Source: a virus
Virus record (IMG/VR): IMGVR_UViG_3300031775_000015
Span: 1 to 34,393 of that record
DNA: 34,393 bases
Strand: one strand, 5' to 3'
The notes under the pieces are model-generated. The model was not told the origin of the DNA. It was given only the letters and a program-made list of their open reading frames with translations, and did not search any database. Position 1 is the stretch's first letter; every line of letters starts with the position of its first letter. Shown piece by piece: positions 1 through 34,393 of the stretch. Made by a program: the position numbers and the translations under genes.

Positions 1-1966
1 CAACATAAAGCCATGTATCAGTTTGATCTGCCGTAGGTACTGTAATCTGTAAACCATCAGCTACACCACCATTATTATCAACCCAAGTACTGCCATTATG
101 AATATCAAAACCTATTTTATCATAATAATTGGCTATCCAACAACCAGACTCTTCACAATAAATTTGATTATAAGCAGCATCTGCTACCCATGAGTCAAAT
201 TTAATCCAAAAACAATAACTCATAGCGTTATTACTAGCGGATGGCTTCCACGCCCAAGTCATATTATCATCAGTGCCGTCAAAACTATATTGTTTAGGCC
301 ATATCATATTACTTCCTTGGCCAAGCTGACTGCACCCTGAGACAGTGAGACCTGCCCTATTCCCGTAGCCAGTCATATCATACCACGTACTAGCACCAAA
401 AGTCCTATACTGATTAGCGTCACAAAAAACTTTGAGGTTTGATGGCGCAGCAATTTGAGGTAGGGCAGAAATACGGGTTTTCGTAACTAAATAATTATCA
501 ATTCTTTCTTTAGCGGTTAGCGCTTTGTCATACAAACGTAAAAAAGCAACCTCACCGCAAAAAGACTGACTACTTTGAGATAAAAATTGTAATGTGTCAT
601 TAGCGTCTATTTCTGGCGCTTCATAGCCCGTCTGAGTTTCTACTAAAACATTATCCTTGTACCAATACAATAAGCCCCCCGCACAAACCAATTGAAAATG
701 ATGCCATGAGCCAGCCTGAACTGTATCATCACTAGGTAAGTAGCCGCTGTCAGTAGTTCCACCACTTCCACTAGCATGATTAACCCTAAGATAAGGTCGG
801 CCATAAGCATTCCCTCCATAACGAACAATTATCCCATCACTTTGATAGGTTTCATTGTTAAAAAGACAATAATTAGTGCCATCATCTTTAGCTGCCAAAA
901 AGCAGGCGGCCCATTCTATCGTATAGTTATTAGCGCTCCCTATATTACCAAGATTTGAGATTGCATCTGTTGTAGTATATTGGACATATCTTCCGCTTTC
1001 ATTTCCGAGGAAAATTCCTCTCTTTGCATTGATGCCGGGAGATCGTTGCGACACCCCTACACTCCCTGTACTATTAGTAGCATTACCCGCTAAATCAGTC
1101 GGCCATCGCGTAAGATAGGCAGTATCATAATATACATTTTGATCTAAATCCCACTTATAAGATAAATAAAATTCAACACTTTGCCTTTCTTTTTGAGTTA
1201 AAGCTCGATTATAAATAATAATTTCAGCTATATATATTTTGGAATAGGAGGCACCGGCAGTTTTCCCTATAATAGCATCCGAAGTTGTACTAAAATTAGA
1301 TGTATAAATATTACTAGCATTTGTTCCTCCTCGAAAACCATCAAGAAGAGCGAATACAGATGCGGCCCCGGCTTCTCCGTTACTGTTTTTATTCCAAGCT
1401 CCTGTATGAAGATGATAGCCCGCTGTATCTTGATAATAATTTTGCGTCTCTGCTCCACTAGCGCTATTACCATACATCCGAAAATCCATACTGTTGCCGC
1501 CGCTATCTCCAACTCCCATATAATTTTGACTAGAAGTGCCAGAGGTGGCTCCGAAAAAAAAGCCCGCGCCAGTATTATTAAATGCTCTTTGTCTACAGAC
1601 CATAAACATTACCATTCCATCGTTTGCCCCAAAAGTCCAACCGCTGGTGTTTACAGTCAAAAAGTCGTTAGTTCCATCAAACTCTACAATGCCTTTCCCT
1701 AAATAGCCGGTAGAATTATAATTTGGTTTATATGAAGTTGTTGACTGAGTCGCGCTATAGTTGCTACTACTTTTATCCGCCCAAGAACTAATAGCATTTG
1801 ATGAATGAGTAATACTGCTTTCATCATCAGCATCTAGCCACAAAACGCAATCAGGAATAGAAGTAGGTCGTCGTATTTGATTATAGCCCGCACCATACCC
1901 TTGTGTTCCATCGAAACACATGGCTAAACCAGCAGTAGTAACGCTAGGGCTATAATTTTGAGACAT
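1..1966 (-). CDS. LamG-like jellyroll receptor-binding protein, three domains, 3' end cut by window
   Basis: I translated this frame by hand from the ATG at 1966 and it is open for 655 codons to the window edge, so the C-terminus is missing. It reads as three LamG/concanavalin-A-like domains in tandem. The first, about residues 25-265, opens with LWLDADDESSI, has VEFDGTNDFLTV, and closes with IIIYNRALTQKERQ. The second, about 290-490, contains GSWHHFQLV and closes with LRLYDKALTAKERI. The third starts near 545 with YSFDGTDDNMTW and runs off the edge. The N-terminus MSQNYSPSVTTAGLAMCFDG resembles other members of the neighbouring family. The start is fixed by a TAATG overlap with the upstream gene. 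LamG-like folds usually bind glycans, so a tail-fibre or receptor-binding role is inferred from fold and position. No enzymatic motif is visible. Confidence 0.85.
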   Translation of the reverse strand, partial: MSQNYSPSVTTAGLAMCFDGTQGYGAGYNQIRRPTSIPDCVLWLDADDESSITHSSNAISSWADKSSSNYSATQSTTSYKPNYNSTGYLGKGIVEFDGTNDFLTVNTSGWTFGANDGMVMFMVCRQRAFNNTGAGFFFGATSGTSSQNYMGVGDSGGNSMDFRMYGNSASGAETQNYYQDTAGYHLHTGAWNKNSNGEAGAASVFALLDGFRGGTNASNIYTSNFSTTSDAIIGKTAGASYSKIYIAEIIIYNRALTQKERQSVEFYLSYKWDLDQNVYYDTAYLTRWPTDLAGNATNSTGSVGVSQRSPGINAKRGIFLGNESGRYVQYTTTDAISNLGNIGSANNYTIEWAACFLAAKDDGTNYCLFNNETYQSDGIIVRYGGNAYGRPYLRVNHASGSGGTTDSGYLPSDDTVQAGSWHHFQLVCAGGLLYWYKDNVLVETQTGYEAPEIDANDTLQFLSQSSQSFCGEVAFLRLYDKALTAKERIDNYLVTKTRISALPQIAAPSNLKVFCDANQYRTFGASTWYDMTGYGNRAGLTVSGCSQLGQGSNMIWPKQYSFDGTDDNMTWAWKPSASNNAMSYCFWIKFDSWVADAAYNQIYCEESGCWIANYYDKIGFDIHNGSTWVDNNGGVADGLQITVPTADQTDTWLYV

Positions 1967-2589
1967 TAGAAAGGTAACCCAGTTGGAGTCCAATCGGTTC
2001 CACTTAAAATGCTTATCATTTCAGGGTGATTGAACTCTTTTTTAGTTTCTCCACTAAACTCCACATCTAAAGCGTATTCATAACACGGAGGCCGTCCACT
2101 AATGGCTCCAGACACTGCAAATAATCCTGATGATAAAATTTCATCTGAATAAAGGGGATAATATCCTGTTCCTGAAACGATCTCTCCTGTTATCATCCCT
2201 CCAGAACCCGTTAAACTTTCCCATTCTAAAAACGCCCCGCTCCCAGTTGTTTGATAATCATATTGATAAGTATCGTAAGTGCCCGATTGTACACCGTGTA
2301 AAGGGTATTCTGTTGTAGAATCCCATGTAGTAGTTATATTGGGGCTACCACTATTTGAAAATTGTTGATTAAATCCACTATAAACTGTAATTTCTGGTTG
2401 ATTATCTTCGGGGTAAGTGACCACTGGGTATTTTACGAATGATTTGGTGCCACTTTCAGCCGGAGGCGCAACATTATAGCGGCACGTCTCAGGCGAAGTT
2501 TCCATTATATTATTAAAATTGACTTTAGTGGCAAGGTCACCACTGGTCAAAAATATCCATCTTCTATTAGGGAATCTATTATTACTCAT
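1966..2589 (-). CDS. small hypothetical phage structural protein
   Basis: This encodes a 207-residue protein that I cannot assign to a named family. The N-terminal part is NRRWIFLTSGDLATKVNF followed by a METSPETCRYNV segment and a TKSFVKY strand. The C-terminus contains EFNHPEMISILSGTDWTP. The order RRW..., ETS-ET-RY-V, TK-FVK, then a short helix ending in W is reminiscent of small conserved proteins beside fibre genes in marine phages, but that is memory only. The centre is rich in Gly, Ser, Thr and Tyr, as expected for beta structure. No signal peptide or membrane segment is visible. It is preceded by the longest gap in the window (48 bp, 2590-2637), which is AT-rich with no clear hairpin or promoter. 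It ends in a TAATG overlap with the next LamG gene. It could be a fibre connector or chaperone. Confidence 0.8.
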   Translation of the reverse strand: MSNNRFPNRRWIFLTSGDLATKVNFNNIMETSPETCRYNVAPPAESGTKSFVKYPVVTYPEDNQPEITVYSGFNQQFSNSGSPNITTTWDSTTEYPLHGVQSGTYDTYQYDYQTTGSGAFLEWESLTGSGGMITGEIVSGTGYYPLYSDEILSSGLFAVSGAISGRPPCYEYALDVEFSGETKKEFNHPEMISILSGTDWTPTGLPF

Positions 2590-2637
2590 CTTTATATTTT
2601 ATTAAATTTACACATTAAATCTACTTTTTTGCTTTCA

Positions 2638-3939
2638 TCACACTCCAAACCTACTTCTTTCTTGATTAAAATTTTCTTTTACTTCTTGGGCGGTTAATTC
2701 TGTTGAATAGACGGTAAATTTAGCTATTCTGCCATTCATGGGTCCTCCATCACCAGACCCTATCTTAAGAACCTGCGTGGAGGTTGGTACGTCAGCCGCA
2801 GTTCCTGCGTCTCTGAACACCCCATCTAAATACATTTTAACGCCGCCACTGGTCGTGTCCCCTGTGCTCGTTCCTGTAAAATGATACCATCTGCCCGTTG
2901 TGATATTACCGCTAAGGGGAATAGTACAGTCCGCGGCCCAATTAGTCCCCCAGCCAAACCTTAAGTTGCCATAAATCATAGACAACATGGTTCCACCAGC
3001 AGTATTCCAGTTCTCATCTTTTTGGAAGATGCTATCGTAAGTAGAACTAGCCGGAATACTATCTAAATAAAACCAACAGCTCCACGTTCTTGCCAACATT
3101 AGTGGTGACGAATGAGGTACCTGCACATAATCATCTGTACCATCAAAATCTAAGAAACCATGATCTGCTGGAAATATATTAAAGCCCACTTTGCTGGTTC
3201 TTTGAGTAGTTGTAATACCTCCAATCAGATCTCCATCATCTCCACCCAGCCCTAAATCTTTCCAACCATCAGTGGTACCACGACTAGTAGCAGCTATGGC
3301 ACCTGTTCCATTTAAAATAAGAGGAGTCATGCTATCTCGAGCTTCAAATTGAGGGCCAAAACACCATATTGTATCTCCTACCGTATTCCCAAAATAATTA
3401 CTGATATACAGTCCAGTTTCATTAGCTGCTGTGGCACTACCATATTGAAAAAGTCTTATCCATTCATTTGCAGGCCAATTTGCAGATCCACTAATACTTT
3501 GCTTGCCGTCGTAGCCTCCCCACACTAAACTACCAAGACTGGTATTGCCAACTATACCTCGGATATAAGGACCTCCTAATCCTTGTTTACTTTGACGATA
3601 CCAAACTGTAACTACATAACGAGTGCTAGCAGAAACGGCACATCGCCCCATGCCAAAATGCAGGCTCCCTACTGCTGTAATAACTCCTCTACATATATAA
3701 ATATTAGCCTTTTCATATCCTTTGGGCTTAGAAACATCAGATACATTATTAGTTCGTGTAAAAGACCCACTGTTAGCCCAATCATAAGCTTGGCCTAAAG
3801 TAAGGTCATATACTGCTGATTGATTAGTAGTAGGCGCTCCTGCGAAACTTGCTAATACACCAGCATCCAAAGCAAGCAGTATCTTACCACTTGCTCCTCG
3901 TCCTCTGCCACTTAATTTTGGTCCGCCTGATGTTGACAT
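2638..3939 (-). CDS. LamG-like jellyroll tail protein with CBM-like middle domain
   Basis: 433 residues. The N-terminus, MSTSGGPKLSGRGRG then LLALDAG, nearly matches that of the next upstream gene (MGTSAGPNIQGIGRG). Residues about 95-210 form a beta-sandwich ending in a QFEARDSMTPLI segment, the position of the QLE-S-TPF motif of CBM4/9-like modules. Residues about 260-433 form a LamG domain with FDGTDDYVQV, TWSCWFYL, GRWYHFTG, MYLDGVFRD, LKIGSG and FTVYSTELT. The C-terminus is ENFNQERSRFGV, the family tag. The start ATG has no strong Shine-Dalgarno and lies 5 bp after the upstream stop. A surface-glycan-binding virion protein is the best reading. Its position in the tail (side fibre or tip) is not shown by sequence. 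Confidence 0.88.
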   Translation of the reverse strand: MSTSGGPKLSGRGRGASGKILLALDAGVLASFAGAPTTNQSAVYDLTLGQAYDWANSGSFTRTNNVSDVSKPKGYEKANIYICRGVITAVGSLHFGMGRCAVSASTRYVVTVWYRQSKQGLGGPYIRGIVGNTSLGSLVWGGYDGKQSISGSANWPANEWIRLFQYGSATAANETGLYISNYFGNTVGDTIWCFGPQFEARDSMTPLILNGTGAIAATSRGTTDGWKDLGLGGDDGDLIGGITTTQRTSKVGFNIFPADHGFLDFDGTDDYVQVPHSSPLMLARTWSCWFYLDSIPASSTYDSIFQKDENWNTAGGTMLSMIYGNLRFGWGTNWAADCTIPLSGNITTGRWYHFTGTSTGDTTSGGVKMYLDGVFRDAGTAADVPTSTQVLKIGSGDGGPMNGRIAKFTVYSTELTAQEVKENFNQERSRFGV

Positions 3940-3944
3940 AATTA

Positions 3945-5846
3945 TTATTTTCCGAATCTATTTCTTTGTTGGTTAAAATTTTCTCTTACTTGTTGGGCCG
4001 TTAAGGCTATTCCGTATATCCTTATAGCTCCTATTTCCCCATCGAAAACCCCATACGGCCCACTTCCGAACTCTGCCTTTCCTATATCTAGATACATATC
4101 ACTTCCATCGTAAAAAGAGTCACCAGTATCGCTAGGAAGTTGATTTGGGGTAAGAAGGACCCCATCAACATAACGCCTAACTCTATGTGTAGCCCCTTGA
4201 TTTTCATCAACTACGTCTACCCAATGATGCCACCCAGCCGCTGTTAAGTACCCATCAGGCCAATAATAGCGCGTCCCGTAACCACTTCCGGTCATATACT
4301 GACCGCCGCCTATGGTTGTCCATTGCCACTTGTAATTATTTCCATGATCACCCATAAATAATAACGTCTTCGTTCCAGAGGTAACTCCTCTTACCCACGA
4401 CTCAATGCTTTTTTGACGCGTATTGCCAACTCTACACCCTTTCCCGCCTTGTATGTAATCATCTGTCCCATCAAAATCCCAAACCGCATTACCAATAGGC
4501 CTAATCACTTCACCAACCCTATAATTTGTAACGTCTGTCATGTCTTTGGTATTAAAATTGCCGCCATTATTGCTGCCACTTCTATCTACTACAGGAGCAT
4601 TTAAGTTGCGTCTTGTTGGAGGGGTAAAGTTGCCTGAACCCGACCACAAAGCAGTACCTTTTGTAATTCTTATTTCATCTAAATAACCGTCCCAAAGAAC
4701 ACTTGAACCGGAAGATCCAATAGAAATAACATCCGTAGAACCCATAGAGGTCCCCGAACTGTAATTATTACTTCCCTTATGAACTCCGTCCACCCAAACC
4801 CTAATCATGCCGAGCCTTCTTGTCACAGCCATATGGTGCCACGCTCCATCGCCATAATCACCATCGCTACCCCATATTATATTGTTCCCACCACTCCCGT
4901 TCCAATAAAGCCAAAAAGCATTTCCATCATTAAAATTCAAAGATATGTTTGAAGTAGCATAAGTTCCCATACTAATAGAATGCATTCTCTCTGTTTGGCC
5001 GCTATTCATATTAAACCAATAATCAATAGTCCAATCCCCCGTACCGAAATTACCAGCATCACTAGAAGCAACTTCTATCCGCTGGGAAGAGCTTCTTACA
5101 AATTTTAAAGCACTACCACCAAACTCAGAACTACCAGCATGAGACACTCCATTGGTATTAGTAAGAGCTAGCTTTTTGGGACTAGAATCCTCAAAAGTAG
5201 TTCCGGTGCCCACGTTCCCATGGATCATTAAATCAACAGAAGTGGGGCGCGCATTATATGTTCCCGTTCCACCATTACCCTCACGCACAAAAGGAGTGGC
5301 GTAGCTTTTTTGTTCTAATTGCGCATCAGCCAAATATACAACATCTCCCACTGTAGCAGAATTAGGAGGCTCTATTCCAACCTTTATGGTACCCGCACCC
5401 GTCACAGTCCCACTTATAGACACCCTTTGCCACAGACCAGTTAAAGTATAGTTTACGGTTGTGGCTGAGCCTGTTGCCGTACCCGCAAAATTAATCCTTA
5501 TGTCTCCACTTTTTCCCACGCTGCCCCCCACTCCTTTTACCCAACAGGAAAAAGTAAGACCCCCTGTTGCAACACTATGTACTAAATTAGAATAAATATA
5601 AGGATCTGCATTAGTAGCCGTTATACTCCCAGCCGAACCTCCGTTTGGACCTTCAGAAGCATTATTAGCAATAGTTCCATTTGTTTGCGTCCAGTCGGAC
5701 CCCGTCCAATTGTTAGGGTTTGAAAAAATATTAGAAGTAGGTTCGCCCGGATAACTCTTGGCATCGTGCGCGTCCATTTCCAAAACAAGGTTGGTTGCCC
5801 CGCCTCGTCCTATTCCTTGTATATTTGGTCCTGCTGATGTTCCCAT
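3945..5846 (-). CDS. CBM-like plus double LamG-like jellyroll tail protein
   Basis: 633 residues in three parts. After the N-terminal tag MGTSAGPNIQGIGRG and a LEMDAHDAKSYPGEP segment (the SYPG motif of phage jellyroll proteins), residues about 45-190 are a CBM4/9-like sandwich with FSCWVKG, LWQRVSISGTV and the closing QLEQKSYATPFV. Residues about 245-400 are a first LamG domain, including GDWTIDYWF, AWHHMAV, VWVDGV and YLDEIRITKG. Residues about 465-633 are a second, with WDFDGTDDYI, GWHHWVDV and RRYVDGVLL. The C-terminus is ENFNQQRNRFGK. The gene starts inside a TAATG overlap with the upstream LamG gene. Tag and order suggest duplication with the 2638-3939 gene. Function is inferred as multivalent glycan binding. 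Confidence 0.88.
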   Translation of the reverse strand: MGTSAGPNIQGIGRGGATNLVLEMDAHDAKSYPGEPTSNIFSNPNNWTGSDWTQTNGTIANNASEGPNGGSAGSITATNADPYIYSNLVHSVATGGLTFSCWVKGVGGSVGKSGDIRINFAGTATGSATTVNYTLTGLWQRVSISGTVTGAGTIKVGIEPPNSATVGDVVYLADAQLEQKSYATPFVREGNGGTGTYNARPTSVDLMIHGNVGTGTTFEDSSPKKLALTNTNGVSHAGSSEFGGSALKFVRSSSQRIEVASSDAGNFGTGDWTIDYWFNMNSGQTERMHSISMGTYATSNISLNFNDGNAFWLYWNGSGGNNIIWGSDGDYGDGAWHHMAVTRRLGMIRVWVDGVHKGSNNYSSGTSMGSTDVISIGSSGSSVLWDGYLDEIRITKGTALWSGSGNFTPPTRRNLNAPVVDRSGSNNGGNFNTKDMTDVTNYRVGEVIRPIGNAVWDFDGTDDYIQGGKGCRVGNTRQKSIESWVRGVTSGTKTLLFMGDHGNNYKWQWTTIGGGQYMTGSGYGTRYYWPDGYLTAAGWHHWVDVVDENQGATHRVRRYVDGVLLTPNQLPSDTGDSFYDGSDMYLDIGKAEFGSGPYGVFDGEIGAIRIYGIALTAQQVRENFNQQRNRFGK

Positions 5847-7945
5847 TATATAAATCTGCTTTTTTGTGCGTTATAGTTTTGTAGAATTTCTGCACGACTC
5901 AACGTTCGACCATAAATCTGACAATTAGCTATATCCCCCGTAAAATGACGGCCTGCAGTATATCCTACCCCTAAATACAAATCTGCTATGTCGCCGTCCC
6001 AAAGATAAGTCGAAGAGGATGTTGAAGTGGTAATTAAAGCTCCGTTTGTGTAAGTCTTAAGATTTTGACCAGTACCGTTGGGCGTAACTGTCAATACAAG
6101 GTTGTACCACACATCATTAGATAGACTGCCAAAGCTAATACTAACGTAATTCCCAGCATCTGAACTCATATATACACGAACAACACTTCCCGCAATATCA
6201 ACCTCCATTCTCGGTCCTTTGTTGTAAGTTGTTGCGCCATAATTACAATCATAAACATTTCCATAATTGTCTATTTGAACTCCTTTTCTCATCCATACAG
6301 AAATAGTACAGGAAGAAAATTCACCGCTGGTACCCAACGATCCAACGTCTACATAACTATGAGGTTCAAAGCCTATCGCACCAACATTTTTATGAAAAAG
6401 CGGAAAACCCTGAGTATCGCGGCCGGTGTTTACGTTTTTGCTACCGTTGTAACCTTCTTTGAAAAGTAAAGCAGAAGGAGAGCCATTAACCGTACCATTG
6501 TTGCTATTACTGCTACGATCTGTCCATGTTGTACTGCCATCGTTTCTCCAATAACCCACAACGTTTGAGCTATTACTCAAACTCATAGGGTTAGGTGGAA
6601 GTGGGCCACCATTAGGCCCGGTAGCGGCAAGAGCTTGAACTTGTGCTAAAGTAAGCACGGAGTCATAAGCCACCACCTCGTTAATAATGCCATCGAAATA
6701 AGCGCCGTAGTTAGCCCTTCCTATCCAGATTTCTTGGTTGTAAAACGTAATGGTGTCTGTTCTTGTGCTAGAGTTATTTAATACGCCATTAATATATATC
6801 TTTTGCGATCCACTTGTATGAGTGCAAGCAATATGAACCCAAGTATTAGATGCAGTAATATCGCCTGTTGTTTGCAGATCCCGATAGGTCATTCCATCAT
6901 TCCATGAAAAAAAGACCTTGCCATCACTCAATAGACGAACGTGAATAGCATAGTAAGGATTAGCATGAGAGGTAAAATCATAACTAAAAATTGCCCTATC
7001 TCCGCTCGGAGGCCCTACAGCGGGATTAACCCAAGCCGCAATTGTGTAATTTTGATTTGCAAGCGGGCCGGTGGAGGTAGATTCCACCTGAACATAGTCA
7101 CTTCCCGCATTACTAAACCACATTGGCCTATTGTAACCTGTAATTAATTGAGGGCACCCATTTTGACCTGATAAAAATTCATCATTATTGAAATTTTGAC
7201 CTACGCCCGAATTCTTATTCCCGCTTCCGTCATACGCAATAGCTCCCGTTCCCTCCGCCATGGAATACCATAAATCTAAAGAAGAAATCTGACTACCATC
7301 CGGTATAATTTCTTTCGAATCGTTATACATTTGCTTCACTTGCGCAGAACTCAAAGCTGTATTAAAAACTTTAAAATCTGACATTCTTCCATTAAAAACT
7401 GAACTACTCCAATAGCCCCCTACAATATTAACTGGACCGTTTACCGTGGAGCTGGAAGCAGACCCTCCTGAACCTAAAGCTTGAGTAGGGCCAGCGTCTA
7501 ACACCCCGTTAATATAAAAACTAACATAGTTCTCGCTAGTGCGCACCCAAACTAAATGTGTCCAAGTGGTAAGCGGAATAGTACTAGTAGAATAAAGGTA
7601 CCTCCAAGCTCCTGAATAATACTGATAAGCCATCTTACCACTATCCATGCCAAATCTCAAATTAACAGGACCTCCCGACTTGTTAGATAAAATATGCTGT
7701 GTACTCGAATCGGAAGATATCCACACCGACACGGCACAACCATTACTTAAAGTTATATCACTGGTAGTGTGAATGTCGTCGTCCGTCCCATCAAAATCAC
7801 AACATCCTCCGGTATACATGGTTCCATTAGTGCTGCCAGCACGATTATATAGTGTGGTAGCACTGCTAGCTGTGGACGGCATGAGTGCATCACCAAGAAA
7901 TTTGATACCGTCTGTTATTATTGTTGGACTGTAATTACTTGCCAT
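5846..7945 (-). CDS. triple LamG-like jellyroll tail protein
   Basis: 699 residues made of three LamG-like domains. The first, about 48-215, has DFDGTDDDIHT, TWTHLVWV, FYINGVLD and FKVFNTALSSAQV. The second, about 275-450, has SDYVQVES, YTIAAWVNP, TWVHIACTH, IYINGVLN and VVAYDSVLTLAQVQ. The third, about 520-699, has YVDVGSLG, CTISVWMRK, WYNLVLTV and CQIYGRTLSRAEI, then the C-terminal tag LQNYNAQKSRFI. The N-terminus MASNYSPTIITDG matches the family pattern Y-P-I/V-T-G. There is no enzymatic motif and no visible CBM4/9-type domain. Start and stop both sit in TAATG overlaps, so translation is probably coupled to both neighbours. It is likely a receptor-binding virion protein. Confidence 0.88.
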   Translation of the reverse strand: MASNYSPTIITDGIKFLGDALMPSTASSATTLYNRAGSTNGTMYTGGCCDFDGTDDDIHTTSDITLSNGCAVSVWISSDSSTQHILSNKSGGPVNLRFGMDSGKMAYQYYSGAWRYLYSTSTIPLTTWTHLVWVRTSENYVSFYINGVLDAGPTQALGSGGSASSSTVNGPVNIVGGYWSSSVFNGRMSDFKVFNTALSSAQVKQMYNDSKEIIPDGSQISSLDLWYSMAEGTGAIAYDGSGNKNSGVGQNFNNDEFLSGQNGCPQLITGYNRPMWFSNAGSDYVQVESTSTGPLANQNYTIAAWVNPAVGPPSGDRAIFSYDFTSHANPYYAIHVRLLSDGKVFFSWNDGMTYRDLQTTGDITASNTWVHIACTHTSGSQKIYINGVLNNSSTRTDTITFYNQEIWIGRANYGAYFDGIINEVVAYDSVLTLAQVQALAATGPNGGPLPPNPMSLSNSSNVVGYWRNDGSTTWTDRSSNSNNGTVNGSPSALLFKEGYNGSKNVNTGRDTQGFPLFHKNVGAIGFEPHSYVDVGSLGTSGEFSSCTISVWMRKGVQIDNYGNVYDCNYGATTYNKGPRMEVDIAGSVVRVYMSSDAGNYVSISFGSLSNDVWYNLVLTVTPNGTGQNLKTYTNGALITTSTSSSTYLWDGDIADLYLGVGYTAGRHFTGDIANCQIYGRTLSRAEILQNYNAQKSRFI

Positions 7946-9021
7946 TATTTATTATAAACATGTCTTTGAGCATTAAAATTCTGTAATATGTCGTCAGCGC
8001 CTAATATTTGAGTATAAGCTCTCACCGCTCCGATTTTTCCGTCTAATACCTCTCCTCCTGTACCGTTATAAGAAGCTAAGTTGAACCTTCCATTACTTCC
8101 AGTTCCTGTGCCAACAGTTGCTTGACCTACTTGGACTCCATCTAAATATGCAGTTCCAATTTTTGCAGAGTCTATCGTAAGAGCCATGTGGTACCACACA
8201 TTGGCAGAAATAGCAAACTGACCTACCCATGTATTTCCTCCCCCTCCATTTCGACCGGGTTTGAAATAGCCATTAAGAAATCCAATTTGAGTATAAGTGC
8301 CGTGTATCCCTAGTACCGTTTGCCAACCCGAACTAGTATCAACAGTCATAGCCCAAGCTTCTAAAGTTAAAGGCGTGTTATTAGCAGTAGGGACCATAGT
8401 GTCTACAGTTCTTCCGTAATCATCGGTATCATCAAAAGCAAAATATCTAGGCCCATTTAAGCCCCAATTGTGAAAAGACGGCCCATTATAAAGAGTAAAG
8501 TTAGCATCAGTGTCTTGAAGATTTGGGAATAAAGGGGTAGACACAAGGTTAGCCCAAACATGACGAGTGAATCTAAAATTAGAAACAGTTATATTTCCTG
8601 TGCCAAGAGATGAACCATGCCTCAAATAAAAGGTTATAAGTCCAGTAGCACTACAGTTTTTAGTCAAAGCAAAGGTTTGTTTAGTGGTAGAAGTGGCTAT
8701 GGTTGAATTAAACACATTATTATTTACTCCATCATTATCTAAAACTAAATTGGGCGATCCAGATTCAGCTACATAGTCAAACATAACCGTCCAATCTGTA
8801 GCCGAATCTATAGTTGCACCAAACCGCCCTATCCAACTATTATAAGTATCTAGTATTTTAACTGAATCTTTTCCTAAAATAACATAATTTGCCTGCTGAC
8901 TATTATAATCTGTCCATCCTGTATTAATGTCATAAGCATCAGGAAAAGAAAGACTTGCATTAGCATCTGCGCACATAACTAACCCATCTGTTACTATTCT
9001 TGCGTTATTGTGAAAAGCCAT
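7945..9021 (-). CDS. LamG-like jellyroll tail protein
   Basis: 358 residues from the ATG at 9021. The frame extends four codons further to a TTG at 9033, but the ATG is preferred because a GGAG box lies six bases upstream (9028-9031), one of the few good Shine-Dalgarno sites in the window. The N-terminus MAFHNNARIVTDGLVMCADA and a SFPD segment match the family. Residues about 35-170 form a beta-sandwich resembling a carbohydrate-binding module, with WIGRFGATID and GNITVSNFRFTR at its end. Residues about 195-358 form a LamG domain with FDDTDDYGRT, LTLEAWAM, VWYHMALTI, YLDGVQVG and GAVRAYTQIL. The C-terminus QNFNAQRHVYNK is a diverged form of the family tag. A role in surface binding is inferred. 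Confidence 0.87.
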   Translation of the reverse strand: MAFHNNARIVTDGLVMCADANASLSFPDAYDINTGWTDYNSQQANYVILGKDSVKILDTYNSWIGRFGATIDSATDWTVMFDYVAESGSPNLVLDNDGVNNNVFNSTIATSTTKQTFALTKNCSATGLITFYLRHGSSLGTGNITVSNFRFTRHVWANLVSTPLFPNLQDTDANFTLYNGPSFHNWGLNGPRYFAFDDTDDYGRTVDTMVPTANNTPLTLEAWAMTVDTSSGWQTVLGIHGTYTQIGFLNGYFKPGRNGGGGNTWVGQFAISANVWYHMALTIDSAKIGTAYLDGVQVGQATVGTGTGSNGRFNLASYNGTGGEVLDGKIGAVRAYTQILGADDILQNFNAQRHVYNK

Positions 9022-9022
9022 A

Positions 9023-10420
9023 TTATACTCCAAACCTTCCTCGTTGCGCTTGAAAATTTTGTACTATTTCGCCACGAGTTAAACCTTTTTTATAAACCCT
9101 GACACAAGCAATTTTACCATTAAAAAAGTAATCAGTCCCAGCGGCGTAAGCTCCAATCCAACAACCTCCACTGTTGGTACTGAGCGTTCCGGTAGCCGCA
9201 TCTGATGCTACTTCTGTGGTATTTTTATATAGTTTTTTTCTGTTACCATCGTAGGTAGCAGTTATCATGCTCCATTGCCCAGCCGTTGCGATACTTGAAG
9301 TGGCAACACTCGTATCATTTGAACTGGTTCCGTAAGTCCGGAAGTAACACGTTCCTCCAGCAGTAGTACTAAAAAATAAAGAATATTGCGTATTGAGTGC
9401 ACCCTTTTCAAAAATATGTCCAGTATGATTAGTATTAGTTGGATTAATCCATGCTTGTATTGTAACATTATTACAATTCATAGGTATAGCCCCAGCTTCA
9501 TCTTCCCCCTGCACTCCTTCAAAGTGCGTGTAATTACTCGGATTAAAAGTAAAATATCCACCATTAGTATTTCGGGTAAGAACGGGCCTATACTGAGCTC
9601 GCATATTAGAATTGCCGCATTGGTCAACCCATAAATCTTGTTCACTGGCTATACAATCCGCAATACTAGGATCGCTTCCATTTACTATATAACACTTGGG
9701 ACGACCCCAATAAATATCTACAGTCGGATCGGTTGAATAATAAAGATATTGGCGCTCATTAGCTTGAGTCTCGCTTGTATTGAAAATAGTGTTTCCTCCG
9801 GTATTGCAACCGAAACCCGATGTACTTCTTACTCCCTTGTTAGCGCCAAACATAGGATAAAAACCCCAATCTGAAACGTAAGGACTACCTCCCCCTCCTG
9901 CTACGGTACCCTCCGGAAACATATAAGAAATAGCTGCATACCAACCCCCCTCCGTAAAACTACCCCTACTTACACAAAAGTCATAAGGATTTCCTTGAGT
10001 GTTGCGATCAGACCATTGAAGAATGGTTTGGTTAACTCCATGGTTGCCGCCATATATGGTTCCGTTAGCTCCCTTCTCTATTACTTTAAAATAACGAACC
10101 CAGCGATATAAATTTGATCGAGTAATACTAAAAGCACTACTATTCCAACCTCCATCGGCACCACTGCTTGAATCATTATTGTAAGCTCTCCATATTATTG
10201 CCCTGTTGCCATGCGGGTCCGTTCTGTAAACTCTCGAGTTTTCACTGGTAGATCCATTTTGACCCCAATTACCAATACCTCCAGTACCAAGTTGCCATTC
10301 AGTAAAATGCTCCATGGCATCGGTGCCACTAAATTTGGTGGTGCTAGGTATTTGCGCTGCATCGACCGCGAAAACTAAAGAGTTTCGCGCTGCTAGAGGT
10401 ATTCCATAACTACTACTCAT
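9023..10420 (-). CDS. LamG-like jellyroll tail protein with large unassigned N-terminal domain
   Basis: 465 residues. The N-terminus MSSSYGIPLAARNSLVFAVDA matches the family pattern. Residues about 30-285 are an unassigned domain rich in Gly, Trp, Tyr and Asn, with a small cluster of Cys residues (CNTGG, KCYIVNG, ADCIAS, DQCGNSN) that other family members lack. It contains TDPTVDIYWGRPKCYI, in the place where relatives carry CBM-like sandwiches. Residues about 290-465 form a LamG domain with HFEGVQG, VTIQAWINP, QWSMITATYDG and ACVRVYKKGLTRGEI, then the tag QNFQAQRGRFGV. The start overlaps the end of the large fibre gene by 8 bp, so it is the first gene of the LamG array. A host-binding function is inferred from the fold. 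Confidence 0.87.
   Translation of the reverse strand: MSSSYGIPLAARNSLVFAVDAAQIPSTTKFSGTDAMEHFTEWQLGTGGIGNWGQNGSTSENSRVYRTDPHGNRAIIWRAYNNDSSSGADGGWNSSAFSITRSNLYRWVRYFKVIEKGANGTIYGGNHGVNQTILQWSDRNTQGNPYDFCVSRGSFTEGGWYAAISYMFPEGTVAGGGGSPYVSDWGFYPMFGANKGVRSTSGFGCNTGGNTIFNTSETQANERQYLYYSTDPTVDIYWGRPKCYIVNGSDPSIADCIASEQDLWVDQCGNSNMRAQYRPVLTRNTNGGYFTFNPSNYTHFEGVQGEDEAGAIPMNCNNVTIQAWINPTNTNHTGHIFEKGALNTQYSLFFSTTAGGTCYFRTYGTSSNDTSVATSSIATAGQWSMITATYDGNRKKLYKNTTEVASDAATGTLSTNSGGCWIGAYAAGTDYFFNGKIACVRVYKKGLTRGEIVQNFQAQRGRFGV
9028..9031 (-). promoter_or_regulatory. Shine-Dalgarno site deciding the 9021 start
   Basis: On the minus strand the sequence reads GGAGTATAATATG. GGAG lies six bases before the ATG at 9021. 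It overlaps the codons just before the upstream stop (9023-9025) and decides this start against the TTG at 9033. Most other starts in the window lack such a box. Confidence 0.7.
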
Positions 10421-13400
10421 TTTCTATTTTTTCTATTTCCACCTCTAATTTAGAGACATCTTTTCTTTCTGCATGTACTATATAATAATAATTTAGTTTT
10501 TCTTTTAATCTATCTGTATTTATGAAAACTTGATTATTTCTAATCTTTTCTATATATAAATTTTGATGATGTCCAATTGGGGTAAGTTGAACTGTAATAC
10601 TCTCTTCATCTACTAAATGAGTCCAATAATCTGGTAAATCAATAATTTTATAAGTAGATTTGCCCCGAATATAAACGCCATTTTCTGGCCCTTCCAAAGC
10701 GCCATACCGTAGACGCATATTTTCTTTTGTTGGATGGTCAATCAGGAATGATTTGGTTGTTGCTGCAAAAGAGCCGTTTACTTCAAGTGTGTGACTTGGA
10801 GCAGACGTTCCTATACCAACATTGCCGCCTTGCAACATGCAAATCCTAATGGCGCTGTTATCATAAATGTGCAGCGGATTTGTTACGGACTGGATGAGGT
10901 TGCTCGTGTTAGCAGCCTGAATATCCATCCGTTTAGTTGAGAAGGTGGTAGAAGAATACCTTACGGTAGTAGTGCCGATCACATCTAATTCATTTCCCGG
11001 ACTTGTTGTTCCTATACCCAAGCCTGTCGCATCAAGCCACATCGCCTTACCACTATCGCAACCCATGTATAGTCGTTTGCTACCCGATGTTCCACCAGCC
11101 ACAAACGCTGTTTGAGTTCCGTTTGATTTAAAACTAATTGAAGCCGCATCGCCTGTCGTTGGGCCGTCAACAATTACTGTAGTATCGCCACTCGGCCCTT
11201 TAACGTGCAGTTCGGCTGCTGGCGCAGAAGTACCTATACCAACATTACTATTTGAAAAATAAACGGCGTCTACATCAGCCCCGCCCTCTATTCTAAATCT
11301 TTCTGCCGAGGCATTACTGGCGTTATCCGTATACCAAATCTGGTCTTGAGCATCGTCTGATACGTAGGTGATGTTTCCACTGGCACCTTCGTTAGTGATA
11401 TTAAAAAAGAAAGCATTACTTTGAAGTTTGAGTTGGGTGTCGTCAGAGTTACTGGCACTTTTTACTTGTAAAGTTGTCGCTCCAGCACTTCTCACGTCCA
11501 ATGCGTAAGCTGGCGTAGTCGTTCCTATTCCAACGTTGCCCGATGCATCGATTCGTACTCTTTCTACGCTGTCCGTATATAATCTAACTTGCCCCGCTCC
11601 TGCAGCGGTAGCCCCTCTAAAATGTCCAAATCTTGCAGAGTGGTCAGTAGCACTATATCCAGACAAGTCCATAATAGCCCTCTCTGCTCCTGTTGTTGCG
11701 GCAGTACTATTACTTCCTGTTGAAATAAGCTGCCCGACAACTTGAAGCTTCTCAATGGGCGCAGCAATCCCGATGCCGACTCTGCCTACATTTGAGATTC
11801 TAACTTTTTCTGAAGGAGAGCCCGCTGTAGCTGTTAAGAACGCTAGGCCGGAGGATAAAGTAGTACCTGAATTAACCTCCGCTAAGGATTGAATTCTTCC
11901 CATTGCCTGCAAAGCCCCATCGCCTGCCCTTGCACCTAAAAAGTAAATTGCGCCGCCAAAACCTACGCCTGTAGTTCCACTCGAAGTAGATTCAATCCGT
12001 ATAACATCTGATGTTGTTGTTTCATTAGCTGTCTCTTCGGCTATATGAAGCTTATCACCCGGAGAACTTGTCCCTATCCCCACAGAATCAGTGCTAGTTG
12101 TCAGGTAAACGTCGGGGGCACTACGTGACCAAAACGAATCACCAGTGGTACCTTGAGTACCGTTGGTACCTTGAGTACCCGTGGTACCTTGAGCACCCGT
12201 GGTGCCCGTGGTACCTTGAGCACCCGTGGTGCCCGTGGTACCTTGAGTACCAGTGGTACCTTGAGTACCAGTGGTACCTTGAGTACCGGTGGTACCTTGA
12301 GTACCGGTGGTACCTTGAGTACCAGTGGTACCTTGAGTACCAGTGGTACCTTGAGTACCAGTGGTACCTTGAGTACCGGTGGTACCTTGAGTACCGGTGG
12401 TACCTTGAATACCTTGCGCACCTTGAATACCTTGAGAACCTGTAGCAGCCGCTTCTTCGATTACATTACCAGCGCTGTCAACCGCTAAGAACTTTGCGGC
12501 AGTTCCGGTGTGAGTTCCCGAACCATAAGTATTAAACTTAATTGCTCCACTTGAATCTATTTTAACTGCTTCAGTTATTCCACTTGTGGTCCCAACAAAG
12601 AATGCTAAATGGGTAGCAGCACCCGAACCTCCATCTAAAGCATATAGGCCCGCATACTCCTCTCCAGTGTTGCCTAAAGAAATGCCCCCAATTATATTAT
12701 TGTTCGAATTAGCTCCACCTGTAAAACTTAATTTAACGCCTATGTCTAAAGCTGTAGTAGTAGTCAAAGCTGTGACTGCTGAGCCGGTTAGGCCGACGGC
12801 AGGACGACTAGTGTGAAGCAATGTGGTTGGGCTACTTGTTCCTATACCAACACTACCCTTTGCATAAACCTCACCTACATCCGACACCGTAAAGTTTTCT
12901 GTTGATCCGTCCGTACTAATTGCAAGTGCCGTCTCTCCCGTGTCAGCTTGCTGGATGTGAACTACAGGTGTTGACCCTCCCGTGGCGGAGAGCTGGGTAA
13001 AGCTAACCAGTTGTCTTGTTGCTGAAGCAACAGTCCTTGAAACATGAAGCCCTCTTCCTGTCCCTGACTGAAAAAACTGTCCCAAAGTATTTCCATCATT
13101 CGTTGTTCCAGCGACATGTAATATTGAGCTTGGAGTAGCAATACCGATACCAACATTACCGTCCGCCAAAATAGTCATTCGCGCTGTCCAATGATTAGCG
13201 CCAGCACCCGTTGTTCCAAAGACTAACCTACCCGGAGTACTGTCTGCTCCTATGGTTCCATCCATAAAACACTCTATTGCAGCAGGCGAATTTTTAAAAT
13301 CTACCCCATCAAAAGCATGAAAATATATTCCTCCTGCTCGATCATCATCCAAAATAATAGTGGGAGAAGCATTACTACCCCTAGCTGATGTCAAATGTAA

Positions 13401-15827
13401 TGCTCCACCATAAACGTCAGGAGCACATCGGATAGAAGCAATCCCCTGAGTTCCAAGTTGTTGCAATAAAGGTGTCCAACTCCAACTCCCAAGTGGACCC
13501 ATAGCGTTAGAGCCACCAACAAGAACTTCATCAGTAATAGTGGTAGGATAAATTTCCCCATTACCCGAGTCCCGCGTCCAAAACGAATCACCAGTAGTAC
13601 CTTGAGAACCGGTGCTTCCTTGAGTGCCTTGAGAGCCAGCGCTACCTACCTGAGTAAAAACTTTATTATTACTATCAATAACAAGATAGCCTGTTTCTGC
13701 AGTCTTTGCGTTTAAGTCTTCTACAGTCAAAGCTCCTGATACCCATAAATCTCCAGCTAAATTTGTATTGCCATCATCAAAGAATTTTGCAACAGGCGGA
13801 TCAGCATCGCTTTGAGGATTAAAATGTATTGCATTGTCACTACCAACACCATAATATTCCAAAGACATTCCAGCGGTATCAGAAGAAGTCTCACTAAATT
13901 GAATAGAAGGCCTATTACTTGTTCCTGCTTTTAATAATAGTAAAGTCTCTTTTTCATTTGCTGTTCCAACTTTTTCGATTTGTACAGGAATACCCGCATC
14001 ATCAAGAGTGACATATTGACTAATATTTAAATTATCTGTTGCAGCATTATATACCGCAACGCCGCTATTCGTATCCCCGTCAAACAAACCAGTAGGAAAT
14101 CCCCCGCCGGTAATTCCTGCAATAATATCTCCTGAATTAAATTTAAGAATATCTCCAAAAGGTGACAAACCTTGAGGAGTAACTGTTCTCACGCTAAATT
14201 CATAATTAGCATAGTCATGAACAGGGTATATAAAGTGAGGCTCATATTCTGGAACAATCATTCCTGAATAATTAGTAGTAACTAATACTCCGGTAAGATC
14301 TCCCATAATTCCTCCCGTTCCAGCCGTAGGGCCACTAACTGATTGGGAGCCGGAAGTGTAAGTTGCTGTTCCTGTCTGGCCTGTAAGATAAGTTCCTGAA
14401 TAAAGGTCTCCTGAGACTAACGCCCCTTGACTCAAAAGATTTTGCCAAATCACATACTCTTGAGTGCCCGTATCAAATTCTCCTCCCCAGAATATTCGAG
14501 AACTTGTAGTATTTCCAGCAGCAATGGCTACCTCTGTAACAGAGGGCTGCCCCGTTAATGATCCCGGCGGAATATTTTCATAGGGATCTAAAATTATAGT
14601 ATGATCTAACCATTGTAATCCAACAGTCTCATAGGCAGAAAAAATAGGAGTAGCCGAAGCTCCACTATAAGCATAATCCTGCAAGGTAGTGTTAATGTCA
14701 AAAAATCTTTTATCTAAGCGACCTGAACCTGTGCCGTGAATGAATCTGTCGATCCCTTTAACCGTGGGCACATCCACTTGAATAAAATCACTTTTATCAA
14801 AAAGCTTGCCGCTTTCTATTATCTTTACTTGATAATAAATATCATCATCTGTTAAATCTTTTGCAAATTTGGCTAATACTTGAGTATCGACAACTTTATT
14901 AAAAGTATCTCTGGCCGCTAGAACCCTACCCTCAAATCCACTTGTATTAATATTATTAATTAAAGGATCTATAGCAAAAGGCTTTAATGAAGAGGGGTAA
15001 TAATAAGCTTGACCTGTTCCGAAACTATCTTCTAAGATTGCACCGTAATAAAAACCAGAGGTCTGAGGAGCCGAAAAGCTAAAATTTAAATTTGGATTAT
15101 CCTCTAATGTTAAGTCAAAATAGTGACTAACTTGCGGGCTGCTATAACCGGATATATCATCAATACGAAAATCTTGGTCAGTGGAACCATATATGTAAGC
15201 ACTTAATAATCCAGAACTTTTAGTGGAGCTTAAGTTTAACTGTATTTGGTCGCCAACACTAACGGTACCCCTTGTAACATCAGGAGATTTATTATTTAAA
15301 AAACAAATACCGGTGTCTTTACGGCCATAATAATCGGTAGAAATAACCTCTACTTGAAAACGCCGCTTATGTATACCGGCGTCATTAGAATCTTCACTGT
15401 TAGGTTGGTGAGGATAAAAAGAAAATAAATTGGTAAGTTGATTAGTGCTAAGTTGTAATTCAGCAGATTTCCCATCTCCCGTAGCCATAGTACTAATGAG
15501 TGTACCAGTCTCACTTCTTAAATTAACCTCAAAACCCTCAAATGCACTTAAAGAATATAAATCATCAGGAGAAAAAATGCTACCATCTACTGGGTTCACT
15601 AAATTCCACCTCAACAAAGGATCTCCTATAAAAAATTCCCCGCTAGCCACACGAACATCCGAACTGATTCCGCTGCCGCTACTAAACAACGGTAATGCGG
15701 AATTGTAAGAAAAAGGCTCTTTAAGAGGAGCGTTGTCCGCCTCATTAGCAATAAAAAATCCTGAAACTTTTAAAGCCGCTCCATAATCGGGCGGCTGGAC
15801 ATCAATAAATTGTTTAAATTTAGGCAT
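10413..15827 (-). CDS. large collagen-like and VGIG-repeat tail fibre protein
   Basis: 1804 residues. Residues 1-600 are beta-rich with fibronectin-III-like character (FQVEVISTDYYGRKDTG, YEFSVRTVTPQGLSPFG), like modules usually found after the J core. Residues about 730-757 are a short collagen-like GXY stretch and about 1130-1230 a long one (GTT-GTQ repeats). Both end in GTTGDSFW plus T/S and R. Eight VGIGT-type repeats of the form N-VGIGT-P-L-V-G follow or lie between them and probably form a beta-helical shaft. The C-terminal 110 residues (DHPTKENMRLRYGALEGPE, LPDYWTHLVDEESITVQL, HAERKD) match a terminal domain I recall from marine myovirus fibres. It is not a peptidase S74 chaperone, because no such catalytic motif is seen. 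It starts 2 bp after the J stop, so it is probably the central or side fibre carried on J. Confidence 0.9.
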   Translation of the reverse strand: MPKFKQFIDVQPPDYGAALKVSGFFIANEADNAPLKEPFSYNSALPLFSSGSGISSDVRVASGEFFIGDPLLRWNLVNPVDGSIFSPDDLYSLSAFEGFEVNLRSETGTLISTMATGDGKSAELQLSTNQLTNLFSFYPHQPNSEDSNDAGIHKRRFQVEVISTDYYGRKDTGICFLNNKSPDVTRGTVSVGDQIQLNLSSTKSSGLLSAYIYGSTDQDFRIDDISGYSSPQVSHYFDLTLEDNPNLNFSFSAPQTSGFYYGAILEDSFGTGQAYYYPSSLKPFAIDPLINNINTSGFEGRVLAARDTFNKVVDTQVLAKFAKDLTDDDIYYQVKIIESGKLFDKSDFIQVDVPTVKGIDRFIHGTGSGRLDKRFFDINTTLQDYAYSGASATPIFSAYETVGLQWLDHTIILDPYENIPPGSLTGQPSVTEVAIAAGNTTSSRIFWGGEFDTGTQEYVIWQNLLSQGALVSGDLYSGTYLTGQTGTATYTSGSQSVSGPTAGTGGIMGDLTGVLVTTNYSGMIVPEYEPHFIYPVHDYANYEFSVRTVTPQGLSPFGDILKFNSGDIIAGITGGGFPTGLFDGDTNSGVAVYNAATDNLNISQYVTLDDAGIPVQIEKVGTANEKETLLLLKAGTSNRPSIQFSETSSDTAGMSLEYYGVGSDNAIHFNPQSDADPPVAKFFDDGNTNLAGDLWVSGALTVEDLNAKTAETGYLVIDSNNKVFTQVGSAGSQGTQGSTGSQGTTGDSFWTRDSGNGEIYPTTITDEVLVGGSNAMGPLGSWSWTPLLQQLGTQGIASIRCAPDVYGGALHLTSARGSNASPTIILDDDRAGGIYFHAFDGVDFKNSPAAIECFMDGTIGADSTPGRLVFGTTGAGANHWTARMTILADGNVGIGIATPSSILHVAGTTNDGNTLGQFFQSGTGRGLHVSRTVASATRQLVSFTQLSATGGSTPVVHIQQADTGETALAISTDGSTENFTVSDVGEVYAKGSVGIGTSSPTTLLHTSRPAVGLTGSAVTALTTTTALDIGVKLSFTGGANSNNNIIGGISLGNTGEEYAGLYALDGGSGAATHLAFFVGTTSGITEAVKIDSSGAIKFNTYGSGTHTGTAAKFLAVDSAGNVIEEAAATGSQGIQGAQGIQGTTGTQGTTGTQGTTGTQGTTGTQGTTGTQGTTGTQGTTGTQGTTGTQGTTGTQGTTGTTGAQGTTGTTGAQGTTGTQGTNGTQGTTGDSFWSRSAPDVYLTTSTDSVGIGTSSPGDKLHIAEETANETTTSDVIRIESTSSGTTGVGFGGAIYFLGARAGDGALQAMGRIQSLAEVNSGTTLSSGLAFLTATAGSPSEKVRISNVGRVGIGIAAPIEKLQVVGQLISTGSNSTAATTGAERAIMDLSGYSATDHSARFGHFRGATAAGAGQVRLYTDSVERVRIDASGNVGIGTTTPAYALDVRSAGATTLQVKSASNSDDTQLKLQSNAFFFNITNEGASGNITYVSDDAQDQIWYTDNASNASAERFRIEGGADVDAVYFSNSNVGIGTSAPAAELHVKGPSGDTTVIVDGPTTGDAASISFKSNGTQTAFVAGGTSGSKRLYMGCDSGKAMWLDATGLGIGTTSPGNELDVIGTTTVRYSSTTFSTKRMDIQAANTSNLIQSVTNPLHIYDNSAIRICMLQGGNVGIGTSAPSHTLEVNGSFAATTKSFLIDHPTKENMRLRYGALEGPENGVYIRGKSTYKIIDLPDYWTHLVDEESITVQLTPIGHHQNLYIEKIRNNQVFINTDRLKEKLNYYYIVHAERKDVSKLEVEIEKIENE
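12129..12157 (-). repeat. 29-bp direct repeat, copy B
   Basis: This is the second copy of the repeat at 13578-13606, with one mismatch. It lies at the C-terminal border of the long collagen-like stretch and runs into the first of the 18-bp units. Confidence 0.85.
12141..12440 (-). repeat. 18-bp tandem repeat encoding collagen-like GTTGTQ
   Basis: The plus-strand unit is accagtggtaccttgagt (18 bp), with about nine consecutive near-identical copies in the core (roughly 12240-12410) and diverged or half-length copies on each side. It encodes Gly-Thr-Thr-Gly-Thr-Gln in the fibre. Because 18 is a multiple of three, slippage or recombination between copies would change shaft length without breaking the frame. 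Third-base A/G variation (cagt/cggt) is shared in blocks, suggesting copying of whole groups of units. Confidence 0.95.
13578..13606 (-). repeat. 29-bp direct repeat, copy A
   Basis: This stretch matches 12129-12157 at 28 of 29 bases. It encodes the junction where a collagen-like stretch ends and GTTGDSFW begins. The two copies are about 1.45 kb apart in the same fibre gene, so recombination between them would delete or duplicate one whole shaft segment in frame. Confidence 0.85.
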
Positions 15828-15829
15828 TT

Positions 15830-18800
15830 TTAATTACTTAATCCCGCGTTAAGTCGTTTCGATGGATCATATCTATAAATATCAAATGTCATATTAGCTG
15901 AATCTTGCTCTGTTCCTACTAAAATTGTGGCTTCCGTATTGTCAAATCCATCCAAACTAAACCTCACTTTCTCTCCAGAGGCTTTGTACACTTCTACTAT
16001 ATAACCTCCTGTATTTGTTTTATTTACACTATTATCGGCGGCTAATTGAGCAAAATTTAAGGTTAAATAAATATTTTTAATTGATGAGGCCCCAAAAGCC
16101 CCTAAAGTAGATATATTGGGAAAACGTGCATCAAATTCTGGAAGAACAGTATCTTTAGTAATGGTGGTAAAACTTGAAATCGGCCCGTTGCCGAAATCCT
16201 CTAACGGGTCGGGCAAAGACCCCACGTCAACAGTAATATTTTTGGATTGTTGAGTTTTAGTTAAATTTTGAGAATAGTCGACAGCACCGAATTTACTTCT
16301 ATTGTACATCATGCCTGTGATTTGATACTCATTAAAACTTTGCTCATTAATAGATATTAATCTATATTCAACCTCTTCAATTTCATATTCACTTACTGTA
16401 TTTTGTACAGACCAAATAAAACCTTTTTCCACTAAATTAAAATCTTCATCGGTCTTTTCAGAAATCGTAATAACATTTGTTTCGCTTACTGATTCGACAG
16501 TAAATTGTTTTATTTGAGTTTGTCTGGTGGCGTCTAACTCTTCAGCGGTCATACCCTCAGCAGGAACTTGATTCTCAACAGCTATTTTTAACTTAGAGTT
16601 AGCATCTTTATTTAATTCTCTAATCGTAGTGTTGGCTTTAGGTACAATAAAAGTTATTTTTTGACCGACGATATCTTGTTCTATTCCTTCGTCTAAAGTA
16701 ACAGTATTAGCCGCATAATCTATATCCTTAATTCTTCCCCCATATCTTTTGGAAGTTTTAAGCTTGTCTTGAACTTTCACCACATCTCCCGGCTTTAAAT
16801 AGCTGCCTTCTTGCCCTGTAGTGAATTGAATAGTATCGGTTTCAGTTTGGTTCGTGTAAAGCATCCATTTGGCTAAGCGATTCGCTTGCCCGCTAGAGGT
16901 TACGCCTAAAGCCACCACCTCTTTTTCCACGATGCCAAACTCTCTTATGCCTGCTGAATCCTCTACAAATTCTACTTTCGGCTTAAAGCTATCATCTCGG
17001 TCATTATATCGAACCGTAACGACTGTAGAACGCGAGGCTAAAGAACTCCCACTATAAACAAAAGTGCCGTCAGCTACATTGGCATTAGTAAAAAGCATGA
17101 CAGCCTCCTTAGCTTGATCATTAGCGGCAAAAATGTAACCCGAAGACCAGTAAAGCATTCCTCTGAAAATAGCAGCTATATCATTTAATGCATTAAAAGC
17201 ATTTTGTTTTTGATCTAAATATATGTTACAACTAAAACGAGGCTCTAAAAGTGGTAAGCCATGAAATTGAGTGGCGGCGCTTCCTTTTCTAATTTCTGAA
17301 TCGAAAGGCTCGCCTGCCATATAAGTAGTTACAAAATCAGAAGTGCTGTTTTGCTGGTTATTTAAATAACTTAAAACATAAGCATAAGCATTTTGTAACT
17401 TAGTTTTTTGCTGCTCTAAAAAAGCCTCTTGAATAGCAGGATAAGCCTCAAAAACCTCTTCTACATCGGGAGTTTTAACTATTTTAAAAGTAAAAATATT
17501 ATCAGCACTATAATTTCGATTAAAAATAAGTCTCTTGTAAGATTTATCTACTTTTGTATCACTGGCATTTTTATTATGATAAAAAACAACTAACCCTGTT
17601 TCGGGGAAACGTTCAAATAAAGCCTCTTTGCCTAATCTGTCTGCACCGCTGTCATCAATCGTGACTATTACTCCTCCTGTTTCGCACGTATAGTCAATAT
17701 CCGCATATTTACCTGAATATCCAGTGGGAACAAATTCATCACAATATTTTGCTATACTATATAAGTTCCATCGATCCACAAATTGATCTTTAAACCCGTA
17801 TTTTCCTATTCCATATCTTTCATTTGTAGCCAAATCATAAAAGCACCATGCAGGATTATCAGTCCATTTTTTAGTAGTAGCAAATTCTCCGTCCCAATTT
17901 CCCCTATACTGACGAGTTACAGTATTATAATTATTAGGAACACTGACTTTTGTCATTTTTACATCAAATCTTCTAGTGGGAGGCGCAGAAAATGCTCTCG
18001 CATCAAATAACATACCCATTATAGCACTATGAGGATAGGTAAGGTTTTGTTCAGTTATTTCACTGACCCTAGCAACTGCTAAATTTTTCTGCAATTTGAC
18101 GTCTCTCGCTCCTAGCTCACCGTCAATCCTAAATACTTTTACAAATCGATCTCTTCTATCTTTAGGTAAAGCGGGAGGCAAAACAATATTATAACTACGA
18201 GTGTAGCCTGATGTAGATATGCCATATATAGATCCTACCATATAAACTACGGACCCTCCTTCGCCCATAGTTAATTCGTCATCGGCATAGCCAGTTTTAA
18301 TGATGAAATTAACCATGACAGGACTTTGGTCTCCATCGCTGTGATTATATACTAAACCGCCGACACTTAGATCTAGTTGCACCCAATCTACAGAATCATT
18401 AGTAACAGTATGATTAGTATGAATAACTTGATTTTTTTCAGCCGTTCTTATTATATTAACTGAATCCAAATAAGGCACCGGATAAATAAAATTTCCAGCA
18501 AGCCTGAAGGAATTGCCGTATGCGTATTGCCATTTAGGACCTAAATTTATTGTTTGTCCATCGCCTCCTTGTACATTAAAAATACTCCCCCCTTGTATGA
18601 ATTGCTCACTTAAAGCCAAGCCCGGCATATTAGTATCAAGATTAACAGTCTGAATTGCGTTTGAAAAAGACAAAGCAGGATTATTAAACTTTACAAGAGC
18701 GCGTTGTTTTTCACGACCAGTTCTAAAATCTGCTAAAGTTCTATTAAAATTTAAAGTGTTAGAATCAGTATTTTTTACTGGAACATCATTTAAAATAATT

Positions 18801-19039
18801 CCTTTGAAGCCATTTTCATTTGCAGCAGCATCAGAAGTAATTTGAATTAAATTACCATGTTTATCACATAAACCCTCTATCTCCCCTTCACATAACAAAT
18901 CGATAGTTTGATACATAGATATATTCTCTAAAGCAAAACCGGGGTTTGGCCCCATTTTAGACGTAGGGCATACTGTTTGAAAAGTAGGATATTTTCTTAA
19001 TTTTTCGAGTTGTTCTTGAGTTGCACCAGAAGTTGACAT
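15830..19039 (-). CDS. J: tail tip attachment protein J (central hub)
   Basis: 1069 residues, close to the 1132 of lambda gpJ. Family landmarks are in order: the N-terminal hub segment SMYQTIDLLCEGEIEGL (41-57), a RTGREKQR element near 106-113, ALSEQFIQGGSIFNVQGG (142-159), YPHSAIMGMLFDARAF (335-350), VPNNYN (367-372), and NPAWCFYDLATNERYGIG (395-412). The rest of the core up to about 900 resembles J. Gene order L-K-I-J is canonical. In this family J forms the trimeric tail tip and recognises the receptor. The C-terminus seems to lack the usual FN3 repeats and ends soon after a short beta module, whereas the next gene begins with FN3-like domains. The start ATG lacks a strong Shine-Dalgarno and lies 4 bp after the gpI stop. 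Confidence 0.95.
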   Translation of the reverse strand: MSTSGATQEQLEKLRKYPTFQTVCPTSKMGPNPGFALENISMYQTIDLLCEGEIEGLCDKHGNLIQITSDAAANENGFKGIILNDVPVKNTDSNTLNFNRTLADFRTGREKQRALVKFNNPALSFSNAIQTVNLDTNMPGLALSEQFIQGGSIFNVQGGDGQTINLGPKWQYAYGNSFRLAGNFIYPVPYLDSVNIIRTAEKNQVIHTNHTVTNDSVDWVQLDLSVGGLVYNHSDGDQSPVMVNFIIKTGYADDELTMGEGGSVVYMVGSIYGISTSGYTRSYNIVLPPALPKDRRDRFVKVFRIDGELGARDVKLQKNLAVARVSEITEQNLTYPHSAIMGMLFDARAFSAPPTRRFDVKMTKVSVPNNYNTVTRQYRGNWDGEFATTKKWTDNPAWCFYDLATNERYGIGKYGFKDQFVDRWNLYSIAKYCDEFVPTGYSGKYADIDYTCETGGVIVTIDDSGADRLGKEALFERFPETGLVVFYHNKNASDTKVDKSYKRLIFNRNYSADNIFTFKIVKTPDVEEVFEAYPAIQEAFLEQQKTKLQNAYAYVLSYLNNQQNSTSDFVTTYMAGEPFDSEIRKGSAATQFHGLPLLEPRFSCNIYLDQKQNAFNALNDIAAIFRGMLYWSSGYIFAANDQAKEAVMLFTNANVADGTFVYSGSSLASRSTVVTVRYNDRDDSFKPKVEFVEDSAGIREFGIVEKEVVALGVTSSGQANRLAKWMLYTNQTETDTIQFTTGQEGSYLKPGDVVKVQDKLKTSKRYGGRIKDIDYAANTVTLDEGIEQDIVGQKITFIVPKANTTIRELNKDANSKLKIAVENQVPAEGMTAEELDATRQTQIKQFTVESVSETNVITISEKTDEDFNLVEKGFIWSVQNTVSEYEIEEVEYRLISINEQSFNEYQITGMMYNRSKFGAVDYSQNLTKTQQSKNITVDVGSLPDPLEDFGNGPISSFTTITKDTVLPEFDARFPNISTLGAFGASSIKNIYLTLNFAQLAADNSVNKTNTGGYIVEVYKASGEKVRFSLDGFDNTEATILVGTEQDSANMTFDIYRYDPSKRLNAGLSN

Positions 19040-19043
19040 AATA

Positions 19044-19790
19044 TTATGGGATTATAGGTGCGGAAGAAGATCCATCACTATTAATAGTATAATCTATAGG
19101 ATCACTCGCCCCCCTATTAGACATTTTGATAATACCGTCATTAGTAGGAGAAATAGATGAAGCAGAATCTTTGACTATAGAAGCGATAGAGCCCATCCCT
19201 CCTCCTCCACGAGCTTTATCATAAAGAGATCTGTCTACTTGGAATAAATTTACTGAAACTGTTCGACTGCCTATGATCATGCGACCATATCCCACTGGCA
19301 CAACAACGCCTTGTCGAGCCACATTCTCTGCTTGACCAAACAAAAAAGAAGTAGTATTGGCTCGATCAGGATCATCAGGTTTCATAAGTTTGGAAATAAG
19401 AAGGTTTAAACCAAAAGCTAACGCAGCACCTAAAACAGTTCCAACTACGAATGAAACAACTTTAGCCATTATCGTACCGGCTGCAACGGCTGAAGCCCCC
19501 ACTATAGCTGAAGTAATTGCGGCAGTCATCGCCACGAAACCTCCCATTAACAAAGGAATGATAAGAACTTTTTTATTTCTTACATCAATGTTTTCTCCTG
19601 CAGTGGGATCAATTTCTCTCTCATTCACAAAAATAGCAAATCGTCTTTTGCCATTATTTCCAAGGTAACTGCGCAACTTGCCTGTATTAGACTCTATAGC
19701 AGCTAACACCTCCCTTAAATTGCGAGTTTTAAAACAAAAATTAACGCCAACGATTTCTCCTAGACGCCCTGCTAATGAAACTGTAGTCAT
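19044..19790 (-). CDS. I: tail assembly protein I
   Basis: 248 residues, against about 223 for lambda gpI. Residues 1-80 form the beta-grasp-like N-terminal domain (VSLAGRLGEIVG, FAIFVNEREI, KKVLIIPLL). Residues about 82-135 are a long Ala/Gly/Val-rich hydrophobic segment, probably membrane-active or a glycine zipper. It is followed by FLFGQAENVARQGVVVPVGYGRMIIGS, split here as FLFGQAENVARQ (about 148-159) and VVVPVGYGRMIIGS, the family signature. The C-terminus is a Ser/Gly-rich tail. It lies between the gpK JAMM gene and J, as in lambda. gpI acts in tail-tip assembly, and its exact place in the mature virion is debated for the family. The ATG at 19790 is 19 bp after the gpK stop. Confidence 0.93.
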   Translation of the reverse strand: MTTVSLAGRLGEIVGVNFCFKTRNLREVLAAIESNTGKLRSYLGNNGKRRFAIFVNEREIDPTAGENIDVRNKKVLIIPLLMGGFVAMTAAITSAIVGASAVAAGTIMAKVVSFVVGTVLGAALAFGLNLLISKLMKPDDPDRANTTSFLFGQAENVARQGVVVPVGYGRMIIGSRTVSVNLFQVDRSLYDKARGGGGMGSIASIVKDSASSISPTNDGIIKMSNRGASDPIDYTINSDGSSSAPIIP

Positions 19791-19809
19791 TACCTATTAT
19801 TATACACAT

Positions 19810-20160
19810 TTAAAGTGAAAAATAAATTGACTTCTGTGTTTTTGGGCAATAAAATGAAAAGTTTTTTTCTACACTAGAATATATTAAAAACGGTCTTAGT
19901 AACTCACGGGCTGCATCAATATCGGCTTCACTAGGCTTTGGCCCTCCTAAACAATGAGAATGGAAGAAAAATTTAATATCATCATATAAACCTACATATT
20001 CTTGTGGGGATACAAAAAAACTTTCTTTGGGGGTTTTTGATAAATTTTTAAAAAAATGTAATTTTTCTTTGGTAGCGGCTCCACAAATCTCAAAATTGCA
20101 TGATTCGCCTACTTTTGATATTTTTTTTAAAAAAACTTTACTGATATCTGTACTTTTCAA
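19810..20160 (-). CDS. K: tail assembly protein K, JAMM peptidase domain only
   Basis: About 116 residues. There is no ATG upstream of the domain. A TTG at 20160 is preferred because a GGAGG box lies 11 bases upstream, and another in-frame TTG at 20178 is the alternative. The domain has a complete JAMM/MPN zinc signature: glutamate in the EICGAA segment, then HSH, seven residues, S, two residues, D (HSHCLGGPKPSEAD). Lambda gpK is about 200 residues with a JAMM domain plus a C-terminal NlpC/P60 peptidoglycan hydrolase. The second domain is absent here, since the gene ends soon after the MPN fold. It overlaps the end of gpL by 23 bp. It is presumably a tail-tip assembly or processing peptidase, with the substrate unknown. 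Confidence 0.88.
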   Translation of the reverse strand: MKSTDISKVFLKKISKVGESCNFEICGAATKEKLHFFKNLSKTPKESFFVSPQEYVGLYDDIKFFFHSHCLGGPKPSEADIDAARELLRPFLIYSSVEKNFSFYCPKTQKSIYFSL

Positions 20161-21607
20161 TAGATGGAAATCCTCCAAAAGGTAGCCCTAACCTGTAAAT
20201 ACCGTACTCTACATATCTACATTTACATCCATTTAAAGTTTTAGAGCATTGATCGCTACGCCATGATTGCATGGTATAACGAGGGTCAGAGGAAGTAGCC
20301 ACCTCTTCAATGCATACATAAAATTGATCAGGCCGAGTTTCTAAATTTTCTTGGGTTTTGGTTACTTCTTTTTTAGCAATATTTTCTATTTTGGATATTA
20401 TTCTTATAACGTCCCCTGCTACATATTTGGTGCTTCCTACTAAATTGTCAGCTAAAGCGGCACTTAAAACACCCGAAAGTGATGCGGCTGTTTTGGCTGC
20501 ATCCGTATCCAATTTAAGAGTAGCGCCGGTGCTGAAAACAATTGTACGATCTTTGTCTATAGCTGCGGGTAATGCATCCACACTTACAGTTTGGGCAACA
20601 GTGCCTACTTCATTATCAGCCACAGAGTCTCCGTCGCGAAAATTTCCTGAAACGGAAACCGCGGTCGCCCCAGCCAAAGAGCTTAAGGTAAACTCCGCCC
20701 CATTAGCAAAAGTAATGACCTTACCACTAGCAATGGCAACTGGCAAAGAATCCACAGTCATTGAAGTGTCACCGTAAGCATAACCAGCGCCATTATTGAT
20801 CGTCACCGTAGAAAGAGTAGCAGCTCCATCGGCTGTTACCGTTACACTATCTTTGACATAGTCTCCGCACCAATTCAAAGTTAAATTGTATCCCTCTGGA
20901 GTAGTAAATTTTTTATTATTTTCATCAGCAAGAGGAATGCCTAAATTTACCCCATTGTCATTAGCAAAAAATTCAGTAGGAGTAACTGCTTTCTGATTAG
21001 CCATTGTCACCGCTTGCTCTTTAAAATCCGATCTTTTGCCATAACTGCATCCTTCCCCTCTATACTGCCATGGACAATAATCAGCAATCATTGTTCGAGC
21101 CGGCACTTGTACATCTTCCAGTTCTAAGGGAGAAACAAGCTCCCACTCTATATAGTATTTATTTTCCTGAGTTTTGCGATTAATAGTAAAAATGTCATCG
21201 TCAAAACGAGAATTAGGATCAGGGATAGCAAAAGGATTAAAGTTATCAGGAAAATTTTCATTATCCAAAAACTTCATAAAAATTCTTTTCCGAATAATTG
21301 TATTGCCAATAAGATCCCCTCTTCTTTTGATTGCATCACTTATGAGCCCTTGAGGATTAGCCATTAATAACTTTGGCCTCGGCAATGATCCGTCCCCTTT
21401 CATTTCCCATCCACTTGTTTCAATGGGCAGTGGATAATAAGTTTGAAGTTCACCTTGAGCATCACTTAGCATTATATCTTTTAAGTTATTTTTGCCGGGA
21501 TGAAAGCGATACAAGCCATCTTGTTCCCCTAAATCAATTTCATATAATTCAATTAAAGTATCGGGCTCTAAATCAAGTAAAGCTGTATTATGTGATTGTG
21601 TAGACAT
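20138..21607 (-). CDS. L: minor tail protein L with inserted domain pair
   Basis: 489 residues, about twice lambda gpL (232). The N-terminal half (1-200) reads as gpL: DLEPDTLIELYEIDLG, then WEMKGDGSLPRPKLLMAN, then CPWQYRGEGCSYG with C178 and C187. The C-terminus has CSKTLNGCKCRY (C454, C461, C463) and ends in LPFGGFPS. These cysteines correspond to the set that holds a 4Fe-4S cluster in lambda gpL. Between them (about 250-400) lies an insertion not in lambda, containing two copies of a module: LPVAIASGKVITFANGA near 288 and LPAAIDKDRTIVFSTGA near 346. A third relative sits at the end of the upstream 1126-residue protein. The gene starts 6 bp after the upstream stop and overlaps gpK. Role: tail-tip component above J. 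Confidence 0.93.
   Translation of the reverse strand: MSTQSHNTALLDLEPDTLIELYEIDLGEQDGLYRFHPGKNNLKDIMLSDAQGELQTYYPLPIETSGWEMKGDGSLPRPKLLMANPQGLISDAIKRRGDLIGNTIIRKRIFMKFLDNENFPDNFNPFAIPDPNSRFDDDIFTINRKTQENKYYIEWELVSPLELEDVQVPARTMIADYCPWQYRGEGCSYGKRSDFKEQAVTMANQKAVTPTEFFANDNGVNLGIPLADENNKKFTTPEGYNLTLNWCGDYVKDSVTVTADGAATLSTVTINNGAGYAYGDTSMTVDSLPVAIASGKVITFANGAEFTLSSLAGATAVSVSGNFRDGDSVADNEVGTVAQTVSVDALPAAIDKDRTIVFSTGATLKLDTDAAKTAASLSGVLSAALADNLVGSTKYVAGDVIRIISKIENIAKKEVTKTQENLETRPDQFYVCIEEVATSSDPRYTMQSWRSDQCSKTLNGCKCRYVEYGIYRLGLPFGGFPSIEKYRYQ
20172..20176 (-). promoter_or_regulatory. Shine-Dalgarno site for gpK inside gpL
   Basis: GGAGG on the minus strand, within the last codons of gpL (the GGFPS segment). 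It is 11 bases before the TTG at 20158-20160. The spacing is a little long, but no ATG is available, so this supports a TTG start. Confidence 0.5.
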
Positions 21608-21613
21608 ATTATA

Positions 21614-24600
21614 TTACCATTGGGGTCCTTCGTTGAATCCTGCGAATCCATTTTGCATTTCCAGCGTGTTACGATCAAAATCAGAAGGATATAAGGTGCC
21701 ACTTGTCCCCGAAGGAAGGTCACTTGTCAAACTTCCTTGTACCACTATGGCGCTGACAGACTTAAGAGCATTTGCAGTGAATGTAAACACTGCTCCATTA
21801 GAAAAAATAATTTTTCTTCCTATTGCGATGTATTCTGGAGTGGAAGTAAGTTGTATGAAGATCGTTTGTAAATTTGCTTTATAAGATGTCCCACCAGAAG
21901 TCACTGTCTGGTATTTAACAATCGGCACTCGTAACCTTTTATTAGCAATATAAGAGTATACCGCCGCCCTTTCGGTATCGGTTAGTCTCTTTTTGAAAAC
22001 TAAAATATCGCTAATCCCTCCATGGAAAGCATTATAATTCGGAAACACCGTCCCGTGGTTTAACCCTATATATGGAATAGGACGCCAGTGAAATCTACGC
22101 AATCCTCTGAATTCATTTGTACTAGTATATATATTTTTTAAGTCGTTATGAATTTTATATTCTATACCTCCCGCCTCTCTTGACCCAGAGACGCTATACA
22201 TCCATGCTCTTTGAGGACTAATTCCATTGGTAAAGTCACTGAAAAAAGCTCGCTTTTGATCAGGGAGGCCTGTGCCTTCGCTTGACATATTCTTATTACC
22301 TTCAGTATAATAAAACATAGAAGGTTGATTTAGAGTCCAATCCGCAACCCCAAACCCTAGCGGTGCATACTTTGCTCGATATCCATTTCCATTTACCCAA
22401 AACTTACCTGAAAGAGCTCTACTTGGATCATTACCTTCGAATATTCGAAAGGCGCTAAGATCCCAACTTCCGTGTGTTGCTAATACGCTGGGGCTATCGC
22501 CCATAACAGAGCCGGGATAAATAAAATATATTATTTCGAACCCGCTCATATTCGATTCTAATTTACCACTTTTAACTAATCCATAAAGTTTTCCTCCAGT
22601 GGGCTGCCTCAATGGAGCAAAAAATACTACATTTTGCTTATTGAAAGGCTTAGTGTAAGCGTCAGAGTTAAGTGTCGTTCCAGCCTCAATAAGCATAGGT
22701 TTGTTATTATTAGAGGCTCCAGTCCATGGAAAATTTATATAAATGCTAGAGTCGTTTTTAGATTCCCATTTATTAATATACTTGTACGCGGGACTTCCTG
22801 AAGTTGTAGTAGTAATTTTAGAACTATCTTCGCTTGTAAACCATGCTAAGAGACTAGGGAAATTGGCACTTGTGGGAGTTAAAGCATTGGAGTATTGAAC
22901 CAAGCTAGCCAGATTAGAATATCCACTATTGCCTGTGATAATTTTAATGCCCTCTCCCGCTAAACCCCCTATCCCAGCTTTCTTATCAGGAATCGACTCA
23001 AATAACAATTCAGAATTTCTATTTAAAGCGTTATCTCCATCTTGGCCAAAAACACCTCCATTTCCGCCCGGAGATGTTTTGTTACTAAGGACCGCTGTTG
23101 AAGCATAACCTGAATTGAGAAAATTACCATTTGTTTGAGAGAAGGTGGCGACAACATTACCCTCTTTAATTTTCAAACTAGCCCCTCCGCTTGCGCTTGA
23201 AAATCCTTGTCCCCCGCCTCCCACTCCTCCTAATTGAGTCCCCACTATATCAGCCAAAGTGAAAGTAATTCGTTGATCTTTCTTGGTGCTTACATTTCGC
23301 AGGTTGACGCCTGTGCCTTTATTTTTATCCGTAGTATTAACACTTATTTTAACTCCCTCTTCATTTTCAACTATTATTGAAGCTTCCTTATAATTGCTAT
23401 GTTTATTGTACGTAAAAGTATCATTAGAATTAAAAGTAAAAGCTTTAGGCCAAAAGAATGGATCTCCCCCTCCTCCGCCGCCGCCGCCGCCGTAAATGTG
23501 TGCTGTGGGATGTTTTTTAATCCGTAATTCCCCTATAGTAGTATCATTAATATAAATAGCTGGACTCCCTTGAGTTCCATCAGTAGAAGACTCTGAATCT
23601 CCTTTTTCTATAGCTGTAAACTTGCCTCGATACTGTATATCTGTCCCATCTTCTTTTATACTTATATCTGTATATCCACCGTCTCCCCCTAACCCTCCTA
23701 TTCCCGCCACCGTAGAATTTTTTTTCAACTCTAAAACAGTTTTTATTTCGGTGCCCCCATATTTTATTCGACCCCCACTAGTAATCCCCGCTTGGCCTTG
23801 GATTGTTGACCCTACATTCATTGCTTCCGGAAGAACAAAGTATACTCCTGTGAAAGCATAATCTGCATGAGCAGAATCAAAAGAATTTACAGAACCCCCT
23901 CTCTCATTTATCTCGGCATCAAAAAGAGTTTTTAAATTAATATCTTTTTGTCCTTGCGTAAAATAAATTTCCATGGCTTGTGGACTAGAAGTGTTATTAG
24001 CAATCACCTCGCTTGGGTCTGTGCTTGAACTTAAGGTGCTGCTACCACTTAACAACCCTCCGTTAACATTAGCATCAGTAACTGTAGCCTCAAAATTATC
24101 TACAGGATATCCATAAACATAAGGACTTTCATAGGAAATGGAGTCATCTCTATCTACGTATTGACTTTTTATTCTATAATAATAATTGGCATTAAACCCT
24201 AAGCCATCAACTGTATATTCGCCATACGGGGTAGCGGGATTTGGAGCAGTTCCTCTCGTATATTTTTGAGCAATACCTGTATTAGTAGCATATTTATAAT
24301 AATTAATTGGGCCGGTTATATTGGGTCCATTATACTGCTGCTTCTCATAATTAATATCAAAATCATACAAACCACTCCAACTTCCCACACCTGCTTCTAC
24401 TACTTGTGAACCCGCATATTCGATTTTATATTTAGTTAAATAGTATCCGGTTGATGGGTGCTGCCACCTTAATACAGATGCTGGCTTGCCGTTACGGGCA
24501 TAATCAGTGGTAACCAAAAATCCAGAAGGGTGCTCTGGAGCTGAAGTCCACCATGGGCCGCTGGTAGTTTGGAAGCCTGTGGCTTGCCCGGTTACATTTA

Positions 24601-24994
24601 CTTTTATGCTTCCTTCGGAATCTCCTTCGCCATTATATTGAGAGATTGAGTCTAAAATAAAAAAAGTCTCATATTTGCCATAAGTGTCAGGCCCAGTGGA
24701 ATAGTTAGAGGTCATAGGACCATAAATATTATCCTGCACGAAAGTCATCTCAAATGGAATGAATTTGCTTTTGCCGGGTAAAATTGTAAATTCTTGCCCA
24801 GAGGGAAACTCGAAAATGCCGGGAGTATTGCCCTCATTATAACCTAGTGTTGTTTCTATCGCATGACTTCCACTATTAGTTAAATAAAATCCAGTGCGCA
24901 CACCAAAGCCAGTAATGCCAGTAAGCACCATTCCTGTGGTGGCAATAAAATTATTGCCTTCTCCTCTACTAGTAACTGCGCTGGGTAATGCCAT
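21614..24994 (-). CDS. large mosaic tail protein: FN3-like, polyglycine, jellyroll
   Basis: 1126 residues. The N-terminal 130 residues are beta-rich (FYLTNSGSHAIETTLGYN). Residues about 148-295 look like a fibronectin-III-like domain (WQHPSTGYYLTKYKIEYA, YYYRIKSQYVDRDDS). Residues about 500-680 are glycine-rich, with nine Gly in a row at 502-510 and segments such as GGVGGGGQGF and GGNGGVFGQDGDN, recalling polyglycine-helix tips. Residues about 711-1021 form a jellyroll (LLAWFTSEDSSKI, closing with DILVFKKRLTDTERAAVYSY). Residues about 1036-1105 contain IGRKIIFSNGAVFTF, related to the module in gpL. It lies between the M-like and L genes, where lambda has nothing, and begins in a TAATG overlap. 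It is probably an extra tip or fibre subunit. I do not recognise a named family for the whole. Confidence 0.88.
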   Translation of the reverse strand: MALPSAVTSRGEGNNFIATTGMVLTGITGFGVRTGFYLTNSGSHAIETTLGYNEGNTPGIFEFPSGQEFTILPGKSKFIPFEMTFVQDNIYGPMTSNYSTGPDTYGKYETFFILDSISQYNGEGDSEGSIKVNVTGQATGFQTTSGPWWTSAPEHPSGFLVTTDYARNGKPASVLRWQHPSTGYYLTKYKIEYAGSQVVEAGVGSWSGLYDFDINYEKQQYNGPNITGPINYYKYATNTGIAQKYTRGTAPNPATPYGEYTVDGLGFNANYYYRIKSQYVDRDDSISYESPYVYGYPVDNFEATVTDANVNGGLLSGSSTLSSSTDPSEVIANNTSSPQAMEIYFTQGQKDINLKTLFDAEINERGGSVNSFDSAHADYAFTGVYFVLPEAMNVGSTIQGQAGITSGGRIKYGGTEIKTVLELKKNSTVAGIGGLGGDGGYTDISIKEDGTDIQYRGKFTAIEKGDSESSTDGTQGSPAIYINDTTIGELRIKKHPTAHIYGGGGGGGGGDPFFWPKAFTFNSNDTFTYNKHSNYKEASIIVENEEGVKISVNTTDKNKGTGVNLRNVSTKKDQRITFTLADIVGTQLGGVGGGGQGFSSASGGASLKIKEGNVVATFSQTNGNFLNSGYASTAVLSNKTSPGGNGGVFGQDGDNALNRNSELLFESIPDKKAGIGGLAGEGIKIITGNSGYSNLASLVQYSNALTPTSANFPSLLAWFTSEDSSKITTTTSGSPAYKYINKWESKNDSSIYINFPWTGASNNNKPMLIEAGTTLNSDAYTKPFNKQNVVFFAPLRQPTGGKLYGLVKSGKLESNMSGFEIIYFIYPGSVMGDSPSVLATHGSWDLSAFRIFEGNDPSRALSGKFWVNGNGYRAKYAPLGFGVADWTLNQPSMFYYTEGNKNMSSEGTGLPDQKRAFFSDFTNGISPQRAWMYSVSGSREAGGIEYKIHNDLKNIYTSTNEFRGLRRFHWRPIPYIGLNHGTVFPNYNAFHGGISDILVFKKRLTDTERAAVYSYIANKRLRVPIVKYQTVTSGGTSYKANLQTIFIQLTSTPEYIAIGRKIIFSNGAVFTFTANALKSVSAIVVQGSLTSDLPSGTSGTLYPSDFDRNTLEMQNGFAGFNEGPQW
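23465..23491 (-). repeat. glycine-codon microsatellite
   Basis: Nine consecutive glycine codons, five of them GGC, form a GC-only patch inside AT-rich DNA. It sits in the glycine-rich part of the 1126-residue protein, just before DPFFWP. Its length may vary between isolates through slippage in whole codons. Confidence 0.9.
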
Positions 24995-26214
24995 TATGAT
25001 AAAGGTCCGAATGCGTTAAAATATGGATCAACTGTAATTAAACTACTAAAACTAAGATTTTCATTTAATATATTGATCGGAAATTCAATAAAATTTACAC
25101 CTACATTATTATTGTCTGCATAGTTAATTTGATGTTCCCACTTAGGGCATACAAAAACTTTCCCTGATATATCATAAGGAGCAGGAGGTTTAAATTCAAA
25201 TTGGTTTTTACCTTGATGGGTCTCTAAAAAATGTACAATTGCCTTAGCTTCTTTATCGCTTCTGTTATTAAAACTTAAATTCATGTTTAATAAGCTTTTA
25301 TTCAATCCATCTTGAGTTCTAATATAAAAATCACTTTGGGTAGGTTGTTTTAAATACCGAGGAGCTTGATTGACTGCAGCCCCTCCATTTATCTCAAAGT
25401 AAAAATTACTTTTTGTCCACATTGAAGTATATCCTCCGTTAGGGCCATTAGCATCTGTAGCAGTAGTTTCATCTGCTCCGCTATAATAATACCATCCAGA
25501 AACATGGGGCACATACCCATCACCGCTTAAATATACAATATCATGAGTGTCATATGTTGCCCCCGCTTCCCAAAAACCTTGAGTTTGATTAAAAGGAATA
25601 TAATATCCTTGCCAATCTAAAATAGATTGTTCTTCTCGTAATAAAGTAGTGCTAACGGTATTAACATTAGGGTAATCATATCCTCTTGTAATTTCTTCAA
25701 TATAGAATTCGTGCTCTTCATTGTAAGGGGCAAAAGGAGTATAATAAATGCCTGTATAAGCTCCGCTGGGTTTTTCTCCTTTATTAAAAGAATCTTCAAA
25801 TAAATGAACTAAACTTCTTGTTTCTTTGTCTGAGCGTTTATTGAAAGGTAATTTAAATTTAACCTTTAATGAATTTTCACTTTTATTGGCTAAGTTGTAA
25901 TAACCATCTCCAAATGTTATATCGTAAGTTTGATTAAAATATTCTACGCTTGCTCCATAAGAAGGGTCACAAAATAACTTTTGCGTCCAAACACTAGAAG
26001 CTCCTGCAGGAGAATTAGCAGCAGTCGAAGTGGCGGCAGTATCTCCACTATAATAATAATGCCCTGTAACAGGAGGAAAGTATTCGGTGACGCCATCTGT
26101 ATAACCACTAAAAAATACTATATCGTATTGAGAATAGGAGTTCCCAAGCTCAAAAGAATCCACCGGGATATTAGTTACACCCGATCCAAAAACATATGAT
26201 TGATTAGATGGCAT
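24994..26214 (-). CDS. internally duplicated gpM-like minor tail protein with CBM5/12-like modules
   Basis: 406 residues in two similar halves. Each half has a module with the aromatic pattern of CBM5/12 chitin-binding-like folds: YSQYDIVFFSG...YYYSG...P....W at about 20-82 and YDTHDIVYLSG...WYYYSG...P....MW at about 212-274. Each is followed by a lambda gpM-like domain (about 90-195 and 285-385). The duplication is plain at FNKRSDKETRSLVHLFED (124-141) and FNNRSDKEAKAIVHFLET (315-332). The second ends with FKPPAPYD...KVFVCPKWEH, like the PP..F.C..W ending of gpM. Lambda gpM is about 109 residues and has a single domain. Position after the tape measure and before gpL agrees with M. Role: tail-tip ring between tube and gpL, with a possible surface-binding addition. 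Start and stop are both TAATG overlaps. Confidence 0.87.
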   Translation of the reverse strand: MPSNQSYVFGSGVTNIPVDSFELGNSYSQYDIVFFSGYTDGVTEYFPPVTGHYYYSGDTAATSTAANSPAGASSVWTQKLFCDPSYGASVEYFNQTYDITFGDGYYNLANKSENSLKVKFKLPFNKRSDKETRSLVHLFEDSFNKGEKPSGAYTGIYYTPFAPYNEEHEFYIEEITRGYDYPNVNTVSTTLLREEQSILDWQGYYIPFNQTQGFWEAGATYDTHDIVYLSGDGYVPHVSGWYYYSGADETTATDANGPNGGYTSMWTKSNFYFEINGGAAVNQAPRYLKQPTQSDFYIRTQDGLNKSLLNMNLSFNNRSDKEAKAIVHFLETHQGKNQFEFKPPAPYDISGKVFVCPKWEHQINYADNNNVGVNFIEFPINILNENLSFSSLITVDPYFNAFGPLS

Positions 26215-27011
26215 TAATAAAAAGCCCTTCCCGTCATGTATTCTTGAGAAACAGCTATTGTTCCGTCTATATATCCGCCTTCAGTTACAGTTAAATTCTG
26301 ACTAAATATTTGCCCTGAACACCCAAACGTTGCTATTGGAGAACTCCCATAGGTGTCCAAAATCTTTATATTAAGTTCCGCATAATTACCGGTAGATTTT
26401 ATAGCATCACCTACATCTTCACCTGCTATAGATAAGTTAATCCGGACATTTTCTTTCGTCACGCGGGCGGGCAAAGTATTTCCTACTGTTGTTACTGGGT
26501 TACGGTCAGTTGAAACGGAATAATCAAAAGAAACTTTTTTGTTTATTTTAGTGTCTGTTCCCACTATATAAGATCTTAAAGAGTGCCCTAAAGTAGTTTC
26601 GTTTCTCAAATCGTTATCGGTATCTCCATCATTATCTAATGCATTTAATTCTCCATATATATCTATCTCAGAACGAAACAGTATAGGGCTATAAGGAGCC
26701 ATAGAAAAACTTAAAGTTTTAATGTAGCCACTTGAAAAAGTCATTCCTGCAAAGCTTCCATCTAAAGGCTCTCCTGTATGCTCGATAGCAGTTAAAGGAT
26801 TTAAAAAGTCATGAAAAGCTCCGGTACAATAATGAGTAAAAGATAAAGTACCTCGAACAGGCGCAGTAGGAGCATATCTAATCACAGAACCGGTGATGTT
26901 AGTCACCGGTTGTAAAGCTGCCTCTACTCCCAACTCCGCCGATTCAGCCATAATGCTTTGATCAGCGATTTTGAGTAAAGCGTTTTCGTATTTTATAAAT
27001 TTTGTTGCCAT
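26214..27011 (-). CDS. tail-tube-like structural protein
   Basis: 265 residues with no named family recognised, but a distant relative of the 321-residue protein at 28912-29877. Matching landmarks are PVRGTLSFT (52-59) to PLRGELSMT, TGEPLDG (79-85) to TGESPVSG, GYIKTLSFS (95-103) to GYLTSYSIN, and IDIYG (116-120) to FAVFG. The alternating hydrophobic strands and absence of membrane or coiled-coil segments fit a tail-tube or distal-tube beta-sandwich fold. The true major tube gene normally lies upstream of the tape measure, so this is more likely a distal tail or tube-cap protein. It begins and ends in TAATG overlaps. A 24-bp inverted repeat lies near its 5' end (26888-26911). Confidence 0.82.
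   Translation of the reverse strand: MATKFIKYENALLKIADQSIMAESAELGVEAALQPVTNITGSVIRYAPTAPVRGTLSFTHYCTGAFHDFLNPLTAIEHTGEPLDGSFAGMTFSSGYIKTLSFSMAPYSPILFRSEIDIYGELNALDNDGDTDNDLRNETTLGHSLRSYIVGTDTKINKKVSFDYSVSTDRNPVTTVGNTLPARVTKENVRINLSIAGEDVGDAIKSTGNYAELNIKILDTYGSSPIATFGCSGQIFSQNLTVTEGGYIDGTIAVSQEYMTGRAFY
26888..26911. repeat. perfect 9-bp inverted repeat with 6-nt loop
   Basis: aaccggtga, six bases, tcaccggtt. It lies inside the coding sequence about 100 bases after the start of the 265-residue gene. There is no T-run after it in the direction of transcription, so it is not a typical terminator. An mRNA hairpin could slow the ribosome or mark an RNase site. Confidence 0.75.
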
Positions 27012-28909
27012 TAAGCGCCTAAATTATCCGGTACATCAAATTCAACTGTTACAACAACTGTAGCATTACCATTACCAGTAGAATTATCTATAGCTAACAT
27101 TAAAAATTCTCCTGCAGCAAAATCTCGATTAGTTTGACCTGCTGGTTCCGTAAAATCATCATAACCTATTGTATAATCTCCTTCTGTAAGCGATCCTCCA
27201 AGGCTTATAGTGCCTGTATAAGCTGCATTAGAAGAGCTTAAATCAGTTGTGGGAGCATCTGTCCCGCTATATACATAAGCACTGACACTATTATTAGAGA
27301 CATTATTTGTAAACGAAACATCAAGCCTCGTCACCCTACCTGCCATTGGAGCTTTACTACACATTGATTTATCAGGGGTAGTTGAACCATCATGATCATA
27401 ATTATTAGTAGTATCTACAGGCTCTGAAAATAATGGAGTCCATCGTTGATTACCGGTTACTGTATAAAAATATCGATACGAGAAAGTTTGTATAAATCTT
27501 CCTCTACAATAATTTCCAGCGCTATCACCTCCTTGATCATAATATGCGGAAGCTTGTACCGTAGCTTTAAATCTAACATTGCCTAGATCATCCAAATACA
27601 TTGGGTTATTGGCGAGAGTAGTATTTATTGTATACAAGCTATCTCCACCGCTTGCTGCTGCCCCCACATAATTTAATGCAAAATAATTCCTCGTACTACC
27701 ACTTGGCCTATAAACTCCACCAAACCATGATACAGTTTGAGTGCCGCTTAAATTACTACTAAAGCCAAATCCTTGAGATTGATTAACGCTTTCAGAATCC
27801 GTAGTATTAACAAATAAAATTTTAGAGCCTTTACCTGATGATGTAGAATTTAAAGAAGCTACAATACCTTCTCCACTCGTTTCGCTTGCTTCTAAATTAC
27901 GCGTGCCAACAGCTTGATTGATAGCTATTTTACCTGTTTTACCAAAATTAACTGATCCCGCTCCAATAGGCCCAATAGTATTTTTAATAGCTAAAGATGA
28001 ACCGTCCCAAAATAAATACTGACTATCAGAACTTGTTGTAAGTTGCATGGCAGTATAAGGAGTTCCACTAGCTGCATTGTGCAACTTTAAAACAGGGGTA
28101 CTTGCACCGTCAGCCTCTTTAATATCTAATCTGGCTGCAGCGGTACTGTGTCCAATACTTATTTTTTTATCAGTAGATTCAACCTTCAGAGCTGGGCTGC
28201 TTCCGTCACCGTACATCAACCAAACATCACCTCCAGCTCCTCTATTTAAATGTAAGGGGCCACTCGCCGTACTTCCACCTCCACGGTAGATGCCATGAAG
28301 TTCACCTAAACTCGCATCGACCATTACGCCATAATTGTCATCGTAGACGCCAAAATCACCTTCTACTTCTAAATTAAATTCTGGATCAATTGTACCTACT
28401 CCTACATTACCGTCGCCCTTCAAATGTAATCCAATTTGATTTGCAGCGGCTGCATCTTCATAAGATTGAATCCTGAATGTGGAAGCATCATCTGTGGTAC
28501 TATAATAGTATCTAAAAACAACAGATTTATCATTAGCTGCATCTGTTCCAAAAATAATTTGTTGATATTTCCCATCTGTCGTAGCAGAAGGATTTAAAAA
28601 ATTAGCTAAGGTGAGATTAGAATCGGCGGCCCCTCTCACAGATAGAAAAGCACCCGGAGTTGTAGCAGCGCCGGGGCCAACACCAATATTGCCTCCATCA
28701 TGAAGATGAAGACCATAAGTGCCACCATCATCAGTAACTTTTAATCCAGTGCCGTCTGCCGCCCATATTTGATATTTTTTATTAAGGTTGTTAATAGAAA
28801 CATGTTTTGTGACGGGGTTTAAAGGCGCGCCGCTATAATCACCAATAAATAGCAAATCGGTTATTGCTGGAGGTGCTCCTAAATCTGGATATTGTAGTAT
28901 TTTGCCCAT
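27011..28909 (-). CDS. fibre-like virion protein with VGVG repeats
   Basis: 632 residues. The N-terminus contains ITDLLFIGDYSG and TKHVSINNL, the short strand-plus-TK signature that begins many phage fibre proteins. The middle has repeats of the N-VGVGT-P-L-V-G type: NIGVGPGAATTPGAFLSV (about 74), NVGVGTIDPEFNLEVEG (about 170), KISIGHSTAAARLDI, and KIAINQAVGTRNLEA. These resemble the shaft of the 1804-residue fibre. The C-terminal 150 residues (QRWTPLFSEPVD, MAGRVTRLDVSFTN, FLMLAIDNSTG) look like a jellyroll head. It lies between two tube-like genes upstream of M, an unusual place for a fibre gene. The start is 2 bp after the upstream stop with a weak AAAG box. Receptor binding or decoration of the distal tail is inferred. 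Confidence 0.85.
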   Translation of the reverse strand: MGKILQYPDLGAPPAITDLLFIGDYSGAPLNPVTKHVSINNLNKKYQIWAADGTGLKVTDDGGTYGLHLHDGGNIGVGPGAATTPGAFLSVRGAADSNLTLANFLNPSATTDGKYQQIIFGTDAANDKSVVFRYYYSTTDDASTFRIQSYEDAAAANQIGLHLKGDGNVGVGTIDPEFNLEVEGDFGVYDDNYGVMVDASLGELHGIYRGGGSTASGPLHLNRGAGGDVWLMYGDGSSPALKVESTDKKISIGHSTAAARLDIKEADGASTPVLKLHNAASGTPYTAMQLTTSSDSQYLFWDGSSLAIKNTIGPIGAGSVNFGKTGKIAINQAVGTRNLEASETSGEGIVASLNSTSSGKGSKILFVNTTDSESVNQSQGFGFSSNLSGTQTVSWFGGVYRPSGSTRNYFALNYVGAAASGGDSLYTINTTLANNPMYLDDLGNVRFKATVQASAYYDQGGDSAGNYCRGRFIQTFSYRYFYTVTGNQRWTPLFSEPVDTTNNYDHDGSTTPDKSMCSKAPMAGRVTRLDVSFTNNVSNNSVSAYVYSGTDAPTTDLSSSNAAYTGTISLGGSLTEGDYTIGYDDFTEPAGQTNRDFAAGEFLMLAIDNSTGNGNATVVVTVEFDVPDNLGA

Positions 28910-28911
28910 TT

Positions 28912-29877
28912 TTAATCTTTGTTGTAGTAGTCTTTAAATTCTAAATTTACACTTAAAACACCATCCACGGCAGACTCAATACTTTCTGAGACTAAATGCC
29001 CTGTTGTGCTTAAAAATTCATATCTTGTTATTCCATCACCATCATCGCCCAAACAGTTACCTACGTTATCATTTAAGCATAAATTGCCCGTAACTGCGGG
29101 TATATTAGTATTGCCATCTAATGTGTCTTCTTTTCTTCCTAATCGAATTTCAACCCCAATTGTTTGATAATTACCACTACGGATATTATCTATCATATTC
29201 GCAGTTTCATAATCATCCATTTCTATTGTTAAATTAGTAGTAATTTCAATGGGATATTCTGTTATTACTTGAGATGGAGTGTAATAACTTTCGTCAGTTT
29301 TTTGGTCTAATGTATAAATAGGGACACGATTAATATCGTAAGTTTGGGAAACCGATACAGCTCGATTTGTCCCCGAGCCATTAAAAGTTAAAAATACAGC
29401 TTCGTGATTAACGAAACCTAAATTTTGAAGAGGAGCGGTGCCCGAGTAGTCTAATTCACCGTATCTTTCACCGCTCCCCATCTGGCCAAAAACAGCAAAC
29501 GTTGTCTCTATTGTAGGGACATCTTGAACATCGCAATTTATACTATAACTAGTCAGATAACCAGTATTAAAGCCATAAACTTTTTCAGCTCCATTCATTT
29601 CCACATCATATAATAATGTGCCAGAAACGGGAGACTCTCCTGTCAGACCCAAAACCGGATCTTGATAAAGTAAATCTCGAGTCATGGATAACTCGCCACG
29701 CAAAGGTTCGGCTATTATTTCACGGATAAACCCTGCGCCTAAAGCTCGAACCTTCTTTTGCCCAACACTATAGCCCGCACTGATATTGCGGATACCCGAC
29801 ACTCCTGTTCGACTAAGAGCGTTATCGCCTCCCAGATAGAAGATTTGTTCATAGCTTGGTGAAGCGTTATTAGCCAT
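28912..29877 (-). CDS. tail-tube-like structural protein, paralogue of 26214-27011
   Basis: 321 residues, beta-rich, with no named family recognised. Landmarks PLRGELSMT (58-66), TGESPVSG (79-86), GYLTSYSIN (106-114) and FAVFG (127-131) occur in the same order and at nearly the same residues as in the 265-residue protein two genes downstream. A second half (about 200-321) contains EITTNLTIEMDDYETANMI and ends with VDGVLSVNLEFKDY, again strand-rich. It contains the LCLNDNVGNCLGDDGDG segment, an acidic loop that might bind metal. It starts in a TAATG overlap with the tape-measure stop. Possible roles are a second tube protein, a distal tail protein or a tape-measure chaperone. Confidence 0.82.
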   Translation of the reverse strand: MANNASPSYEQIFYLGGDNALSRTGVSGIRNISAGYSVGQKKVRALGAGFIREIIAEPLRGELSMTRDLLYQDPVLGLTGESPVSGTLLYDVEMNGAEKVYGFNTGYLTSYSINCDVQDVPTIETTFAVFGQMGSGERYGELDYSGTAPLQNLGFVNHEAVFLTFNGSGTNRAVSVSQTYDINRVPIYTLDQKTDESYYTPSQVITEYPIEITTNLTIEMDDYETANMIDNIRSGNYQTIGVEIRLGRKEDTLDGNTNIPAVTGNLCLNDNVGNCLGDDGDGITRYEFLSTTGHLVSESIESAVDGVLSVNLEFKDYYNKD

Positions 29878-32800
29878 TATGGTGTTCTACTTTTTTTACT
29901 TAAAGATCCGCCTAAACGTTGTTCTTGTCCAATTACTTCAAGGACCGCAGCTCGAATTCTTTCTGCCATTTCTTTTCCTTTTGTGGCTTGATCCACATTA
30001 GATTGTTCACTTGCATTAGCGTTGCCGGCGGACTCAGAGGCTCCTTGACCTCCCCCTCCACTGCCGCCCATGCTAACATTGATGGATATATTGTTAGTAT
30101 TAGCTCCACTTTGAGCGTTTAATGGCGCAGCGTCAACTCCCCCTCCAGCTTGCATTGTTGGAATAACACCTCCGTTTAAACGACCCATGAATCCAAGACC
30201 GTACTTGCGCACCGCCCGATTGTTCATTACAAACTCGCCGCCTGCCATGTAAGCTGGAACACTATCGCGATTGGTAAACCCTGAACCTATATGACCTCCT
30301 CTTGCATTTCCCGGCCCCCATCCTTTCCAACTATCAAAAGCAGTTTCGGGCCTACCGGCAACAGCAGATTCAGAGTAAAAAGCTCCACCACTTCCAATAT
30401 TACGATGCATTGTTTTGTCGCCCGGACCTCCAACAGTAGCGGGATTTTTTGCACCAAATTTTCCTGCTGCCATACCCATTAATTTACCAACCCCCATGCT
30501 AGCTACTGTACTCAAGAAAGTAGAAAGTAGTTGTTTCTTTTGGGCCTTTTTTTCAGCCTCCTTCGCTAAACGTTCTCTTTCAGCTTCGCGTGCTTCAGCT
30601 AATTCTGGATTATCTGATGCAAGAAAATATCCACTCATTCTGCTGCTGTGCACACTCTCATCTAATCCCATGCTTCCCCCATTAGCGAAACGAGGGAAAG
30701 CGCCGAAATTCATTTTATCTAAATTAGCTCTACCAATACCTTTAACGGCCTTACGATTCATTACATACTCGCCCGGCTCTAATAGAGAAGGCACTTTATC
30801 GCCCGTTCCAGATCCCGGTACAAATGCACCATTTTGAAGTCCAGAGTTGCGAAATCCGGGGCTTATGCCCATTCCCATCAAACTGGTCAAGTTACTCATT
30901 GAAGATTCAAGTGCAGCTCTACGCATCATTTTTAACATATCAATAGCCACTCCTCGCATTGCATCACCAAAACTATCAGCTTTGTCCATTGCACTTTCCA
31001 TAGCTCCAACCATTCCATCTTTGAAAGCGGTAGGTAAATCTTTGCCTAATTTATTGAAGATTAAATCTGTGTCTTGAAATACTTTATCAAAACCATCTTG
31101 TAGTCCTGCTGAAAATTCGGTATTGCGCTTAGCTTCGCGGTTTCCTATCTTTTCATCTAAATTTAATTGTTCTTTTAAGTATTCAATTCTTTTAAGTAGT
31201 TGATCGTTATTCCCTTCAACATCTTGATTGTATTGTTGTTCTAATTGATTGATTTCTTTTTGTATAGCACCTTGAGCGCTTCCTGATCCGCCAGCGCCTC
31301 CAACAGCAGCGCTTCCTCCTGACGAACCAATACCAGTAAAACCCATTTTTTTCAAATTTTGGTCAATATACATTTGACGAATATCAGAATTGCTGGCACC
31401 GCCTGCCAAAGCAGCAGCCGCTCCTGTTACCCTCATCTCTCCTCCTTTATCAAATTCCTTGCCAAGACCTTCTCCTATTATAATAGCACCTAATTTTTCA
31501 GTTGCTTCTATTAATTTCTCGTCAGCCCCTATTAAAGCTAAATTAGATTGAATCAAAGTTTTTTGCATCTCAAATTCCATCTTTAAATTAACGTTATCTG
31601 CTTTAACGCGAGCTTCATCCATTAGAATTTGTTTTTGTAAAACAGCTCTTTGATCAGCAAATAAACGCGCTGTATTTTGTCGATTTGTTAAACCTCTAGA
31701 TGCAGCAGGATCTTGAGATCTTTTTTGCATCATGCTTATTTCTTGTTGCAGGCGCATTTGCTCTAACTTATTGAGATTTTCTCTTTCACTCAAAGAAAGC
31801 TTTTGGGCTTTTTGTAGATCGCGCTCTTGAACTAAATTTTTCGCTTTTATTTCTTCTATTTTTTGCTCTGCTGAAATAACGGTTCCTTGAGCTGCTATAT
31901 TTGCTTCTTGAATTTCATAAGCTCTTATAAGCGCGGCTGCAGCATTTCTAAAATCTTGCGCTTTAGGAAGCTCTGTACCTGACTTTGCAAACACTCCCAT
32001 ATTAGGCGCTGCCCTTCTTTGTAACTCACCGGCTATTCCGGGCGCAGAAGGTCGAGGTCCTGTAGTCAACTTTAGCATTTGTGTGGCTTTGGCTGGGTTA
32101 GTTAGTAGCGTTTTAGAAATGTCTTCATAAGCTCCTAGTTCAGCACTTCCTTGAGGGAAAGCTTTGTCAAAAGCAGTACGTAAACTTTTTTGTTGAGTTA
32201 TACCAAATTTCTGACGAGTAGCTCTATTATCTAAAACTCTCTGTCTATTAGTTGCGTCTGCTCTGAACCTTGTTGCTCCCACTTGATCTCCTACTACATT
32301 TCTAATGTCTGAGCCAATTTTAGATAAAGCACTATTTAGAGTTTTGAAAGCATCTTTAAATTTCGCTATTGGGGTATCTTTTATAGCATTTATAGAAACA
32401 TCTAAGTCTTTATTAATTGCTGTAAAGCTTGTTTCAAGTTGTTTGACGAGTTTGTATTGCTTGTCGCTTGCATCCTCTGCTGCTTTTGCTTCTGCTGCTG
32501 CTCTCATAACACCAATCATAATATTTTCCATATCGCCAAGTGACTCAACAAAAGCGTCACCCTTGAAAAGAGATGCAACTCTCTGAAATACGTTACTCTT
32601 AGCCTCCCCCGGCTTACTCTTAAAAAGTTTTTCGTCCAGAAACATATCATCGAATATGTCTTCTCGAAGCTCAAGAAATTTCCTAGTTAAGTCATATACA
32701 TCATTTGGTGATTCTTTAACACCACGAGCTATTGTTGAGATCTCTTTAGCTTCCTCTGCATTAAAATCTAATATTTCAAAAAAGTCTTTAAATTCATCGA

Positions 32801-34346
32801 CGAATGCCGTTTGAGTTTTTTTGCCATAACCGGCTACGGTAAGGGCTTTATTTTTGCGCAATATACCTTCCTCTGTTGTAGGCTGATTTAGATCAGACGT
32901 AAGGGCCATCATATTGTTTCCCTTGCCTAATACTCGATCTTGAAAGCCAAACTTATTTGCTGCCCTGATGGTTTGACGACCTGTACGTTCAGCCACAACT
33001 CCGCTCGTAAATGACTTCAACGCAACAGTCATCTCATCTACATTGGTGCCTGCCGCTTTAAAATTCTTTTCCAGTTGTGTGCCTTTGATTTTTTCAAAAT
33101 TATCTTTTAGTGCTATTTGTGCTGCTTTGAGTGCGTCTGCTGAAGTAGGATTATTAATTTCTTCTTGAGCTTTGATAATATTTTGGGCCGCGCTATTCTG
33201 CTCTTTGGAAGTTTTTTCAAACTCAGTAAATTCTGCTTCAAGTTCATCCATTCTTGCGCCTACCCTTAAGCTTGAAACCGCAAGACTGCCAAGGGCTCCT
33301 ACAGCAGCTCCAGCAGCAGCGCCCCATGGACCAGCCAACATACCAATAGCAGCTCCAGTACCCGCCATATTCATTGCCCCGGTCGTATCACGACTAAATC
33401 CGGCCTGCTCCATTGCGCCAGCAGCCATAGGAAGCCCCATTGAAAGCCCCATGCCAACCGCCATTCCTCCCATACCTCCCATACCACCTCCGGCAGAGCT
33501 AGGTTTTTTCCCAGCAATTGCCATAGCTGAGGATGTGGTTTTAACTCTGGCCTGTAATGTAGTTAATGCCGCTCCACTTTTGCCTGCAGCCGACCCTAAA
33601 CGCTGAGTAGCTCTCATCGCTTGGGTTTCAGTTATTTCTTTTTTAGATAACTTTAAAGCCACTTTATCTAGTATTCTCTGGAATCTGGTGAAACCATTAT
33701 TTAGGCCGGCTAATTGCTTATTAGTTTTTCCTACTACTCCACTAACATCTACTCCCATAGGATCAACATAATTAGGAACGTAACCTCTTGAAGCTCCAAC
33801 TACATCTGCCAAACCTCTAGGCTCATCGCGCGTATTTGTAACGCCTAGACCAGCAGGATTATTAGGGCCGGCCAATCTACTTGATCGTCCTACCCGAATA
33901 GATCCCATAGGAACTCCAGCGGCTAATTCTCTTTCTACGGAATCTCCAAGTGCGGCGAAGTTAGGCACATAACCTCTAGCAGCCGCTCCCATGGTAATAG
34001 GTAGAGACTTACCGAAGTTCTTCATAATTTGTTCGGTAATTTTTGTTCTGTTGCCTGATGACCAGCTTGACTTGGCATCTGCGTGTGTTGCATTTACTGC
34101 TGTACCAGTTATACCAAAAAGATCTTCAGCATTTTTACCTGCTTTGCCTGACAATAATATATCTAAAGTGGAACTATTTTGTTTTCCCTTCTCGTATTGT
34201 TGGCCTACTAATCTGTCTACAACAGCTTCAAAAAGTGCACCCTTGAACGCGCCCATCGCACCAGCCCCACCTTCTTTTAAAAATGAACCTTCTACTTTCT
34301 TTTTATTAACCGGTCTGCCACTATGAAGCGCGGGACTGTAAGCCAT
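29877..34346 (-). CDS. tail tape-measure protein, start possibly outside the window
   Basis: At least 1489 residues. N-terminal residues about 30-115 contain GALFE (E40), STLDIL (D62) and HADAK (D90, K92), a possible PD-(D/E)XK nuclease-like module. Two linkers, RGYVPNFA (124-131) and RGYVPNYV (187-194), flank a module with IRVGRSSRLAG and GLGVTNTRDEPRGL. Residues about 285-360 are a hydrophobic Gly/Ala/Met segment. The middle (about 360-1060) is mostly helical coiled coil (EEIKAKNLVQERDLQKAQKL). The C-terminus has two copies of a tape-measure ending: GDKVPSLLEPGEYVMNRKAV (near 1190) and RDSVPAYMAGGEFVMNNRAV (near 1370). At about 1.5 angstrom per residue the tail would be roughly 220 nm, more if the gene extends upstream. 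The ATG at 34346 has no clear Shine-Dalgarno and the frame stays open to the window edge. Confidence 0.93.
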   Translation of the reverse strand: MAYSPALHSGRPVNKKKVEGSFLKEGGAGAMGAFKGALFEAVVDRLVGQQYEKGKQNSSTLDILLSGKAGKNAEDLFGITGTAVNATHADAKSSWSSGNRTKITEQIMKNFGKSLPITMGAAARGYVPNFAALGDSVERELAAGVPMGSIRVGRSSRLAGPNNPAGLGVTNTRDEPRGLADVVGASRGYVPNYVDPMGVDVSGVVGKTNKQLAGLNNGFTRFQRILDKVALKLSKKEITETQAMRATQRLGSAAGKSGAALTTLQARVKTTSSAMAIAGKKPSSAGGGMGGMGGMAVGMGLSMGLPMAAGAMEQAGFSRDTTGAMNMAGTGAAIGMLAGPWGAAAGAAVGALGSLAVSSLRVGARMDELEAEFTEFEKTSKEQNSAAQNIIKAQEEINNPTSADALKAAQIALKDNFEKIKGTQLEKNFKAAGTNVDEMTVALKSFTSGVVAERTGRQTIRAANKFGFQDRVLGKGNNMMALTSDLNQPTTEEGILRKNKALTVAGYGKKTQTAFVDEFKDFFEILDFNAEEAKEISTIARGVKESPNDVYDLTRKFLELREDIFDDMFLDEKLFKSKPGEAKSNVFQRVASLFKGDAFVESLGDMENIMIGVMRAAAEAKAAEDASDKQYKLVKQLETSFTAINKDLDVSINAIKDTPIAKFKDAFKTLNSALSKIGSDIRNVVGDQVGATRFRADATNRQRVLDNRATRQKFGITQQKSLRTAFDKAFPQGSAELGAYEDISKTLLTNPAKATQMLKLTTGPRPSAPGIAGELQRRAAPNMGVFAKSGTELPKAQDFRNAAAALIRAYEIQEANIAAQGTVISAEQKIEEIKAKNLVQERDLQKAQKLSLSERENLNKLEQMRLQQEISMMQKRSQDPAASRGLTNRQNTARLFADQRAVLQKQILMDEARVKADNVNLKMEFEMQKTLIQSNLALIGADEKLIEATEKLGAIIIGEGLGKEFDKGGEMRVTGAAAALAGGASNSDIRQMYIDQNLKKMGFTGIGSSGGSAAVGGAGGSGSAQGAIQKEINQLEQQYNQDVEGNNDQLLKRIEYLKEQLNLDEKIGNREAKRNTEFSAGLQDGFDKVFQDTDLIFNKLGKDLPTAFKDGMVGAMESAMDKADSFGDAMRGVAIDMLKMMRRAALESSMSNLTSLMGMGISPGFRNSGLQNGAFVPGSGTGDKVPSLLEPGEYVMNRKAVKGIGRANLDKMNFGAFPRFANGGSMGLDESVHSSRMSGYFLASDNPELAEAREAERERLAKEAEKKAQKKQLLSTFLSTVASMGVGKLMGMAAGKFGAKNPATVGGPGDKTMHRNIGSGGAFYSESAVAGRPETAFDSWKGWGPGNARGGHIGSGFTNRDSVPAYMAGGEFVMNNRAVRKYGLGFMGRLNGGVIPTMQAGGGVDAAPLNAQSGANTNNISINVSMGGSGGGGQGASESAGNANASEQSNVDQATKGKEMAERIRAAVLEVIGQEQRLGGSLSKKSRTP

Positions 34347-34393
34347 GATTACATTTTCAGCAGCTATACGTAATGAGTCATCTAAAATATCTT
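34347..34393 (-). other. in-frame open extension upstream of the tape-measure ATG
   Basis: These 47 bases contain no stop in the tape-measure frame and would encode DILDDSLRIAAENVI, a protein-like amphipathic helix. The other two minus frames have stops (TAG at 34382-34384 and TGA at 34378-34380), either of which could end an upstream gene. The sequence cannot decide between a tape measure that starts upstream of the window and a short intergenic stretch. Confidence 0.5.

Follow-up and report, generated by a model that had tools for sequence, protein, structure and literature searches.

The polyvalent proteins of phages and plasmids gather multiple unrelated enzymatic domains, are linked to the virion and are presumed to enter the cell early by injection (Iyer et al. 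2017, PMC5512222). In the Thermus phage P23-45 a virion RNA polymerase is fused to the tape-measure protein (TMP), and a role at the pore while the genome enters has been proposed for it (PMC10770324). Tme is a TMP-related endonuclease effector of the contractile injection systems of Streptomyces davawensis, and its endonuclease was shown to be active (PMC11126660). In ICP1 an intronic HNH gene lies within the TMP gene and is spliced out at the RNA level (PMC10448857). Finally, according to a survey of phage protein mosaicism, signals of mosaicism are frequent in TMPs, but no genuine recent case could be confirmed (PMC10684548). Multi-domain virion-linked effectors and TMP-borne enzymes are already known kinds; the part of the literature that was searched describes no TMP whose internal array is swappable and bounded by a dedicated linker.

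The window analysed here is a whole stretch of viral DNA of 34,393 nucleotides, and its minus strand carries a TMP gene (Table 1). The ORF, which ends at 29877, is open up to the edge of the window; the complete gene lies at 3694-10515 of L003, a 62.9-kb contig of the same phage, and encodes 2273 aa. The preliminary description had placed a nuclease-like module at the start of a TMP: the ATG at 34346 is in fact the internal Met785 of the 2273-aa protein (via identity to the end of P0001). Nor does the longer contig, at 62.9 kb, bear out the "giant" phage that it had in mind. By its length, its place in a tail operon and its similarity to known TMPs, the protein is to be taken as a genuine tail TMP. 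This identity follows from the match to the tape-measure family phrog_339 of PHROG, from the likeness of its first 400 aa (about 26%) to proteins annotated as TMPs in phages of Bacillus and Lactococcus (tblastn), and from the lambda-like tail operon that comes after it: tail-tip L-like, tail assembly, central fibre J-like and fibre genes. Elsewhere in the window, at 2638-10420, five consecutive tail genes match portions of phrog_8510, a family of virion proteins 1348 aa long; this looks like the duplication or splitting of one large structural protein. The tail-tip L-like gene repeats, at 20350-20376 and with 89% identity, 27 bases of the TMP gene (33620-33646), probably by chance.

Table 1. 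Features of the tape-measure gene within the window.
Feature	Position	Strand	Basis
Tail TMP, C-terminal two thirds (aa 770-2273 of 2273)	29877..34391	-	open frame, L003 full gene, phrog_339 1.3e-6; 5' end beyond the window
Nuclease-like cassette, C-terminal part	33975..34391	-	alignments A1, A3; core dN/dS about 0.1
E40 = TMP E824, in helix, invariant 26/26	34227..34229	-	A3, AF2 model
D62 = TMP D846, D 25/26, E 1/26	34161..34163	-	A3
D90 = TMP D874 of DxK, predicted strand, invariant 26/26	34077..34079	-	A3, AF2 model
K92 = TMP K876 of DxK, invariant 26/26	34071..34073	-	A3
GYVPNF linker ending the window cassette; such linkers are exchange boundaries in relatives	33957..33974	-	linker scan, breakpoints
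Inter-linker block of about 60 aa, conserved (AGVPMGSIRVGRSSRL..NPAGLGVTNTRDEPRG)	33786..33956	-	73-95% identical though the preceding cassette differs
GYVPNY, last linker of the array in the window TMP	33768..33785	-	linker scan

A search with the TMP N-terminus recovered 109 relatives, 80 of which were kept; together with the module searches this gives 81 distinct TMPs. At least one segment delimited by linkers of the pattern G[YFL][VIL]PN[FYL] (GYVPNF/GFIPNF type) is present in 77 of the 81, for 256 segments overall, which form 65 clusters; in 52 of these the first member is 120 aa or longer. The segments, hereafter cassettes, begin at about residue 545-650 of the TMP and run to its C-terminal half. 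The number and total length of the cassettes differ widely (TMPs of 1713 to over 3800 aa), and the region after the array is poorly conserved (36-61%). In the window TMP, the GYVPNF that the preliminary description saw after the module is there and is followed by a GYVPNY, both lying just outside 33990-34346, the interval it had given. Its statement that such modules and linkers recur in phage structural proteins is borne out in the TMPs, but not in the other long ORFs of the TMP-bearing loci, where no linker was found. The codons of the linkers differ at synonymous positions (fraction of identical codons 0.67, with 0.54 expected), which indicates that the constraint bears mainly on the peptide; on the same ground a fixed DNA recombination site at the linkers finds no support. 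Transmembrane segments flanking the array were dropped as an argument: with a strict hydropathy cut-off, just 20 of 69 TMPs have them both before and after it. The block that follows the last window cassette reads IRVGRSSRL..NP.GL.VTNTRDEPRG, and other TMPs have a short conserved block (SLEENISGN...) at the corresponding place. The TMP N-terminus also occurs in contigs binned with marine MAGs, a connection too weak to name a host. Two near-identical TMPs with six-segment arrays, L115 and L117, belong to one Halobacteriovorax MAG (PBIO01000001.1 and PBIO01000004.1); this is possibly a host hint or a binning artefact.

Cassettes are swapped between near-identical TMPs, with breakpoints at the GYVPNF/GFIPNF linkers. 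Several TMPs whose N-termini are 93-99.8% identical have unrelated cassettes. In L062, L065 and L066, for example, the N-termini are 99.6-99.8% identical over 530 aa, yet the cassette at the same position is of the GDAK kind in L062, of the SNase type in L065 and of the GEAK kind in L066; for L062 and L066 (N-terminus 99.8%, DNA 93.6% over 11.4 kb) the first large cassettes are unrelated. L054 and L055 are 94% identical over the 10 kb before and the 6.5 kb after, only the last cassettes being replaced. Over 166 breakpoints from 23 TMPs—derived from pairs that share backbones, so that not all are independent—DNA identity stops at a median of 6.3 aa past the linker start, that is at the last codon of the linker, and resumes 0.0 aa from the start of another linker, at its first codon. 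Breakpoints at most 12 aa from a linker make up 89%, vs 18% for random positions. The pairs compared here differ from the outcome of the mosaicism survey (PMC10684548): they are recent and clean domain-level exchanges, visible at the DNA level, whose boundaries fall at a named peptide. Several arrays, L055, L056, L057 and L070 among them, were met again in independent metagenomes with their linker spacing unchanged, which makes assembly chimeras unlikely as a cause of the swaps. For L054/L055 and L079/L081 the flanks compared are about 94-97% identical on either side, and none of the neighbouring genes there changes along with the cassette; the reading as polymorphic toxins with a linked immunity gene is rejected for these two pairs.

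Database searches give an identity to only a minority of the cassettes, most families having none. The clearest class is that of the staphylococcal-type nucleases (SNase): the cassette of L087 (L087:11397-11981) matches Pfam at 2e-9, above the gathering cut-off, and its alignment to a solved thermonuclease shows the equivalents of D21, R35, D40, E43 and R87, which we take to be the catalytic or key residues of that enzyme. The same cassette matches positions 1098-1274, in the middle of phrog_8809 (2317 positions, function unknown), a family that may be another one of cassette-bearing TMPs. The L065 cassette is assigned to the SNase type by its clustering with that of L087 and a sub-threshold Pfam match (E 0.014). 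A GNAT acetyltransferase cassette is also above the gathering cut-off (Pfam 7e-5). The P-loop (GPAGSGKST), HAD-like (DFDRT, DYDYT), ART-like and ParB-like cassettes are putative assignments, made from motifs seen by eye or from sub-threshold matches. P-loop cassettes (L027:83-583, L028:8509-9000, L030:8050-8541, L073:6741-7265) in some cases share arrays with HAD-like ones, resembling a kinase/phosphatase set. The ART-like motif (LFRG ... PFVSxS; L058:10802-11377, L069:7693-8268, L088:12612-13241) belongs to a cassette that sits between otherwise near-identical cassettes and has no Pfam match above threshold. Against the PADLOC library of defence proteins, cassettes gave only weak and scattered matches. 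Among the cultured or named phages of INPHARED, the only cassette relatives are SNase-like hypothetical proteins of Moraxella phage Mcat8 and Microcystis phage Mae-JY22.

The largest class has the signature E...D...[D/E]xK. A strict form of this pattern, drawn up after the sequences had been inspected, occurs in 21 of the 52 clusters vs a mean of 2.25 and a maximum of 7 in 300 shuffles; it is found in 68 of 160 cassettes, and in 30 of 535 pieces that lie outside the cassettes in these TMPs. The invariant residues include E85, D116 and E127-x-K129 in family A4, and E92, D140 and K156 in family A5. In profile comparisons the core of the window family aligns with several other cassette families in such a way that E, D and [D/E]xK coincide, and at the DxK column of the window family the L111_c0 cassette has ELK. 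Classes are mixed within one protein: the L063 TMP combines nuclease-like cassettes with the GNAT one, the L087 TMP an SNase with an E-D-ExK cassette.

The window module belongs to this class. It measures about 280 aa (TMP 637-917, L003:5602-6429), and the window has its last part, from aa 770. Its relatives were taken from IMG/VR and none was found in bacterial genomes; alignment A3 comprises 26 sequences with 15-83% identity to the module. G36, F39, E40, D90 and K92 (window numbering) are its only invariant columns, and F77 is F in 25 of the 26. The four residues on which the preliminary description had based its active site are placed as it said in the minus-strand ORF read from ATG 34346, and they are conserved in the homologues (Table 1) far beyond chance. 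The catalytic half of the module has a dN/dS of 0.09-0.12 in the pairs where dS is estimable; by this measure the core of the family is under purifying selection. Yet this half is only 36% identical to that of L011, with flanks at 81-82%, and 26% to that of L013, with flanks at 76-87%.

The preliminary description had proposed for these residues the core of a PD-(D/E)XK nuclease. The hallmark of this superfamily, an ordered and conserved E ... D ... (D/E)xK, is found in the window family. The AF2 model built on A3 (pLDDT 79, pTM 0.70) has a helix 176-195 that contains E188, a short strand after D210 followed by two helices, a strand 236-239 with D238 and adjoining K240, a helix 245-262, a strand 265-267, and a beta region at the N-terminus. 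The glutamate helix and the DxK strand thus fit the proposal, but helices replace the beta hairpin expected between D and DxK. Foldseek with this model against PDB and BFVD, the check suggested for a restriction-endonuclease-like fold, returned no significant match. The module matched nothing in Pfam, PHROGs or NCBIfam, neither PD-(D/E)XK nor any other nuclease family, and nothing among the PDB sequences; profile searches of PDB with A3, A4 and A5 found no nuclease, and the model of the A5 family (pLDDT 54) was too poor for use. The conserved motif is thus the one point in which the window cassette could be likened to a known nuclease, all other similarity tests having failed, and its PD-(D/E)XK fold is putative, a proposal at the level of the motif.

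Among the systems mentioned above, the polyvalent proteins (PMC5512222) resemble the array in composition. As judged from domain signatures, a single polypeptide such as the TMP of L063 or L087 likewise brings together several unrelated enzyme-type domains, and GNAT, ART and ParB-like types recur. By contrast the carrier is here a TMP, the joints are repeated GYVPNF linkers with cassette exchange at the DNA level, and the hallmark zincin-like peptidase is absent, like any other peptidase family, from the best 25 of the 32 Pfam families matched (98 cassettes). P23-45 (PMC10770324) shares the building of an enzyme into the TMP; its RNA polymerase is a single N-terminal domain with a defined job, and no exchangeable internal array or nuclease is described for it. 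Tme has in common a TMP-like carrier with an endonuclease-type domain, putative in our case, but its nuclease is of the EndA type, single, C-terminal and part of a bacterial injection system. Polymorphic toxins (CdiA, Rhs, T6SS; PMC3482391) also have a conserved carrier and swapped domains, toxin-like and including many nucleases; unlike theirs, the cassettes are internal and multiple, and in the flanks compared no companion gene co-changes. The ICP1 case also has a nuclease within the TMP gene at a site of exchange, whereas the cassettes are in-frame protein domains of several enzyme classes. Finally, the window module resembles the PD-(D/E)XK superfamily by its ordered and strictly conserved E, D and (D/E)xK, and departs from it by the lack of any family or structure match, the long helical stretch from D to DxK and the additional N-terminal beta region.

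The sequences establish an in-frame, linker-delimited and exchangeable array in the TMP, enriched in nuclease-like signatures and with at least one class that its sequence identifies as a nuclease. Concerning its role, we give an even chance to the cassettes being exchangeable enzymatic cargo, mostly nuclease-like, which the TMP bears and which probably passes into the host on ejection; both activity and delivery are inferred. The best indirect argument for E-D-DxK cassettes being nucleases is their exchange with SNase-type ones on near-identical backbones. Several points count against such a cargo: the failed fold test of the window module and its lack of a PD-(D/E)XK family match, the small share of cassettes with a database identity, the motif pattern having been written after inspection, the unexplained fit of folded cassettes within the tail tube, and the lack of a cultured relative with these cassettes in INPHARED. 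The cassettes could instead be spacers of the TMP, structural or DNA-handling, that grip the leading DNA end or adjust tail length; the conserved residues would then bind metal or DNA without cutting, and the swapping would be neutral mosaicism in a region that tolerates it. The wide variation in cassette number and total length, the poor conservation of the region after the array and a module fold that matches no nuclease all speak for this alternative. We nevertheless hold it to be rather unlikely, given that residues of catalytic type are among the few invariants, that the core dN/dS is about 0.1, and that the SNase and GNAT cassettes retain the key regions of their enzyme families, which spacers do not need.

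The window module might be an enzyme other than a nuclease; its alpha/beta fold would be one not yet recognised, with a D-x-K centre, and its substrates in the infected cell would be nucleotides, alarmones or proteins. The helices that AF2 puts in place of the hairpin, the failure to match a restriction endonuclease and the presence of non-nuclease enzymes among the neighbouring cassettes all agree with this. The order E-21-D-27-DxK followed by a helix suits the PD-(D/E)XK plan, as does the ELK of L111_c0, a D/E alternation typical of that superfamily, and the swapping of such cassettes with SNase-type ones points the same way, so that we find a non-nuclease enzyme improbable. One could also take the nuclease cassettes for selfish elements, inserted in frame and behaving like homing ones, which would cut other or cassette-less TMP genes and spread by repair, the linkers providing the homology. 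The PD-(D/E)XK fold is found in some homing enzymes, and the exchange happens at fixed sites. TMP genes are, besides, known targets of homing (ICP1, PMC10448857). Yet the cassettes are in frame within a single polypeptide, with no sign of intron or intein by eye; those of the GNAT, P-loop and HAD-like types, which are not nucleases, behave alike; and the synonymous variation of the linkers leaves no fixed DNA site. Among the Pfam matches (98 cassettes, E<=0.05), the best 25 of the 32 families include no HNH, GIY-YIG, LAGLIDADG or intein domain, a test that covers homing enzymes other than those of PD-(D/E)XK type. Homing of this kind seems to us very improbable.

If the cassettes are enzymatic cargo, the one in the window would be a metal-dependent nuclease working like the PD-(D/E)XK enzymes. 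Several siphophages are considered to eject their TMP when they infect (see also PMC10770324). The TMP would carry the cassette inside the tail, and upon infection the cassette would leave with it through or into the cell envelope, then act once, early, on nucleic acid of the infected cell. Candidate targets would be the host DNA, resident plasmids, rival phages or mobile elements, and nucleic-acid-based defence. The phage's own genome might be spared by the few copies of the TMP, by timing or by DNA modification. Because the TMP must remain in frame and functional, the linkers would act as safe joints: a joining at about 18 bp would swap whole domains and leave the tape-measure core untouched. 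Such fast swapping is suggestive of an arms race in which the targets vary or the host takes counter-measures.

TMPs are viewed mainly as rulers and pore formers. It is conceivable, at a little less than even chances in our judgement, that in a lineage of aquatic siphophages the TMP carries fast-changing effectors—nucleases of several unrelated folds, and other enzymes—with a hexapeptide linker marking the swap points, and with a one-time delivery by the tail for which no immunity gene is needed. If the cassettes are indeed active enzymes ejected at infection, the tail would serve to deliver a cargo that varies, and the array would amount to a natural catalogue of effectors, many of families yet unknown, that could be cloned and assayed singly.
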